Assembly (NCBI GenBank): GCA_016187945.1
Contig: JACPIT010000001.1
Location: forward strand, 310,001 to 374,000
Reading direction: 5' to 3'
Length of the DNA stretch: 64,000 nucleotides
Source: Opitutia bacterium
GTDB lineage: Bacteria; Verrucomicrobiota; Verrucomicrobiia; Opitutales; Opitutaceae
The translations under genes and the position numbers were made by a program. Below the pieces are notes generated by a model, which saw nothing but the letters and a program-made list of their open reading frames with translations, ran no database searches and was not told where the DNA came from. Below are positions 1 through 64,000 of the stretch, piece after piece (within the stretch, counting starts at the first letter, position 1; each line of letters begins with the position of its first letter).

Positions 1-1
1 C

Positions 2-322
2 GCCGCTAGGGCTCCGTCCTCGCCTGCCGCGAAGCGATTGGACGAGCCTCGCCAGAGTCCGCAGGACGACGGCGGGCGCCCGCTGATTCTGCTCGTCAGC
101 CAGTTCACCCTGCACGCCAGCACCGCAAAAGGCACGCGCCCGTCCTTCAACGCCGCCGCGCGCCCGGAAATCGCGCGACCGCTCTACGACCTTTTCCAGC
201 AGCAGCTCGCCGCCGCGCTGGGCCGTCCGGTCGCCACGGGCGAATTCGGCGCGATGATGCAGGTCACGCTCGTGAACGACGGCCCCGTGACGCTCCTCAT
301 CGACTCGAAGCAGCGCGAGTGA
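2..322 (+). CDS. dtd: D-aminoacyl-tRNA deacylase, C-terminal part (5' end outside window)
   Basis: Hydrolyses D-aminoacyl-tRNAs (and Gly-tRNA-Ala) in the cytoplasm as a proofreading step. The frame is open from base 2 to the TGA at 320-322, about 106 codons. It contains the family signatures SQFTL, a GTRPSF-type block followed by AARPE, and LVNDGPVT near the C-terminus. Dtd proteins are usually about 145-150 residues, so roughly 40 N-terminal residues lie upstream of the window. An in-frame TTG at 38 is not a credible start because conserved sequence begins immediately after it with no room for the N-terminal beta strands. It converges with the PEP mutase-like gene, and a REP-type hairpin separates the two. 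Identification is strong despite truncation. Confidence 0.9.
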
Positions 323-357
323 CGCAGCATCGCCCGCGACCGAGAACTCCGCCACTG

Positions 358-433
358 TGTAGGAGCGGCTTTACGCCGCGATTGGTTCGATGCGCATGCC
401 GCGTCCGAATCGCGGCGTAAAGCCGCTCCTACA
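358..433. repeat. REP-type inverted repeat, family A
   Basis: Two nearly perfect arms (TGTAGGAGCGGCTTTACGCC and its complement) face each other around a short spacer between the convergent dtd and PEP mutase-like genes. The same arm pair recurs at 31297-31364, and a decayed copy lies at 27762-27827. It could also act as a bidirectional transcription stop. Confidence 0.85.
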
Positions 434-458
434 ATTCACGCAATCGCGCTTCGCTGCC

Positions 459-1283
459 TCACCGCAGCCACGCCTTCACCTCGTCGCCTTTCAAAATCGT
501 GCCCGTGTATCCGAACGTGCCGTGCTCGAGGATTTCCCGCGCCGCCGCGTCGACGCCGCTGAGCGCCGCGCGGTAGAGCGACGCCGCGAGACTCACGCGC
601 TTCACGCCGGCCGCTTCGAGATCGCGCAACGTGAAGCCCGCGCCCGGGATGCTCGCCATCAGGTTCACCGGCTTCGTCACGGCGGCGCACACGCGCCGGA
701 TGTCGTCGAGGCTGCGCAGCCCCGGCGCGAACAGCACGTCCGCGCCCGCCGCCTCGTAGGCGCGGAGGCGCCGGATCGTCTCCTCCACGCCGCCGCCGCC
801 ATCGTGGAGCAGGTTCTCCGCGCGCGCGGTCACCACAAACGGAAACCCGAGACTGCGTGCCGCCGCCACCGCCGCGCGCACGCGCTCCGCCGCGAACGCC
901 ACGTCGAACAACGGCGCCGCCGCGTCGCCCGTGAAATCCTCGATCGATCCGCCGACGAGCCCCGCCGCCGCGGCGAGCCGGATCGTCTCCGCGACCACCT
1001 CCGGTTCCGCACCGAAACCGTTTTCCAAGTCCGCGGCGACGGGAATATCCACCGCGTTCGCGATCAGGCGCGCGTGCGCCAGCGCCTCGTCGCGTGTGAT
1101 CGTATTGTCCGCCTTCCCCAGCAGCGCCGCCGCGGCCGCGCTCGACGTGGCGAGCGCGCGAAAGCCCCGTGCCTCCAACAGACGCGCCGAGACGGCGTCC
1201 CAGGGATTCGGAATCACGAATGCGCCGGGCGCCTCGTGCAGTTCGCGGAATCGGCGGGCCTTGTCGTTCTGGCGGGTGCTCAT
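459..1283 (-). CDS. Isocitrate lyase/PEP mutase superfamily protein
   Basis: 274 residues, TIM-barrel enzyme of the ICL/PEPM family, which makes or breaks C-C or P-C bonds next to a carboxylate using Mg2+. Visible signatures are PNPWDAVSARL (about residues 20-30), the metal-binding stretch DLENGFG, SIEDFTG and TARAEN. The KKCGH motif of true isocitrate lyase is absent, so it is more likely an oxaloacetate decarboxylase, 2-methylisocitrate lyase-like or carboxyphosphonoenolpyruvate mutase-like enzyme; the substrate cannot be read from sequence. The start chosen is the ATG at 1281-1283 (MSTRQND), where family similarity begins; the longer frame upstream has shadow-like composition. Transcribed away from the S9 peptidase at 1420, so the 136-base gap holds both promoters. 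Confidence 0.85.
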   Translation of the reverse strand: MSTRQNDKARRFRELHEAPGAFVIPNPWDAVSARLLEARGFRALATSSAAAAALLGKADNTITRDEALAHARLIANAVDIPVAADLENGFGAEPEVVAETIRLAAAAGLVGGSIEDFTGDAAAPLFDVAFAAERVRAAVAAARSLGFPFVVTARAENLLHDGGGGVEETIRRLRAYEAAGADVLFAPGLRSLDDIRRVCAAVTKPVNLMASIPGAGFTLRDLEAAGVKRVSLAASLYRAALSGVDAAAREILEHGTFGYTGTILKGDEVKAWLR

Positions 1284-1419
1284 GCCGTGTTTCTTTCGCG
1301 CGCGTTCGCGCGAGGCGAGCGGCAATCGCGTCCCACACCGGCACAGCGCCACGCTTTTCCGCGGCGGCGCGCGCGACTGCTCCGTGGACATTTCGCCGCC
1401 GAGTCGCTTGCCTCCGGTC

Positions 1420-3624
1420 ATGCGTTCCCTGCCCCTTCTCGCGCTCGCGACCCTCGCATTCGCCGCTCCCGCCTCTGCGATCCGCGCCGACGACGACGCC
1501 CGCCTCCAGTATTTCCGCGACCTCGCCGAGACGCGCAACTTCACCCTCGGCCGCCCGGTCTCGCCGAAACTCACGCCCGACGGCGAGCACGTCATTTTCC
1601 TCCGCGCGCAGTCGCGCAACCCCACGCTCCGCCTCTACGAGTTCGCGGTGGCCGACGGGTCCGAGCGCGAGTTGTTCTCGCCCGAGCAGATCCTCGCCGG
1701 CAACGAGGAACACCTCACCGCCGAGGAGAAAGCGCGCCGCGAACGCCAGCGTCAGAGCCTCCGCGGCTTCACCGCGTTTGAGTCGTCCAAGGACGGCGCG
1801 AACCTGCTCGTATCGTTGTCCGGCAAACTCTACGTCGTCGAGCGCGCCACGGGAAAATTCACGGAGCTGACCGGCCGCAACTGGATCGATCCGCGCTTCT
1901 CGCCCGACGGACGCTTCGTCGCCGCCGCGCGCGAGCGCGAGCTCTTCGTCATCGACCTGGCCACGAATCGCGAACGCTCGCTCACCACCGGCGCCACCGC
2001 CACGCTCAGCCACGGCGTCGCCGAGTTTGTCGCCCAGGAAGAAATGAACCGCGACGAAGGCTTCTGGTGGTCGCCCGACTCCACGACGCTGCTTTATCAG
2101 GAGACCGACGAGAGCGAGGTCGAGACGCGCTACATCGCGAACGCGCTGCATCCCGAAGAGCAACCGATCACGTTCGCCTACCCGAAAGCCGGTTCGCCGA
2201 ACGCGCGCGTGCGTCTCGGTCTCGTGCCGGTCGACGGTGGGCCGACGACTTGGTTGCAGTGGGACGCCGCGCGTTTCCCCTACGTCGCCCGCGTCAACTG
2301 GTCCAGCCCGCGCGCACCGCTCACCGTCCTCGTGCAAAACCGCGAGCAAACCGAACAAGCGCTGCTCGCCGTCGACACGCGCACCGGCGCGACAACCGAG
2401 TTGTTGCGCGAAGCCGATGCCGCCTGGCTCAACCTCGACGCCGACAGCCCGACGCCGCTCTGGACGCGGGACGGCGCGCGCTTCCTCTGGACCACCGAGC
2501 GCCGCGGCGCCTGGCAAGTTGAGTTGCACGACGCCTCGGGGAAATTCCTGCGCGAGCTCACGCCGCTGACTTTAAGCCTGCGCAATCTCGTCGGCCTCGA
2601 CGAAACGAGCGGCGTGATGTTCGCGCGCGGCAGCCTCGACTCCCGCGAGGTGCACCTCTGGCGCTTCCCGCTCGCGGGCGGCCCCGGCACGCAGCTCACC
2701 CGCGACGTCGGCCATCATGCCGCCAGCATCGGCGAGAACGGCTCGCGCCTCGTGCACGCGCTCGATCGCTTCAACGGCACCTACGGCGTCGAAGTCATCG
2801 ACGGCGACGGCCGCTCGCTCGCCGTGCTCCGCTCGGTCGCCGAAGCGCTGCCGCAGCGGCCAACCACCGAATTGACGCTCGCGAAAAACGCCCCCGCGTT
2901 CGACGCCGCAATCACGCGCCCGCGCGACTTCGTCGCCGGTCGGAAATACCCCGTGATCCTCTCCGTCTACGCCGGCCCGACAGCGAAGCGCGTCAACGCC
3001 ACCATTCGCGACTACCTGCCCGACCAGTGGATGGCCGATCAGGGTTACATCGTCGTCCGCCTCGACGGCCGCGGCACGCCCTGGAAAGGCCGCGACTGGG
3101 AGCGCGTGATCAAAGGGAACTTCATCGACATCGCGCTGCACGACCAAATCGCCGGCCTCACGGCGCTCGCCGCGCAATATCCGGAACTCGACCTCTCGCG
3201 CGTCGGCGTGACCGGCTGGTCGTTCGGCGGCTACTTCAGCGCGATGGCGACGATCCGCCGCCCGGATTTCTTCCGCGCCGGCGTGGCCGGCGCTCCCGTC
3301 GTCACGTGGGAAAACTACGACACGCACTACACCGAGCGCTACCTCGGTCTGCCGCAGGCGCACCCGGAGGCGTATCGCGTCAGCGACGTCACGACCTACG
3401 CCGCCGAACTGCGCCGCCCGTTGCTGCTCATCCACGGCCTCACCGACGACAACGTCTATTTCCAGCACACGCTCCAGCTCGCCGATGCGCTCTTCATGGC
3501 CGGCAAGCCCTACGAACTCCTGCCGATGCTCGGCACGCACATGGTCAGCGATCCCGCCATCAAGCTCCGCCAGCAGCAACGCATCCTGGAGTTCTTCAAT
3601 TTGAATTTGAAAACGGCGCCGTAG
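1420..3624 (+). CDS. S9 family dipeptidyl peptidase IV-type serine peptidase
   Basis: 734 residues, exported by an N-terminal signal peptide (hydrophobic run LLALATLAFAAPASA), then a DPP IV beta-propeller (about residues 60-450) and a C-terminal alpha/beta hydrolase domain. The catalytic triad is visible: Ser601 in GWSFGGY, Asp676 in LTDDNVYF, His707 in GTHMVSD. Such enzymes clip X-Pro or related dipeptides from peptide N-termini in the periplasm. The ATG at 1420 was chosen because the signal peptide starts there; the frame stays open to 931 but that extension is antisense to the divergent gene. Length matches the family (700-750). Together with the tricorn, S10 and M14 enzymes it indicates strong peptide-scavenging capacity. 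Confidence 0.93.
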   Translation: MRSLPLLALATLAFAAPASAIRADDDARLQYFRDLAETRNFTLGRPVSPKLTPDGEHVIFLRAQSRNPTLRLYEFAVADGSERELFSPEQILAGNEEHLTAEEKARRERQRQSLRGFTAFESSKDGANLLVSLSGKLYVVERATGKFTELTGRNWIDPRFSPDGRFVAAARERELFVIDLATNRERSLTTGATATLSHGVAEFVAQEEMNRDEGFWWSPDSTTLLYQETDESEVETRYIANALHPEEQPITFAYPKAGSPNARVRLGLVPVDGGPTTWLQWDAARFPYVARVNWSSPRAPLTVLVQNREQTEQALLAVDTRTGATTELLREADAAWLNLDADSPTPLWTRDGARFLWTTERRGAWQVELHDASGKFLRELTPLTLSLRNLVGLDETSGVMFARGSLDSREVHLWRFPLAGGPGTQLTRDVGHHAASIGENGSRLVHALDRFNGTYGVEVIDGDGRSLAVLRSVAEALPQRPTTELTLAKNAPAFDAAITRPRDFVAGRKYPVILSVYAGPTAKRVNATIRDYLPDQWMADQGYIVVRLDGRGTPWKGRDWERVIKGNFIDIALHDQIAGLTALAAQYPELDLSRVGVTGWSFGGYFSAMATIRRPDFFRAGVAGAPVVTWENYDTHYTERYLGLPQAHPEAYRVSDVTTYAAELRRPLLLIHGLTDDNVYFQHTLQLADALFMAGKPYELLPMLGTHMVSDPAIKLRQQQRILEFFNLNLKTAP

Positions 3625-3773
3625 AACCGCGCGCCGTCCGGCTCCCCGAGAAAAGTCCGTCCGCGCCGTCGGGAAATTTCCGGCAATCCGTCCGGCGCAG
3701 GGCTCACTCCTTGCGCTGTGCGGCCGCCGCGAAATCCTGCTTCGGGCGTCGCTCGCGCGCCGTCCGCGATCCG

Positions 3774-5633
3774 ATGCGCTCCACCCCAATCCCCATTCGG
3801 CGGAGACTGATGGCGATGCTCCTCGCCACCGGCGGCTGCGTCGCAGTGCTCACCTGCGGCGCCTACTACGTCTACGAAGTCCTCACCGTTCGCGAGGCCG
3901 CGCGACACGAGCTGATCGTCCTCGGCGACATCGTGGCCGGAAACAGCACCGCCGCCCTCGCCTTCGACGCCGGCGACGACGCGCGACTCATCCTCAGTCA
4001 CCTGCGCGCCAACCCCGATCTGGCGCTCGCCGTTCTCTACGACGACCACGACAAAGTTTTCGCCGCCTACCGCCGCGACAAAGCCTTCGTTCCGCCCGCC
4101 GCGCCCGGACCGCCCCGCGTCGCTTACGAGGGCGAGCGGCTCGTCCTCGTCCGTCCGGTCGCGCAAAGCGACAAGCGCCTCGGCACCCTCTATCTCGAAT
4201 CGAGCCTCGAACTCCTCTATGAGCGCATCCGTCTCTACGCCCTCACCGCACTCGCGATCGTCGGTCTCTCGTTGCTCATCGCCTACCTGCTCGCCCGACG
4301 TCTTCAGCGGCAAGTGTCGGAGCCGATCCTCGCTCTCGCCGGCACGGCGCGCGCCGTCTCCGACCGCCACGATTACGCCGCGCGGGCAGCGCCGGCCGAA
4401 GGCGCGGAGTTCGCGCTCCTCACCGAAGCGTTCAACCACATGCTGGGGCAAATCGAGGCGCAAGATCGCACGCTGCGCGACCGCGAGTCGCTGCTCCGCG
4501 CCGTCCTCGATTCCTCGCTCAACGCCATCGTCGTCACCAACGCCGCCGGCGCGATCGTCGACTGGAACGCGCGCGCCGAAAAAATGTTCGGCTGGACCAA
4601 GGACGAAGCGCTCGGGCGCAAGCTCGTCGACACCACCGTGCCGCTCGCCGCCGAGCAATTCAGTCCGTTCACCGATGCCACCAGCGGCTCTCGCGCCGCC
4701 TGGCCGGTCGAGTCGCTCGCGATGCGGCGCGGCGGCGCGCGCTTCCCCGTGGAAATCGCGGTGCGCTCGTTGCGGGTCGGCAACGAACTCACGTTCTGCA
4801 GTTTCATTTCCGACATCACCGACCGCCGGCGCGCGCAGGAGCAACTCGCGCAACTGAACCGCGAACTCGAGCAGCGCGTCTTCGAGCGCACCACCGAACT
4901 CGCCGCGGCGAACAAGGAACTCGAGGCGTTCTCCTACTCGGTCTCGCACGATCTCCGCGCGCCGCTGCGCCACATCGAAGGCTTCGCCAGCCTGCTGCGC
5001 GAACACGCGAGCGGCAAACTCGACCCCACTGCGGAAGATTTCCTCCGCCGCATCGGCGCGTCGGCGAAGCGCATGAGCAAACTCATCGAAGACTTGCTCG
5101 TGTTCTCGCGCCATGGCCGCGTCGAGTTGCGCCACGAGCGCGTGGAGTTGCCCGAGTTGATCGACGAAATCCGCGCCCGCCTGACGAGCGCGGAGCCGCG
5201 CCGCTCGTTCCGCTGGACCGTGCAGCCGCTTCCCACCGTGTGGGGCGACGCGTCGCTGCTCCACCAGGTTTTCTTCAACCTCCTCGACAACGCCGTGAAA
5301 TACACGCGCCGCCGCGAGCACGCCGAGATCGAGATCGGCACCACCGCGGACGACAGCGGCGAAGCGACTCTCTTCGTGCGCGACAACGGCGCCGGCTTCG
5401 ATCCGCGCTTTCAGGACCGGCTTTTCGGCGTTTTCCAACGGCTGCACAGCGCGGACGAATTCGAGGGCACCGGCGTCGGCCTCGCGATCGTGCGCCGCAT
5501 CGTCCAACGTCACGGCGGCCGCACGTGGGCGGAGGGCAAGCCCGGCGCCGGAGCCACGTCTTTCCTGACTTTGCCGCTCGTGCCGCCCGGCACCGCCATT
5601 CCCTCTTTCCGTCCGTATCAGCAGCATGTCTGA
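3774..5633 (+). CDS. Membrane sensor histidine kinase, CHASE8-like/HAMP/PAS/HisKA/HATPase
   Basis: 619 residues. Two membrane segments (about 13-32 and 150-172) bracket a periplasmic region whose NSTAALAF and LRANPDLALAVLYD pattern resembles CHASE8. Then come HAMP (about 170-225), PAS (about 240-365, DWNARAEKMFGWT), a short coiled coil, HisKA with phospho-acceptor His392 in SYSVSHDLRAP, and a HATPase with N box FFNLLDNAVKY and G boxes DNGAGFD and GTGVGLAI. The ATG at 3774 follows a 150-base gap after the S9 gene. It overlaps the downstream YfiR-type gene by 8 bases, so they are probably translated together. In YfiN-YfiR pairs the CHASE8 protein carries a GGDEF domain; here the output is a kinase, so YfiR is inferred to gate a phosphorelay. 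No cognate receiver lies next to it. Confidence 0.92.
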   Translation: MRSTPIPIRRRLMAMLLATGGCVAVLTCGAYYVYEVLTVREAARHELIVLGDIVAGNSTAALAFDAGDDARLILSHLRANPDLALAVLYDDHDKVFAAYRRDKAFVPPAAPGPPRVAYEGERLVLVRPVAQSDKRLGTLYLESSLELLYERIRLYALTALAIVGLSLLIAYLLARRLQRQVSEPILALAGTARAVSDRHDYAARAAPAEGAEFALLTEAFNHMLGQIEAQDRTLRDRESLLRAVLDSSLNAIVVTNAAGAIVDWNARAEKMFGWTKDEALGRKLVDTTVPLAAEQFSPFTDATSGSRAAWPVESLAMRRGGARFPVEIAVRSLRVGNELTFCSFISDITDRRRAQEQLAQLNRELEQRVFERTTELAAANKELEAFSYSVSHDLRAPLRHIEGFASLLREHASGKLDPTAEDFLRRIGASAKRMSKLIEDLLVFSRHGRVELRHERVELPELIDEIRARLTSAEPRRSFRWTVQPLPTVWGDASLLHQVFFNLLDNAVKYTRRREHAEIEIGTTADDSGEATLFVRDNGAGFDPRFQDRLFGVFQRLHSADEFEGTGVGLAIVRRIVQRHGGRTWAEGKPGAGATSFLTLPLVPPGTAIPSFRPYQQHV

Positions 5634-6195
5634 GACGTTCCACCCGCCTCTTCCCGTCCTCCGCGCGGCGCTCGTCGCCAGCGTCGCCTACGCTGCGGCG
5701 CTGTGCTTCCCGCCGGGCGCCTCGGCGAATGCCGGCGCGCCGACGCCGCTGGAGCTACGCGCGGCGTTCCTGCTGAATCTCGCACGCTTCGTGCGCTGGC
5801 CCGGAGCGACGCCCGGCGAACCGGATGGCACGTTCGTGCTTGGCTATTTTCAGGCCGACCCGATTGCCGCGCCGCTCCGCCAGATCGTGCAGGGAGAATC
5901 GATCGCCGGCCTGTCGATCGAACTGCGCGAACTCCGACGCTACGACGATTTCTCGCGCTGCAATCTCGTCTACGTGGGCGACACCCTCCGTTCGGACGTG
6001 GTCCGCGCCATCGGGCGGCAACGTGTCCACCCTGTGCTGTTTGTCGGCGACAGCTACCGTCTCCTTTCCGTCGGCGGGCACGTCCAATTTTTCCAGCAAG
6101 GCGGCCAGGTCCGCCTGCGCATCAGCCCCGAAAATCTCCGCAGCGCCGGCCTCGTGCCCGACTCCCGACTGCTGCGCGTCGCGACGACGCGCTGA
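5626..6195 (+). CDS. YfiR family periplasmic protein (DUF4154)
   Basis: 189 residues with an N-terminal export signal (about residues 10-35). The family opening ELRAAFLLNLARFVRWP follows, then FVLGYF and, near the end, the block GGHVQFFQQGGQVRLRISPE that matches the YfiR C-terminal beta region. YfiR-type proteins sit in the periplasm and repress a membrane partner through its periplasmic domain. Here the partner is inferred to be the CHASE8-like histidine kinase that overlaps it by 8 bases. No cysteine pair like that of Pseudomonas YfiR is obvious. The start ATG at 5626 gives a complete signal peptide. Confidence 0.85.
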   Translation: MSETFHPPLPVLRAALVASVAYAAALCFPPGASANAGAPTPLELRAAFLLNLARFVRWPGATPGEPDGTFVLGYFQADPIAAPLRQIVQGESIAGLSIELRELRRYDDFSRCNLVYVGDTLRSDVVRAIGRQRVHPVLFVGDSYRLLSVGGHVQFFQQGGQVRLRISPENLRSAGLVPDSRLLRVATTR

Positions 6196-6289
6196 CGAAG
6201 CCTTGTGGAAGCGACTTAGCGAGAACCCGCCGTTACGCGGTCGTCGTTTATCGGAGCGGGTGAAGCGCCTGCCACTGCGGCGCCGATCG

Positions 6290-6982
6290 TCACTCGTCGG
6301 CGAAGCGCGGGACGGTGGCGGGGCGGCCGTTGTCTTTCGGGCCAAGTTGCAGAATGAACGGCGCGGCGACCTTCGCCCACTCGACGGGCTTGGCGTAACT
6401 GCTCGCGCTGTCGGCCCAGGCTTGGCGTAGCATGTCGGTGTCGATCACGCCGGGATTGAGCGGCACCGCGGCCAGACCGCTCGGCAGTTCCTGGGCGAGC
6501 GCCTGCGTCAGGCCTTCGATGGCGAATTTCGACGCGCAATACGGGGCGACTTCCGGCGACGTGCTGCGACCCCAGCCGGAGCTGAGCGTGACGATCGTGC
6601 CACGGCCGCGCGCGATCATGTGCGGCGCGAAATGGCGGATGACCGTCGCCACGCCCTTCACGTTGACGTCGATGAGACGATTGAACTCCTGCGCCGGCAC
6701 TTTCCAGAGCGGCGCGGGCGTGTTCATCACGGCGGCGTTGCAGATCAGGATGTCGGGCGCGACGTCCGGACCGCAGAGCTTCGCCGCCCAGATCGAGACT
6801 TTGGTTTCGTCGGTCACGTCGACGACGGAGAAATCGTGTGGCGCCGGATGCGTGAACCGCAGATCGAGAATCTCCGCGCTGCGTCCGCAGCCGGCAACGG
6901 TATGGCCATTCGCGATGAACCACTCAGCCAACGCGCGACCGAGCCCCTTGGTGACGCCGGTAATGACGATGAATTTGCCCAT
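6290..6982 (-). CDS. Short-chain dehydrogenase/reductase
   Basis: 230 residues, classical SDR with a Rossmann fold: NAD(P)-binding TGVTKGLG (8-15), NAAV (82-85), catalytic Ser134/135 and Tyr148-x3-Lys152 (YCASK). The segment after the Tyr-Lys pair (PLNPGVIDTDML) is typical of the family. Arg34 after the second beta strand (GCGRS) hints at NADPH preference. The substrate is unknown. The gene converges with the YfiR-type gene (95-base gap) and is transcribed independently of exbD, from which a REP pair separates it. Confidence 0.9.
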   Translation of the reverse strand: MGKFIVITGVTKGLGRALAEWFIANGHTVAGCGRSAEILDLRFTHPAPHDFSVVDVTDETKVSIWAAKLCGPDVAPDILICNAAVMNTPAPLWKVPAQEFNRLIDVNVKGVATVIRHFAPHMIARGRGTIVTLSSGWGRSTSPEVAPYCASKFAIEGLTQALAQELPSGLAAVPLNPGVIDTDMLRQAWADSASSYAKPVEWAKVAAPFILQLGPKDNGRPATVPRFADE

Positions 6983-7027
6983 GCCTGCGACGCTGGCGAA
7001 GGCGGGCCGAGGCGCAAGCGAACGGTA

Positions 7028-7121
7028 GTAGCGCCGGTCTCCGACCGGCGGCGTTGAACGCGACTCCCTGGTTTCGGCAGCGAGGGTTGGCTGAACTCCG
7101 CCGGTCAGAGACCCGCGCTAC
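7028..7121. repeat. REP-type inverted pair, family B
   Basis: Arms GTAGCGCCGGTCTCCGACC (from 7028) and the complementary, slightly decayed copy ending in CTAC at 7121. The right arm stops one base before the exbD stop codon at 7123. Same family as 33554-33647 and 34172-34194. Confidence 0.8.
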
Positions 7122-7122
7122 T

Positions 7123-7533
7123 TCACCGGCTCTGCAGCCGGATCTTGTTCAGGCCGTTCTTGCGGCAGATGTCCATCGCGCCGGTGATGTGGCGCAGCGG
7201 CGTGTTCTCGTCGGAGCGGATGAGCACGGTGACGTCCTTGCTGATGCCGCCGAGTTCGTTGACGAGTTTCTCGAGCTGCTCGACGGTGACCTTGCTGCTG
7301 CGCGCGCCCGACTGGAAGGTGAAGTCGCCCTCCTTCGTGATCGTGATCGTGATCGAATCCTTGAGTTCGCTTTTGCCGGCCGTCTCCACTTTCGGGAGCG
7401 TCAGGTTCATCGTCGAAACGGATTTGAACTGCATCGTCACGAACGCCGTAAACACGAGCATCACGAGCACGTCGATCAACGGCACCAGGTTGATTTCCAT
7501 GCGGCGCCGCCGCTTTCGGTAGAGCCCGCTCAT
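7123..7533 (-). CDS. exbD: ExbD/TolR family biopolymer transport protein
   Basis: 136 residues with one N-terminal membrane helix (about 14-37) carrying the proton-path aspartate in the LVPLIDVLVMLV motif, followed by a small periplasmic domain ending in HITGAMDICRKNGLNKIRL. It partners with ExbB/TolQ to energise outer-membrane transport or cell-envelope processes. Its start overlaps the end of exbB by 4 bases, so the two are translationally coupled. No TonB gene is adjacent. Confidence 0.92.
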   Translation of the reverse strand: MSGLYRKRRRRMEINLVPLIDVLVMLVFTAFVTMQFKSVSTMNLTLPKVETAGKSELKDSITITITKEGDFTFQSGARSSKVTVEQLEKLVNELGGISKDVTVLIRSDENTPLRHITGAMDICRKNGLNKIRLQSR

Positions 7534-8099
7534 TTCGTTTCCACAGTCTTCTGCGTGAGCAGGCGCTCGAGGAGCAGGTCGATCTTCACCGCGTAGTTCT
7601 CCACCTTGCGTTGCAGGAAACCGCCGGGGACGAACGCGATCATCGCGATGATCAGGCCGAAGAGCGTCGCCGAGAGCGCGAACGTCACGCCTTGCATGAA
7701 CGGCGCGGGCTCCGGCACGCCGGCGGGGCCGACGCTGCGGAAGACGTTAATCAGACCCCAGACGGTGCCGGTGAGGCCGAGCAGCGGCGAGGTGATGTAG
7801 ATCACATCGAGGTAAGGAATGCCGCGCTCCATCCGGTTGATTTCGAGACGGGCGAAGGCTTTGATCGCGTCCGGATCGTTGCGGTGCGTCTCGGCGTAGG
7901 CGACGATCCGCGCCATCACGGAGTGCCGCCCGCTCTGCACCGGTTTTCCCTCCAGGATCGCGTCGACCAAATCGTCGGGCAGGACGGCGTCCTTTCGCAG
8001 GCCGTAGGCGCGCTCGGCAACGATGAACACGGCGATGAAGGAGCAAATACCGAGCGGGTAGATCAGGAAGCCCGCTCCGCGAAGGAGGTCGAAAAACAT
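7530..8099 (-). CDS. exbB: MotA/TolQ/ExbB proton channel family protein
   Basis: 189 residues with three membrane helices (about 10-30, 100-125 and 140-165) and the family signature around SPLLGLTGTVWGLINVFRS, followed by a helix rich in small residues. It forms the pentameric channel around ExbD. It is short compared with ExbB proteins that carry a periplasmic extension. The leader is pyrimidine-rich (CTCCAAATCTCTCT before the ATG) with no Shine-Dalgarno motif. It follows the transglutaminase-like gene by about 110 bases on the same strand, so that gene may share the transcript. Confidence 0.92.
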   Translation of the reverse strand: MFFDLLRGAGFLIYPLGICSFIAVFIVAERAYGLRKDAVLPDDLVDAILEGKPVQSGRHSVMARIVAYAETHRNDPDAIKAFARLEINRMERGIPYLDVIYITSPLLGLTGTVWGLINVFRSVGPAGVPEPAPFMQGVTFALSATLFGLIIAMIAFVPGGFLQRKVENYAVKIDLLLERLLTQKTVETK

Positions 8100-8210
8100 A
8101 GAGAGATTTGGAGTGAACCGGGCGGTAAGACTCGCACAAGCAGGAAAAGGTTCATCTTTCCCGTCGGAAATCTTCCTATGACTTTCCGCGCGCCGAGGCG
8201 GTGGCGGTTT

Positions 8211-10169
8211 TCAGCGGCTTCTCCGCAGTTCGGCGGCGAGCCGGTCGAGTTCGCCTTCGATCTGGCTGCCCTTCTGCACGCGCAGCGTGCGGCGCGCGCG
8301 GTCGAGGGCGTTGAGGGCGTTCGCAATCTCGCCGCGCTGGCGCAGGTGCGCGACGAACGGTTGCACGATCTTGTCGAAGAAATCGATGCCCGCGCCGCTG
8401 CCGTAGGTATCAAGCAGGCGTTGATAGGTGCGAAACTGGGCTGAAGCGTCGTCGGACTGGAGACTGCGCTGGAGCATCTCGGCAGCCTGTTGGTAGCTCA
8501 GGTCGACACGATCGGCCTGGTATTTCTTCACGAGGCGCTGCTCCTCGACGGCCGCGACACTCGCTTCGCCGCGTTCGCGAAGGCTGGCGACCAGTTGGCG
8601 GCCGAACGCGACCTCGAGATCCGGATAGCGACCGAACGCGGTCATCGCCTCGCGCAACGTGCCTTCGCGCTCGCGCACGTCGACGGCGGCAGCCTTCTGC
8701 GCGGCGAGGAGCACCTGCCACGCACGCAGGTTGCGCCGCTCGCGATTGACGGCCTCGCGCCCGGCGCGGACGGCAGCGGTCGCGTTGCCGATGCGGAGAT
8801 ACTCGGCCGCGAACGCGGCATGAATCTCCGAAAGCTGGAAAAGCGGCAGTGCACGGAAGCGCTCCGAAACGAACGCGAGTTCGTGATCGCTCATCTCGCG
8901 CCACGTCTGCGGATCGCGCACGAAACCGGCGACGAACTTCTGCTCGGCGTAACGACCGGCATCCATCACCCAGCCGGTCGGCGAAAGAAAACCGAACCAC
9001 GCGTGCCGCCCGTCGAGTCCGGCGCCACGGAAAAGCAGCGTCGGCGCGCCCCGCGCCTTGCCGACTTGCGCCGCGAAATACGCCTGATCGACACAGATGC
9101 CGCCGTCGCGGAGGATCGATTGCAGGGTGTAGTCGCGTCCGGGCCAGGTGAACTGATTGTTCGTCAGGCGATCCTTGCGGTAGCGGACCATGTCGTAGGC
9201 TTTCGCCAGTTCGGAGAGCGGCGGCGTGACGTTCTGCCGCGCCCAGACCAGCTCGGCGAACGGCGTGCTGGTATCGACGACGAACTTCAGCTCGCTCGCG
9301 GGCAGGCGCTTCAGCTTGTGCGCGGCGACGTTCGCGCGATCCAGTTTCGTCCAGTAATCGAACGCCGCCACCGGCTCCGGGAGGCGACGCGGTAGCAGCG
9401 CCGCGCTCACCTGCCCGTGCGGCCAATCGGGCGGCGGCGGCACGTCGTAGACGATGGCGATGGCGAGCGCGAGCGAAGCGTAGTCGGCGAAAGCCGCCGC
9501 GTTCGCAGTGTGGAGTTTTTGCAAAATCGAGAAGACGTCGATCGGGTTGTCTTGCTCGGAAAGCGTCGCGAAAAACTCCTGCGAGAACGCGACGTTGCCG
9601 ACGAGCCAGCGTTGCAGTTCGGGCGTGAGTTCGCCGCTCAACGAGCCGGGAGGCAGCGCGTAGCTGAGCGGCATGTTGGCGTGCGCGCCGCCGGCGGCTT
9701 CGATGCCGTGCAGCCAGTTTTCGAGCGCCTGCCGCCGCGGGGTGCCGAAGAGATGCGCCCAGCGGTAAAGCAAATACCACGGTGTCGCGCTACCGGGCTC
9801 GCGCTCGTAGGCAGCGAGAGCGGCGGCGCGCAGCGCGGGGACGGAGCGCCCCCAGCCTTCGCGCGCTGCGGAAGCGACGAGGGCGTCGAGTCGCGCGGCG
9901 GCGGGCGGACGCGCGAGCTCGTCGGCGGGGACGGCGGTGTCTTGCGCGCGGAGCGGCGCCGCCGCGAACAGCACGAGCACCGCCGCCCAGGCTTGCGCAA
10001 AACGGAGAGGCGGGCGTCGCTGTCCCTCGCGGCGCGCAGCGAGCGGTAGGGCCGGCTTCAGCCGGCCCAGGGCGGGTTGTGCTCGCGAGTCGGGCTCGCG
10101 AATGGGCGCGCTACTGGGCCGGCTGAAGCCGGCCCTACTGCCGGAGGGCGAGCGCGCGTCGATGGGCAC
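8211..10169 (-). CDS. Exported protein with transglutaminase-like domain and helical repeats; start unresolved
   Basis: Coding similarity is clear from about 10010 downwards: a signal-peptide-like stretch (LRFAQAWAAVLVLFAAAPLRAQ broken by A residues), a helical region, then a transglutaminase-like core with Cys in GGICVDQAYF, His in GRHAWFGF and Asp in WVMDAGRY, then TPR-like helices to the C-terminus. No ATG, GTG or TTG lies in frame between about 10045 and the signal peptide. The frame runs upstream through a REP pair (10046-10138), and the clpC terminator at 10206-10231 lies beyond that. The first in-frame GTG below the terminator (10169) is used here as the least bad start, but it would place about 50 repeat-derived residues before the signal. 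A REP insertion that displaced the original start is possible. The role is unknown; proximity to ExbBD suggests an envelope function. Confidence 0.7.
   Translation of the reverse strand: MPIDARSPSGSRAGFSRPSSAPIREPDSRAQPALGRLKPALPLAARREGQRRPPLRFAQAWAAVLVLFAAAPLRAQDTAVPADELARPPAAARLDALVASAAREGWGRSVPALRAAALAAYEREPGSATPWYLLYRWAHLFGTPRRQALENWLHGIEAAGGAHANMPLSYALPPGSLSGELTPELQRWLVGNVAFSQEFFATLSEQDNPIDVFSILQKLHTANAAAFADYASLALAIAIVYDVPPPPDWPHGQVSAALLPRRLPEPVAAFDYWTKLDRANVAAHKLKRLPASELKFVVDTSTPFAELVWARQNVTPPLSELAKAYDMVRYRKDRLTNNQFTWPGRDYTLQSILRDGGICVDQAYFAAQVGKARGAPTLLFRGAGLDGRHAWFGFLSPTGWVMDAGRYAEQKFVAGFVRDPQTWREMSDHELAFVSERFRALPLFQLSEIHAAFAAEYLRIGNATAAVRAGREAVNRERRNLRAWQVLLAAQKAAAVDVREREGTLREAMTAFGRYPDLEVAFGRQLVASLRERGEASVAAVEEQRLVKKYQADRVDLSYQQAAEMLQRSLQSDDASAQFRTYQRLLDTYGSGAGIDFFDKIVQPFVAHLRQRGEIANALNALDRARRTLRVQKGSQIEGELDRLAAELRRSR
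10046..10138. repeat. REP-type inverted pair, family C
   Basis: Arms GTAGGGCCGGCTTCAGCC and their complement ending CCCTAC at 10138, about 45 bases apart. A related single hairpin follows coaD at 52389-52411. It lies just upstream of the signal peptide of the transglutaminase-like gene. Confidence 0.85.
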
Positions 10170-10205
10170 GCGCGAAGCAAAGCTGCACGCGTGGCGCGCG
10201 ACAAC

Positions 10206-10231
10206 AAAAAGCCCGCCGGGGTGCGGCGGGC
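10206..10231 (-). terminator. Rho-independent terminator for the mcsA-mcsB-clpC operon
   Basis: On the minus strand a 7-bp GC stem (GCCCGCC / GGCGGGC) with a short loop is followed by a run of five T. It sits about 95 bases past the clpC stop codon. Confidence 0.8.
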
Positions 10232-10325
10232 GGAGAGAGTAGTGCGGTGCTTGGGCTCGCACGGGGGATTTTTAGCGCGGGCTGAAGCACCGCGCTCCCC
10301 CCCCCAGGCGTTCGCAGTCGGTTCG

Positions 10326-12875
<2,550 letters not shown>

Positions 12876-12898
12876 GGGAGCGTTGGGCGTGAAATCGG

Positions 12899-13981
12899 TT
12901 ACTTGGTAGCGTTACTGAAGTCCGGACCGGGCACTTTGGCAAATTCCGCGCGGAGCAACTCGCCGCGCGAGACGTCGCGCTGGCCGGCTTCCAGCGAACC
13001 TTTGAGGGCGTTCTGGATGTGGCCGGGCTGGCATTCGATGAACAGGCGATCGACGATCGCGCGCTGGGTGTCCGGGAAAATGCCGAGGTCGATGCCGAGA
13101 CGGATGAGCGAGAGGAGGTTCATCGCCTCGCCCGAGTTCAGCAGGAAACCGTGCTGGAGGATGCCGTAGGCGCGGCCGATCTTGTCGAAGAGTTTCGTCT
13201 GCTCGCCTTCGAGGAGTTTTTCCCGGGCGTTCAGCTCCTGCTCGATGATCGTGTTCAGGACGCCGGTGAGGTGCTTGATGATGTCCTCTTCGGTCTCGCC
13301 GAGCGTGGTCTGATTCGAGATTTGGAAAATCGAGCCGCTGGCGTCCGAGCCTTCACCGAAGAGGCCGCGGACGGCCATGCCGAGCTGGTTGACGGCGCGC
13401 ACGACCTTTTCCATCTGACCGGAAATCACGAGCGCCGGCAGGTGCATCATGGTCGAGGCGCGGATCGCGGTGCCGAGATTCGTCGGGCAGGCGGTCAGGT
13501 AGCCGAGCTGAGGATTGAAGGCGTAGTCGAGGTGCTCTTCGAGCTCCGTGTCGAGCGAGTCGATGGTGTTCCAGACTTTCTTGAACTGAAATCCGGAGCG
13601 CAGCACCTGGATGCGGAGATGGTCCTCCTCGTTGATCATCACGACGCAGGATTGGTCCTTGCTGATGACGATGCCGGAGCCGGCCTTGGCGTGGCTGAGC
13701 TCGCGGCTGATGAGATGGCGCTCGACGAGGATCTGGCGTTCGAGCTCGGAGAGATCTTCCACGGCCATCGCGAGCCCGCGCTTCATTTGCGGGAGGGCCG
13801 AGACGGCTTGGAGGCAGGCGGCGAGCACTTCGCGGCGCTGCGATTCTTTCGCCCAACCGGGAAATGGCATGCGCGCGAGGTTCCGCGCGAGGCGGATGCG
13901 CGTCATGAGCACGACTGCGCTCTTGTTGGCCGACGGGTCGGTCAACTCGGATGAAGAGGCGATAAGGTCGTTGATCTTCAT
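12899..13981 (-). CDS. mcsB: Protein arginine kinase McsB
   Basis: 360 residues, phosphagen-kinase fold that phosphorylates protein arginines and marks substrates for ClpC-ClpP. Typical pieces are RIRLARNLARMPFPGW near the N-terminus, ERHLISREL, the nucleotide-site stretch NEEDHLRIQ, TACPTNLGTAIRAS around residue 170-180, and a C-terminal dimerisation-type region. The ATG at 13979-13981 (MKINDLI) lies one base from the mcsA stop, so the two genes are coupled; the longer frame to 14227 is a shadow of mcsA. The clpC start is 23 bases downstream. Confidence 0.95.
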   Translation of the reverse strand: MKINDLIASSSELTDPSANKSAVVLMTRIRLARNLARMPFPGWAKESQRREVLAACLQAVSALPQMKRGLAMAVEDLSELERQILVERHLISRELSHAKAGSGIVISKDQSCVVMINEEDHLRIQVLRSGFQFKKVWNTIDSLDTELEEHLDYAFNPQLGYLTACPTNLGTAIRASTMMHLPALVISGQMEKVVRAVNQLGMAVRGLFGEGSDASGSIFQISNQTTLGETEEDIIKHLTGVLNTIIEQELNAREKLLEGEQTKLFDKIGRAYGILQHGFLLNSGEAMNLLSLIRLGIDLGIFPDTQRAIVDRLFIECQPGHIQNALKGSLEAGQRDVSRGELLRAEFAKVPGPDFSNATK

Positions 13982-13982
13982 C

Positions 13983-14495
13983 TCAGTTTTGCGGCTGGCG
14001 CGGCTTCTTGCCGACGGCTTGGCGGACCTGCGTGATCTCATCGCGGTAACGCGCGGCGTCTTCGTAACGCTCGGATTTGATGGCTTGGTCGAGTTCGGTC
14101 TCGAGTTGGGTGAGGCGCTCGTAGAGCGATTTGCGTTCGATGGCCTTTTGCGGCGTCTTGCCGATGTGCGCGGTGCCCTTGTGCATGCTGTCGAGCACGG
14201 GCTCGAGCGTCTCGGCAAAGGCCTCATAACAGGCCGGGCAACCGAAGCGGCCGGTTTTCTTGAAATCCTGTTGGGTGAAGCCGCACACCTCGCAACGCAG
14301 GTCGCCGCGCGGCTCGGGATTGAGCGAGGCTTTCAGCAGGAGGTCGGCGAGCGAGAAGCCGCTCGGGTCGGTGACGCCCTTCGCTTGGGCACACGCCTCG
14401 CACAGGTCAACCTTGTGGATCTTGTTGTTGACGATTTGGGTGAGATGGACCGTGGCCGGCTTCGAGCACAGGTCGCACTTGAGGGAGTTGGCCAT
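13983..14495 (-). CDS. mcsA: McsA-like activator with zinc-finger cysteines and UVR motif
   Basis: 170 residues. The N-terminal half has four CxxC pairs (CDLCSK, CEAC, CEVC, CPAC) for zinc binding, and the C-terminus has a UVR domain (YERLTQLETELDQAIKSE then YEDAARYRDE). McsA activates the McsB kinase and acts as adaptor to ClpC. First gene of the operon; the 220-base region upstream (14496-14715) must hold its promoter and shows no repeat or convincing CtsR operator. Its own leader lacks a purine Shine-Dalgarno sequence. Confidence 0.93.
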   Translation of the reverse strand: MANSLKCDLCSKPATVHLTQIVNNKIHKVDLCEACAQAKGVTDPSGFSLADLLLKASLNPEPRGDLRCEVCGFTQQDFKKTGRFGCPACYEAFAETLEPVLDSMHKGTAHIGKTPQKAIERKSLYERLTQLETELDQAIKSERYEDAARYRDEITQVRQAVGKKPRQPQN

Positions 14496-14715
14496 GAAAA
14501 TTCGTGGAGGTGACCGAGGAGAAACCGAACCCGCCGTTCATTCCGGATGCCCGGCCGGATGGCTTTCCTCTGGCAATTGTGAAAATGCCCAAACTCATTC
14601 GGGAAGCAAGTGCGCAGTCCTCCCCGCGTGCGGCATCGTAGCGGCGAGTGCGAGCCTGCGCCATCGGGTGTGCACCCCGCCGGCGTTGCGCGTGTCCGGG
14701 GCCGGTTTTCGCCGC

Positions 14716-15582
14716 TCAGATTTTCACGCCTTCGCGCGTGACGCGTTGGCGGAACTCGGCGAGCAGTTGGTTCGTGATCGGGCCGGGTTTGCCATTGCCG
14801 ATGACGCGGCCGTCGAGCTTCACGACGGGCACGACCTCCGCGCCGGAGCCGGTGAGGAAACACTCGTCCGCGCACCAAACGTCGTAGCGCGTCATGTTCT
14901 GTTCGACGAGCGGCACACCGAGGGAGCGAGCGATGTCGAACATCGTGTCGCGCGTGATGCCCTTCAGCGCACCCTGGCTGGCGGACGGCGTGTAGATCGT
15001 GCCCTTGTGGACCGTGAAGATGTTATCCGCCGTGCACTCGGCGACGTAGCCCTGGTCGTTGAGCATGATCGCCTCGAGCGCGCCGGACTGCTTCGCCTCG
15101 ATCTTGCCGAGGATGTTGTTCACGTAGTTCAGCGACTTGATCGTCGGCGGCAACGCGGCCGGGTTGATGCGGCGCGTGGGCACGGTGACGATCGCGAGGC
15201 CGTTGTCGTAATACTCCTTCGGGTAAAGCTGGATCGTGCTCGCGATGATGAACACCGTCGGCTTCGGACACAGCCACGGCGCGAGCCCGAGGTCGCCGGC
15301 GCCGCGCGTGACGACGAGGCGAATGTAGCCATCGGTGAGCTTGTTGCGGCGGCAGGTTTCGCAGGTCGCCTCGATGAATTGCTCACGCGTCAGCGGCAGG
15401 TCGAGCAGCAGAGCCTTGGCGGAGTATTCGAGGCGCTCGAGGTGCTCGACGAGGCGGAAGACGTTGCCGCTGTAGAGTCGGATGCCCTCGAAAATGCCGT
15501 CGCCGTAGAGCAGGCCGTGGTCGAACACCGACACCTTGGCCTCGGTCGAGTCCACATACTTGCCATCCAAATAGACGATCAT
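14716..15582 (-). CDS. ilvE: Class IV aminotransferase (branched-chain aminotransferase type)
   Basis: 288 residues, PLP fold type IV. The predicted Schiff-base lysine is Lys149 in TIKSLNYVNNILGK; other family marks are VFDHGLLYGDGIFEGIR near residues 19-34, ECTADNIF and FLTGSGAEVVPV. Most likely converts branched-chain keto acids and glutamate to Leu/Ile/Val. D-amino-acid transaminase or aminodeoxychorismate lyase activity cannot be excluded because the families share these motifs. ATG at 15580-15582 (MIVYLDGK) fits the family start; nine more in-frame residues upstream are possible. Divergent from the pseudopilin gene across an AT-rich 87 bases. Confidence 0.9.
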   Translation of the reverse strand: MIVYLDGKYVDSTEAKVSVFDHGLLYGDGIFEGIRLYSGNVFRLVEHLERLEYSAKALLLDLPLTREQFIEATCETCRRNKLTDGYIRLVVTRGAGDLGLAPWLCPKPTVFIIASTIQLYPKEYYDNGLAIVTVPTRRINPAALPPTIKSLNYVNNILGKIEAKQSGALEAIMLNDQGYVAECTADNIFTVHKGTIYTPSASQGALKGITRDTMFDIARSLGVPLVEQNMTRYDVWCADECFLTGSGAEVVPVVKLDGRVIGNGKPGPITNQLLAEFRQRVTREGVKI

Positions 15583-15669
15583 GCGCCGAACCAAACCACA
15601 CCGCGTCACAAAGGCGAGAATCGGCTTGCGGTATTAATTACCTATGACTCGACTGCGACCCTCTCTGTT

Positions 15670-16425
15670 ATGCTTTTTGGCGACCGCCGCACTGACGCAG
15701 GCTTCACGCTCATCGAGCTGCTCACGGTAATCGCGATCATCGGCATCCTCGCGGCCCTGATTTTTCCGACGATCGGCAAAGTCCGCGAAACCGCCCAACG
15801 CACGGTCGACGCCAACAATCTCCGCGAGATCGTCAAAGCCGCGCAGCTCTACGCCGCCGACAACAACGACCGCCTCCCCGACCCGCAGGCCATCGCGACG
15901 CAGTATCCCGGTCTCGGCCAAGGCCCGTTCGCGTGGGCCGGCATCCTCGCCCAACGCGGCATCCTCAAGGATCCGACATTCTACTTCGCGAAAAACGATC
16001 CGCAGTTCAACGGCACCTACCCGACTGCGATCGTCAGCCCCACGGGCAACACCACGCTCGACTCGTCCTTCACGACGAACCGCGTGCTCTCGTTCGAATT
16101 CGTCGGCGGCCTCCGCATGAGCGACGGCCCGACGGTCCCCGTCGCGTTCACGCGCGGCCTCCTCGCCACCGGTCTGTGGAGCGCCGAGAGCGGCGCCTAC
16201 AAGGACGCCGGTGGCCACATCGCTTTTCTGGGCGGCAACGTCCAGTTCTACCCCAACACCAGCGAGGCCGCCAATCAGCTTACGCTGAACAACGGCCAGA
16301 AGGGCAGCAACGTGCTGCAGGCTCTGCCCTTTAACCCCACTGCAGCAAGCAATCCGAGGGTTTACGCGACGCCCCCGGCCGGTGTCGGCACCCTAGCCGG
16401 CACTCCCGCCGTGCGCGCCTCCTAG
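15670..16425 (+). CDS. Type IV pilin-like/type II secretion pseudopilin
   Basis: 251 residues. The short leader ends in Gly11; the prepilin peptidase site is DAG followed by FTLIELLTVIAIIG, with Glu at +5 and a single hydrophobic helix. The rest is a soluble domain with KAAQLYAADNNDRLPD and HIAFLGGNVQFYPN, the pattern of the large type II pseudopilin-like families of Verrucomicrobiota and Planctomycetes. It is probably cleaved, methylated and inserted as a minor pseudopilin or surface protein; no assembly genes are nearby. ATG at 15670 gives the shortest normal leader. A strong terminator follows, so it is likely monocistronic. Confidence 0.9.
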   Translation: MLFGDRRTDAGFTLIELLTVIAIIGILAALIFPTIGKVRETAQRTVDANNLREIVKAAQLYAADNNDRLPDPQAIATQYPGLGQGPFAWAGILAQRGILKDPTFYFAKNDPQFNGTYPTAIVSPTGNTTLDSSFTTNRVLSFEFVGGLRMSDGPTVPVAFTRGLLATGLWSAESGAYKDAGGHIAFLGGNVQFYPNTSEAANQLTLNNGQKGSNVLQALPFNPTAASNPRVYATPPAGVGTLAGTPAVRAS

Positions 16426-16472
16426 ATCCGTCAGAAGTCAGCACAGACCCGCCATTGCTTTCGGCTAAAAAC

Positions 16473-16504
16473 AAAAGCCCGGCCCGCACAGGCCGGGCTT
16501 TTTT
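16473..16504. terminator. Strong intrinsic terminator after the pseudopilin gene
   Basis: A 12-bp perfect stem (AAAAGCCCGGCC pairing with GGCCGGGCTTTT) around a CGCACA loop, followed by T-rich sequence. The A-rich 5' side means it could work on both strands. Confidence 0.93.
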
Positions 16505-16668
16505 CTTTCCCCACCGCCTGCGCGCCACCTACCGTCTCGCCCGCCGCGCACACTTCGTTCCGGGCCGCCACGGGGTGAACGCCGCCTGCCGGCCGAGCGT
16601 GGCGCCTGCCATCGTCGCGCCATCACACTCCCGTTCACTTTCCCTTTCCCTCTCCCCTTCACTCCCGC

Positions 16669-18339
16669 ATGTCCGCCGCTCCCACCTACGTCATCGGCCA
16701 CAAGAACCCCGACGCCGATTCTATCTGCTCCGCGATCGCCTACGCCGCCTTCAAGGAAGCCGCCGGTCAACCGGGCTACGTGCCGGCCCGCTGCGGCAAC
16801 TCCAACGCCCGCATCGACGCCATCCTCGCGCGCTTTCGCACGCCACTCCCGCTCTACCTCGCCGACGTCCACCCGCGCGTCGACGACGTGATGGTGAAAG
16901 ACGTCCATAGCCTCAGCGAAACCGCCACCTGCGCCGAAGCCCTCGAATTCATCGACCGCTACAACCACCGCGTCGTCCCCGTCGTCAGCGCTGACGAAAA
17001 ACTCATTGGCACCATCAGCACGCCCGCGCTCGCCCACGCGTTTCTCCCGCAAATCTCCGAGCCGAAACGCATGCGGCTCGTCAACGCCGACCTCGCCTCG
17101 ATCGCCCGCACGCTCCGCGCCGAAGTCGTGCACCTCGGCGCCAGCCCCGACCTCGTCGAGGAACTCTACGTGCGCATCGGCGCGATGGACATCGCTTCCT
17201 TCTGGCGCCTCTCGCAGGCCGAGGGCATCCCCGCCGAAAAATCCATCATCGTCGTCGGCGACCGCAGCGACATCCAGCAACGCTCGATCGAACTCGGTGT
17301 GCGTCTCCTCGTCATCACCGGCGGCAAACGCGTGCACCCGTCCATCGCCGACGCCGCCCACGCGCGCGGCATCGCGCTTTTCATCAGCCCCTACGACTCC
17401 GCCACCACCGCCTGGCTCATCCGCACCGCCAGCCGCCTCGCCCCGATCATCGATCGCACGTTCGCGACCGTGAACGCCGACAGCCGCCTCGCCGACGTCC
17501 GCCGCAAAGTTGGCGCGTCCGCCGCGCCCGCGTTCATGGTCCTCACCGACGACGGCCGCCTCGCCGGCATCCTCACGAAAACCGACATGCTCAAACCCGT
17601 GCCGACGCGCCTCGTGCTCGTCGACCACAACGAGCTCACCCAAGCCGTCCCCGGCGCCGACGAAGTCACGATCACCGAGATCATCGACCACCACCGCCTC
17701 GCGCCGATGGCCACGCCGCAACCGATTTTCTTCCTCAACGATCCCGTCGGCTCCACCTGCACGATCGTCGCGGACCTCTTCCGCCGCTACGGCCTCAAGC
17801 CCACGCCCGACCTCGCCGGCCTCATGATGTCCGGCCTCATCTCCGACACGCTCCTTCTCCAGAGCCCGACCTCGACGCCGAAGGACGCCGACATCCTCGC
17901 CTGGCTCGAATCCCACGCCGACATCAAGGCCAAGGCGCTCGCCGAACTCATCTTCAGCTCCGGCTCCGTCATCCTCGCCAGCCCGCCCGCCAAAGTCGTT
18001 CGCTCCGACTTCAAGATCTACGACGAGGAAGGCACGAAGTTCTCCGTCTCGCAGGTCGAGGAACTCGGCTTCGACAACTTCTGGGCCCACGCCAAGGAAA
18101 TCGCCGCCGCCCTCGCCGAGCTCCGCGACACCGAAAAGCTCAACTTCGCCGCGCTGCTCGTCACGGACATCAACACGCAGAACTCGCTCCTCCTCGTGAA
18201 AGGCGAGCCCGAGTTCATCCGCAAGATCTCCTACGCCCACGTCGAGCAGGACGAAATCTTCGACCTCCCCGGCGTCGTCTCCCGCAAAAAGCAACTCATC
18301 CCCTACCTCACGAGCTTGCTGCGGGAGATGCGGGGGTGA
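16669..18339 (+). CDS. ppaC: Manganese-dependent inorganic pyrophosphatase with CBS/DRTGG insert
   Basis: 556 residues, DHH-family (family II) pyrophosphatase. N-terminal GHKNPDADS binds the metals. A regulatory insert follows, with a CBS motif (about 70-125), a DRTGG-like domain (about 180-270) and a second CBS. Catalytic sequence resumes with LVDHNE (near 318) and DHH (near 340, IIDHHRL), then a DHHA2 domain to the C-terminus. Splits PPi to drive biosynthesis in the cytoplasm; the CBS insert is known in relatives to make activity respond to adenine nucleotides. The leader is a long C/T tract with no Shine-Dalgarno motif. Confidence 0.95.
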   Translation: MSAAPTYVIGHKNPDADSICSAIAYAAFKEAAGQPGYVPARCGNSNARIDAILARFRTPLPLYLADVHPRVDDVMVKDVHSLSETATCAEALEFIDRYNHRVVPVVSADEKLIGTISTPALAHAFLPQISEPKRMRLVNADLASIARTLRAEVVHLGASPDLVEELYVRIGAMDIASFWRLSQAEGIPAEKSIIVVGDRSDIQQRSIELGVRLLVITGGKRVHPSIADAAHARGIALFISPYDSATTAWLIRTASRLAPIIDRTFATVNADSRLADVRRKVGASAAPAFMVLTDDGRLAGILTKTDMLKPVPTRLVLVDHNELTQAVPGADEVTITEIIDHHRLAPMATPQPIFFLNDPVGSTCTIVADLFRRYGLKPTPDLAGLMMSGLISDTLLLQSPTSTPKDADILAWLESHADIKAKALAELIFSSGSVILASPPAKVVRSDFKIYDEEGTKFSVSQVEELGFDNFWAHAKEIAAALAELRDTEKLNFAALLVTDINTQNSLLLVKGEPEFIRKISYAHVEQDEIFDLPGVVSRKKQLIPYLTSLLREMRG

Positions 18340-18350
18340 ACGGTTCGCCT

Positions 18351-18791
18351 ATGCCACCTGTCGATCCACGAATCGCAATTTGGAATACGCTGCACGACGG
18401 CGAAATTACGGTCGTCCGTCAGACCAACGACCGCGTGGAAATGTTCGTCAACGTTCCCTATATCCGGGAACGAATCGAACCTCTCGGCGACTCGTTCCGC
18501 ATTTCGCTTCGCGGTTTTCGCTCGTTCCAACTGACCGACGCAGATGGCAAAGTTCAGAGTAGTGCTTTGGTCGATCTTTCGCGCAGCGGCATCGAGATTT
18601 TCTCAACGGAATCGACCGCAATGCCGGTGAAGGTCGCGACGACGACCGGTTACTTGATTTTCGACTTCGACGAGCTCGAAATACATCTCGATACGGGAGA
18701 GCGCGTTTCCTACGAGACGGTGTTCGCAGCCTCCTCGGACTTCTGGGACGAATGGGAAGCGCGCGCGAACGCCGCTAAGAATTCGCATTAA
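18351..18791 (+). CDS. Hypothetical protein
   Basis: 146 residues, not recognised. No signal peptide or membrane helix; alternating hydrophobic residues suggest a mostly beta protein with an acidic C-terminal helix (DFWDEWEARANAA). Base composition and codon use are visibly less GC-rich than the genes on either side, which hints at acquisition. ATG at 18351 lies 12 bases after the ppaC stop; an in-frame GTG at 18336 overlaps that stop and could give five more residues. A second small gene follows 13 bases later, so the two probably form a unit. Confidence 0.6.
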   Translation: MPPVDPRIAIWNTLHDGEITVVRQTNDRVEMFVNVPYIRERIEPLGDSFRISLRGFRSFQLTDADGKVQSSALVDLSRSGIEIFSTESTAMPVKVATTTGYLIFDFDELEIHLDTGERVSYETVFAASSDFWDEWEARANAAKNSH

Positions 18792-18804
18792 CCCGACCTC
18801 CGTA

Positions 18805-18963
18805 ATGCCCCCGGCTAACAAGCATTCACGCCACTTGTCTCGCGCCAAACACGAGAGCCCCGAGTGGCAGAAAGAAATCTCGCGCCGCATGCGCGAAATG
18901 GATGCCGGAAAGAAAGTCACACTCGCCGAACTGAAACGGCGAATTGCAGCGTCCGGACTGTAG
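18805..18963 (+). CDS. Small basic hypothetical protein (52 aa)
   Basis: 52 residues, too short for many gene callers. Rich in Arg/Lys/His at the N-terminus, then a predicted helix (PEWQKEISRRMREMDAGKK) and a short second helix ending in LAELKRRIAASGL. This layout recalls the C-terminal tails of small antitoxins and addiction-module components, but no family can be named. It lies 13 bases after the preceding unknown gene. Its TAG stop codon is formed by the first bases of a REP-type repeat beginning at 18960. Confidence 0.5.
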   Translation: MPPANKHSRHLSRAKHESPEWQKEISRRMREMDAGKKVTLAELKRRIAASGL

Positions 18964-19027
18964 GGCCGGCCCTTTTGGCCCGGCCGCATCGAACGTGATC
19001 GCGGCCCGCCGACAAGCGGCGGCCCTA
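18960..19027. repeat. REP-type palindromes overlapping a stop codon
   Basis: Starts with GTAGGGCCGGCCCTTTTGGC and its hairpin partner, then a second hairpin GCCCGCCGACAAGCGGCGG ending in CCCTAC. The first TAG is the stop of the 52-residue gene. A diverged copy lies at 45566-45636. Confidence 0.8.
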
Positions 19028-19113
19028 CAATTCGTCTCTCGCGCAGATGGGTGTGCGTTCCGCTAACTGCGCCATTGCATCCCGGCGGCGGCCTCCGCAA
19101 CGTGACGGCTCCT

Positions 19114-20922
<1,809 letters not shown>

Positions 20923-20982
20923 TCCTCCTCTCTTTGGTGGGAGGGACTTTTATGCCCCGACGCGCAGCATGCATCGATTTGT

Positions 20983-21057
20983 CGGCCACAAAGAGGCACG
21001 AAAATACACGAAGAAGTCGGCTTTATTTTTGTGCGCCTTTGCGCCTTTTTGTGGCCA
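20983..21057. repeat. Long inverted repeat of degenerate words (CACAAAG/CACGAA type)
   Basis: Arms GGCCACAAAGAGGCACGAAA and a complementary T/G-rich arm ending TTTTTGTGGCC face each other over a short spacer, in a 260-base intergenic region with no gene. A further half-arm of a similar kind (GTGTTCATTCGTGTCCATTA) lies at about 21137. Confidence 0.75.
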
Positions 21058-21182
21058 AGTTCCCCGTTGATTGGGCGTAGTCGAGTAGCCGCCGTGCACC
21101 TTTCCGCATAGTCCGCGTTTCCCGGCCTTTAATTAGTGTTCATTCGTGTCCATTAGTAGGCGCCCCTCCGTCTCCGTCCCCG

Positions 21183-21884
21183 ATGAATCCGCTCCCGCAA
21201 CTCGACGCCATCGAAGCCCGCGTGCTCGGCGCACTCATCGAGAAGGACCTCACGACGCCGGACTACTACCCGCTCTCGCTGAACGCGCTGGTCAACGCCT
21301 GCAACCAGCTCAACAACCGCGAGCCGGTCATGACGCTCGGCGAGCCCGAGGTCACCCGCGCACTCGACAAGCTCCGCGACAAGCGCCTCGCCGTCGTCAT
21401 CACCGGCGGCGACAGCCGCGTGCTCAAATTCGCGCACAAGGCACGCGAGGTCTTCGAACTCTCGCGTCCCGAAGTCTCGCTACTCTGCCTGCTGCTGCTC
21501 CGCGGTCCGCAAACGACGGGCGAACTGCGCGGCCGCAGCGGTCGCATGCACGAATTCGCCGATCTCGCCGACGTGCAGGCCACGCTCGGCCGCCTTGCCA
21601 ATCGCGAAAATCCCGACCAGCCCGCGCTCGTCACGCTGCTCCCTCGCGCCCCCGGCACGAAAGAATCGCGCTACGCGCACCTGCTCACCGACCCGCCCAC
21701 ACCGTCAGGTAGGGCGAGTCGTCCCGACGAGCCGCCCGCCGCGTCCGCGGTCGACTCTTATAGCGCGCCCCTCTCCTCCGACACGGTGCACCTCGCCCAG
21801 CTCGAGTCCGACAACGCCGAGCTGAAACGCCAGCTCGCCGACCTCCGCCGCGAGTTCGATGAGTTCCGCAAGAAATTCGAGTAA
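21183..21884 (+). CDS. yceH: YceH family protein (DUF480)
   Basis: 233 residues, UPF0502 family of tandem winged-helix proteins of unknown function. Characteristic segments are the start LDAIEARVLGALIEKD, YYPLSLNALVNACNQ, and LLLRGPQTTGELRGRSGRMH; the C-terminus is a coiled coil (LESDNAELKRQLADL). Between the second winged helix and the coil, about residues 176-184, the frame passes through a REP-type sequence (21710-21734) encoding GRASRPDEP, which looks like an insertion tolerated in a linker. CTCC-rich leader. Not linked to an obvious operon. Confidence 0.9.
   Translation: MNPLPQLDAIEARVLGALIEKDLTTPDYYPLSLNALVNACNQLNNREPVMTLGEPEVTRALDKLRDKRLAVVITGGDSRVLKFAHKAREVFELSRPEVSLLCLLLLRGPQTTGELRGRSGRMHEFADLADVQATLGRLANRENPDQPALVTLLPRAPGTKESRYAHLLTDPPTPSGRASRPDEPPAASAVDSYSAPLSSDTVHLAQLESDNAELKRQLADLRREFDEFRKKFE
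21710..21734. repeat. REP-type hairpin inside yceH, family D
   Basis: Reads GTAGGGCGAGTCGTCCCGAC followed by GAGCC. The same sequence occurs in reverse at 51711-51735 between genes, and related arms at 29540-29596. Here it is in frame within a coding sequence. Confidence 0.8.
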
Positions 21885-21941
21885 GTAGCGCCGGCGTCCC
21901 GCCTGCACCGAACGTCAGAGGCAGCTTGCAACCCTCGCTAC
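21885..21941. repeat. Decayed REP-type pair filling the gap between two convergent genes
   Basis: Begins with GTAGCGCCGGCG directly after the yceH stop codon and ends with CCCTCGCTAC at 21941, whose CTA is the complement of the stop codon of the minus-strand kinase gene. The whole gap between the genes is repeat. Confidence 0.65.
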
Positions 21942-22435
21942 TCGATCTCCACCGCGCCCTCGTCCGCCGTCGGCTCCTCGAACTTCGCGCGAAACAAATC
22001 CCACGCCGCGCCGTTGATCTCGAACGCGGTCCTAGTGCCCGCCGCCGTCCGCTCGAGCGTGCGTCGCCGCGCCACGTCGTCCGCGCACCGCATCCGATAG
22101 AACACGCACGCCGCGCCGATCTCGCCTCCGCGCCGCCGCGCGTCGTCGCGTTCCGCACGCGTCCAAAATCCCCAATCGAGAATCACGTCGCGCCCGTGCG
22201 CGATCTCGCCCGCCGCCTCGCGCCACAATTCCTCCGTCACCGCCGCCGCGAAGCGCGTGAACTCACTCTCCGGAGGATTCGGGCCGTGCCGCGCGATCAT
22301 GCGCTCGTCGTGATTCAGCACCACCGCGCTGCACTCGGCCGCGAGCCGTCGCGCCCACGTCGTCTTCCCCGAGCCCGGCAACCCGCAGAGCAAATGCACC
22401 GTCGCCTTCCGTCGTGCCGCGTGCTTCGGATTCAT
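21938..22435 (-). CDS. P-loop ATP-binding protein/kinase (zeta-toxin or gluconokinase-like AAA)
   Basis: 165 residues with Walker A GLPGSGKTT near residue 17, a Walker B-like DVILDWGFW, and arginines typical of the lid (MRCADDVARRRTLERT). The layout matches the small P-loop kinases that phosphorylate nucleosides, polynucleotide ends or toxins' substrates (AAA_33 group). The exact substrate is unknown. ATG at 22433-22435 (MNPKHAARR) was chosen; further upstream the frame enters the palindromic repeat at 22470-22535. The stop codon falls within a REP remnant shared with convergent yceH. Confidence 0.75.
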   Translation of the reverse strand: MNPKHAARRKATVHLLCGLPGSGKTTWARRLAAECSAVVLNHDERMIARHGPNPPESEFTRFAAAVTEELWREAAGEIAHGRDVILDWGFWTRAERDDARRRGGEIGAACVFYRMRCADDVARRRTLERTAAGTRTAFEINGAAWDLFRAKFEEPTADEGAVEIE

Positions 22436-22469
22436 CGCCCGTATCGAAACACGATTCGCATCCTGGATC

Positions 22470-22535
22470 GAGGTGGAACGCGTTGACCCCAACGCGCTCT
22501 CGCCCGAGCGCGTTGAGGTCAACGCGCTCCACCTC
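22470..22535. repeat. 66-bp palindromic element, family E (copy 1)
   Basis: Arms GAGGTGGAACGCGTTGACCC and complement, each containing an inner dyad around GCGTTGA/TCAACGC. A nearly identical copy is at 62881-62946. It lies between the start of the small kinase gene and the end of the thioesterase gene. Confidence 0.85.
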
Positions 22536-22549
22536 CAATCAGCAATTGA

Positions 22550-23341
22550 TCAGAACGTCACCAAACCTTGCGCGTGCAGCTCGCCGCCGCTGCGCACCGC
22601 GAAATTCGCCGCGCCATCGTTCGTGCGCTCGACCGCGACCTGCACGGAGGAGGTCGTCGTCGCGACTTCCTTGAGAAACTGCATCTCGATCCGCCTCGGC
22701 CGCACCGGAAGCGCCTGCCGGCTCAGCGCCGTCTGCAGGCAGTCGAGATACGCCGTGTTGTTCAGGTGCGCGTTGCCGTCGAAGTCCGAGTAGCGCAGCG
22801 ACACTTCGGTCACACTCGCGGCATCGCTCAATGACTCGAAGCGAATTTTGTCGAGGTCGGGCCGGAAGACTGCCGCCTGTCCGACGGGAAACCGCTCCGC
22901 CAGCTCCGTCGGCACGCGCGTCAGCGATTTCGTCCGCAGATTGATGTAGAGCCAGAGCGTCGAGGCCGAAGCGACCAGTTCCTCGCCGCAGTAGAGCCGC
23001 AGATCGCGATAGCCGCGGAAGCCGCGAATGCCGGCGGACCACGTCACGAGTTTCACGCGCTCCTCGTAGCGCGGGTAGCGCGTGATCTCGACCGCAACGC
23101 GGTTCAGCACCCAGCTCTCGCCATGCGCCGCCATCGCCTTCGCGCCGAGACCGAAAAGGTCGGCGTGCTTGATCGCGCCCTCCTGCAGTAGCTTGAAGAC
23201 GCCCGCCAGCGTCAGCACCTGATCGCGATCGACGTCCCAGTAGGGCACCGTAGAGGTGAGCGTGAATTGTTCATCCAGAGCACCAAGAACTCCGGATTCG
23301 CTCGGCGGTTCAACATCGGTCTTTTTCACCCCTCGGGACAT
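22550..23341 (-). CDS. Acyl-ACP thioesterase family protein
   Basis: 263 residues with two hot-dog domains as in plant FatA/FatB and bacterial homologues, releasing fatty acids from acyl-ACP. N-terminal half: VLTLAGVFKLLQEGAIKHAD. Second half: YSDFDGNAHLNNTAYLD, the Asn/His catalytic neighbourhood. The ATG at 23339-23341 overlaps the preceding PIN-toxin gene by 16 bases, an odd placement for a lipid enzyme and a sign of co-translation. A downstream start is not evident. The export-free sequence implies cytoplasm. Confidence 0.88.
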   Translation of the reverse strand: MSRGVKKTDVEPPSESGVLGALDEQFTLTSTVPYWDVDRDQVLTLAGVFKLLQEGAIKHADLFGLGAKAMAAHGESWVLNRVAVEITRYPRYEERVKLVTWSAGIRGFRGYRDLRLYCGEELVASASTLWLYINLRTKSLTRVPTELAERFPVGQAAVFRPDLDKIRFESLSDAASVTEVSLRYSDFDGNAHLNNTAYLDCLQTALSRQALPVRPRRIEMQFLKEVATTTSSVQVAVERTNDGAANFAVRSGGELHAQGLVTF

Positions 23342-23739
23342 ATGAGCGGCAGCGGCTTGTCGCGTAGCCGTCGGTAGATTCTGAAATGGGCCCGGTCGGT
23401 CGTCAGGACTTTGGCGAAGGGATAGATTTCCGAAAGTCTGACCACGGCGGCGTCACAAAAATCCATCTGGGGATACTTCGCTGACAGCGCACGAATATGG
23501 CTGACGTGCTCGGGCAGCAACTCGACCACCTGCAATGCGCCTGCCTCCACCATTCCGTAAAGACGATCCAACGACTCGCGGGAAGACCCCAACAGCCAAG
23601 CCGCCTCCGCGATCACGGCCTCGCAGGTCAATAACGGAGGAGAAAGATCCTCGAGCGTCGCCACACTCCATGAATGCCACTGGTCGTGCCGATTGATCCA
23701 GCCGACGATCGGACCCGTGTCTGCGATGAAATCAGCCAC
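23326..23739 (-). CDS. PIN domain ribonuclease (VapC-like toxin)
   Basis: 137 residues. Acidic residues of the PIN active site are visible: Asp in ADTGPIVGW at the N-terminus, Glu in VIAEAAWLL, Asp in MDFCDAAVV and Asp in TTDRAHF. Such proteins cut RNA and are held inactive by a cognate antitoxin. The preceding gene overlaps by 8 bases and encodes a 71-residue candidate antitoxin. The 3' end overlaps the thioesterase start by 16 bases. Confidence 0.85.
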   Translation of the reverse strand: MADFIADTGPIVGWINRHDQWHSWSVATLEDLSPPLLTCEAVIAEAAWLLGSSRESLDRLYGMVEAGALQVVELLPEHVSHIRALSAKYPQMDFCDAAVVRLSEIYPFAKVLTTDRAHFRIYRRLRDKPLPLICPEG

Positions 23740-23947
23740 CGAAGCCCTCGCGGGTGGAGAGATCGCGCGGACCTTGATGCACTCCCTTGGCCTGTGCCGC
23801 CAGTTCGCCGAAGGTCTTTGTCGGCTTCGCCGTTAGGATGAACTTCTCACCCGTTCGGTCGTCGACAATTTCAACCGCCCGACCTTTGCGAGCGGCGGCC
23901 TTCGCCTTCGGGAACGCGCGAGCCAGCGAACGCGTCGAGAGTTTCAT
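23732..23947 (-). CDS. Putative antitoxin of the PIN toxin
   Basis: 71 residues, small and basic at the N-terminus (KLSTRSLARAFPKAKAAARKG), then a short beta-like stretch RAVEIVDDRTGEKFILT and a C-terminal tail that would wrap the toxin. The shape resembles Phd/YefM antitoxins. ATG at 23945-23947 was taken because the first two in-frame Met upstream precede unrelated sequence. Its 8-base overlap with the PIN gene is the usual layout of type II pairs. Confidence 0.7.
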   Translation of the reverse strand: MKLSTRSLARAFPKAKAAARKGRAVEIVDDRTGEKFILTAKPTKTFGELAAQAKGVHQGPRDLSTREGFGG

Positions 23948-23995
23948 GCCAGAAACCATGTGTTCCACCGCAGGCCTGTCAAGGCGCCGCCCTCC

Positions 23996-25387
23996 TCACG
24001 CCGCCGCGAACTTCTGCAGCCGCGCCAACACGCGCTCTTTGCCGAGCACGCGGAAGATGCTTGTGATGCTCGGGCCGGCGTTCGTGCCGGTGACGGCGAG
24101 ACGCGCGATGCCCTGATAGTCGCCGAAGCCGAGCTGCTTGCTGTCGGCGAGCGCCTTCAGCGCGGCTTCGATCGCGGCGTCGCTCGAGAAATCCATCGCG
24201 GGCAGCGCCGCGATCAGCTCGGCGAGGCGCGCCTTCGGGTCGCCTTTGGCCATCAGCTTGTCCTTCGCCTTCGCGTCGATTGGGAAATCCTCGATGAAGA
24301 AATAGACCGTGTAGGCCGCGAGTTCGTCGATGGATTTAATCTTCGGCTGCGCGAGCAGCATGATCTCGCGGAAGTAGGCGTCGTTCGCGAGCACGGCGGC
24401 GCCGGTCGGCTGCTTGGCGAAATACTCCTTCGCGAGCGCGAGGAATTTCTCCGCCGGCAGCTCGAGCAGATACTGCATGTTGAGGTTCGCGAGCTTCTTG
24501 TGGTCGAACTTCGCGCCGCTCTTGTTCACCGCCGGCAGGTCGAAGAGCCGCACGATCTCGGCGATCGGCATTTTCTCGCGGTCGTCGCCGGGGTTCCAGC
24601 CGAGCAGCGAGATGTAGTTCACCAGCGCCTCGGGCAGGAAGAAGCGCTGCTGGTATTCCTCGATCAGCGCGCCCTTGTCGCGTTTCGACATCTTGCCCTG
24701 GCCCATCTCGGGCGATTTCAGGATGAGCGGGATGTGCGCGAAGATCGGCGGCGTCACGCCGAAGCCTTCGTAGAGACGCACGTGTTTGCTCGTGTTGGAA
24801 AGGTGGTCCTCGCCGCGGATGATGTGCGAGACCTGCATCGTGATGTCGTCGACGACGTTCACGAAGTGAAACACCGGATTGCCGTCCGAGCGGAAGATCA
24901 CGAAGTCCTCGTCCTCCATGCGCTCGACGCGACCGCGGATCTGGTCGTCGATCACGACCGGATCGCTTTTCACTTTCTCGACTTCCTTCTTGCGGTGCTC
25001 GTCGAAGGTCTTGTAGCGCTCGCCGAGCATCTTGAACCAGATCGCGCCGTCCTTCTCGTAGGCGCGGCCGTTGGCGAGGAGTTTCTGGAGATACTCCTTG
25101 TAGATGTGCGCGCGCTGACTCTGGCGATACGGGCCAAAGCTGCCGCGCTCGCCGACGCCGTTCGGATTCGGGCCCTCGTCCCAATCCATGCCGAGCCACG
25201 TCAGGCTGTCGTAGATCAAGCGGAGGAATTCCTCGCTGTTGCGCGCCTGGTCGGTGTCCTCGATGCGCAGGATGAACGTGCCGCCGGTGTGGCGGGCGTA
25301 GAGCCAGTTGAACAACGCCGTGCGGGCGCTGCCGATGTGGAAAAAGCCCGTCGGGCTGGGTGCGAAGCGGACACGAACGTTCGACAT
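23996..25387 (-). CDS. gltX: Glutamyl-tRNA synthetase
   Basis: 463 residues, class Ic. HIGH-type motif [13 protein letters not shown] near residue 15 after [15 protein letters not shown], and KMSKRDKG near 245; C-terminal helical anticodon-binding domain. Discriminating GluRS is expected because GlnRS is present. ATG at 25385-25387 (MSNVRVRF). The leader GGTTCTCCCTTTTTCC is pyrimidine-rich. Divergent from the M14 gene; the 107-base spacer also contains short arms resembling the degenerate-word repeats (AACCACGAGCGAACACGA). Confidence 0.96.
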
Positions 25388-25494
25388 GGAAAAAGGGAGA
25401 ACCACGAGCGAACACGATGAAGCACAAATTTCCAAGCCCGCTTCGTTTCGTGTTTCCTCGGCACGATTTCCGGCTTCTTTGCCCGCAGGCCATC

Positions 25495-26256
25495 ATGCCC
25501 GCTTCGCTCCCGCTCGACCCTGCCGAGTTCATGCCCCGCTTCGATGCTGCGGCGCGGCAGTCTGGTTTCGCGGCTGAGCATTTCGGCGAAATCAACGGCC
25601 ACGCGCTGATCGCCTACACGAAACTCGCGCCCGCCTCCGCCGAGGCGCCGCGTGTCTACGTTTCTTCCGGCATGCACGGCGACGAGCCGGCGCCGCCGTG
25701 GGCGCTGTTGCAGTTGGTCGAGAGCGGATTCTTCGACGCTCGCGCGTCGTGGTTCCTTTGCCCGATTCTCAATCCGACTGGACTCGCGCTCGGCACGCGC
25801 GGAAACTTCGCCGGCGTCGATCTCAACCGCGACTACAAGCACCCGACCTCGGCCGAGATTCGCGCGCACGTCGCCTGGCTCGAGCGCCAACCGGATTTCC
25901 TCGCGACGTTCTGCTTGCACGAAGACTACGAGGCGGCCGGCTTTTACCTCTACGAACTCAACCCGGACAACCTTCCGACGCTCGTGGACGTCGCGCTCGC
26001 CGGTGCGGCACAGCACTGTCCGATCGAGACTGCCGCGATCATCGATGGACGCGACGCCTCCGGCCCCGGACTGATCCGCCCGGTCAGCGACCCGCTGCTG
26101 CGCGACTCGTGGCCCGAGGCGATCTATCTTCGCCACGAGCACACGACGCTCAGCTATACGTTCGAGACGCCGACCGCACTGCCGCTCGCACAGCGCATCG
26201 CCACGCAATGCGCCGCGCTCCGCGCCGCGATCGATCGGCTGCTTATTCCGGCCTAG
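25495..26256 (+). CDS. M14 family zinc carboxypeptidase/succinylglutamate desuccinylase-like
   Basis: 253 residues. Zinc ligands His61 and Glu64 (SGMHGDEP) and His142 (CLHEDYE), substrate-binding DLNRDYKHP, and catalytic Glu224 in SYTFETPT. The sequence fits the AstE/aspartoacylase and MpaA-like branch that cuts amide or peptide bonds of small substrates such as murein peptides. No signal peptide, so it acts in the cytoplasm. It overlaps the convergent RluA gene by 14 bases. ATG at 25495 was preferred over the more upstream frame because similarity starts there. Confidence 0.87.
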   Translation: MPASLPLDPAEFMPRFDAAARQSGFAAEHFGEINGHALIAYTKLAPASAEAPRVYVSSGMHGDEPAPPWALLQLVESGFFDARASWFLCPILNPTGLALGTRGNFAGVDLNRDYKHPTSAEIRAHVAWLERQPDFLATFCLHEDYEAAGFYLYELNPDNLPTLVDVALAGAAQHCPIETAAIIDGRDASGPGLIRPVSDPLLRDSWPEAIYLRHEHTTLSYTFETPTALPLAQRIATQCAALRAAIDRLLIPA

Positions 26257-27094
26257 ACGGTGCGGCGAACGTCCGCGCGACGAACGCGTCGATCAGCGCC
26301 TGCGCCTCGGTGGTGGGCAGCGCCATTTTCCGCTCGGCGAAGCGCGCCAAGTCCGCCGGCCACGGCGCGGTGAGCAGGTAATCCATGTGCGCTGGCCGCA
26401 GATCGATGGCCGCGCAGTGCAGCGCCTGACGCGTGAGCGACAGTAGCGCGCTGTGTCGCGCCGTCCAGCCGTGCTCCGCGAATTCGAGGTAGAGCGTCGG
26501 GTCGGGCCCGTAGAGTTTGTCGCCGACGACCCGTCGCCCTAGCCACTCGGCATGCGCGCGGATCTGATGCTTGCGCCCGGTGAGCAGTTCGACGCCGACG
26601 AGCGTGTAGCCGCCGCGCGCGATGAGCGGATGAAAGATCGTGCGCGACTCCTGCGCGCCTTCCGAACCGGAAGGCACCACGCGCTGCTTCACGGTGACGT
26701 TGGCGGTCGGATCGGGACCGAGCGCTTGATCGACGGCGACGGGCTCCGTCAGCTCGCCCTCGAGGATCGCGACGTAGGCTTTGCCGATGAGCCGTTTGCC
26801 GATGGCCTTTTGCAAGCGGCTGCCGGTCGCCTCGTCTTTTGCGAGGATAATCACTCCAGAAGTCTCGCGATCGAGCCGATACATGAGACGGATGGTTTGC
26901 AGTCCCAGCCCCTCTCGCACCGCCCCCGCGAGGCTCGACCACGGTCCGTTTTTCGACGGGTGGACGACCAGCCAGCCGGGTTTGTCGATCACCAGCAGCC
27001 GCGCATCCTCGAAGCGCACCCAGCCGGGCAGGTCCGCCGGGTTCACGAGCGGCGCTTCGGGCGGTGGCAACGGCTGGTCGTCAAGTAGGGACAT
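26243..27094 (-). CDS. RluA family pseudouridine synthase
   Basis: 283 residues. Catalytic Asp75 in YRLDRETSG, with the family blocks LLVIDKPGWLVVHPS, HQIRAHAEWLGRRVVGDKLYG and a C-terminal extension. Converts specific uridines of rRNA or tRNA to pseudouridine; RluA/RluC/RluD/TruC specificity is not assignable. No S4 domain is seen at the N-terminus. ATG at 27092-27094 (MSLLDDQ). Convergent overlap with the M14 gene; divergent from hpf across an AT-rich spacer around 27104-27130 that likely holds both promoters. Confidence 0.9.
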   Translation of the reverse strand: MSLLDDQPLPPPEAPLVNPADLPGWVRFEDARLLVIDKPGWLVVHPSKNGPWSSLAGAVREGLGLQTIRLMYRLDRETSGVIILAKDEATGSRLQKAIGKRLIGKAYVAILEGELTEPVAVDQALGPDPTANVTVKQRVVPSGSEGAQESRTIFHPLIARGGYTLVGVELLTGRKHQIRAHAEWLGRRVVGDKLYGPDPTLYLEFAEHGWTARHSALLSLTRQALHCAAIDLRPAHMDYLLTAPWPADLARFAERKMALPTTEAQALIDAFVARTFAAPSRPE

Positions 27095-27300
27095 GCGCGG
27101 GCGTTCAAAATTATTGTGCGTAATAGTCGCCGCCGGGAGGTTGCCTCCGCACCGGCATGGACTATGCGTGTGCGTGTCGAATGAAGCACTTTCCCACAAG
27201 GAAAGAATGGCCGGCCCAAGCGGGCGGCACCGTCGACAAACTGCACCCCGCCGAGAGGGACTCGGTCGTCGTGCTTTTCTCCAACCAACAAAGGATACCC

Positions 27301-27678
27301 ATGAATAGCTCCAACGGCTCCCACGAAGTAATCGTTACCGGCATTCACCTCGAACTGACCCCGTCCCTGAAATTCTACGTTCGAGAAAAAATGGAGCGAT
27401 TGTTTCGACACGAGAGCCACATCGTGCGCGTGAAGGTCGAGCTCGAATGCGACCGTCAGCACGATCGCACCAGCAAGTTCATCGCCAAGGCCCACGTCCA
27501 GCTCCGCGGCCCCGATATCAATGCCACCGTCAGCTCGGAGGATTGCCACAAGTCGATCGATCTCCTCGTCGACAAGCTCGACCAATCGGTGCGGAAACGT
27601 CACGGCCTGCAAAAAGACAAACGCAACCACCCACACGCCGTCGAGTGGCAGGACGTCGAGCTGCCCAAAGCGATCTGA
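27301..27678 (+). CDS. hpf: Ribosome hibernation promoting factor (HPF/RaiA), short form
   Basis: 125 residues, single beta-alpha HPF domain: VIVTGIHLELTPSLKFYVREK at the N-terminus and the C-terminal helix CHKSIDLLVDKLDQSVRKR. Binds the 30S decoding site in slow growth. It lacks the long-form dimerisation domain. This is one of few genes here with a clear purine Shine-Dalgarno (AAAGGA, 5 bases before the ATG at 27301), so the upstream in-frame Met at 27157 is rejected. Followed by a good terminator. Confidence 0.93.
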   Translation: MNSSNGSHEVIVTGIHLELTPSLKFYVREKMERLFRHESHIVRVKVELECDRQHDRTSKFIAKAHVQLRGPDINATVSSEDCHKSIDLLVDKLDQSVRKRHGLQKDKRNHPHAVEWQDVELPKAI

Positions 27679-27717
27679 CGCGCCGCGCGCCACATCTCGC
27701 ACTCGCGCGAATTCCGA

Positions 27718-27745
27718 GCCCGCCCTCCCGGCGGGCTTTTTGTTT
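27718..27745 (+). terminator. Intrinsic terminator after hpf
   Basis: Stem GCCCGCC/GGCGGGC with a CTCCC loop, then TTTTTGTTTTT. It lies 40 bases after the hpf stop. Confidence 0.9.
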
Positions 27746-27761
27746 TTGGTCGGGCGAAACG

Positions 27762-27827
27762 GCAGGAGTGGCTCTACGCCGCGACCGGTTCGGCACCGGA
27801 ACGGCGATATTATATCGCCGCTCCTCG
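27762..27827. repeat. Decayed REP-type pair, family A
   Basis: Left arm GCAGGAGTGGCTCTACGCC and right arm ATATCGCCGCTCCTC are diverged versions of the repeats at 358-433 and 31297-31364. With the hpf terminator they account for the first half of the 304-base gap 27679-27982; the remainder (27828-27982) shows no gene, only a GGAG ribosome site just before hutH. Confidence 0.65.
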
Positions 27828-27982
27828 GCAGCGCCCCGTTTCGGACTCGCGATGCAGAAGCGTTCCTCCCATTCGACCAAGTCCGGACCGAAAAATAGAA
27901 AGCGCACTTCCCCGCCGACCGCTTCTAATGGTCCGAACGGCGTAAGCCTTTTCGGTTTCCAAAACCGCCGCACCGGAGTTCT

Positions 27983-29539
27983 ATGACACGACCCTCTGCT
28001 ATGCCCGGCACGCTTCCCCTCTCCGGCCGCGATCTCACGCTCACCCGTTTGCGCCGCGCCATCGCCCGACGCGAAAAGCTGACGCTCACCGCCGACGCCC
28101 GCCGCCGTGTCCGCGCCTCGCGCGCGATCGTCGACCGCCTCCACGACGACCCGACGCCGCACTACGGCATCAACACCGGCTTCGGCGCCCTCGCCCACCA
28201 GCGCGTGCCCGCGGCCGATCTCGAGAAACTCCAGGAAAACTTGATTCTCAGCCACGCCGTCGGAGTCGGTGACGAAGTGCCCGCCGAGATCGTGCGCCTC
28301 ATGCTGTTGCTCAAAGTCAACGGCCTCGCCGTCGGCATGTCGGGCGTCACGCCGCGCGTCGTGGATACGCTCATCCGTTTCTACAACGAGGACGCGCTGC
28401 CCGTCGTGTTCACGAAAGGTTCGCTCGGCGCCTCCGGCGATCTCGCGCCCCTCGCGCATCTCGTGCTGCCGCTGCTTGGCCTCGGCGAAATGAATTTCCG
28501 CGGCCGGCGCCAGCCCGCGCGCGCGGTGATGAAACAGCTCGGCCTCGCACCGTTGAAACTCCAGTCGAAGGAAGGCCTCGGTCTGATCAACGGCACGCAA
28601 TTCATGTCGGCCTACGCCGTGCATTGCCTGCTGCGCGTCGAAAACCTCTGCACGACGGCCGACATCGCCGCCGCCACCACGATCGAAGCTGCCCGCGGCA
28701 GCGCCGCGCCGTTCGACGCGCGCATCCACGACGCGCGACCGCATGCCGGCCAGCGCGACGCCGCGCGCAACGTCCGCGCTCTGCTCGCGCGCTCCGAGAT
28801 TCTCCCGTCGCACGCGCATTGCGGCAAGGTGCAGGATCCCTACTCGCTCCGCTGCGTCCCGCAGGTTCACGGCGCCGTCCGCCTCGCGCTCACGCACGCG
28901 CGCGACGTCGTCGAGACCGAGATCAACTCCGCCACGGACAACCCGCTCATCTTCGACAACGGCGACGTCGTCAGCGGCGGCAACTTCCACGGCGAGCCGC
29001 TCGCGTTCGTCATGGATTACCTCGCCATCGCCACCGCCGAGCTCGCGTCGATTTCGGAGCGCCGCATCTACATGCTCCTCCACGGCGACACCGTCGGCGA
29101 CCTGAAAGTCCCGAAACTCCTCATGAAAGACACCGGCCTGAACTCCGGCTTCATGATCCCGCAATACACCGCCGCGGCGCTTGTCTCGGAAAACAAAGTC
29201 TTCGCGCACCCCGCGTCCGTCGATTCGATCCCCTCCTCGCTTGGCCAGGAAGACCACGTCTCGATGGGCTCGATCAGCGCCACGAAGCTCCTCGAAGTCG
29301 TCAAGAACACCGAGACCGTGCTCGCGATCGAGTTCATGTGTTCCGCGCAAGGCCTCGAATTCCTCCGTCCGCTTAAAGCCGGCCGCGGCGTCGAAGCCGC
29401 CGTCGCCGCTGTGCGCCAAGTGATCCCCTTCGCCCAAGCCGACCGCCTCTTCCACAACGACGTCCAAACCGCCCTGAATCTCGTCCGCAGCGGAGAACTG
29501 ATCACCGCCGCGGGAAAAGCCGCCGGCAAACTCTGCTAG
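27983..29539 (+). CDS. hutH: Histidine ammonia-lyase
   Basis: 518 residues, first step of histidine degradation (His to urocanate plus ammonia). The self-cyclising MIO triad is Ala150-Ser151-Gly152 in LGASGDLAPLAH. Other marks: HYGINTGFG near 60 and QEDHVSMGSISATK. Length fits the family. First gene of hutH-hutU-hutG-hutI, all on the plus strand with 76-84-base gaps filled by repeats. ATG at 27983 has a nearby GGAG; MPGTLPL at 28001 is an alternative start. A REP-type repeat begins on the base after its TAG stop. No HutC-like regulator is in the window. Confidence 0.96.
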   Translation: MTRPSAMPGTLPLSGRDLTLTRLRRAIARREKLTLTADARRRVRASRAIVDRLHDDPTPHYGINTGFGALAHQRVPAADLEKLQENLILSHAVGVGDEVPAEIVRLMLLLKVNGLAVGMSGVTPRVVDTLIRFYNEDALPVVFTKGSLGASGDLAPLAHLVLPLLGLGEMNFRGRRQPARAVMKQLGLAPLKLQSKEGLGLINGTQFMSAYAVHCLLRVENLCTTADIAAATTIEAARGSAAPFDARIHDARPHAGQRDAARNVRALLARSEILPSHAHCGKVQDPYSLRCVPQVHGAVRLALTHARDVVETEINSATDNPLIFDNGDVVSGGNFHGEPLAFVMDYLAIATAELASISERRIYMLLHGDTVGDLKVPKLLMKDTGLNSGFMIPQYTAAALVSENKVFAHPASVDSIPSSLGQEDHVSMGSISATKLLEVVKNTETVLAIEFMCSAQGLEFLRPLKAGRGVEAAVAAVRQVIPFAQADRLFHNDVQTALNLVRSGELITAAGKAAGKLC

Positions 29540-29596
29540 GTAGGGCGAGGCGTCTCGCCGAGCCGCACCACGGCTCACCGGGACGGTTCGCCCTAC
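29540..29596. repeat. REP-type inverted pair, family D, between hutH and hutU
   Basis: Arms GTAGGGCGAGGCGTCTCGCC and a complementary arm ending GCCCTAC. The left arm begins immediately after the hutH stop codon. Confidence 0.8.
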
Positions 29597-29615
29597 CTCG
29601 TGCGTCCCCACCACC

Positions 29616-31301
29616 ATGACTCAATCGAAAATCGAGAATCGAAAATCGAAAATTCGCGAGGTTCGCGCCCCGCGCGGCCCCGAACGCACCTGCCAGACCT
29701 GGGCCGCCGAGGCCGCATTGCGCATGCTGCAAAACAACCTCGACCCCGAAGTCGCCGAGCGACCGCGCGACCTCGTCGTCTACGGCGGACGCGGCAAAGC
29801 CGCCCGCAACTGGGCGTGCTTCGATGCCATTCTCGCAACGCTGCCGAAGCTCGCGCCCGACGAAACGCTGCTCGTCCAATCCGGTAAACCCGTCGGCGTC
29901 GTGCGCACGCACGTCGACGCCCCGCGCGTGCTCATCGCCAACAGCAACATCGTCCCCGCTTGGGCGACGCAGGAGCGTTTCGACGACTTCGAGCGCCGCG
30001 GCCTCATGATGTTCGGCCAGATGACCGCCGGTTCGTGGATCTACATCGGCACGCAAGGCATCCTCCAAGGCACCTACGAGACCTTCGCCGAGTGCGGCCG
30101 CCAGCATTTCGGCGGATCGCTCGCCGGCCGTCTCTGCGTCACCGGCGGCTGCGGTGGCATGGGCGGCGCGCAACCGCTTGCGATCACGATGGCCGAAGGC
30201 ACCTGCCTCATCGCCGACGTCGACAAGTCGCGCCTCCAAAAACGCGTCCACGACCGCTACCTCGACGAGATCGCGCCGTCGCTCGATGAGGCGATTGATC
30301 GCGCCATGCTTTATTCGGAGCATCGCAAGGCGCTCAGCGTCGGCGTCGTCGCCAACGTCACCGATCTGCTCGAGCGCCTGCTTGCGCGCAAAATCCAGGT
30401 CGACGTGCTCACCGATCAGACTTCGGCGCACGACCCGCTCGTCGGTTACGTGCCGGTCGGCTACGACCTGAAAGCCGCCGCCAAGCTCCGCAAAGCCGAC
30501 CCGAAGAAATACCAGAAACTCTCGCTCGCCTCGATGGCCCGCCACGTGAAGGCGATGCTCAAGCTCCAGCAGCGCGGTGCGAAGACCTTCGATTACGGCA
30601 ACAACCTCCGCCAGCACGCGCTCAACCAAGGCGTGAAGCGCGCGTTCGATTTCCCGGGCTTCGTGCCCGCCTACATCCGCCCGCAATTCTGCCTCGGCCG
30701 CGGACCGTTCCGCTGGGTCGCGCTCTCCGGCGATCCGGCCGACATCGCCGCGACCGACCGCGCGATCATGGAGCTCTTCCCCGAGGACCAGGCGCTGCAC
30801 CGTTGGCTGAAAATGGCCGGCGAGCGCGTCGCGTTCCAAGGCCTGCCCGCGCGCATCTGCTGGCTCGGCCTCGGCGAACGTCACCGCGCCGGTTTGCTCT
30901 TCAACCAAATGGTCGCCGACGGCCGCGTGAAAGCGCCGATCGTCATCGGCCGCGACCACCTCGACTGCGGCTCCGTCGCCAGCCCCAACCGCGAAACCGA
31001 AGCGATGAAGGACGGCTCCGACGCCATCAGCGACTGGGCGATCTTGAACGCGATGGTGAACATCGCGAGCGGCGCGTCGTGGGTGAGTTTTCATCACGGC
31101 GGCGGCGTCGGCATCGGTTACAGTCAGCACGCGGGGCAAGTCATCGTCGCCGACGGAACCGCTGACGCCGCGCGCCGCCTCGAACGCGTGCTCACGAACG
31201 ACCCGATGATGGGCGTCTTCCGTCACGCCGACGCCGGCTACGAGCAAGCGCAAGACTGCGCCGGGCGCCTGAACGTCCCGATCCCGATGAGAAAACTGTA
31301 G
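29616..31301 (+). CDS. hutU: Urocanate hydratase
   Basis: 561 residues, converts urocanate to imidazolone propionate with tightly bound NAD+. Core similarity begins at [15 protein letters not shown] (about residue 14); conserved pieces include [34 protein letters not shown] and [14 protein letters not shown]. The first 13 residues ([13 protein letters not shown]) are the translation of a degenerate A-rich repeat (29620-29659), so the native N-terminus has been replaced or extended by a repeat. The TAG stop codon (29299 plus 2000, i.e. 31299-31301) is formed by the GTAG of a family A repeat. Second gene of the hut operon. Confidence 0.95.
29620..29659. repeat. Degenerate-word repeat arm inside the start of hutU
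   Basis: About four tandem variants of AATCGAAAATCGAG. The same words form inverted arms at 62235-62260 and 62352-62386. Here a single arm is read in frame as the HutU N-terminus. Confidence 0.8.
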
Positions 31302-31364
31302 GAGCGGCTTTACGCCGCGACTGCAACGCACCCGAAGCCATCGCGGCGTAAAGCCGCTCCTACA
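31297..31364. repeat. REP-type inverted pair, family A, overlapping the hutU stop
   Basis: Arms TGTAGGAGCGGCTTTACGCC and the complement ending GCTCCTACA. The TAG at 31299-31301 serves as the hutU stop. Nearly identical to the copy at 358-433. Confidence 0.9.
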
Positions 31365-31385
31365 ACAAACGCGTTTTCTCCAAAC

Positions 31386-32261
31386 ATGCGCCCGATCCCC
31401 CACCTCCTCCCCGCCCAATGGCCCACCGACTTGTCGCGCGCGCGCTTCGCCTCGACGTTTCGCGCCGACAATCCCGATGGCTGCGCGATCGCTCTGCTCG
31501 GCATCCCCGACGATCGCGGCGTGTGGATGAACAACGGCCGCCCCGGCGCCGCGCGCGGTCCGGCCGCGTTCCGCGAAGCGCTCTGCCGTTACGGCGCCGC
31601 CGATCCCGCCGCGGGCGAACTGCCGCGCGTGTTCGACGCCGGCAACGTCGAGGTGTCCGACTCGCTCGAAGAAACGCATCGGCGCGTCACGATCGTCACC
31701 GGCGCTCTGCTCGACGCTGGACTCTTTCCCATCGCCGTCGGCGGCGGACACGATCTCACCTACCCGTTCGTCCGCGCCGTCGCCGCGCGTTTTCCGAAAC
31801 CCGTCGGCGTCTATTTCGATGCGCACCTCGATGTGCGCGAGACGACCGGCTCCGGCATGCCGTTCCGGCGTCTCGTCGAGGATTGCGGCGTGAAGCACCT
31901 CCACGTGCACGGCCTGCGTCCGCTCGTGAACTCGCGCGAGCACTTCGGCTGGTTCGCGTCGCACGGCGGCATCACGCATCCCGATCGCGCGAAGGTCGCG
32001 CTGCCGAAGGCGAAACACCTCTTCGTGAGCTTCGACCTCGACGTGCTCGATGCCGCGCAAGCGCCGGGCGTCAGCGCGTTGAATCCGTCGGGCTGGTCGG
32101 TCGCCGACGCCGAGCGTTGGGTGCGCGCGTGCGGGGCGAACCGCACGGTGCGGTGCTTCGACCTGATGGAACTAAATCCCGCCCACGACGTCGGCGGCCG
32201 CACCGCCCGCATCGCCGCGCACCTGTTCCTGACTTTCCTGCTCGGCTTCGCGAAACGGTGA
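31386..32261 (+). CDS. hutG: Arginase-family formimidoylglutamase-type hydrolase
   Basis: 291 residues, ureohydrolase fold with Mn ligands in GGGHDLTYP, DAHLDVR and SFDLDVLD. Position between hutU and hutI makes formiminoglutamate hydrolysis (to glutamate and formamide) the likely reaction; by motifs alone agmatinase or arginase would be possible. The usual glycine-rich start and C-terminal MELNPAHD are present. CTCC-containing leader, no Shine-Dalgarno. Confidence 0.88.
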   Translation: MRPIPHLLPAQWPTDLSRARFASTFRADNPDGCAIALLGIPDDRGVWMNNGRPGAARGPAAFREALCRYGAADPAAGELPRVFDAGNVEVSDSLEETHRRVTIVTGALLDAGLFPIAVGGGHDLTYPFVRAVAARFPKPVGVYFDAHLDVRETTGSGMPFRRLVEDCGVKHLHVHGLRPLVNSREHFGWFASHGGITHPDRAKVALPKAKHLFVSFDLDVLDAAQAPGVSALNPSGWSVADAERWVRACGANRTVRCFDLMELNPAHDVGGRTARIAAHLFLTFLLGFAKR

Positions 32262-32280
32262 TGCCTATCGTGTCCCGTCT

Positions 32281-32334
32281 GTAGGAGGGCCCGGCTACCG
32301 CCGGGCCGCGGCTCAGCAGGAGCTGAGCCCTCCA
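32281..32334. repeat. Double-hairpin REP element, family F, between hutG and hutI
   Basis: Outer pair GTAGGAGGGC/GCCCTCC encloses two hairpins, GGCCCGGC-TACC-GCCGGGCC and GGCTCAGC-AGGA-GCTGAGCC. A related single arm is found in frame in the tricorn gene at 54321-54348. Confidence 0.8.
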
Positions 32335-32342
32335 TTTTTCCG

Positions 32343-33557
32343 ATGCCCTCCCTTCTCTTCCGCAACGCCCGCCTCCTCACCCTCGCGCTCCCCGGCCAGA
32401 CCGGTCCGCGCCGCGGCAAAGCCCTTCGCGAACTCGGCGTGCTTCCGCACGGCGAGGTGCTCGTCGCCGACGGCAAGATAGCCGCTGTCGCCGAAAAGGT
32501 CGACGCGCCCGCCGACGCCGAATTGATCGACGCGGCCGGGCGCGTGCTGATGCCGGGTTTCGTCGATTGCCACACGCACGCCTGCTGGGCCGGCGACCGC
32601 CTCGACGAGTGGGAGAAGAAACTCAACGGCGTTCCCTATCTCGACATCCTGAAAGCCGGCGGCGGCATCTACGCCACTGTCCGCGCTGTCCGCGAAGCCA
32701 CGCAGAAGCAGCTCGCCGCCTCGTTGCGCGAGCGCCTCACCGAAATGCTCCGCGGCGGCACGACCACCGTCGAGGTGAAGAGCGGCTACGGACTGAACAC
32801 CGAGGCAGAGTTAAAGATGCTCCGCGCCATCCGCCGTGCCGCGAGCGACTGGTCTGGCACCGTCGTCGCCACTGCGCTGCTCGGTCACGCCACCGAAGGC
32901 GATGTCGAGGACTACTCGCGCATGGTCACGAAGGAAATGCTCGCGGAAGTCTCACGCGAATTTCCCGACATCGCCGTCGACGCCTTCTGCGAGAAGGAAG
33001 CCTGGACCGTCGAGGCCTGCGTGCGGTTCTTCGAGAAAGCGCGCAAGCACCACCCGATCCGCGTGCACACCGACCAATTCAATTCGCTCGGGATGATTCC
33101 CGAGGCGATCCGGCTGCACGCGCGCAGCGTCGATCACCTCGAGGCCGCGTCGAAGAACGACCTGACCGCGCTCGCCGAGTCGAACACCTTCGGCGTCGTC
33201 CTGCCGTGCACCGGGCTGCACACCGACCAGCGTTTTGCCAAAGCCGGATTCTTCGCCGATCGCGGCGGCGCGCTCGCGCTCGCGACGAACTGCAATCCCG
33301 GCTCCTCTCCCACGCACTCGATGCCGCTGGCGATCGCGCTTGCGGTGCGCTTCTGCGGTCTGTTGCCGGCGGAGGCGATCGTCGCCGCAACCTACAACCC
33401 TGCGCAACTGCTCGGCTTAACCGACCGCGGCTCGATCGAAGTCGGCAAGCGCGCCGACCTGCTGTTGCTCCGTCACAAAGACGAACGTCAACTCGCCTAC
33501 GAACTCGGCGGGAATCCGGTGGACGTCGTAGTGTGCGGTGGCGCGCGCGTGCAGTAG
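32343..33557 (+). CDS. hutI: Imidazolonepropionase
   Basis: 404 residues, amidohydrolase-superfamily metalloenzyme opening the imidazolone ring to formiminoglutamate. Zn site HTHACWAGDR near residue 80; GGGTTTVEVKSGYGLN; VDHLEAASKNDL; LATNCNPGSSPTHSMP with the conserved Asn-Pro-Gly-Ser block. Length matches the family. Last gene of the hut operon. Leader ends CCATTTTTCCG. Its TAG stop (33555-33557) is provided by the GTAG of the family B repeat that follows. Confidence 0.96.
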   Translation: MPSLLFRNARLLTLALPGQTGPRRGKALRELGVLPHGEVLVADGKIAAVAEKVDAPADAELIDAAGRVLMPGFVDCHTHACWAGDRLDEWEKKLNGVPYLDILKAGGGIYATVRAVREATQKQLAASLRERLTEMLRGGTTTVEVKSGYGLNTEAELKMLRAIRRAASDWSGTVVATALLGHATEGDVEDYSRMVTKEMLAEVSREFPDIAVDAFCEKEAWTVEACVRFFEKARKHHPIRVHTDQFNSLGMIPEAIRLHARSVDHLEAASKNDLTALAESNTFGVVLPCTGLHTDQRFAKAGFFADRGGALALATNCNPGSSPTHSMPLAIALAVRFCGLLPAEAIVAATYNPAQLLGLTDRGSIEVGKRADLLLLRHKDERQLAYELGGNPVDVVVCGGARVQ

Positions 33558-33647
33558 CGCCGGTCTGTGACCGGCGAGTGAGAACTCCGTTTGCAGATCC
33601 CGGCACGCGAGCGCGGCTTCATTTCGCCGGTCACAGACCGGCGCTAC
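33554..33647. repeat. REP-type inverted pair, family B, between convergent hutI and MaoC genes
   Basis: Arms GTAGCGCCGGTCTGTGACC and complement ending GCGCTAC. The left arm supplies the hutI stop; the right arm ends two bases before the stop of the minus-strand MaoC gene. The intergenic space is entirely repeat. Confidence 0.9.
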
Positions 33648-33648
33648 T

Positions 33649-34170
33649 TCAATACCCGGCGGCGTCGTAGGGGCCCTGTCCGCGGCCGTAGATCAGGATC
33701 ATGCGCTCGAACGTGCACACGAGGCGGCCATCGTGGGTCTTCGCCGTCGTGCGCACATGGATGATTCCCTGCCCCGGACGCGATTTCGACTCGCGCTTCT
33801 CGAGCACGGTCGACTCCGCATAAACCGTGTCGCCCGCCAGCACCGGGCCGTGAAACTTCACGTTCTTCCACGCGAGATTCGCGACGATCTTCGAAAATGT
33901 CTTCGTCATCATGCCGGTCATGACCGCGAGCACGTGCGTCGGGTTGATCGGCAGCGGCTGGTGACTCACCTGCGAGTGAAAGCGCAGGTCCGTCAGCGCC
34001 GGCGACTGGTCGAGCGAGCGCAGCGTCTGCTGCATGCTCTCCTCGGCGGTGAACGTCTTGCCCGGACGGTGCTCGTAGGTCTCGCCGACGACAACGTCCT
34101 CGAAAAACAGGCCCATGCGCTCGAGGAAGACTCCCGGCGCGATTTCGATATGCGAGGCGTGACGGTTCAT
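33649..34170 (-). CDS. MaoC-like acyl-CoA hydratase (second of two)
   Basis: 173 residues, hot-dog fold of MaoC/enoyl-CoA hydratase type 2: VGETYEHRPGKTFT, the substrate loop PINPTHVLAVMTGMM and FHGPVLAGDTVYAESTVLEK, typical of this group. The usual catalytic Asp/His pair is replaced around SHQPLPINPTH, so the site may be altered. Paired with another MaoC and a CitE-like lyase on the same strand; that trio recalls mesaconyl-CoA hydratase/beta-methylmalyl-CoA lyase systems. The stop codon abuts a REP arm and a REP also precedes its ATG. Confidence 0.8.
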   Translation of the reverse strand: MNRHASHIEIAPGVFLERMGLFFEDVVVGETYEHRPGKTFTAEESMQQTLRSLDQSPALTDLRFHSQVSHQPLPINPTHVLAVMTGMMTKTFSKIVANLAWKNVKFHGPVLAGDTVYAESTVLEKRESKSRPGQGIIHVRTTAKTHDGRLVCTFERMILIYGRGQGPYDAAGY

Positions 34171-34171
34171 A

Positions 34172-34282
34172 GTAGCGCCGGTCTGTGACCGGCGTTGGAT
34201 CGATTGGAGCGGAGTTTGAAGTGAAGCACGCGAGTGATGTTCGTAGCCGACGTTGGGCAGGGCAGTCGGAGACTGGCCCTAC
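34172..34282. repeat. REP-type repeats between two MaoC genes
   Basis: A clean family B hairpin at 34172-34194 (GTAGCGCCGGTCTGTGACC) and a second diverged arm at about 34255-34282 ending GGCCCTAC, one base before the neighbouring stop codon. Confidence 0.7.
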
Positions 34283-34804
34283 TTAGTAATTCAATCGCGT
34301 GAAGTCGTCGTGCCCTTGGCGCGCGGTCAACGCGTCCCAGACGAGCACGGCGACGACCTCGCCCCGCTGATTCATGCCGTGCGTGCGCACCTTCACGCGG
34401 CCGGCGTGCGGAGTGTCGGCGTTGGCGGCGTGTTCGAGGATCTCCGACTCCGCATAGAGCGTGTCGCCGCCGAACGTCGGTTTCGGCAGCGTGATCTCGT
34501 CGAAGCCGAGTAGCTGCACGCGTTTCGCGAACGTCTTCCACGTCATGCCAAGCACGACCTTGGTCGTGAGCGTCGAATCCATCAGGCATTTCTTCCACTC
34601 GCCGTGCGCCGCGAACTGCTCGTCGAAGTGCAGCATCTGCTGGTTCAGCGTGTCGAGGCACTCGTCGCGGCTGTCCTGCTGCGACAGCGTGACGCCGGGG
34701 CGGTGCTTGAACTTCTGCCCGACGGCGAACTGCTCGAAATCGAGCCCGAAGCGCTCGCGGAAGCGTCCCTCGCCGATTTGGACGTAAGCGCTGAAGTCAG
34801 ACAT
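34283..34804 (-). CDS. MaoC-like acyl-CoA hydratase (first of two)
   Basis: 173 residues, hot-dog domain with VGQKFKHRPGVTLSQQDSRDE and PKPTFGGDTLYAESEILEH. Sequence layout mirrors the neighbouring MaoC gene, so the two may form a heteromer like split two-domain hydratases. ATG at 34802-34804 (MSDFSAYV) gives equal length (173) to its partner. It follows the CitE-like gene by 98 bases that hold an inverted repeat, so co-transcription is likely but not certain. Pyrimidine-rich leader (TTCCCTTGTTTCCC). Confidence 0.8.
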   Translation of the reverse strand: MSDFSAYVQIGEGRFRERFGLDFEQFAVGQKFKHRPGVTLSQQDSRDECLDTLNQQMLHFDEQFAAHGEWKKCLMDSTLTTKVVLGMTWKTFAKRVQLLGFDEITLPKPTFGGDTLYAESEILEHAANADTPHAGRVKVRTHGMNQRGEVVAVLVWDALTARQGHDDFTRLNY

Positions 34805-34817
34805 GGGAAACAAGGGA

Positions 34818-34886
34818 ACCACCGAATACACGGAAGACACAGAAACACTCCGGCATTCTTTCTGTGTGTTCCGCGTATTCGGTGGT
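34818..34886. repeat. Inverted repeat of degenerate words (ACCGAATACACGG type)
   Basis: Arms ACCACCGAATACACGGAAGA and TCCGCGTATTCGGTGGT oppose each other over a short loop between the CitE-like and MaoC genes. Confidence 0.8.
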
Positions 34887-34902
34887 GGTCATTGCTGCTT
34901 TC

Positions 34903-35739
34903 TCAGTTTGCCGCCCGCGCGAGCACGCGCTGCGCCGAGCGATACATCGGCACGTCGATCATCCGACCGTCGACGACGGCGACGTGTCCATTCGCCGCTT
35001 CGAACGCCGTCACGATGCGGCGCGCGCGATCGATCTCGGCGGCCGCAGGCTGAAACGCGGCGGCTATCGACGCGCACTGTTTCGGGTGGATGGCGAGCTT
35101 GCCCGAGAAACCGAGCGCGCGCACCCGCGCGCACTCCTCCGTCAGCCCGGCGGCGTTCTCCAGATCGATGAACGGCTGATCGATCGCCCGCACCCCGGCG
35201 GCGGCCGCCGCGTGCACGACCTGCGTGCGCGGCCAGAGCAGCGCATCCCACGTCGGCTCGCCGCCTGTCTCCGCCGACAAATCGAAACCGCCGAACGCGA
35301 GCGCCGCCACCTGCGGCGATGCCGCCGCAATCTCCGCGGCGAAACGCACGCCGAGCACCGTCTCGATCAGGCACACGAGGCGCGGCTCGCCGAAAAGTTT
35401 TCGCGCCGCCTCGTGGACCTCGCGCGCCGATTCGACTTTCGGCAGCACAACCACGTCAAGCCGCAGCGCGGCGGCATTGAGCGCGTCCAGATCGGCGCGG
35501 CCGTGCGGCGCGCGCAGATCGTTCACGCGCAGCGCGGTCACGAACGGCGGCGCGCCCACGCGTCCGTGCTGCTTCAGCCACGCGAGCGTCTCGGCGCGCA
35601 CGCGGTCCTTGTCCGATGCGGGCACGGCGTCTTCCCAATCGATGATGATGCCGTCGGCACCGCTCGCGGGAACCTTCTCGAAGCGATCGGGCCGCGTGCC
35701 GGGGGTGAACAGCAGCGATGTGAGCCGGGGGTGCGACAT
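34903..35739 (-). CDS. CitE/HpcH-type acyl-CoA lyase or thioesterase
   Basis: 278 residues, TIM barrel of the CitE/malyl-CoA lyase family: LLFTPGTRPDRFEK, DGIIIDWEDAV, LPKVESAREV, CLIETVLGV with the Mg-binding Glu, FGGFDLSAE with the Mg-binding Asp, and AIHPKQ. With two MaoC hydratases downstream it most likely acts on beta-methylmalyl-CoA or malyl-CoA; malyl-CoA thioesterase is an alternative. ATG at 35737-35739 chosen over a GTG three codons upstream. Likely first gene of a three-gene operon. Confidence 0.87.
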   Translation of the reverse strand: MSHPRLTSLLFTPGTRPDRFEKVPASGADGIIIDWEDAVPASDKDRVRAETLAWLKQHGRVGAPPFVTALRVNDLRAPHGRADLDALNAAALRLDVVVLPKVESAREVHEAARKLFGEPRLVCLIETVLGVRFAAEIAAASPQVAALAFGGFDLSAETGGEPTWDALLWPRTQVVHAAAAAGVRAIDQPFIDLENAAGLTEECARVRALGFSGKLAIHPKQCASIAAAFQPAAAEIDRARRIVTAFEAANGHVAVVDGRMIDVPMYRSAQRVLARAAN

Positions 35740-35773
35740 CGCCGCCACTGAAGTCGTTTTCTCCGGCCGAGGG

Positions 35774-35807
35774 AAACAAAAACCGGCCGCTCAGCCCGCC
35801 GGCCGCC
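35774..35807 (-). terminator. Possible intrinsic terminator over the end of the response regulator gene
   Basis: Minus-strand CGGCCG arms about 10 bases apart are followed by TTTTTGTTT. The hairpin spans the stop codon of the receiver gene. The stem is short, so support is moderate. Confidence 0.55.
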
Positions 35808-36270
35808 CGGCGAACTTGTCCACCGCGAATCGCGCGCCGTCCGTCGCCGCGACCGGACCGAAGCCCGAGCGATGCGTCTCGATCAACTCGGCGAGCGCGT
35901 CCGATGCCGGCGGTTTCACGAGATAGTGCAGCGCGCCGAGTTCGCGCGAGCGCTGCAAGTCGCGCGATTCGGCCGACGACGTCAGCACGATCACCGGCAC
36001 GCCCGGCAGCTCGGGTTGCTCCGCGATCCAGGCGAGCACCTCGTGGCCGCTGCGCCGGGGCAGCTTCAGATCGAGAAAGACGAGCGACGGCCAGGGATAC
36101 AGCGCGCGATCGACATAGCGACCGGCGCCCGCGAGATACTCGATCGCTTCCTGTCCGTCGGCCACGACCTGCAACGGATGACTCAAGCCCGCACGCCGAA
36201 AGGCGCGCCGAAAAATAAAAACATCGTCCTCGTTATCCTCAACGAGCAGCAGCGGGGCGAAGGAGTTCAT
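35791..36270 (-). CDS. Single-domain response regulator (Rcp1-like receiver)
   Basis: 159 residues, one REC domain: acidic pocket EDNEDD near the N-terminus, phospho-Asp in LVFLDLKLPRRSG, Thr/Ser in VIVLTSSAE and Lys in YLVKPP. Such stand-alone receivers typically take phosphate from hybrid multi-sensor kinases. Its start lies 32 bases inside the preceding kinase gene, so the two are almost certainly co-translated partners. ATG at 36268-36270. The C-terminal tail after the REC domain is short and unstructured. Confidence 0.92.
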   Translation of the reverse strand: MNSFAPLLLVEDNEDDVFIFRRAFRRAGLSHPLQVVADGQEAIEYLAGAGRYVDRALYPWPSLVFLDLKLPRRSGHEVLAWIAEQPELPGVPVIVLTSSAESRDLQRSRELGALHYLVKPPASDALAELIETHRSGFGPVAATDGARFAVDKFAGRPAG

Positions 36271-39244
36271 GGGAAGATTGAGCATCGCACGCGTGCGGCA
36301 GCTCGATCCAGAAGCGGCTGCCGTTGCTGCCGTCGGACTCCACGCCGCAGCGGCCGCCCATCTTGTCGATCGCCTTGCGCACGATCGCGAGACCGATGCC
36401 GGTGCCCTCGTAGCGCTGGCGATCGTGCAGGCGCTCGAAGACTTGAAAGAGCCGCGCCTGGTATTGCGGCTCGATGCCGATGCCGTTGTCGACGATCCAC
36501 AGCCGCACGATGTCGCCCGACAATTCGGTGTGGATGCGGATGCGCGGATGCACGCCGGGCGCTACGAACTTCACCGCGTTGGTGAGCAGGTTCGCGATGC
36601 ACTGGCCGAGCGACAGCTCGTGGCCGAGCACGTCGTGGAGGGAGCGGCTCACCTTCAAGTCTGCGTGCGGCGGCTGGAACTCCGCGTATTGGTAGATCGT
36701 GTCGCGCAACAGCGCCTCGAGATCGATCGGCGCGAGCTTCACCTCCGAGCGCGCGATGCGGCTGTAAGTGAGCACGTCGTGCGTCAGTTTTTCCATGCGC
36801 TGGCTGCTGCGCTGGATGCGTTCGAGATAATGCCGCGCGGCCGGGTCGAGTTGAGGGCCGAAATCCTCCACCAGCGCCTGTGCGTAGGTGTTCATGGCGC
36901 GGAGCGGCGCGCGCAGATCGTGCGAGACGGTGTAGGAAAATTCCTCCATCTGGGCGATCGCGTCGCGCAGCGAATGCGTGCGCTCCTGCACTTTCTCCTC
37001 GAGCAGGGCCGCGTGGGCCTGGAGCTGCGCCTGGGCGGCACGGAGGTCGGCTTCGGCCCGGCGTCGTTCGCCGAGTTCGCGTTCGAGCGCGCGATAGAGA
37101 TCGGCGTTGTCGATCGCGAGCGCCGCCAGCGCCGCGATGCCGTGCAGGATGTCCGCCACCGCCGGGGTGAAGACGTTCGCCCGCGCGTCGCCGAAGAGCA
37201 ACCCGCCGACCAACTCGCCCGAACGCGAGACGACCGGCACGGCGAACTCGCTCAACAGTCTCGCGTCCACGCGGTCGAGCAGCGCCGCGCCGTCTGCGGA
37301 CTCCGCGACGAAGAACGCCGCCAGCGCCGCGCCCGAGATTTCGCCGCCAGCCTGGAGCACGTTTTGCGCGATGCGTTCGCGGTCGAGCTCCGCCACCAGC
37401 GTGCCGCTGACCTGATTCACGGCTTGCAGCATGCGCGTCCGCTCTTGCAGCGCGCGCTGCGCCGCCTGCAACTCCGAGACGTCGCGCGCGATCGCCGAGG
37501 CGCCAACGATCGCGCCATGCTCGTCGAGAATAGGCGAAATCGTCAGCGACACCTGTGCCTCCGATCCGTCGCGGCGCAACCGGCGCGTCAGGAAATGCTC
37601 GATGCGTTCGCCGGCCTGGACGCGCCGCAGGATCGCCTGCGACTCGCGCGCGCGATCGTCCGGCGTCAGGCGCGCGAGCGGCTGCCCGACGATCTCGCCC
37701 GCGTCGTAGCCGAAGAGCCGCTGTGCGCCGCGATTCCAGCTCGTGACGAAGCCGCGCAAATCGGTGCCGACAATCGCGTCGTTTGACGACGCCACGATGG
37801 CCGCGAGCTCGCGGTTGATGGCGTCGGCCCGCCGGTGCTCGGTGATGTCCGTGACGGCCCCCACCCAGCCGCGCACGGTGCCGCGCGCGTCGCGCTCCGG
37901 CACGTAGGCGACGGAGACCTGCCGCTCGCCGAAGCCCTCGTAGTCGAGCGAGATTTCGTAGCGCACCTCCTCGCCGCGCAGCACGCGTTCGATGTAGGGC
38001 TTGATGCGCGCGTAGGCGGCTTCGCCCACGATCCCGCGGATCGGACGCCCGAGGAGTTGCTCGAGCGCGAGGCCGCGGCGTTCGAGATAGGCGCGGTTGG
38101 CGAACTCGAATCGCTCCTCCGCGTCGCAGCGCATCAGCATCACGGGCACGACCTCGGTGACGGCGCGCAGCCGTTCCTCGCTCGCGCGGAGGGCATTTTC
38201 GGCCTCCTTGCGCGCGGTGATGTCGACGAGGACGTTCAGCACGCCGGTGATGCGGCCGCTCGCGTCGCGCAACACCTCGGGATACGGCAGCACATGCCGC
38301 CGCGTGCCGTCGGCGCGCTCGAAAATCAGCTCCGGCCCGCGCACGCTGCGACCGGTGCGCAGCGTTTCCACGATCGGCCACGAGTCGCGCGGCAGCTCGC
38401 GTCCGTCGGACGCCAGCACGCGGTGCGAGCAGCACCACAACTCCCGGCCGAGCACCGGCGCGCGCCCCCAGAGCTCCTCCGCCGCCTCGTTGAAAAACAA
38501 AATCCGCCCTTCCGCGTCGCAGGTGTAGACGCCCGCCGGCAGCGCGGCGAGAACCTGCTGGCGCTGCCGTTCGCTCGCGCGCAACGCGGCCTCGGCGCGG
38601 AAGCGCTCGATGAAATCCACCGCCATCTGGGCGTAAAGGTCGAGCAACCGCATCTCGCGCGCGTCGCTGTCGCGGCGCCGCGTGAAATGCACCGACAACG
38701 CTCCGAGGACCGCGCCGCTCCGCGAGAGCAGCGGCACGCTGTGCACGGCCTTGAAGCGCCCGAGCCGCACGGCATCGTGCAAGCCGATGAACAGCACGTC
38801 GGTATCGGCGTCGCGCACCAGCACGCGCGCGCGCCGCTGGCAGGCCGCGCCGCACGCGCCGGCGCCGCGGGGCGTGAGACCGAGCGCGCGCACGAATTCG
38901 TCGCCGAACCCCTCCGCCGTGCCGACGCGCAGCCCGGCGCCGTCTTCGGTGACGAACGAGAGCAGTCCCTTCTCGGTGCCGACCGCCACCAGCGCCGCGC
39001 GGACGATCTCGCGCAAGCCGGTCTGCCAGTCGCGCGCCCGCGCGATGCGCAGCGTGGCTTGGTGCAGCAATTCCAAGTCGCGCACTTGCGTGACGAGATC
39101 CTCCGCATCGTTCGGTGGCGGCAGCGCTCGCTGCGACCATGGCAGCCAGCGCGCGAGGCGCGCGCGCCAGCCGACCGCCGCCGTGTGCGGCGCGGTTTCA
39201 TCGCGCTCGGGCGCCGAAGTGCGATCAGCCTCCGAAACCGGCAT
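36239..39244 (-). CDS. Multi-sensor histidine kinase (GAF, three PAS, GAF, HisKA, HATPase)
   Basis: 1001 residues, cytoplasmic, without transmembrane helices. Order: GAF (about 50-205), PAS (215-330), PAS (335-455), PAS (465-580, FGYDAGEIVGQPL), GAF (590-720), coiled coil, HisKA with His near 775 (SYTVSHDLRAP), HATPase (LLTNAVKFV; DNGIGIEP; GTGIGLAI). The first GAF has clustered cysteines (CGAACQRRA), which could bind a metal, cluster or chromophore. It starts by a TGATG stop-start overlap with the upstream kinase and ends overlapping the receiver gene: a tightly coupled relay. The coil-plus-HisKA layout resembles phytochrome-type kinases. Confidence 0.92.
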   Translation of the reverse strand: MPVSEADRTSAPERDETAPHTAAVGWRARLARWLPWSQRALPPPNDAEDLVTQVRDLELLHQATLRIARARDWQTGLREIVRAALVAVGTEKGLLSFVTEDGAGLRVGTAEGFGDEFVRALGLTPRGAGACGAACQRRARVLVRDADTDVLFIGLHDAVRLGRFKAVHSVPLLSRSGAVLGALSVHFTRRRDSDAREMRLLDLYAQMAVDFIERFRAEAALRASERQRQQVLAALPAGVYTCDAEGRILFFNEAAEELWGRAPVLGRELWCCSHRVLASDGRELPRDSWPIVETLRTGRSVRGPELIFERADGTRRHVLPYPEVLRDASGRITGVLNVLVDITARKEAENALRASEERLRAVTEVVPVMLMRCDAEERFEFANRAYLERRGLALEQLLGRPIRGIVGEAAYARIKPYIERVLRGEEVRYEISLDYEGFGERQVSVAYVPERDARGTVRGWVGAVTDITEHRRADAINRELAAIVASSNDAIVGTDLRGFVTSWNRGAQRLFGYDAGEIVGQPLARLTPDDRARESQAILRRVQAGERIEHFLTRRLRRDGSEAQVSLTISPILDEHGAIVGASAIARDVSELQAAQRALQERTRMLQAVNQVSGTLVAELDRERIAQNVLQAGGEISGAALAAFFVAESADGAALLDRVDARLLSEFAVPVVSRSGELVGGLLFGDARANVFTPAVADILHGIAALAALAIDNADLYRALERELGERRRAEADLRAAQAQLQAHAALLEEKVQERTHSLRDAIAQMEEFSYTVSHDLRAPLRAMNTYAQALVEDFGPQLDPAARHYLERIQRSSQRMEKLTHDVLTYSRIARSEVKLAPIDLEALLRDTIYQYAEFQPPHADLKVSRSLHDVLGHELSLGQCIANLLTNAVKFVAPGVHPRIRIHTELSGDIVRLWIVDNGIGIEPQYQARLFQVFERLHDRQRYEGTGIGLAIVRKAIDKMGGRCGVESDGSNGSRFWIELPHACDAQSSHELLRPAAAR

Positions 39245-40956
39245 CACGACGCGGGGCGGTTGGCGGCGGTCGAAAACTCGCACGTCACGCGCGTGCCGAG
39301 TCCCGGCTGCGAATCGACGTTGAACGTGCCGCCGATCATGTTCGCGCGATATTCCATGAGCCGCAGGCCGCCACGGCTGATCGGGCGCGCGTCGGCGTCG
39401 AACCCCTCGCCGTCGTCCGCGATCGTGAGGCGATACTCGTCCCTGCCGGTCGCCGCGAGCGCCACCTCGATGCTCTTCGCCTCGCCGTGGCGGAGCGCGT
39501 TGTTGATCGCTTCCTGTGAAATCCGGTAGAGCTGCACGCCGACCAGGTGGTCGCAATCGAACGGCGCCGGGCTGCGAAAGCGACAGCGCACGCTTTGGAG
39601 CAGCTCGGTGCTGTCGACGAGTTCCTGGAGCGCGGAAACGAGTCCGCCCGCCTGCTCGAGCTGCACCGGACAAAGGCCGCGGGCGAGCGCGCGCGATTCG
39701 AGCGTCGCGTCGTTCGAGAGCGCGGCGATCAAGTTGGCCTGCTCGGCGTTTTCGGAATCGCCCCGCACGAGCCGATCGCGGAGGGCGGTGGCGAGGCACG
39801 CGAGGCCGGTGAGCTTCTGGCCGAGGCCGTCGTGGAGATCGGCGCCGATGCGCTGCTGCTCGGCGTCGATGACGGTGAGCAAACGCTGCTCGAGCCAGCG
39901 ACGCTCGGTGATGTCGCGGCCGAAAAACGTCACGCCCGCGCCGCGTGTGCCGACGGCGTAGAAATCGGCGTGCCACTCGCGATCGTTGGCATGGCCGCGA
40001 AGATTGAAGGAAACTTCCTCGTTGCGCGCGGCGCGCTCGAGGGCGTCGCGACTTTGCGGAAAAGCCTCGGTGAAGACGGCGCCGATGAGGCTCTCCGCGG
40101 CGATACCGCAGTGCTCGAGCCGGCCGCGTGCATCGACGACGCGGCCCGACGCATCGAGCCGGCCGACGATCACGGGCAGATTTTTCATGATGTTATCGAG
40201 CAACTGCGCCTGGCGCAGGCGTTCCTCCTCGGAGCGGACGCGCTCGGTGATGTCGACCGCCGCAAGGCCTTGAAGCTGGCGGTCGAGCGAGACCGGCATG
40301 GGGAATGTCGTCACGAGCCAGCAACGCTCCTGGTGACGGAGAATCCACGGTGTCGCGCTCTCGCGCGGGCGGATGTCGCCGTCGAAATCGCGGATGTGTT
40401 CCTCGAAGAGCCGGTTTTGGAAAAGCACCTGCCCGTCCGTGTCGCAGATGGCGACGGCGCACGGGACGTTGTGCAGGAAGAGTTCGAGCTGGCTCTGGCT
40501 CTTGCGGAGTTCGCTCAGCGTGTTGCCGTGGCGGAGCGCGTAGCGGATCGAGCGCTCGAGCTGGCCGGTCGTGAGACCGTTCTTGCAGAGATAATCGGCG
40601 GCGCCGGCGCGCGTCGACTCGCGGTCGATCTCGAGGCTGTCGTGGCCGGTGAGCAGGATGACCGGCAGGTCGACGTTCTTCGCCTGCGCCATGCGCACGA
40701 GCTCGAGGCCGGTTTCCATCCCGAGGCGGTAGTCGACGATCGCGACGTCGTGGCCGCCGCGCTCGAGCGCTTCGAGGCCGGCGATGTAGCTCGGCGCCCA
40801 CTCGAGTTGGTATTCGGCGAACGTGTTGCGCGTGAGCAGGCGCGAGACGACGAAGAAGTCGTTCTCGTCATCGTCGACCACGAGCACGCGGAGCGGCACG
40901 GACGCGGCGGGAACTTCGGCGAGTTTGGGCAACGTTTGAGTCAGCGTAGGGTTCAC
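39244..40956 (-). CDS. Hybrid receiver-PAS-histidine kinase, NarX/DegS type
   Basis: 570 residues. N-terminal REC (about 22-140) with DDDEND and phospho-Asp in VAIVDYRLGMETG, a PAS (about 155-255), another PAS (about 265-385), HisKA_3 with His in GADLHDGLGQKL, and a HATPase (about 485-565; SQEAINNALRHG, DDGEGFDADA). HisKA_3 kinases usually partner LuxR-type regulators; one is encoded 2 kb downstream at 42787-43494. Start chosen is the GTG at 40954-40956 (VNPTLTQ), since the upstream frame is proline/arginine-rich shadow. Stop and next start overlap as TGATG. Confidence 0.9.
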   Translation of the reverse strand: MNPTLTQTLPKLAEVPAASVPLRVLVVDDDENDFFVVSRLLTRNTFAEYQLEWAPSYIAGLEALERGGHDVAIVDYRLGMETGLELVRMAQAKNVDLPVILLTGHDSLEIDRESTRAGAADYLCKNGLTTGQLERSIRYALRHGNTLSELRKSQSQLELFLHNVPCAVAICDTDGQVLFQNRLFEEHIRDFDGDIRPRESATPWILRHQERCWLVTTFPMPVSLDRQLQGLAAVDITERVRSEEERLRQAQLLDNIMKNLPVIVGRLDASGRVVDARGRLEHCGIAAESLIGAVFTEAFPQSRDALERAARNEEVSFNLRGHANDREWHADFYAVGTRGAGVTFFGRDITERRWLEQRLLTVIDAEQQRIGADLHDGLGQKLTGLACLATALRDRLVRGDSENAEQANLIAALSNDATLESRALARGLCPVQLEQAGGLVSALQELVDSTELLQSVRCRFRSPAPFDCDHLVGVQLYRISQEAINNALRHGEAKSIEVALAATGRDEYRLTIADDGEGFDADARPISRGGLRLMEYRANMIGGTFNVDSQPGLGTRVTCEFSTAANRPAS

Positions 40957-41115
40957 GGGAAAAGGCGGGAACGCAGGTGGGCGCGCGGAGCAAGAGGCTG
41001 GGCGCGACGGTGACCGCGCGGATGGGACGAAGCGGGCGCGTGGCGCCGCCGTTGCCCAGGCGTGGAAGGGAACGATGCGACCGTAGCACAACCTGCTCGT
41101 TTTGCACCAAAGGAT

Positions 41116-42378
41116 TCATCGCACGAGTTCGACGACCGGCAGGCGCAGATCCGCCTCGCGGCCTCCGGCGGAGGCGAACGTGAAAGTGACCGTCTCCGAC
41201 GCGCGCAGGAGCGACTGGTAACGTTCGAGCGGCCACGCGGGCGTCGGCTGGCCGTTGATGCGCACGCAGCGGTCGCCCACGCGGATGTCGCTGCGCTCCG
41301 CGGGCGTGTCGGGCACGATGGCGGCGACGCGCCACTCGCCCTCTTCGCGCGCGAAGCCGAGGCCGACGGAGCGTTGCGGCGCGAACTGAATGGGCGCCGA
41401 CGCGTCGCGGCGCAGCGTCATGAGCTGGTGGCGCGGATCGAACGTGACCGCGAAATGTCTCAATACGCCGTTGCCGAGCGACGGGAGGCCGTCGGCCATT
41501 TCGACGGGCGGGCGCTCGACGCGATGCGGCCCGATGCGCACGTCCGCGTCGAGCCGGCCGATCACCTGCGGCTCGTCGCCCGCCAGCGTCGCACGCACGG
41601 AGCCGCGGCGCGAATCGCGCACGAGGCGCGCCGCGTCGGTGGCGCTGTTCAACGTCACGGCGCTGTCGCTGCCCGTGTCGATCAGCGCGACCACGCGGTG
41701 TCCGCCGACTTCGACGGCCGCGAGCGGCAAACCTCCGTCTCCGTAGCAATCGACCGTGCCGGAGGCCCGCGCGACAATCGTGCCGCGAGGATCGATGACG
41801 AGGCGGCGAGCCGGGTAATCGATCGTGAACACGACGTCGCGAAAAACGGAGAAGCCGATGATGCCGTCGATGCGTTTGCCGAGTTGCCGCGACAGATCGC
41901 CGAAATCGAACACGGCCGCCGGCACGCGGCGGAACGTCGCGCTCCCCAATTCGAGCCGCGGCAGCACGATCGCGGGCAGCGTCGCGGTGCGTTGGGACGA
42001 AGAGCGAATCGCGAACGAGGATTCCGTCGCGTGTCCCGCGTCGCCCAGTTGCCGAGCGAGCGCCGGGGAAACGAGCGAGACGGACGAACCGGTATCGACG
42101 AGGAATTGAAACGGTCCGCGTCCGGCGACCTGGGCTTCGACGATGAAGAAATCCGCGACGACCTCGGCCGGCACCGTGATCGCCTGACGACTCGGCGTGT
42201 AGGACGAATGCACCACCGTCGCGCCACTCGTGAACAGCAAGGCGAGCGAGGCAAAGCCGCAGGACGCGAGCTGCCGCAGCGTCGTCCGCAACGTCGAACG
42301 CCGCCGGCTAACGGGCCGACGCAACCGGGACGCTACGCGCGGGGTCGCTTCGGCAGCGAATGGCAGCGAGAATTTCAT
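41116..42378 (-). CDS. Exported retropepsin-like aspartic protease with PDZ domain
   Basis: 420 residues. An N-terminal hydrophobic segment (about 38-55) is an export signal or anchor after a very arginine-rich head. Two aspartyl-protease half-sites: Asp95 in FLVDTGSSVS and a second in ALIDTGSDSA (near 235), as in bacterial clan AA proteins with two DTG motifs in one chain. A PDZ domain follows (about 325-400; VPDTPAERSDIRVGD and INGQPT). It would act in the periplasm on unknown substrates. It lies between two signalling genes but on its own. ATG at 42376-42378 chosen; the frame continues upstream without similarity. Confidence 0.85.
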   Translation of the reverse strand: MKFSLPFAAEATPRVASRLRRPVSRRRSTLRTTLRQLASCGFASLALLFTSGATVVHSSYTPSRQAITVPAEVVADFFIVEAQVAGRGPFQFLVDTGSSVSLVSPALARQLGDAGHATESSFAIRSSSQRTATLPAIVLPRLELGSATFRRVPAAVFDFGDLSRQLGKRIDGIIGFSVFRDVVFTIDYPARRLVIDPRGTIVARASGTVDCYGDGGLPLAAVEVGGHRVVALIDTGSDSAVTLNSATDAARLVRDSRRGSVRATLAGDEPQVIGRLDADVRIGPHRVERPPVEMADGLPSLGNGVLRHFAVTFDPRHQLMTLRRDASAPIQFAPQRSVGLGFAREEGEWRVAAIVPDTPAERSDIRVGDRCVRINGQPTPAWPLERYQSLLRASETVTFTFASAGGREADLRLPVVELVR

Positions 42379-42786
42379 ACGGCGTGAAAACGCAGCACCG
42401 CGCCGGCGGGACGGATCGATCGCTGGGATTGGCGACGAGTCAGCGGGGCGCGTCGCGGAACACTCACCGCCGCGACCGGTCCACGGGCGACGATTCTCCT
42501 GCTTTGGGCGAACTCCCGAATGCATGGCGTGCGTTGCATGTCAGAAGCATAGCGGCTCTTTGAGGCTGCGGACATCGGGCTGACCTCCCGTTGCGCGCAC
42601 CGGCGGAGCCTTTGGGAAATTCCCCGACGCCGACTCGGGCGAAGCCGGATGCGAGCGGCGAGCGCCGCGGGCGGGGTTTTGGCGGCGCGCTTGCAGGACA
42701 GGCGACGCGCGGGGCGAGCGGAGGCGGGCGGACGCTTTTTTTGCCGACTGACGTCGGCTGCTACGAGACGGAGCGTGCGGGGCCGC
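42379..42786. other. Intergenic region with one REP hairpin
   Basis: 408 bases without a credible gene. It contains one REP hairpin at 42743-42764 (GCCGACTGACGTCGGCTGC then TAC), of the family that flanks the RAYT gene at 56.1-56.7 kb. The remainder is GC-rich with no other recognisable element; the retropepsin promoter should be at its left end. Confidence 0.6.
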
Positions 42787-43494
42787 TCACATCGTGTCCT
42801 GCGCCTTCACCCACTGGATGGCGTAGCGCACGAGGTCGGCACCGGAATCGAGGTTGAGCTTCAACTTCAGGTGCTCGCGGTAGGAATCGATGGTCTTCAC
42901 GCTCAGGTTCAGCCGCTCGGCGATCTGGCGGGTCGCGTAGCCGTTGCCGATGAGTTGGAAGACTTCCATCTCGCGATCGCTGAGGCTCTCGACGGGGGAC
43001 GTGACTTCGCCGGTGCGGTTGTTGACGAGGCGCGAGAGCATGCGCGCGCGCACGCGGTCGCTGATGTAGAGTTCGCCGGAGGCGATTTTTTCAAGCGCCT
43101 CGATGACGCGCTCGCTGGCCTCGTGCTTCATCAAGTAGCCGCGGGCGCCGGCGCGGAGCGCGCGTTCGGCGAAGAGTTCCTCGTCGTGCATCGACACGAT
43201 CAGGACGAGCAAATCGGGCGAGTGCGCCTTCAGGTTTTTCGTCAGCTCGATGCCGTTCGCGGAGCGCAGCGCGATGTCGACGATCGCGATGTCGGGCTTG
43301 AGTTTCGCGGCGAGGTCCATCGCTTGCGCCGCGTTGTCGGACTCGCCGACGACGGTCATGCCCGGCTGCTGGCTGATGAGCATGCGCAGGCCCTGACGCG
43401 TGATCGGATGATCGTCGACGAGCAGGATTTTTTTCGAGGCGGCCGGGGCTTGAGTGACGGCGGCGGCGCCGTCGTTTTGCGTGGGGGCCTTCAT
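42787..43494 (-). CDS. NarL/LuxR family response regulator
   Basis: 235 residues. Receiver domain (about 18-135) with VDDHP, phospho-Asp in IAIVDIALRSANG and Lys in YLMKHEA; LuxR-type helix-turn-helix (about 165-225; LSDREMEVFQLIGNGYATRQ and LNLSVKTIDSYREHLK). A DNA-binding regulator, probably phosphorylated by the HisKA_3 kinase upstream. ATG at 43492-43494 (MKAPTQND); 30 further in-frame residues upstream are less likely. Separated from the PII gene by a terminator, so it has its own promoter. Confidence 0.92.
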   Translation of the reverse strand: MKAPTQNDGAAAVTQAPAASKKILLVDDHPITRQGLRMLISQQPGMTVVGESDNAAQAMDLAAKLKPDIAIVDIALRSANGIELTKNLKAHSPDLLVLIVSMHDEELFAERALRAGARGYLMKHEASERVIEALEKIASGELYISDRVRARMLSRLVNNRTGEVTSPVESLSDREMEVFQLIGNGYATRQIAERLNLSVKTIDSYREHLKLKLNLDSGADLVRYAIQWVKAQDTM

Positions 43495-43606
43495 GCGAGA
43501 GCGCATTGATTGCCGCGTCTTTCCCGCGGGCAAGACAAAGGCCATAGGGAATTCCCCGAAAGTGCAACTTCGTCGATGACGCATCGCGTTTCCCGCGCGC
43601 GGCCCG

Positions 43607-43649
43607 AAAAAAAACGCAAAAGCCGCGCGACGAAATTCGCCGCGCGGCC
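43607..43649 (-). terminator. Intrinsic terminator of the amtB-PII operon
   Basis: Minus strand: 8-bp stem GCCGCGCG/CGCGCGGC with an 11-base loop, then TTTTGCG and a run of eight T. Just downstream of the PII stop. Confidence 0.88.
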
Positions 43650-43687
43650 TTTGTTGGTGTTAGTGTGTCAGTGACGCCCTGTGGCGG

Positions 43688-44032
43688 TCAAATTGCGGTG
43701 CCGCCGCGCTCGCCGGTGCGGATGCGGATGCACTCCTTGAGTTCCTGGATGAAGATCTTGCCGTCGCCGACCTCGCCGTCCTTGCCGGTCTTCGCGGCTT
43801 TGAGGATGGCGTTGACGGTGATGTCTTCGAAGGCGTCGTTGCAGGCGATCACGATCTGAATACGGGGAATCAGGTTCGGGATGACCTTCTGGCCGCGGTG
43901 GAATTCGATTTCCTGTTGCTGGCCGTGGCCGGAGACGCGACTCACGGAGATGCGCTCGATTTCGGCGTCGATGAGGGACTGGCGGACCTCGTCGAGTTTC
44001 TCTTCACGGATGATGGCGGTGATAAGCTTCAT
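43688..44032 (-). CDS. glnB: PII family nitrogen regulator
   Basis: 114 residues, trimeric 2-oxoglutarate/ATP sensor. Family blocks MKLITAIIREEKLDEV, the B-loop near GEVGDGKIFI and RIRTGERGGTAI. The T-loop is unusual: the normal uridylylated Tyr51 (RGAEY in enterics) is not present; the aligned stretch reads FHRGQKVIPNL. The B-loop also has a few extra residues (KDGEVGDG against the common K-I-GDG). It follows amtB by 14 bases, the reverse of the usual glnK-amtB order. It probably blocks AmtB and acts on regulators without uridylylation. Confidence 0.94.
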   Translation of the reverse strand: MKLITAIIREEKLDEVRQSLIDAEIERISVSRVSGHGQQQEIEFHRGQKVIPNLIPRIQIVIACNDAFEDITVNAILKAAKTGKDGEVGDGKIFIQELKECIRIRTGERGGTAI

Positions 44033-44046
44033 GGTCGGGGCGCTCC

Positions 44047-45390
44047 TTAGTTGAGGTTGTTGAGGCCGTAGCCGCGCTCGCCGTGGAGTTCGTGGTCCAT
44101 GCCGGCGCGTTCAGACTTCTCGCTGAGTCGCAGGCCGACGGTTTTTTCCACGATGAAGCCGATGATGAGCGTCATGATCGCCGCGAACGCCACCGTGGCG
44201 CCGACGGCCTTGAGCTGCACGAGGAGCTGCTGGCCGAGGCCCCAACCGGCGACCTTCGTGCCGGCGTCCGTCCACCACGCGTCGCGGATGAAGAACGTCA
44301 GGCCGATGGCACCGATGATGCCGCCCGCGCCGTGCACGCCGAACGCGTCGAGCGTGTCGTCGTAACCGAACTTGGCCTTGAGCGTGATGACGAGGAAGCA
44401 GCCGAGCGCCGCGATGGCGCCGAGCGCGATCGCGCCAGGCACGGCGACCACGCCGGCAGCCGGCGTGATGGCGACGAGACCGGCGAGCACGCCGGAAGCC
44501 CAACCCAAGCTCGTGGCGCGACCGTGTGCGACGGCCTCGATGATCACCCACGTGAGCGCGCCGGTGGCGGCAGCGACCTGCGTGACGGTGAGAGCGCGAG
44601 CGGTGTCGAGATTCGAAGCGACGGCGGAGCCGGCGTTGAAGCCGAACCAGCCGACCCAGAGGAGACCCGCGCCGAGGAGGACCATCGTGAGATTGTTCGG
44701 CGACGTGGAAAGCTTCGGGTGACCGATGCGCGGTCCGATGAACATGCAGAGCACGAGACCCGAGATGCCGGACGAGATGTGGACGACCGTGCCGCCCGCG
44801 AAGTCGATGGCACCCTTGGCGCCGAGATTGAAGAAGTAGCCGTCCGACGCCCAAACCCAGTGCGCCAGCGGGCAGTAGACGAAGAGAATCCACAGCGTGA
44901 TGAACATGATCCAGCCGCGAAGGCTCACGCGCTCGGCGATCGCGCCCGCGATCAGCGCCGGCGTGATGATGGCGAACTTACCCTGGAACATCGCGAAGAC
45001 GTATTCGGGCACGTTCGAGCTCATGATCGTTTCATCGATGCTCTTTAGGAAGAGCAGACCGGGCGTCCAGCCGACGAAACCGCCCAGCGCGTTCGGACCG
45101 AAGCTCAGGGCGTAGCCGACCACCGCCCATACGACGCCGACGACGGCCATCGAGATGAACGAGTGCATCATCGTGCCGAGCACGTTCTTCGTGCGGACGA
45201 GGCCGCCGTAGAACAATGCCAGGCCGGGCACCATCAGCAGCACGAGCGTTGTGGAAACGAGCATCCATGCAGTGATGCCCGAATCGACCGTCGGAGGCGG
45301 AGGCGTCGCGGACTGCGCGAGCGCCAGCGTTGGCAGGGACAGCAACGCGGCCGCAGCCGCGAGCTTCCGAATTGGGTAGGTGTGTCTCAT
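44047..45390 (-). CDS. amtB: Ammonium transporter
   Basis: 447 residues. Signal peptide (RKLAAAAALLSLPTLALAQ) then about eleven membrane helices: ALFYGGLVRTKNVLGTMMHS, GAIAERV, the phenylalanine/histidine pore features near GGTVVHISSG and the conserved DAFGVHGAGGIIGAI. Conducts ammonia into the cytoplasm. ATG at 45388-45390. A sigma-54 promoter lies 32 bases upstream, so expression is expected under nitrogen limitation. Cotranscribed with the PII gene, which would gate the channel. Confidence 0.96.
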   Translation of the reverse strand: MRHTYPIRKLAAAAALLSLPTLALAQSATPPPPTVDSGITAWMLVSTTLVLLMVPGLALFYGGLVRTKNVLGTMMHSFISMAVVGVVWAVVGYALSFGPNALGGFVGWTPGLLFLKSIDETIMSSNVPEYVFAMFQGKFAIITPALIAGAIAERVSLRGWIMFITLWILFVYCPLAHWVWASDGYFFNLGAKGAIDFAGGTVVHISSGISGLVLCMFIGPRIGHPKLSTSPNNLTMVLLGAGLLWVGWFGFNAGSAVASNLDTARALTVTQVAAATGALTWVIIEAVAHGRATSLGWASGVLAGLVAITPAAGVVAVPGAIALGAIAALGCFLVITLKAKFGYDDTLDAFGVHGAGGIIGAIGLTFFIRDAWWTDAGTKVAGWGLGQQLLVQLKAVGATVAFAAIMTLIIGFIVEKTVGLRLSEKSERAGMDHELHGERGYGLNNLN

Positions 45391-45421
45391 GTATGTTATG
45401 GGGTAAGTGACCCATGCCCAG

Positions 45422-45439
45422 ACGCAGAGCCCGTGCCAA
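45422..45439 (-). promoter_or_regulatory. Sigma-54 (-24/-12) promoter of amtB-PII
   Basis: On the minus strand TTGGCACGGGCTCTGCGT matches the consensus TGGCACG-N4-TTGC with a single change (CTGC). Transcription would start near 45412, giving a leader of about 22 bases. The same CTGCG variant of the -12 box occurs at 62545. Confidence 0.82.
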
Positions 45440-45565
45440 CCCATGCACGGCGCGCGTGTCATCAGGAAAAAATTTCATACCAGGGCCGCCGGCATGGCCC
45501 CCGCGCATGAGCGAAGGCCCTGACGACGCCCGCCACCGTGATGTGCGCGAAGCAAACGGCCCGGA

Positions 45566-45636
45566 TGTAGGATCGCGCTTGTCGCCGGGCCGCGATGCAC
45601 TCGGAAGCCGGCCCGCCGGCAAGCGGCGGTCCGACA
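45566..45636. repeat. Decayed REP-type pair
   Basis: Left arm TGTAGGATCGCGCTTGTCGC and right hairpin CCCGCCGGCAAGCGGCGG, a diverged version of the repeat at 18960-19027. It lies upstream of amtB and past the end of yqgE. Confidence 0.55.
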
Positions 45637-45655
45637 GCAACCGCACGAATCTGGT

Positions 45656-46216
45656 TCAGTTCTTCGACGGGTCTTCCGGCTCGTCGGCGAGAAGCTTCAG
45701 CTCCGGATCGAGCGAACCGAGGATCAGACGCCAGAGCGCCGGTCCGTCCTCGGCCCCGAGGTTGTAATCGACGGGGCCGACGGCGAACCATGTGTTCTGC
45801 TTCATCTCGTTTTCGAGCTGGCCCTTGCCCCAGCCCGCGTAACCGAGGAACCCGCGCAACGTGTAGCCCGGCTCGGCCACGATCGCCGTCGCTCGCTGCG
45901 GGTCGAGGCCGAACTGCAGTTCGAATTCCTCCGCTTCCGCGCGCCAGCGCCACGCCGCGAGGATCAGCTTTCCCGTTTCGACCGGCCCGCCCGCGTAGAG
46001 CGGAACCTTCGCCAGCGGGCTCAGGGCAAAGTCGGGGCTGACCTCGTCGAGCCGGCGACGCAACGGCCGGTTAATGACCACCCCGAGTGCGCCATCGGCG
46101 TCATGCGCCGACATCAGCACGACGGTGCGGCCGAAATTCGGATCCTTCATCGCCGGGTGGGCGAGCAAGAGATTCCCCGCGAAATTCGTCTTCGGACTCG
46201 TGCGGCGGGCTTTCAT
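45656..46216 (-). CDS. YqgE/AlgH family protein
   Basis: 186 residues, UPF0301. Family features: FAGNLLLAHPAMKDPNFGRTVVLM at the N-terminus, GALGVVINRP, and GYAGWGKGQLENEM near the C-terminus. Cytoplasmic protein of unsettled function. The gene runs alone, 52 bases below the deaminase gene on the same strand. Confidence 0.93.
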   Translation of the reverse strand: MKARRTSPKTNFAGNLLLAHPAMKDPNFGRTVVLMSAHDADGALGVVINRPLRRRLDEVSPDFALSPLAKVPLYAGGPVETGKLILAAWRWRAEAEEFELQFGLDPQRATAIVAEPGYTLRGFLGYAGWGKGQLENEMKQNTWFAVGPVDYNLGAEDGPALWRLILGSLDPELKLLADEPEDPSKN

Positions 46217-46268
46217 GCGGAGTTGATGACAGCGTGCGCGGACCGCCGTGCATCGGCGGCGCGCCGGA

Positions 46269-46787
46269 TCAGAGCTTGGTGATTTTCACTCCCGCGTCGG
46301 CGAGGATCGGCGCGACGAACGGGTCGTTGTTGTAGTCGGAGTGGAACTTGATTTCCGCGATGCCGGCGGCCGCGAGGATCTTCGCGCAGTTGATGCACGG
46401 GTAATGCGTTACGTAGGCCGTGCAACCCTCGACGCTCGAACCGCGGCGCGCGGCGTCGGCCACGGCGTTCTGCTCGGCGTGGACCGTGGCGGTCTCGTGA
46501 TTGTCGCGGATGCGCGAGACGTGCGGCGTGCCGGGCAGCCAGCCGTTGTAGCCGGCCGCGACGATGCGGTTGCGGCGCTCGCCGCCGGTCACGATCACGC
46601 AGCCGACGTTCAACCGCTCGCAATTCGAGCGCGACGAGATGAGCGTCGCCGTGGCCATGAAATACTCGTCCCAACTCGGACGATGATCGAAGCGATCGGT
46701 CGCATCCGCGATCAAGTCGATCGGGCTCAGGTGGACCGTCTCGCGCGGAGCGGCGGCGGGAGCGGTTGGGTTCAGGCCAGCCTCCAT
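46269..46787 (-). CDS. dCMP deaminase family protein
   Basis: 172 residues, cytidine/deoxycytidylate deaminase zinc domain: His103 and catalytic Glu105 in TVHAEQNAV, cysteines 131 and 134 in PCINC, preceded by NVGCVIV and AAGYNGW. Deaminates dCMP to dUMP for thymidylate synthesis, or acts as ComE-like deaminase. ATG at 46785-46787 was selected; the frame continues upstream through an imperfect inverted repeat and would add 94 residues without similarity. Confidence 0.92.
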   Translation of the reverse strand: MEAGLNPTAPAAAPRETVHLSPIDLIADATDRFDHRPSWDEYFMATATLISSRSNCERLNVGCVIVTGGERRNRIVAAGYNGWLPGTPHVSRIRDNHETATVHAEQNAVADAARRGSSVEGCTAYVTHYPCINCAKILAAAGIAEIKFHSDYNNDPFVAPILADAGVKITKL

Positions 46788-46831
46788 GCGGGCACGCTGC
46801 GGGGCGCGCGGGAGCGAGGCAAGGCGGGAAA

Positions 46832-47050
46832 ATTCCAAGCTCCAACCTCCAAGCTCCAGAGAAACACCGAACACCGGCCCAAAAAATCGAACCGCCGAGG
46901 CGGACGCCGCCGCACAAAGAATCCTCACGGTCGCCGAGTCGCGGTGATCGTGCGGGTTTGACGCGCCGCCGCCGATCGGGCCTTGGAGCTTGGCGCTTGG
47001 ATGTTGGAGCTTGGAGCTTCCTTCCTGGCTCGGATGTTGGAGCTTGGAGC
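46832..47050. repeat. Long inverted repeat of degenerate words (CTTGGAGCT type)
   Basis: Left arm CCAAGCTCCAACCTCCAAGC (46835-46859); right arm about 65 bases of TTGGAGCTTGGCGCTTGGAT words (46983-47050). The loop is about 120 bases. It fills the space between the divergent deaminase and Nif3 genes and must contain or flank their promoters. Confidence 0.8.
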
Positions 47051-47080
47051 CGTCCTCCGCGCCGCTCAACCTACGCGGAC

Positions 47081-47833
47081 ATGGCCTCGCTCCAACAACT
47101 CGCCGACTACTGCGACCGCCGCACCCGCCGCTCGTCGTTCAAAGACTACCCCGGCGCCGTCAACGGCCTGCAAGTGGCCAACGACGGCCGCGTCACCAAG
47201 ATCGGCGCGGCAGTCGACGCCGGCCTCGTCCCGTTCGAGAAGGCGGTCGAGTGCGGCGTCGATTTCCTGATCGTGCACCATGGCCTGTTCTGGGGCGGCG
47301 CGCAGCCGCTCACCGGCCCCGCCTATGAGCGCTACGCCACGCTCATCCGCGGCAACTGCGCCGTCTACTCCTCCCACCTGCCGCTCGATGCGCACGCGGA
47401 ACTCGGCAACAACGTCCTCCTCGCGCGCCAGCTCGGCTTGAAACCGAAAGGCCGCTTCCTCCCGCACGACGACGCCTTCATCGGCTGGATCGCGCCGAAC
47501 AAATTCAAGCGCGCGCAACTCCGCAACCGCCTCGAAGAACTCTACCCGCGCGTCGTCGCCCTCGAATTCGGCTCGGCGCAACCCAAGCAGGTCGCGTTTT
47601 GCAGCGGTTCCGGCAACAGCGCCATCGCCGCGCTCGTCGCCACCGGCGTCGACACCCTCGTGACGGGCGAGTTGCGCGAAGAGTGGTTCAACTTCGCGCA
47701 GGAAAACCGGCTGAACGTTTTCTGCTGCGGCCACTACGCGACCGAAACGCTCGCCGTGAAAGCCCTCGCCGCCGAACTCGCGAAAAAATTCCGCCTCCCC
47801 TGGGTCTTCATCGAAACCGAAAACCCGCTCTGA
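47081..47833 (+). CDS. Nif3-like dinuclear metal center hexameric protein
   Basis: 250 residues, NIF3/YbgI family. Metal ligands in FLIVHHGLFWG and SSHLPLDAH, and the C-terminal pair in CCGHYATETLAVKAL. Forms a toroid with two metals per subunit; biochemical role not settled (proposed GTP cyclohydrolase I type 2 activity). ATG at 47081 chosen; the upstream frame crosses the inverted repeat. Followed after three bases by an inverted repeat and then aroQ. Confidence 0.92.
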   Translation: MASLQQLADYCDRRTRRSSFKDYPGAVNGLQVANDGRVTKIGAAVDAGLVPFEKAVECGVDFLIVHHGLFWGGAQPLTGPAYERYATLIRGNCAVYSSHLPLDAHAELGNNVLLARQLGLKPKGRFLPHDDAFIGWIAPNKFKRAQLRNRLEELYPRVVALEFGSAQPKQVAFCSGSGNSAIAALVATGVDTLVTGELREEWFNFAQENRLNVFCCGHYATETLAVKALAAELAKKFRLPWVFIETENPL

Positions 47834-47836
47834 CCT

Positions 47837-47906
47837 CCCGCGAATATCGCGAATGGCCGCGAATGGGTTCTTGGCAATTCGCGGCGATTCGCGTGCATTC
47901 GCGGGC
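47837..47906. repeat. Inverted repeat of degenerate words (CGCGAAT type)
   Basis: Arms CCCGCGAATATCGCGAATGG and a complement composed of GATTCGCGTGCATTCGCGGG across a short spacer; fills nearly all of the gap between the Nif3 and aroQ genes. Confidence 0.8.
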
Positions 47907-47915
47907 CCCTCCGTG

Positions 47916-48413
47916 ATGAAAACCTTCGCCATCCTCCACGGTCCGAACCTCAACCGCCTCGGCAAGCGCGAGCCGCACATCTACGGCACCGCCACGCTGA
48001 AGGATCTCGAGTCGCTCATCCGCGCCGAAGCGAAGCGCCTCGGCGTGCGCGTCGTGTTTTTCCAGTCGAACCACGAAGGCGCGCTCATCGACCGCATCCA
48101 CGCCCTCGCCGACCGCGGCGTCGCCGGCTTCATCGTGAACTTCGGCGCCTACACGCACACGAGCGTCGCGCTGCACGACGCGCTGAAGAGCGTCGCCCCG
48201 CTCCCCGCCGTCGAGGTGCACATCTCGGACATCAAGAAGCGCGAAAAATTCCGCCGCCACTCCTACACCGCCGCCGCCTGCCTCGCGATGATCAGCGGCA
48301 AAGGCTTCCCCGGCTACGTCGAAGCCCTGCAACTCCTCGCCCAACCGGTAGGGCGCACCGGCCCGGTGCGCCGCGACGGCGCGGACCGCTCCGCCCCCCC
48401 CCCGCGCGCCTGA
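47916..48413 (+). CDS. aroQ: Type II 3-dehydroquinate dehydratase with repeat-derived C-terminal tail
   Basis: 165 residues, third step of the shikimate pathway. GPNLNRLGKREP at the N-terminus, catalytic Tyr23 (HIYGTAT), His102 in VEVHISDI with KFRRHS. Type II enzymes normally end near residue 145-150; here the frame continues past LLAQ (about residue 143) through a REP-type sequence and an eight-C run, adding about 20 Arg/Gly/Pro-rich residues. ATG at 47916 fits. The core enzyme should be intact. Confidence 0.94.
   Translation: MKTFAILHGPNLNRLGKREPHIYGTATLKDLESLIRAEAKRLGVRVVFFQSNHEGALIDRIHALADRGVAGFIVNFGAYTHTSVALHDALKSVAPLPAVEVHISDIKKREKFRRHSYTAAACLAMISGKGFPGYVEALQLLAQPVGRTGPVRRDGADRSAPPPRA
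48348..48375. repeat. REP-type hairpin within the 3' end of aroQ
   Basis: GTAGGGCGCACCGGCCCGGT followed by GCGCCGCG, a self-complementary unit that begins with the GTAG signature. It is translated as the start of the AroQ tail. Confidence 0.75.
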
Positions 48414-48453
48414 CGCCCCGCTCCTCCGTCCTCAGTCCTCCGTTCCTCCGTCG

Positions 48454-48966
48454 ATGGGCCAACACCTCCCCGATTTCACCGAGCCGCGCTGGTTCGTCTG
48501 CCACACCAAGCCGCGCTGCGAAAAGAAATTCGCCGACCTGCTCGCGCGCGAGAAATTCGCCCACTACCTCGCGCTGATCGACAGCGTGCGCCGCTACGGC
48601 ACGCAGAAAAAGGTGTTCACGAAGCCGCTGTTCGCCGGCTACGTCTTCGCCCAGATCGTGCCGGAAAAGAAAACACGCGTCTACCAGCAGGACTTGCTCG
48701 TGCGCGCGCTCCTCGTCGAGAACGAGGCCGTTTTTCTGCGCCAGCTCGAGGACGTGAAGGCCGTCTGCGCCTCCGGCTACGAAGCCGCGCTGCACCCCCT
48801 GATCAAGAAAGGCACGCGCGTGCGCGTCAGCGGCGGACCGCTCAATGGCCTCGAAGGCTATGTCGACGATCCGGTGAACCCGAAGGGAATCGTGGTGTCG
48901 GTGGATGTGCTGCAGCAGGGCTTGCTGGTCCGGTTGCCGCTGGAAAGCCTCCAACCGCTCCCGTGA
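48454..48966 (+). CDS. NusG-like transcription elongation/antitermination factor
   Basis: 170 residues. An NGN domain (WFVCHTKPRCEKKFADLL, and FAGYVFAQI) and a C-terminal KOW-like region (KKGTRVRVSGGPLNGLEGYV). The sequence is closer to specialised paralogues such as RfaH/UpxY than to the essential NusG: the KKVFTKPLF...YVF core is shared but KOW is divergent. Such paralogues often govern long surface-polysaccharide or secretion operons; the gene here is linked only to an outer-membrane protein, with a TGATG stop-start overlap. The leader consists of repeated CCTCCGT words. Confidence 0.85.
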   Translation: MGQHLPDFTEPRWFVCHTKPRCEKKFADLLAREKFAHYLALIDSVRRYGTQKKVFTKPLFAGYVFAQIVPEKKTRVYQQDLLVRALLVENEAVFLRQLEDVKAVCASGYEAALHPLIKKGTRVRVSGGPLNGLEGYVDDPVNPKGIVVSVDVLQQGLLVRLPLESLQPLP

Positions 48967-49904
48967 TGCCACGCCACGCCACCACGACGCTTCTCGCCAC
49001 CTGCCTGCTCGCCCTCGCGCCGCTCGCGGCGGCGCAGGACCGCACGCCGGCCGCCTCCGCCGCCAACGTCCAGGCGAACCAGGCCGAGCCCGGGCTGTTC
49101 AACCGCATCCGCGGCCTGTTCGACATCGACCTGCCGCACCTCGATCCGCCCGGCACGTTTCGCCTGACGTTCAATCCCCGCTTCGGCGACCTGCTGCATC
49201 GCGACTACATCCGCCTGCCCACCGGCGTGCGCTGGGCAGTGAACGACCAGCTCGGCTTCAACGTCGAAGCCGAAGCCTACGCCACGCACGGCCTCGGCGG
49301 CGGCACCGGCAACTACGGCTTCGGCATGATCCGCGCCGGCGGCAAATACCTCCTCCCGCGCTGCCCCGCCGAAATCTATCAGACGAGCATCGGCCTCGAC
49401 ACCGCCCTCCCCGTCGGCTCGCCGCCCCGCGATCTCACCGACGGCCATAACCACTACTCGCCCTCCCTCGTCGTCGAGCGCCACGACCCGGAGTTCCCGC
49501 GCTGGACGCAGTTTGCCGGCCTCAGTCTGGATTTCGTCACGCCCTCGCACGTCGAAGGCGGCTTCGGCCTCAACACCCCGCACGACGACTCCCTCTCGCT
49601 CACCGGCGGCGCGATCTACAATCTCGGCCAGATCAAGTGGACCGTGCAAGGCACCTACACGACGACCGCGCTCATCAGCGGCGGCGACGACATCCACATT
49701 TTCACCATCCGGCCGAGCGTGCTGTGGTTCGTGCCGCGGCGCTACACCTTCCATTCGAAAACGCAGTGGATCATCGGTCTCGGCGCGCGCTCGACCTGGG
49801 GCCCAGACGGCTTCGAATTCTCCACCGGCACGCGCGTCCGCGCCGAGATCACCTTCGGCCAAGCCTGGGACAAACTCCGCGGCTCGTTCAACTACCGGCG
49901 GTAA
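48966..49904 (+). CDS. Putative outer-membrane protein (unknown)
   Basis: 312 residues. A clear signal peptide (LLATCLLALAPLAAAQ) and a beta-rich body with alternating aromatic and polar residues (FNVEAEAYATH, TVQGTYTTTALIS) ending in VRAEITFGQAWDKLRGSFNYRR; arginine-containing ends, not a typical terminal Phe. Probably a small barrel. The ATG overlaps the stop codon of the NusG-like gene, so it is translated with it. A GTG at 48963 is an alternative start. No family name could be assigned. Confidence 0.75.
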   Translation: MPRHATTTLLATCLLALAPLAAAQDRTPAASAANVQANQAEPGLFNRIRGLFDIDLPHLDPPGTFRLTFNPRFGDLLHRDYIRLPTGVRWAVNDQLGFNVEAEAYATHGLGGGTGNYGFGMIRAGGKYLLPRCPAEIYQTSIGLDTALPVGSPPRDLTDGHNHYSPSLVVERHDPEFPRWTQFAGLSLDFVTPSHVEGGFGLNTPHDDSLSLTGGAIYNLGQIKWTVQGTYTTTALISGGDDIHIFTIRPSVLWFVPRRYTFHSKTQWIIGLGARSTWGPDGFEFSTGTRVRAEITFGQAWDKLRGSFNYRR

Positions 49905-49927
49905 GGCAGCACGCGCGCTCCCTCGGC

Positions 49928-49989
49928 GTAGCGGAATTCGTGAGAATTTCGCGGCCTCTCGAGCGCGAAAGCCTCACGGCTTCCGCTAC
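49928..49989. repeat. REP-type inverted pair, family G
   Basis: Arm GTAGCGGAATTCGTGAGAAT and complementary-type arm AAAGCCTCACGGCTTCCGCT ending in AC; hairpins are imperfect. It lies between the convergent outer-membrane protein and pgpA genes, ending five bases before the pgpA stop. Confidence 0.7.
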
Positions 49990-49994
49990 CCGCC

Positions 49995-50510
49995 TCAGAA
50001 CCGCAACCACACCCAACCGCTCAAATGCAGCGCGGCGCACGCGGCTAGCGCCGCGACGAAATCGTCCGCGACGATCCCCCACCCGCCCGGCCAGCGTTGC
50101 AGCCGCGAAATTCCGAACGGTTTCAAGATGTCGAACACGCGAAACCATCCGAAGCCCACCGCGAGCACGACCCACTCCGGCCACACTCCGGCGAACGCCC
50201 GCGCCGCCCCGAGGAACACGAGCGGCATCACCACAAACTCGTCGAGGATCACCTCGCCCGGATCGCTCCTGCCCATCCGACGCGACGCCTCGCCCGTCAC
50301 GCCGACCGCCACGTAGCTCGCCAGCAGTGTGACGACGAACGTCGTCGGCCAAGGCACGTGCCGGAAAAACAGCAGCGCGTAGAACACGCCCGCCGCCGAG
50401 CCCCACGTCCCCGGCGCCGGCAAACGCAGGCCGAGCGGCCCGAGCGTCGCGAGCGCGACGACCAACTTGCCCGGCAGAAACGCCGGCCAGCGCGGCTCGC
50501 GGAGTTTCAT
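49995..50510 (-). CDS. pgpA: Phosphatidylglycerophosphatase A
   Basis: 171 residues, integral membrane phosphatase (about four helices) that makes phosphatidylglycerol from phosphatidylglycerophosphate. Catalytic acidic motifs DPGEVILDEF and GWGIVADDF are present. The enzyme acts directly after PgsA, encoded 500 bases away on the same strand; a long inverted repeat sits between them. Confidence 0.93.
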   Translation of the reverse strand: MKLREPRWPAFLPGKLVVALATLGPLGLRLPAPGTWGSAAGVFYALLFFRHVPWPTTFVVTLLASYVAVGVTGEASRRMGRSDPGEVILDEFVVMPLVFLGAARAFAGVWPEWVVLAVGFGWFRVFDILKPFGISRLQRWPGGWGIVADDFVAALAACAALHLSGWVWLRF

Positions 50511-50557
50511 GCGAGATACACGACCGACAGCCGCGCCGCCAGCGCGAGGTTTTCGTT

Positions 50558-50754
50558 AACCACGGATTTCACGGATGCCACGGATAGATTTCCCGGGGAT
50601 TTGTCGTTCTGAGCGGAGGGAAATGCAGCCGCAGGCCAGCCAGCCATCCCGTCGTGTCCGCTCGCGTATGCGCCCATGAACTCTTCGCTGCGCCCAGGAT
50701 GGCAGGCATTGGCCGTCAGTTTTTCATCCGTGTTCATCCGTGTAATCCGTGGTC
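50558..50754. repeat. Long inverted repeat of degenerate words (CCACGGAT type)
   Basis: Left arm AACCACGGATTTCACGGATG continuing CCACGGAT (50558-50585), right arm ATCCGTGTTCATCCGTGTAA continuing TCCGTGGT (50726-50754), about 140 bases apart. The spacer carries no gene. It fills the gap 50511-50783. Confidence 0.85.
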
Positions 50755-50783
50755 AAATTTCATCCTCAGCCGCGACACGCGCG

Positions 50784-50999
50784 CTACTCGCGCTCCACCG
50801 CACGCACCAATTCCAGTTCAGCAGCGTCACGCCGGCGTTTCTGTCGGTCCAGCAACCTGCCCACAATCCACACAACGCCGATAATTGCACAAACGAACGC
50901 CGCTCCCGCATACCAAGGCAGCCAAATGATCGCGATCAAACAAAGCGCCCCTGCCGCCACCGCAGCCCGAACAATAAAGTCGTGAAGTCCCCGGCTCAT
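50784..50999 (-). CDS. Small membrane protein downstream of pgsA
   Basis: 71 residues with two hydrophobic helices (about 8-25 and 28-48: CLIAIIWLPWYAGAAFVCAI) and a basic, charged C-terminal tail (RLLDRQKRRRDAAELELV). No known family. The start lies 15 bases after the pgsA stop, so it is likely a third gene in the lipid operon before pgpA. Confidence 0.6.
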   Translation of the reverse strand: MSRGLHDFIVRAAVAAGALCLIAIIWLPWYAGAAFVCAIIGVVWIVGRLLDRQKRRRDAAELELVRAVERE

Positions 51000-51014
51000 C
51001 GCGCTCGCGGGATT

Positions 51015-51623
51015 TCAATCCATCACCACATGCCCGTGGCGCTTGAAATACGAGAAGCCCGAAGTGATCGTGAGCACCGCCGAGAGCACGAACAGCCCGA
51101 GCCCGATGTTGTGGATGACCGTGATGATCACGCGATCGCTCGGCGGAAAAATCTCCGCCCAGTCGTGCTCGAACATCTTCGCTCCGAGCAGCCAGCCGAT
51201 GGCGTTGAGCTGCGTGAACGTCTTCACCTTGCCGCCCGTGTCCGCCTCGATCGCGATGCCGCGCATAGCCGCCGCCATCCGCATGCCGGAGATCGCGAAT
51301 TCGCGCGCCAGGATGCAGAGCAGCAGCATCACCGCCGTGATCGTGTAGTCGCTTCCCGCGAAGGTGAAATAGCCGCGGTTCGTCAGCGCGATCATCAGGC
51401 CGAGCACCATGACCTTGTCGATCACCGCGTCCATGAACCGCCCGAAAGCCGACACCTGATTCGCCCGCCGCGCGAGCAGGCCGTCGAGCCAGTCGGTCAA
51501 CGCCGCCGCGATGTAGAGCCAGAACGCGAGCGTCGCGCACCACGAGAAATCCGCATACATCAGCCCGACCACAACGAACATCAGTGGCACGCGGGAAATC
51601 GTGAGGATGTTGGGAAGAGTCAT
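51015..51623 (-). CDS. pgsA: CDP-diacylglycerol--glycerol-3-phosphate 3-phosphatidyltransferase
   Basis: 202 residues, CDP-alcohol phosphatidyltransferase with six membrane helices. Signature D-G-x2-AR-x8-G-x3-D-x3-D is visible as TDWLDGLLARRANQVSAFGR followed by FMDAVIDK. Forms phosphatidylglycerol phosphate, the substrate of PgpA. ATG at 51621-51623 (MTLPNIL). The 236-base gap to coaD on the opposite strand holds REP hairpins. Confidence 0.94.
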   Translation of the reverse strand: MTLPNILTISRVPLMFVVVGLMYADFSWCATLAFWLYIAAALTDWLDGLLARRANQVSAFGRFMDAVIDKVMVLGLMIALTNRGYFTFAGSDYTITAVMLLLCILAREFAISGMRMAAAMRGIAIEADTGGKVKTFTQLNAIGWLLGAKMFEHDWAEIFPPSDRVIITVIHNIGLGLFVLSAVLTITSGFSYFKRHGHVVMD

Positions 51624-51710
51624 GCGCCGGCGCGAGTCGAGCGGTCGCCTCACAGCTTGGCAACCTTGGAGTGCCGCCGGTCGGGCGCGGACTCCGCTCC
51701 GCGCCGCTTC

Positions 51711-51775
51711 GGCTCGTCGGGACGACTCGCCCTACCGCAGACGCGTCGCGCCGGCGACGGGACTCGCCGCCCTAC
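51711..51775. repeat. Two REP-type hairpins, family D, between pgsA and coaD
   Basis: GGCTCGTCGGGACGACTCGC ending CCTAC at 51735 is the exact reverse complement of the element inside yceH (21710-21734). A second copy-like arm ends GCCGCCCTAC at 51775. Confidence 0.75.
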
Positions 51776-51858
51776 CCCGCGCCCGCCGTGTCCTCATCCC
51801 GCGTTTCTCCTCGCCAACCCGCCGCGCCTTCCGTTGGCTCCCGCGCGACCGACGCCGC

Positions 51859-52392
51859 ATGAGACACTGCATCTACCCCGGCACTTTCGACCCCTTCACC
51901 AACGGCCACCTCGACGTGCTGCTGCGCGCCGCCAAGCTGTTCGACCGCGTCACCGTCGCCGTCGCGCTCAGCTCCACCAAGGAGCCGCTCTTCACCGCCG
52001 AGCAACGCGTCGCGCTCATCAAAGCCACCGTTGGCCGCATGCCGAACGTCGACGTCGTCGCCTTCGACGGCCTGCTCGTCGAATTCGCGCACAAACAAAA
52101 AGCCCACGCCATCATCCGCGGCCTGCGCGCGCTCTCGGATTTCGAGTTCGAGTTCAACATGGCGCTGATGAACCGCCACCTCGAGCCGCAGGTGGAAACC
52201 ATCTTCGTGATGCCGAACGAGAGCTACAGCTACACCAGCTCGACGCTCGTGAAACAGATCGCCCGCCTCGGCGGCGACGTGACGAAGTTCGTCCCCGCCC
52301 CCGTCGCCGAAGCGCTGCGCCAGGTCTTCAAACACCCGACGCCCCGCCAAACCCGCGCCGGCAAGCAAAGCGGCTGGCACCGCCGGGCGTAG
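51859..52392 (+). CDS. coaD: Phosphopantetheine adenylyltransferase
   Basis: 177 residues, penultimate step of CoA synthesis. Nucleotide-binding YPGTFDPFTNGHLDV, IIRGLRALSDFEFEF and SYTSSTLVKQIARLGGDV are diagnostic. The ATG at 51859 gives normal family length, apart from a ~15-residue basic C-terminal tail. The TAG stop is provided by the GTAG that begins a REP hairpin at 52389. Confidence 0.95.
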   Translation: MRHCIYPGTFDPFTNGHLDVLLRAAKLFDRVTVAVALSSTKEPLFTAEQRVALIKATVGRMPNVDVVAFDGLLVEFAHKQKAHAIIRGLRALSDFEFEFNMALMNRHLEPQVETIFVMPNESYSYTSSTLVKQIARLGGDVTKFVPAPVAEALRQVFKHPTPRQTRAGKQSGWHRRA

Positions 52393-52411
52393 GTCCGGCT
52401 TCAGCCGGACC
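52389..52411. repeat. REP-type hairpin overlapping the coaD stop, family C
   Basis: GTAGGTCCGGCTTCAGCCGG then ACC; a version of the unit at 10046-10138. The TAG at 52390-52392 is the coaD stop codon. Confidence 0.8.
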
Positions 52412-52593
52412 AAGTTCGCAGCCGCGAAACCGCGCTCGAGCCACGCCCCGCGCGCCGCACGCTCTGCGCTCCCGCGGTTCCACTCCGCAAAGCGCAACGC
52501 TGCTTCGTCGCCGATCGCACGCCTCGTCGCGTTGCCCGTGAAATTTCCGCCGCTCGTCCGCGCGGGCTCGCCATCGCGTCCGCTCGCGCCACC

Positions 52594-55500
52594 ATGCGCG
52601 CCATGCAACTTCGCCCGAACCTGCATCGCGTGTTCCTCTTCGCGCTGACCACGCTCCTCGCCCTCACCGCCCGCGCCGACGGCACGCCCGGCTACTGCCG
52701 CTTCCCCACGATTCACGGCGACACGATCGTCTTCACCGCCGAGGGCGATCTCTGGCGCGCGTCGCTCAACGGCGGCGCCGCACAACGCCTCACCTCGCAC
52801 GCCGGCTACGAGACCAACGCCGCCATCTCGCCCGACGGCCAGCAAGTCGCCTTCTCCGCGCAATACGAGGGCCCGACCGAAGTCTACGTCATGCCGCTCG
52901 CCGGCGGTCTCCCGAAGCGCCTCACGTTCGAAGGCGAGGCCGCGCTCGTCCGCGGCTGGACACCCGACGGCAAAGTTCTCTACGCCACACGCGCCTTCGC
53001 GACGATCCCCGACAACCAACTTGTCGCCATCGACCCGAAGACCGGCGCGCGCACGTTCGTGCCGCTCGCGCAAGCCGACGAGGGCGCCTACTCGCCCGAC
53101 GCCAAGACGCTCGTCTTCACCCGCTACTCGTTCCAAGGCTCGCACGCCAAACGCTACGTCGGCGGCACCGCGCAAAACCTCTGGCGCTTCGACGCCGGCG
53201 CGCCCGAAGCGACGCAATACGCTTCCGACTTCCGCGGCGTCAGTCGCTGGCCGATGTGGCTCGGCGACCGCATCTACTTCGCCAGCGAGCGCGACGGCAC
53301 GAGCAATCTCTGGTCGATGAAAACCGACGGCTCCGACCTGCGCCAGCACACGCGCCACGCCGACTACGGCGTGAAGAACCCGCAGGGCCACGGCACGCAC
53401 ATCGTCTACCAAAACGGCGCCGACCTGTGGTTCTACGACACGACCACCGACCAGACGCACCGCCTCGACCTCACGCTCACCTCCGACTTCGACCAGACGC
53501 GCGAGACGTGGGTCACGAAGCCAATGGACTTCGTCACGAACTTCGCGCTCTCGCCCGACGGCGACCGCATGGCGCTCGTCGCGCGCGGCCAGGTCTTCGT
53601 CGCGCCCGCAAGCCAGGGCCGCCTCGTCGAAGTGGCGCGCAAGAGCGGCGTGCGCTACCGCTCCGTCAGTTTCACCCCGGACGGCAAATCCGTCGTCGTG
53701 CTCTCCGACGAGTCGGGCGAAGTCGAATTCTGGAAACTCCCCGCGAACAACCGCGGCGCTGCCGAGCAGCTGACGAAAGGCGGCGAGACCCTCCGCATGA
53801 CCGGCCTGCTCTCGCCCGACGGCAAATGGATCGCCTACACCGAACGCGACAACGACCTGCTCGTTTTCAACCTCGAGACGAAGGAAACCAAACTCGTCGC
53901 GCACTCGAATTTTCAGGACTTCATCAGCCCCGACCTCGACTGGTCGCCCGACGGCAAGTGGCTCGCCTACGCGCTCAGCGCCGAAACCGGCAATACGCAG
54001 ATCCAGCTCTACGGCGTCAACACCGCGAAATCGACGCCCGTCACGAGCGAACGCGTGATCAGCAGCAGCCCCGCGTTCTCGCCCGACGGGAAATGGCTGT
54101 ATTTCCTCTCCGACCGCGAATTCAAATCGCTCGTCGGCGCGCCGTGGGGTCCGCGCCAGCCCGAGCCGTTCCTCGACAAGCCCACGAAAATCTACCTCCT
54201 CGCGCTCGACGACGAGAAGCGCTCGCCCTTCCAGCCCAGCGACGAGCTCTACGCCGAAGAGAAGAAGGCGAAGGACGAAAAGAAATCCGACGACGACAAA
54301 CCGGCGCCCGACGACAAAAATGGAGGGCCGAGCTCCCGCGAGGCCGCGAACGCGGCGCCCGCCAAGACAGCCGACGCATCCACCGCAAAAACCGATGACG
54401 CCGCCAAGAAAGCAAACGGTGACAAGAAACCCGCCGACGACAAAAAGAAGAAAATCGAAGTGAAGGTCGCGCTCGACGGCATCGCCGACCGCCTCTGGGA
54501 AGTCCCCGTCGGTCCCGGCAACTACGGCAACCTCACCGTGAACGACAAAGCCGTATTCGTGACCGACGCCGATGCCGGCGCCGACGGCCCGAACTCGAAC
54601 CGTCTCCTCGCGATCGAAATCAAAAACAAGGATGTCGAGACCACGACCGTGCTCGGCGGCATCGGCGGCTACCGCCTCGCGCTCGACGGCAAGAAGCTGC
54701 TCGTTCGCCAGACAGACAGCTTCGCGATCATCGACGCCGCGCCGCGCCCCGCGAGCGACGTCGCGAAGTCGCGCGTCAACCTCGGCGCGCTCCGTTTTCC
54801 CTACGCGCCGCGCGAGACCTGGCGCCAGATGTTCACCGACGCGTGGCGCCTGCACCGCGATTATTTCTACGCGAAAAACATGCACGGCGTCGACTGGCGC
54901 GCCAACCTCGACAAGCACCTCCCGCTCGTCGATCGCGTCACCGACCGCGCCGAACTCGACGACGTGCTCAACTACATGATCAGCGAACTCTCCGCGCTGC
55001 ACACCGACGCGCGCGGCGGCGTTGTTCGCGAGATCGAACCGCAGATCGCCGTCGCCTCGCTCGGCGCCCGCTGGTCGCGCGACGAGGCCGCCGGCGGCTA
55101 TCGCCTCGACTACATCTATCAGAGCGACCCCGAGTTCCTCGAACGCCGCGGACCGCTCCTGAAGCCCGGCCTCGGTATCAAAGCAGGCGACGTGATCGTC
55201 GAGATCAACGGCACGCCGACGCTCGCCGTGCCCGACGCCGCCGCGCTCTTGCGCAACCAGGCCAACCGCCAGGTGCTGCTCACGTTGAAGCCCGCGAACG
55301 GCGGCGAGTTGTTCTCGCGCGTCGTCGCGCCCGTGAGCCCGGCAGCGGCCGCCGGCCTCCGCTACACCGATTGGGAATACACGCGCCGTCTCGAGGTGGA
55401 CAAAAAGTCCGCCGGCGCGATCGGCTACGCACACATCCGCGCGATGGGCACGGACAACTACTACGAATTTGTCCGCCAATACTACGCCGTGGCCAACAAG

Positions 55501-56046
55501 GGCGGTCTCATCCTCGATCTGCGCCACAACCGCGGCGGCAACATCGACAGTTGGATGGTCTCGCGCCTGATGCGCCCCGCGTGGATGTGGTGGAGCACGC
55601 GCGACGGCGTGCCGTTCCCGCATCTGCAAAGCGCGTTTCGCGGCCACCTCGTCGTGCTCGTCGACGCCTGGACCGCTTCCGACGGCGAGACGATGGCCAA
55701 CGCGATCCGTCACCTGAAACTCGGCGACACGCTCGGCGTGCGCACCTGGGGCGGCGGCATTTGGCTCAGCGGTTCGAATTTCCTCGTCGACCGCGGCCTC
55801 GCGCGCGCGGCGGAGTTCGGTTCGTTCATCCCCGGCGAAGGCTGGGTGATCGAAGGCGACGGCTTCACGCCCGACATCCTCGTCGACAACAACCCCGCCC
55901 GCGCCTTCCGCGGCGAGGACGCCCAACTCGAAGCCGCGATCAAGCGCCTGCAAGAACTGATCGCGAAAAACCCGAAGCACCTCGCCCCCACGCCGCCCCC
56001 GCTGCCGGACAAGACGGTGAAATCATGGAGGACGCCGGGAAACTGA
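52594..56046 (+). CDS. Tricorn protease homologue (S41 family)
   Basis: 1150 residues, exported (signal segment FLFALTTLLALTARA). Beta-propeller repeats with SPDG-type turns occupy about residues 30-550, a long charged linker of Lys/Asp/Ala (about 555-625), then the tricorn core with catalytic His764 (NMHGVDW), a PDZ (about 800-870) and the S41 serine Ser1029 in AWTASDGETMAN. Such enzymes degrade peptides released by other proteases. The linker contains a REP-like sequence at 54321-54348, in frame. The first Met (52594) or the second (52603) could be the start. Neighbouring S9 and S10 peptidases support a peptide-degradation role. Confidence 0.93.
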   Translation: MRAMQLRPNLHRVFLFALTTLLALTARADGTPGYCRFPTIHGDTIVFTAEGDLWRASLNGGAAQRLTSHAGYETNAAISPDGQQVAFSAQYEGPTEVYVMPLAGGLPKRLTFEGEAALVRGWTPDGKVLYATRAFATIPDNQLVAIDPKTGARTFVPLAQADEGAYSPDAKTLVFTRYSFQGSHAKRYVGGTAQNLWRFDAGAPEATQYASDFRGVSRWPMWLGDRIYFASERDGTSNLWSMKTDGSDLRQHTRHADYGVKNPQGHGTHIVYQNGADLWFYDTTTDQTHRLDLTLTSDFDQTRETWVTKPMDFVTNFALSPDGDRMALVARGQVFVAPASQGRLVEVARKSGVRYRSVSFTPDGKSVVVLSDESGEVEFWKLPANNRGAAEQLTKGGETLRMTGLLSPDGKWIAYTERDNDLLVFNLETKETKLVAHSNFQDFISPDLDWSPDGKWLAYALSAETGNTQIQLYGVNTAKSTPVTSERVISSSPAFSPDGKWLYFLSDREFKSLVGAPWGPRQPEPFLDKPTKIYLLALDDEKRSPFQPSDELYAEEKKAKDEKKSDDDKPAPDDKNGGPSSREAANAAPAKTADASTAKTDDAAKKANGDKKPADDKKKKIEVKVALDGIADRLWEVPVGPGNYGNLTVNDKAVFVTDADAGADGPNSNRLLAIEIKNKDVETTTVLGGIGGYRLALDGKKLLVRQTDSFAIIDAAPRPASDVAKSRVNLGALRFPYAPRETWRQMFTDAWRLHRDYFYAKNMHGVDWRANLDKHLPLVDRVTDRAELDDVLNYMISELSALHTDARGGVVREIEPQIAVASLGARWSRDEAAGGYRLDYIYQSDPEFLERRGPLLKPGLGIKAGDVIVEINGTPTLAVPDAAALLRNQANRQVLLTLKPANGGELFSRVVAPVSPAAAAGLRYTDWEYTRRLEVDKKSAGAIGYAHIRAMGTDNYYEFVRQYYAVANKGGLILDLRHNRGGNIDSWMVSRLMRPAWMWWSTRDGVPFPHLQSAFRGHLVVLVDAWTASDGETMANAIRHLKLGDTLGVRTWGGGIWLSGSNFLVDRGLARAAEFGSFIPGEGWVIEGDGFTPDILVDNNPARAFRGEDAQLEAAIKRLQELIAKNPKHLAPTPPPLPDKTVKSWRTPGN
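54321..54348. repeat. REP-type element inside the tricorn linker, family F
   Basis: TGGAGGGCCGAGCTCCCGCG then AGGCCGCG. It resembles the right half of the element at 32281-32334 (TGGAGGGCTCAGCTCCTGCT on the other strand). It encodes GGPSSREAA within the charged linker. Confidence 0.6.
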
Positions 56047-56062
56047 ACCGAAGCGCGGTTCC

Positions 56063-56121
56063 CAGCCGTCTCACGACGGCTGCTACGAAATTCGCCCGTA
56101 GCAGCCGACGTTAGTCGGCTG
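56063..56121. repeat. REP-type inverted pair, family H, at the 3' end of the RAYT gene
   Basis: Arms CAGCCGTCTCACGACGGCTG ending CTAC and GTAGCAGCCGACGTTAGTCG ending GCTG. The second arm contains the last codons and the stop of the RAYT gene. Same family as 56727-56782 and 42743-42764. Confidence 0.88.
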
Positions 56122-56695
56122 TCTTCGTCTGCATTTTACCCGGACGTCCGCGCGCAACGCACGCATTGTAGATCGCCCAGAACCGCTCCCAAAACTCCGG
56201 CACGCGTGGATCGAGTCTTGGATACCCTGGAACGATGCAACCGCTGAAACGCCAGTCCTCGCGTCGAGAGCAGAGCGCAGCGCGCACCGGGTTTTCGAGG
56301 ACGTATGCGCACGTCGCGACAAACGCCCCGCGTTGCCGCTCCGCTTCTTTCAATACATGATCGTGCGGTTGATGTTGGAGCTTCGCGGTCGAAAAACTTG
56401 GCGCCAACGTTTCGCGCAAGAATCGTGTCGCCACGCGCTGATCCGACTCTTCCGCCACGCCCATCCAAAGCAGATGCAGGTGATCGGGCATCAGCACGTA
56501 TACCGGACAGAGCAATTGCTCACGCACGGCCGCGTGCAACATCGTCTCGCGAAACGCGGCGTGAAAGCACTCGTCCAGCCAGCCGGTCGCGCGAAGCGCG
56601 ACGGTGTGCGTCCAAAAAACGATCGCCTGGCCGCGGTAGTGCTCTACCGGCAGACGCGGCAGGTAGCCGCGCGGCGTGTTCGGTTGCGAGTTCAT
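56111..56695 (-). CDS. REP-associated tyrosine transposase (RAYT, Y1_Tnp family)
   Basis: 194 residues, HUH-type Y1 single-strand transposase related to IS200. Metal-binding His72-Leu-His74 in VLMPDHLHLLWMG and the catalytic Tyr131 in CAYVLENPVRAAL. RAYTs act on short palindromic repeats carrying a GTAG tetranucleotide rather than forming ordinary insertion sequences. The gene is flanked by paired repeats of a single family on both sides (56063-56121 and 56727-56782), and its stop codon lies in one of them. It is intact, without frameshift. The domesticated family name TnpA-REP also applies. Confidence 0.92.
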   Translation of the reverse strand: MNSQPNTPRGYLPRLPVEHYRGQAIVFWTHTVALRATGWLDECFHAAFRETMLHAAVREQLLCPVYVLMPDHLHLLWMGVAEESDQRVATRFLRETLAPSFSTAKLQHQPHDHVLKEAERQRGAFVATCAYVLENPVRAALCSRREDWRFSGCIVPGYPRLDPRVPEFWERFWAIYNACVARGRPGKMQTKTAD

Positions 56696-56726
56696 GAGCC
56701 AGTTGTGCCTCCTTCGTGTGTTTTTT

Positions 56727-56782
56727 CAGCCTCCTCACGTCGGCTGCTACTTCGCTTCGTAGCAGCCGACGTAAGGAGGCTG
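56727..56782. repeat. REP-type inverted pair, family H, upstream of the RAYT gene
   Basis: Arms CAGCCTCCTCACGTCGGCTG ending CTAC and GTAGCAGCCGACGTAAGGAG ending GCTG, nine bases apart. It lies 32 bases before the RAYT start. Confidence 0.88.
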
Positions 56783-56827
56783 TTCCCTTCTGTGGCGCGC
56801 TGGCCCACGCGCCGACTCAGTTCATCG

Positions 56828-58435
56828 TCACTTCCCTTTCTGCCCATCCAGCGTCGCCCGTATCCATTTGCTGAAGTCCGCCTTCAGCTTCTTCAGCGAG
56901 TCGACGTGCGTATACATCATGTGGCCGGCCTCGTAGTAGGTCATGGTGACGTTCTTCCGCACCGGCTCGGGCAGGTGCATGTGGCGAAACGTCCAATCCG
57001 TCGCGTAATACGGCGTCGCGAGATCGTAGTAGCCGTTCGCCACCCAGACCTTCATCGCGGGATTCCGCACCATCGCGTTCTTCAGCATCGCGCTCGTGTC
57101 GAGGTAGGTGTTTTCGACGTTCTTGTAGCTCCACGGCTGGACGTTCACGAGCACGCCGTAAGGCAGATCGGTTTCGAACTTCAGCACGTTGCGCGCGTAG
57201 TCGTTCATCGCCGCCGCGTAAGGCCCGCGGATCGCCTCCATGCTCGGATCGAAAAAATTGCCGCGCCCACCGCCCGGTCCGCCGTCGCCGTCGCCGCTCT
57301 CGTCGAGCACGCCGGTGATGCTGCTGTCGAGGCGGCCGACCACGATCCCCTCGTCGCGCCGCAGTTCGCGGATGAATTCCCCGATGCTCACGCGCAGGTT
57401 CTGCTTCTTCACGTAGTCGAGCGAGAGGCCGGTCAACGCCGCGAGCTCGGCCGCGATCGCGTCGCGGTCCGCCGCGGCGAGCGCATCGCCTTGCATGAGC
57501 GCCAGCGTGTAGTTGCGCGCCGCGAATTCCTCGGCGCGCTTCAACGCGCCCGCCAGCGTCTGCGCCCAATCGCCCTTGAGCCGTTTGTGATACCACGCCG
57601 TTGCCGTGTAGGTCGGCAGGAACAACGGATACGGGTCGTCGTTGCCCGGAGCGAAGCGCGCCGTCTGGAAATTCAGAATCGAGGACACGAGCATCACGCC
57701 GTTCACGTAGAGGTCGTATTTCTGCTGCAGCCGCTCGGAGAGCGCGCTGACGCGCGTGGTGCCGTAGCTCTCGCCGACGAGGAATTTCGGCGAGAGCCAG
57801 CGCGAGTTGCGCGTCGTCCATACCTGAATGAAGTCCGCGAGCGACTCGAGGTCGCCGGTGAAGCCGTGGAATTGTTTCGGATCCTGCTCCTTCGCCGCGC
57901 GGCTGAAGCCGCTCGACACCGGGTCCATGAACACGAGGTCCGTCTCGTCGAGCCACGAGCACGCGTTGTCCTCGTAACGATACGGCGCCGACACCGCGCC
58001 GCCGTTGTCGGTCATCACGACACGCTTCGGACCGAGTCCGCCGAGGTGCAGCCACACCGACGCCGCGCCGGGGCCGCCGTTGAACGAGAACGTCACCGGA
58101 CGTTTCGCCACGTCCTTCTCGTCCGCCTTCGTGTAGGCGACGTAGAAGATGTTCGCCTTCGGCGCGCCCTTCTCGTCGCGTTGCACGAGGTAGCCGGCGG
58201 TCGCCTTGTAGCGGACGACTTTGCCGCCGATCGTCACTTCGCCTTCGGTGACGGACGGCGTCGGATCTTTTTCGGGAGCGACCGTGGCTGCCGGTGCCGC
58301 CGGAGCGGGCTTCGGATCGGCTCCGGGGCCTTTGCGTTCGGCGTCGGCGGTTTTTTCTTTGGGTTGCTCCTGCGCCAGCGCGGCCACGGTCGCCGCCAAC
58401 ACCAGCGTGGAGAGGAGGTGCTTCAGGGATTTCAT
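56828..58435 (-). CDS. S10 family serine carboxypeptidase
   Basis: 535 residues, exported: signal segment LLSTLVLAATVAALA, then an Ala/Pro/Lys-rich linker. Catalytic Ser223 in VGESYGTTR, Asp in NGYYDLATPY (near 474) and His in YEAGHMMYTH (near 508); oxyanion stretch FNGGPGAASVWLHLGG. Removes C-terminal residues from peptides in the periplasm at mildly acidic pH in known relatives. The leader carries TTTTTTTCCGCGCACTCC before the ATG. Divergent from the macA-type gene. Confidence 0.93.
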   Translation of the reverse strand: MKSLKHLLSTLVLAATVAALAQEQPKEKTADAERKGPGADPKPAPAAPAATVAPEKDPTPSVTEGEVTIGGKVVRYKATAGYLVQRDEKGAPKANIFYVAYTKADEKDVAKRPVTFSFNGGPGAASVWLHLGGLGPKRVVMTDNGGAVSAPYRYEDNACSWLDETDLVFMDPVSSGFSRAAKEQDPKQFHGFTGDLESLADFIQVWTTRNSRWLSPKFLVGESYGTTRVSALSERLQQKYDLYVNGVMLVSSILNFQTARFAPGNDDPYPLFLPTYTATAWYHKRLKGDWAQTLAGALKRAEEFAARNYTLALMQGDALAAADRDAIAAELAALTGLSLDYVKKQNLRVSIGEFIRELRRDEGIVVGRLDSSITGVLDESGDGDGGPGGGRGNFFDPSMEAIRGPYAAAMNDYARNVLKFETDLPYGVLVNVQPWSYKNVENTYLDTSAMLKNAMVRNPAMKVWVANGYYDLATPYYATDWTFRHMHLPEPVRKNVTMTYYEAGHMMYTHVDSLKKLKADFSKWIRATLDGQKGK

Positions 58436-58604
58436 GGAGTGCGCGGAAAAAAACTCTGCCCGTCTCTACGGGGCAACAGGAAAGCCTCAAACCGTGAAAC
58501 CTTCGCGACGAACACGGCGTCTCAGCGGTGGCGGCGCAGTCGCGGCGGGAAGTTGCCTTCCCTCCGCGGATCGCTTCGCTCACCTCTCCCTTTCTCCGCT
58601 TCGC

Positions 58605-60056
58605 ATGAAGAAACTTCTGCTGCTCCTCGTTGTGCTCGGTGTCGCTGGCGCCGGCTGGTATTACTATGCGGCTCGCACCCGCGCCGAAAGCGCGCCGGAA
58701 TTCACGACGACCACGATCGCTCGCGGCGACATCCTCCAACAGGTCACGGCGACCGGCCAGCTCGACTCCGTCATCAGCGTCGACGTCGGCTCCCAGATTT
58801 CCGGCCTCATCCAGAAGCTCTACGTCGACTTCAACTCGCCCGTGAAAAAAGGCGACAAGCTCGCCGAGATCGACCCCGCGACCTACCAGCAAAAGCTCCG
58901 CCAAGCCGAAGCCAACCTCGCCTCCGCCGAAGCGTCGAACTCGCTCCAAAAGGTCAACACCGAGCGCGTCAAAGAACTCTACGCGCAGAAACTCGTCACC
59001 CGCCAGGAATACGACCAGGCCCTCGCGCAGCTCCAGCAGTCCAACGCCGCGCTCGTCACCGCGCGCGCCACCGTCGAGAACGCCAAGGTCGACCTCGAAC
59101 GTTGCACGATCACCTCACCCATCGACGGCATCGTGATCAACAAGCAGACTGAAGAAGGCAAAACCGTCGCCGCCAGCCTGAACGCCCCCGTCCTCTTCAC
59201 CATCGCGAACGATCTCTCGAAAATGCAGATCACCGCCGCCGTCGCCGAAGCCGATGTCGGCAGCGTCGCCGAGAAACAGGACGTCACGTTCACCGTCGAC
59301 GCGTTTCCGAATCGCTCGTTCCGCGGTCAAGTCGTGCAGGTGCGCAACGCGCCCAAAACCACCAGCAACGTGGTCACCTACGACACGATCATCTCGGTCG
59401 ACAACCGCGACCAGAAGCTCCGCCCCGGCATGACAGCGAACGTCTCGATCATCGTCGCGCGTCGCGACAACGTCATTCGCGTTCCCAACTCCGCGTTGCG
59501 CCTCCGCGTCCCCGAAACCGTCGCCGTAAAACGCGAAGATGCGCCGGCCGCGCCGAAGCACGATGCCGCCGGCAAGGTCGAACCCGATGAGAAAAAAGAG
59601 CCGCGCGCCGCCAAGGTGGGCGGCGACGGTCAGGGCGGCGGCCGCCGCGGCGGCGGAATGTTTGCCAACCTCACTCCCGAACAGCGGCAGAAGATGCGCG
59701 AAATCACCGCCGAACTCGGCATCGATTTCCGCAACGGACCGCCCACGCCCGAACAACGCGAGCAACTCCGCAAACGCATGGCCGAAGCCGGCCTCCCGGT
59801 CGCCGACGCGCCCGCCGCCGCCCGTCCCGGCGAGGTGGTCGTCACCACGCGCAAAATCTACAAACTCGTCGGCGTCGCCCCGGACCAATCGCTCGAAGAA
59901 TTGACGATCAAAGCCGGCATCACCGACGGCACCGCCACCGAGATCATCGATGGCATCAAGGAAGGCGACGTTGTGGTGACGAGCGTCACCGTCCCCACGT
60001 CCGCGTCCTCCTCGCGTCCCGCCGCGAATCCTTTCGGTGGCGGCCGCCGTTTCTGA
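58605..60056 (+). CDS. MacA-like periplasmic adaptor (HlyD/RND membrane fusion protein)
   Basis: 483 residues. N-terminal anchor helix (KKLLLLLVVLGVAGAGWYYY), lipoyl halves around a helical hairpin (QLDSVISVDVGSQISGLIQK; LAEIDPATYQQKLRQAEANL), beta-barrel and membrane-proximal domains. A Lys/Arg/Gly-rich insert (about 310-400) holds an MFANLTPEQRQKMREI stretch and a second TPEQREQLRKRM repeat, unlike standard MacA. Links the inner-membrane ABC pump to an outer-membrane channel, here not encoded nearby. The ATP-binding protein gene starts two bases after its stop. Confidence 0.9.
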   Translation: MKKLLLLLVVLGVAGAGWYYYAARTRAESAPEFTTTTIARGDILQQVTATGQLDSVISVDVGSQISGLIQKLYVDFNSPVKKGDKLAEIDPATYQQKLRQAEANLASAEASNSLQKVNTERVKELYAQKLVTRQEYDQALAQLQQSNAALVTARATVENAKVDLERCTITSPIDGIVINKQTEEGKTVAASLNAPVLFTIANDLSKMQITAAVAEADVGSVAEKQDVTFTVDAFPNRSFRGQVVQVRNAPKTTSNVVTYDTIISVDNRDQKLRPGMTANVSIIVARRDNVIRVPNSALRLRVPETVAVKREDAPAAPKHDAAGKVEPDEKKEPRAAKVGGDGQGGGRRGGGMFANLTPEQRQKMREITAELGIDFRNGPPTPEQREQLRKRMAEAGLPVADAPAAARPGEVVVTTRKIYKLVGVAPDQSLEELTIKAGITDGTATEIIDGIKEGDVVVTSVTVPTSASSSRPAANPFGGGRRF

Positions 60057-60058
60057 GC

Positions 60059-60820
60059 ATGCCCGCCGTCGTCCACCTCGCGGAGATCCACAAGATCTAC
60101 CACTCAGGCGAAGTGCCCGTGCACGCCGTCCGCGGCGTCTCGCTACAGATCGAACGCGGCGATTTCGTCGCCGTCATGGGGGCCTCTGGCTCCGGCAAGT
60201 CCACGTTGATGAACTTGCTCGGCTGCCTCGATCGTCCGACGAAAGGCCGCTACCTGCTCGACGGCACCGACGTTTCTCAGCTCGAGAAGAACCAGCTCGC
60301 CGACATCCGGAACCAGAAACTCGGTTTCGTTTTCCAGGGCTTCAATCTCCTCTCGCGCACCACCGCCCTCGAGAACGTCGAGCTGCCCATGCTCTACGGC
60401 GCGCGCAAACTCAGCTCGCGCGAGATGCGCGACCGCGCGCAGAAAAATCTCGAACTCGTCGGCCTCGCCCCGCGCGCGGACCATTTCCCCAGCCAGCTCT
60501 CCGGCGGCCAGCAGCAGCGCGTCGCCATCGCCCGCGCCCTCATCAACGACCCGCAAATCCTCCTCGCCGACGAGCCGACCGGCAACCTCGACTCGAAAAC
60601 CTCCGTCGAGATCATGGGCGTGTTCCAGAAGCTCAACGCGCAAGGCATCACGATCGTGATGGTCACGCACGAACTCGACATCGCCCGCTACTGCAAACGC
60701 AACCTGATCATGCGCGACGGCCGCCTCGTCAGCGACGTGCAAGTCGAGAACCGCCTCGTCGCCACCGAAGAGCTGCGCAAACTCCAGGAAGCCGAAGCCG
60801 CAGCGAAACTGACCGACTGA
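60059..60820 (+). CDS. MacB-type ABC transporter ATP-binding protein
   Basis: 253 residues. Walker A GASGSGKS (41-48), Q-loop [12 protein letters not shown] signature LSGGQQQR and Walker [15 protein letters not shown]. Belongs to the LolD/MacB group that powers mechanotransmission rather than transport through the membrane. Works with the permease encoded 200 bases downstream (an inverted repeat separates them) and with the MacA-like adaptor just upstream. Confidence 0.94.
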
Positions 60821-60825
60821 ACATG

Positions 60826-61018
60826 AATGCGGATTGCGGATTTCAGATTGCGGATTGGCCCACCGGAAACGGCGGACGGTCCTTCCTTGTCGGCCGAAGC
60901 CTTGGCGGAGACAGAACGCGCCGACATTGCGACGGCGACGGCAACCAAGACTTCCGTCACACGCCTAAGCTCACTCCGGCCGCTCATTCCGCAATCCGCA
61001 CTCCGAAATCCGCAATTT
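60826..61018. repeat. Long inverted repeat of degenerate words (GCGGATT type)
   Basis: Left arm AATGCGGATTGCGGATTTCA continuing GATTGCGGATT (60826-60857); right arm TTCCGCAATCCGCACTCCGA continuing AATCCGCAATT (60987-61017), loop about 130 bases. It splits the ABC operon between ATPase and permease genes and probably forms a large hairpin in the transcript. Confidence 0.85.
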
Positions 61019-61022
61019 CCCC

Positions 61023-62231
61023 ATGCGTTTGCTGAACACCATCACCGTCGCCCTGCGCGCGCTGCGCCGCAATTTGCTGCGCTCGGTCCTCACCGCGCTC
61101 GGCATCATCATCGGCGTCGGTGCCGTGATCGCGATGGTCAGCATCGGCAACGGCGCGAAGTCCCAGGTCGAAGGTCAGATCGCCAGCCTCGGCCAGAACA
61201 TCATTTCGGTTTTCCCCGGCAACTTCACCCAGGGCGGCGTGCGCGGCGGCTTCGGCAGCGCGAGCACGCTCACCGTCGAGGACGCCATGGCCATCCGCAA
61301 CGAAGTCGCCGGCGTCGCCAACCTCAGCCCCGACATGCGCGACCGCACTCAGATTCTCGCCAACGGCCAGAACTGGAGCACGAACGTGCAAGGCGAAGAC
61401 GTCAGCTACCTCGACATCCGCCTCTGGAACATCGCCGACGGCACGATGTTCACCGACTCCGACGTGCGCAGCGCCGCGAAAGTCTGCGTCATCGGCAAGA
61501 CGGTCGCCGACCAACTTTTCCAAGGCGACGAAGCCATCGGCCAGACGCTCCGCATCCGCAACATCCCCTTCAAAGTCGTCGGCGTGCTCGCGCCGAAAGG
61601 TTTCAATTTCTTCGGCCAGGATCAGGACGACATCGTGATCGTGCCCTACACGAGCCACCTCAAGCGCATCGCGCGCCGGCCGTTCCTGAACTCGATCACG
61701 ATCCAGGCCGCGAGCCCCGACCAGATGGCGCGCATCCAGCAAGACATCACCGATCTCCTCCAACAGCGCCGCAACGGCAAGGAGCCGGACTTCACCGTGC
61801 GCAATCAGCAAGAACTCGCTGAAGCCGCCACCGCCACGACGAAGACGATGACCGTCCTCCTCGGCGCCATCGCCGGCGTGTCGCTCATCGTCGGCGGCAT
61901 CGGCATCATGAACATCATGCTCGTGTCCGTGACCGAGCGCACGCGCGAGATCGGCATTCGCCTCGCCGTCGGCGCGCACGGCCGCGACGTGCTGCTGCAG
62001 TTTCTCACCGAGGCGATCATCCTCTCGATGATGGGTGGCATCCTCGGCATCCTGCTCGGCGTTGGCAGCTCGCAACTCATCTCGAAGCTGAACGGCTGGC
62101 CGGTGCTCGTGTCGAGCACCGCGGTGATCGGCTCTTTTATTTTCAGCGCCGCCATCGGCGTCTTCTTCGGTTTCTACCCCGCCCGCAAAGCCGCCGACCT
62201 CGACCCAATCGAAGCGCTGAGATACGAGTGA
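61023..62231 (+). CDS. MacB/FtsX-type ABC transporter permease
   Basis: 402 residues: one N-terminal helix (about 18-40), a large periplasmic MacB_PCD domain, and three C-terminal helices (about 275-395; MTVLLGAIAGVSLIVGGIGIMNIMLVSVTERTREIG is the conserved block, quoted here only in part by its end). FtsX domain type. Moves substrates such as lipids, peptides or antibiotics from the periplasm together with the MacA-like adaptor. ATG at 61023 begins right after the inverted repeat. Confidence 0.94.
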   Translation: MRLLNTITVALRALRRNLLRSVLTALGIIIGVGAVIAMVSIGNGAKSQVEGQIASLGQNIISVFPGNFTQGGVRGGFGSASTLTVEDAMAIRNEVAGVANLSPDMRDRTQILANGQNWSTNVQGEDVSYLDIRLWNIADGTMFTDSDVRSAAKVCVIGKTVADQLFQGDEAIGQTLRIRNIPFKVVGVLAPKGFNFFGQDQDDIVIVPYTSHLKRIARRPFLNSITIQAASPDQMARIQQDITDLLQQRRNGKEPDFTVRNQQELAEAATATTKTMTVLLGAIAGVSLIVGGIGIMNIMLVSVTERTREIGIRLAVGAHGRDVLLQFLTEAIILSMMGGILGILLGVGSSQLISKLNGWPVLVSSTAVIGSFIFSAAIGVFFGFYPARKAADLDPIEALRYE

Positions 62232-62234
62232 CTG

Positions 62235-62386
62235 GCGAGATTTTCGATTCTCGATTTTTGAACCGGGCGGCGGCGGCGTGTGGCCGCGTTCGAGCGCAGC
62301 GACACGAAGACTCGTTTCGCGAAATCTCGTCCGTTCCGGTGAGCGCTGACCCAATCGAAAATCGAGATTCCAAAATCGAAAATTCC
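62235..62386. repeat. Inverted repeat of degenerate words (AATCGAAAATC type)
   Basis: Left arm GCGAGATTTTCGATTCTCGA (62236-62260), right arm AATCGAAAATCGAGATTCCA continuing AAATCGAAAATTCC (62353-62385). Same words as the arm inside hutU at 29620-29659. It starts four bases after the permease stop and occupies the left half of the 360-base gap 62232-62591. Confidence 0.85.
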
Positions 62387-62477
62387 CTGGCCGCTCAGCC
62401 AAGGCGCGCCGTCCCACTCGCGGGAATGCCGCATCCCGCTCGCGCCTGAAAACAGCGCGAAAATCTAACCGCCGCTC

Positions 62478-62495
62478 GCGGCAAAATTTCGCCGC
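62478..62495. promoter_or_regulatory. Near-perfect dyad upstream of a sigma-54 promoter (possible enhancer site)
   Basis: GCGGCAAAATTTCGCCGC is an 18-bp dyad (8 of 9 pairs). Its centre lies about 85 bases before the predicted transcription start, the usual distance for an enhancer-binding-protein site. Confidence 0.5.
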
Positions 62496-62544
62496 CGCGC
62501 TCTATCTACTTGGAACCGGCGCGCTTATCTTCCCCGCCCGCCCC

Positions 62545-62561
62545 TTGGCACGCGCACTGCG
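62545..62561 (+). promoter_or_regulatory. Sigma-54 (-24/-12) promoter of the 93-residue protein
   Basis: TTGGCACGCGCACTGCG matches TGGCACG-N4-TTGC with one change and shares CTGCG with the amtB promoter. Predicted start near 62572, leaving a 20-base leader before the ATG at 62592. Confidence 0.82.
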
Positions 62562-62591
62562 ATAGAGCGACCAACAACCAACTGATTCTCC

Positions 62592-62873
62592 ATGAAAACC
62601 ACGCTCTCGCTCATCCTCACCACCGCGACCATCGGCTCCGTCGCCGCCAAGCTCTCCAACGCCGCGTTCCTCGCCGCCGTCCCCGCCGAAATCGTTTTCG
62701 CCGCCGCCGCGAGCCTCGCGATTGTCGGCATCACGATCGCCGACTACGCGCGCGCCATCCGCCCGCTCACCGTGAAGGCGCCGCTCGCCCGCGTCGCCCT
62801 CCCGACCGGCCCGCGCACTACTGCCTACGGCATCCGCCGCCGCTCCGCCATCGTCGAGCGCGTCGCCGCCTGA
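62592..62873 (+). CDS. Small membrane protein under sigma-54 control
   Basis: 93 residues. Two hydrophobic stretches (about 3-18 and 23-53: AAFLAAVPAEIVFAAAASLA is the core of the second) and a basic tail rich in Arg/Ala. No family recognised. It stands alone behind a sigma-54 promoter, between a MacAB-type pump and an NtrC-type activator. The tail sequence (RTTAYGIRRRSAIVERVAA) may face the cytoplasm. Coding status rests on the start with good promoter context and on length; translation is not otherwise proven. Confidence 0.65.
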   Translation: MKTTLSLILTTATIGSVAAKLSNAAFLAAVPAEIVFAAAASLAIVGITIADYARAIRPLTVKAPLARVALPTGPRTTAYGIRRRSAIVERVAA

Positions 62874-62946
62874 GTAGATCGAGGTGGAACGCGTTGACCC
62901 CAACGCGTTCTCGCGCGACCGCGTTGAGGTCAACGCGGTCCACCTC
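62874..62946. repeat. 66-bp palindromic element, family E (copy 2)
   Basis: Follows GTAG directly after the stop of the 93-residue gene; arms GAGGTGGAACGCGTTGACCC and complement ending CCACCTC. Almost identical to 22470-22535. Confidence 0.85.
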
Positions 62947-63008
62947 GCCCACGCCTCCGCGAAGGCAGAATTGACTCTTTCGCCGCCCCGCGAGTCACTA
63001 ACCCGAAA

Positions 63009-64000
63009 ATGGCAGCCAACGATCCCGCGCCCCACCGCATTCTCGTTGCGGACGACCAACCTGATGTTCTCGAAGCCCTCCGCCTCCTCCTGAAGGCCGA
63101 GGGCTATCTTATCGATACCGCCAAGTCGCCCGGCTCGGTCATGAAAGCCGTCGAGCAACGCGACTACGCGCTCGCGCTCATCGATCTCAATTACGCCCGC
63201 GACACCACCTCCGGCCAAGAGGGCCTCGATCTTCTCGCGAAACTCCAGCAAGCCGACTCCACGCTTCCCGTCGTCGTCATGACCGCGTGGGCCAGCGTCG
63301 AAGTCGCCGTTGAGGCGATGCGCCGCGGCGCCAAGGATTTCGTCACGAAGCCGTGGGACAACCCGCGTCTGATCGCGATCGTCAAAAACCAGATCGAACT
63401 CGCGAGCGCCGTGCGCGCCTACCAGCGCCTCGAGCAGGAAAACCAAATCCTCCGCGGCAAGGGCGGCCCGAATCTCATCGCGCAATCGCCCTCGATGCGC
63501 CCGGTCCTCGAAGTCATCTCACGCGTCGGCCCCTCGGACGCCAACGTCCTCATCACCGGCGAAAACGGCACCGGCAAGGGCGTCGTCGCGCAGGCGTTGC
63601 ACGCCGTCTCGGTGCGCGCCGGAAAACCTTTCATCTCGGTCAACATGGGCGGCCTCCCCGAAGGCGTGTTCGAAAGCGAACTCTTCGGCCACGTCCGCGG
63701 CGCGTTCACCGACGCGAAGACCGATCGCGCCGGCCGCTTCGAACTCGCCGACGGCGGCACGCTCTTCCTTGACGAAATCGGCAACATCCCGATGAGCCAG
63801 CAGGCGAAAATCCTACGCGTGCTCGAAACCGGCGAACTCGAGCGCGTCGGCTCTTCGCGCACGTATCGCGTCAACGTCCGCCTCGTCTCCGCCACCAACG
63901 CCGACCTCCAAACCGAAGTCGCCGCCGGCAAGTTCCGCCAGGACCTGCTCTTCCGCCTCAACACGATTCACATTCACCTCCCGCCGCTGCGCGAGCGCCG
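63009..64000 (+). CDS. Sigma-54-dependent response regulator, NtrC family (3' end outside window)
   Basis: The first 330 residues are visible. Receiver domain with ADDQPD and phospho-Asp59 in [10 protein letters not shown], followed by TTSGQEG; then the AAA+ domain with Walker A GENGTGKG (Glu-Ser-Gly replaced by Glu-Asn-Gly; the final residue is Gly rather than Glu), the sigma-54 contact motif GAFTDAK, and Walker [11 protein letters not shown]. The receiver style ([10 protein letters not shown]) is typical of regulators linked to envelope or efflux operons. Probably activates the sigma-54 promoter 450 bases upstream. A kinase may follow outside the window. The start is the ATG at 63009. Confidence 0.95.

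Follow-up and report, generated by a model that had tools for sequence, protein, structure and literature searches.

The window, the 64-kb stretch of Opitutia bacterium DNA analysed here, contains an intact RAYT gene with a GTAG-tagged 24-nt palindrome on both sides, each time as an inverted pair with the tags on the inside, and we find that these palindromes belong to a dispersed repeat family (F4) that is cognate to the enzyme. It is highly probable that the gene encodes a RAYT of the TnpA-REP kind acting on its own REPs, that these have been copied round the genome as REPINs, and that they decay once the RAYT is lost. As far as the sequences go, the analysis establishes that the HUH/Y enzyme is intact and has the TnpA-REP fold, that its cognate family is dispersed and that the hairpin is conserved with compensatory changes, as well as the joint divergence of RAYTs and REPs and the existence of genomes that have the repeats but no RAYT. 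What had been observed in the original prediction is confirmed, while its interpretation is partly supported.

The RAYT gene and its flanking REPs

The RAYT ORF is intact from its ATG start to its TAA stop, and the protein has the HUH motif and single catalytic tyrosine (Tyr131, with N135 four residues on) from which a Y1 transposase had been predicted. H72 and H74 are present in all 38 aligned relatives, and Y131 and N135 are nearly invariant. The NCBIfam model NF047646 (REP_Tyr_transpos) matches the protein with an E value of 1e-12 and 48.1 bits, below the curated cut-off of 80; this is an equivalog model, and seven other RAYTs of the genome score above its cut-off. Pfam gave no match to the window RAYT, even at an E value of 10, and 11 of the 38 relatives match its Y1_Tnp family. 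A profile built from these relatives matched a single PDB entry at E values up to 0.1, the E. coli TnpA-REP with a REP hairpin (4ER8; E 2e-8), and the same entry was the best PDB fold for the AlphaFold model of the protein (pLDDT 89.5, pTM 0.85; E 2.4e-7, TM 0.70 by target). In the alignment to 4ER8, residues Q95, E100 and H101 of the E. coli enzyme, whose roles in tag contact are described by Quentin et al. (2018, PMC6006769), correspond to Q107, D112 and H113 of the window RAYT, and K116 is likewise aligned to a tag-contact position; an aspartate at the E100 position is described in the same paper for subclasses 2.5 and 2.7. Promoter and terminator scans found nothing close to the RAYT start. 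Together, the data support the assignment of the window gene as a RAYT of the TnpA-REP kind and of the flanking family as its own.

As predicted, the gene has on each side a pair of repeats of one family. The 14-nt core is exact in three of the four flanking REPs and has one mismatch in the fourth (at 56073-56086), and each REP carries its GTAG tag immediately 5' of the stem-loop. The gene carries a bulged REP pair upstream and a perfect pair downstream, and the stop codon, which had been placed within one pair, lies in the loop of a downstream hairpin (TAA, 56113-56111). The outermost REP on the 5' side of the RAYT (56759-56782) ends 31 nt short of the next REP-free stretch. The solitary copy that had been reported elsewhere in the window was also found (Table 1).

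Table 1. Coordinates of the RAYT, its REPs and the neighbouring genes in the window
Feature	Position	Strand	Basis or folding
RAYT (TnpA-REP, Y1 HUH transposase), 194 aa; H72-L-H74, Y131, N135	56111..56695	-	ORF, NCBIfam, PDB profile, model
REP, perfect 8-bp stem, GTGA loop, GTAG tag	56063..56086	-	ssDNA fold -10 kcal/mol, z -5.3
REP, perfect 8-bp stem, GTTA loop with RAYT stop codon	56098..56121	+	-10 kcal/mol, z -5.6
REP, tandem G.A / A.G mismatch in stem	56727..56750	-	-4.1 kcal/mol, z -2.0
REP, tandem G.A / A.G mismatch in stem	56759..56782	+	-4.1 kcal/mol, z -1.75
Downstream REP pair, tags inside, one long hairpin	56063..56121		-24.7 kcal/mol, z -7.4
Upstream REP pair, tags inside, one 24-bp hairpin	56727..56782		-29.4 kcal/mol, z -10.8
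Solitary REP, same family, last two bases of 3' arm diverged	42743..42764	-	core search
Tricorn-like gene	52594-56046	+	neighbour of RAYT
Serine carboxypeptidase (S10) gene	56828-58435	-	neighbour of RAYT

The core family is dispersed and its hairpin is conserved

The window contains five matches to the core at up to two mismatches, compared to 0.73 expected, and none of 100 shuffles reached five. The original prediction had proposed a genome-wide count of the core, and the family proves far commoner than chance: the 5.47-Mb genome has 105 exact copies of the 14-nt core (50 forward and 55 reverse), while a reversed-core control has none. Eleven F4 pairs have their tags outside, 10 of them spaced 56-69 nt start to start (REPINs); the RAYT's own REP pairs, with tags inside, are opposite in orientation to most F4 pairs. 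Repeats that neighbour each other within 160 bp had their tags outside in 134 cases (127 distinct places) and were otherwise arranged in 7. In the largest family, F1, the spacer between paired repeats is 75% identical, compared to 48% in the outer flanks (228 comparisons), but in F4 both values are 42%, based on three comparisons only. Because the F4 spacer is not clearly conserved, pair-wise copying is better shown for F1 than for F4.

To describe the F4 stem we used 66 REP copies chosen on the tag, the 5' arm and the loop only, although the choice of 30 of the loci searched (L001-L030) by the exact core biases the stem types seen. Stem pairs 1-5 and 8 are formed in 59 to 66 of these copies. 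Pairs 6-7 are a tandem G.A/A.G mismatch in 34 copies, two standard pairs in 26 and neither in 6, and the 26 fully paired copies include the compensatory types GC, CG, AT and TA at these positions. Compensatory changes were found at stem pairs 5-8, and 177 of 216 cells were paired in the 27 distinct REP copies, compared to a mean of 161 and a maximum of 170 in 2000 shuffles. On this sequence evidence the F4 REP hairpin appears to be under selection. Outside the hairpin, C precedes the tag in 82% of 57 copies from the genome itself, and the next base out is T in 56%.

Twelve RAYTs, eleven of them with a repeat family of their own

A model search of the same genome identified 12 RAYT genes, and across the 864 kb compared, 11 of these adjoin repeated palindromes, each of a different family. 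The repeats lie on both sides in 10 cases and on one side only at L144, and there are none at L141. The best 15-mer of each RAYT-associated family is counted 3 to 64 times, with the counts at L143, L146 and L151 including the gene's own flanking repeats. By comparison, of 200,000 random 550-bp intervals, with the locus of the window RAYT included, 0.16% were flanked on both sides, within 200 bp, by repeats of one family. The largest repeat family, GTAGGAGCGGCTTTACGCCGC, has 79 copies in the 864 kb (up to 4 mismatches), and its RAYT lies at C15:188074-188469. Thus the suggestion that this locus would bear on what drives the other repeat families was well placed, since most have RAYTs of their own.

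The window RAYT is single-copy, its closest paralogue in the genome being 49% identical, and it does not have the several near-identical genome copies expected of an IS200/IS605 insertion sequence. Its GC3 is 0.71, compared to 0.87-0.88 in both neighbours; across all 12 RAYT genes GC3 ranges from 0.69 to 0.80.

A de novo census also found palindromic families that have no adjoining RAYT in this genome. One of these, F2 (GTAGCGCGGTGCTTCAGCC), has 165 copies at up to one mismatch (control, 0). We examined 29 RAYT matches in five F2-rich relatives and found two with F2 on both sides, one in G063 (131 F2 copies) and one in G127 (88 copies); in the other three genomes no RAYT had F2 on both sides. 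The two F2-flanked RAYTs are 54% identical to each other, and the nearest gene to them in the window's own genome is 43% identical and lies beside another repeat family. Hence F2, which lacks an enzyme in this genome, has one in relatives.

Twelve RAYTs and at least 11 families, one per enzyme in 11 cases, constitute a specificity panel outside the Proteobacteria, in which each RAYT can be tested on its own hairpins and on those of the others.

RAYTs and REPs diverge together among relatives

A relative of the window RAYT is present in 69 of 200 family genomes at an E value of 1e-5, and at least 171 of the 200 have some RAYT at this threshold, when no more than 18 candidates were scored in each genome. 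Tagged hairpins of their own type flank nearly every full-length relative examined; among 56 intact records, 4 gave no call. The similarity of the RAYTs is correlated with that of their REPs (Mantel rho 0.41, 34 RAYTs, p 0.001, with none of 999 permutations above 0.18), in a comparison that ignores host relatedness and leaves out 17 of 51 loci, namely those with broken genes, three distant ones and those without a REP call of 22-27 nt. The apex C-G(N)NA-G is found in 51 of 60 RAYT-flanking REPs of relatives; across the wider clade this apex and a GTAG or GTGG tag appear to remain constant, while the stems drift with the enzyme.

The core itself has a narrower distribution. Only nine of the 200 family genomes have eight or more exact copies: the window's own genome (G000, 105), G059 (106), G141 (44), G043 (40), G017 (36), G125 (33), G156 (25), G124 (19) and G117 (8); 29 others have one or two. 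When one mismatch is allowed, the count in G124 is hardly above its control (31 versus 20), and the other core-rich genomes are clearly above theirs. A RAYT with the matching REP type at its flanks is found in G000, G059 and G043, that is, in 3 of the 9 core-rich genomes compared to 0 of the 191 others (Fisher p 6e-5, a test that covers only the loci fetched and ignores host relatedness). The original prediction would have failed had relatives with the repeats never had a RAYT; G043 and G059 carry the repeats together with the matching RAYT, although five of the nine core-rich genomes have neither a matching RAYT nor a remnant of one. Among the core-rich genomes, the RAYT of G117 is accompanied by REPs of another type, the RAYTs of G141 are all distant, and G017, G124 and G156 yielded no RAYT of any kind at an E value of 1e-5. 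Draft contigs end in such repeats (e.g. in G017), so a RAYT missing from an assembly need not have been lost. In G125 the intact RAYT is likewise accompanied by REPs of another type; a stump matching about the first 30 residues (L156, C109 ~1410-1590) lies at a different locus, directly after a decayed F4 pair whose tag has become GTAA. The series from intact RAYT to stump to no RAYT allows one to ask how fast REPs decay after loss of the enzyme. The nine other genomes of the same genus have 0-1 exact core copies, and a close RAYT was found in only two of them, G133 (52%) and G177 (44%, a broken gene), in each case beside other REPs.

How the repeats may spread

Most likely the RAYT recognises its REP in folded, single-stranded form through the GTAG tag and the hairpin, and Tyr131 in the HUH active site cuts beside the hairpin, after which the enzyme rejoins the ends. 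REP pairs with tags outside (REPINs) would be copied round the genome in this way over evolutionary time, with the RAYT staying single-copy, and where the RAYT is lost its REPs would remain and decay. Single-strand binding, tag-side cleavage and transposition are here attributed to the window enzyme by analogy with E. coli and Stenotrophomonas RAYTs, for which Corneloup et al. (2021, PMC8266576) describe recognition of the single-stranded REP by tag and hairpin and cutting beside it; on the same analogy, the window enzyme would be the one that moves the repeats.

It is rather unlikely that the enzyme is instead domesticated, that is, kept for a host function such as the processing of folded single-stranded DNA or RNA-level control via hairpins, with REP spread as a slow by-product. 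RAYTs are indeed near-universal in the family, the window RAYT is single-copy, its nearest paralogue being 49% identical, and its REP pairs form strong hairpins next to genes, one of them between two convergent genes, all of which would suit such a function. The window RAYT itself is nevertheless patchy, since most genomes of the genus lack a close relative and G125 has a stump, and the locus is without it in G040, G074 and G149.

These three loci also bear on whether the RAYT and its REPs form a unit. G040 and G074 have both neighbours (84-89% identical), with no RAYT between them; the interval between the tricorn-like and S10 genes, ~3.5 kb, instead has three other ORFs. Those ORFs (406, 182 and 499 aa at L250 3447-6741, and the same in L249) encode, at a guess, a porin, a sensor and a chemotaxis receptor, and are absent from the window and from an 800-kb sample of its genome. 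In G149 neither S10 nor the RAYT was found in the 8 kb examined, and the gene after the first neighbour is a different one, while the stretches from G201 and G116 are cut short by contig ends just past the first gene. Thus the RAYT unit is specific to the lineage of the window genome at this site. The description of the unit as self-contained fares less well: it is absent from the locus in the three same-genus genomes in which a neighbouring gene was found, yet none of the same-genus loci examined is a clean empty site, and the ORFs in G040 and G074 point to a replacement rather than a clean insertion.

We consider it very unlikely that the RAYT and its REPs together make up an IS200-like element able to move autonomously in one piece. 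The lineage specificity of the unit and its low GC3 relative to its neighbours would fit an element of this kind, as would the layout of RAYT loci, in which a RAYT between outward-facing, REPIN-like tags is the commonest arrangement (25 of the 48 loci at which both flanks had REP calls, compared to 12 expected under independent orientations; binomial p 5e-5). Against it, the genome has no second copy of the unit, the other 23 loci have other layouts, the site looks like a replacement, and REPtrons do not seem to move as a unit, according to Quentin et al. (2018, PMC6006769). A spread of the repeats by other means (through another RAYT or by gene conversion), with the RAYT no more than a bystander, is extremely improbable: repeats do persist in genomes without a RAYT of the window type, but 11 of 12 RAYTs have one family each, RAYTs and REPs diverge together, and, among the RAYT loci with flanks examined, the matching RAYT occurs in G000, G043 and G059 alone.

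Comparison with known RAYT-REP systems

Partnerships of this type were already known. The original prediction regarded the locus as an extension beyond the gammaproteobacteria, but GTAG repeats were already known from 8 phyla through the work of Di Nocera et al. (2013, PMC3733652), who found several families in Opitutus terrae (Verrucomicrobia) and describe repeat-specific 'REPtrons' in species with multiple families and tags-outside dimers as the usual form. Opitutus terrae is of the same bacterial class as the window genome and, in their description, resembles it in having several GTAG families per genome with repeat-specific REPtrons, intragenic copies and REP-supplied TAG stops. Similarly, the inverted doublets with tags outside are found genome-wide as REPINs in Pseudomonas fluorescens SBW25 (Bertels and Rainey 2011, PMC3116915), from which F4 differs in its variable spacers. 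RAYT and REP subclasses and their recognition are treated by Quentin et al. (2018, PMC6006769), Nunvar et al. (2010, PMC2817692) and Corneloup et al. (2021, PMC8266576); beyond the papers cited, a search of open-access journals found no further paper on repeats of this family. GTAG REPs in Verrucomicrobia, several families each with a RAYT, tags-outside dimers and TAG stops from REPs are therefore known from this literature, and what is added here is the census of 12 RAYTs, the F2 RAYTs in relatives, the RAYT-REP co-divergence, the REP-rich genomes without a RAYT and the mixed stems.

The window system shares features with both well-studied enzymes. Like the E. coli TnpA-REP (4ER8; group 2 / subclass 2.2), the enzyme has the HUH/Y fold, is paired with a GTAG-tagged hairpin, is flanked by its own REPs and conserves the tag-contact Q and H; it differs in having D112 at the position of E100 and L106 at that of W94, and the two are 17% identical in the Foldseek alignment. 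The short 8-bp stem is like that of REPtron Sm of Stenotrophomonas maltophilia (group 3), as is the aspartate at the E100 position, which is reported for subclass 2.5 (PMC6006769), but the loop is a 4-nt G-N-N-A in the window family and 3 nt in Sm. Corneloup et al. (2021, PMC8266576) report that the E. coli enzyme needs a bulged stem, the AA-GC bulge being obligatory in its REPs, and that the Stenotrophomonas enzyme needs a perfect one. In contrast, bulged and perfect copies occur together in the window family, with two mismatches in 34 of 66.

Because both stem types occur in one family with one cognate enzyme, both would be expected to be cut, guided by tag and loop; alternatively, one stem type may be a dead remnant. 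It is possible, although we put this forward tentatively, that the lineage of the window RAYT bridges the two recognition modes of TnpA-REP; if so, tag and loop define the substrate and the bulge is optional. One enzyme with group-3-like tag residues would then serve REPs that are about half bulged and half perfect. Such a mixed population allows one to ask what a RAYT reads.

Stop codons and other repeats of the window

The stop codons of the 56 intact RAYT records fall into classes (in a REP, 11; after a REP, 11; within 15 nt, 19; farther, 9; none, 6) that are rough, because the automated hairpin caller misplaces some REPs (e.g. at L053, L054 and L085). Twenty of these records have a TAG stop, preceded by G in 16, and in about ten it is the TAG of a GTAG tag; at L145 and L147 in the window's own genome, and in several RAYTs of the family, the stop is the TAG of the GTAG of the following REP. 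GTAG termini often provide flanking ORFs with their TAG stop, as described by Di Nocera et al. (2013, PMC3733652). We rejected translation control via a REP stop as a finding, since the subject is already in print in that paper and the stop of the window RAYT is a TAA in a loop.

A repeat of family F5 (TGGAGGGCCGAGCTCCCGCGAGGCCGCG) lies at 54320-54347, in frame within a lysine/aspartate-rich linker of the tricorn-like gene, and the stretch that it encodes is missing from five same-genus relatives, in a linker that aligns poorly. Inverted pairs of other families (F1, F6/F12, F10, F8 and F9), all with tags outside, are found in the window at 359-432, 7028-7121, 10046-10138, 22472-22533, 31298-31363, 33554-33647, 49928-49989 and 62883-62944.
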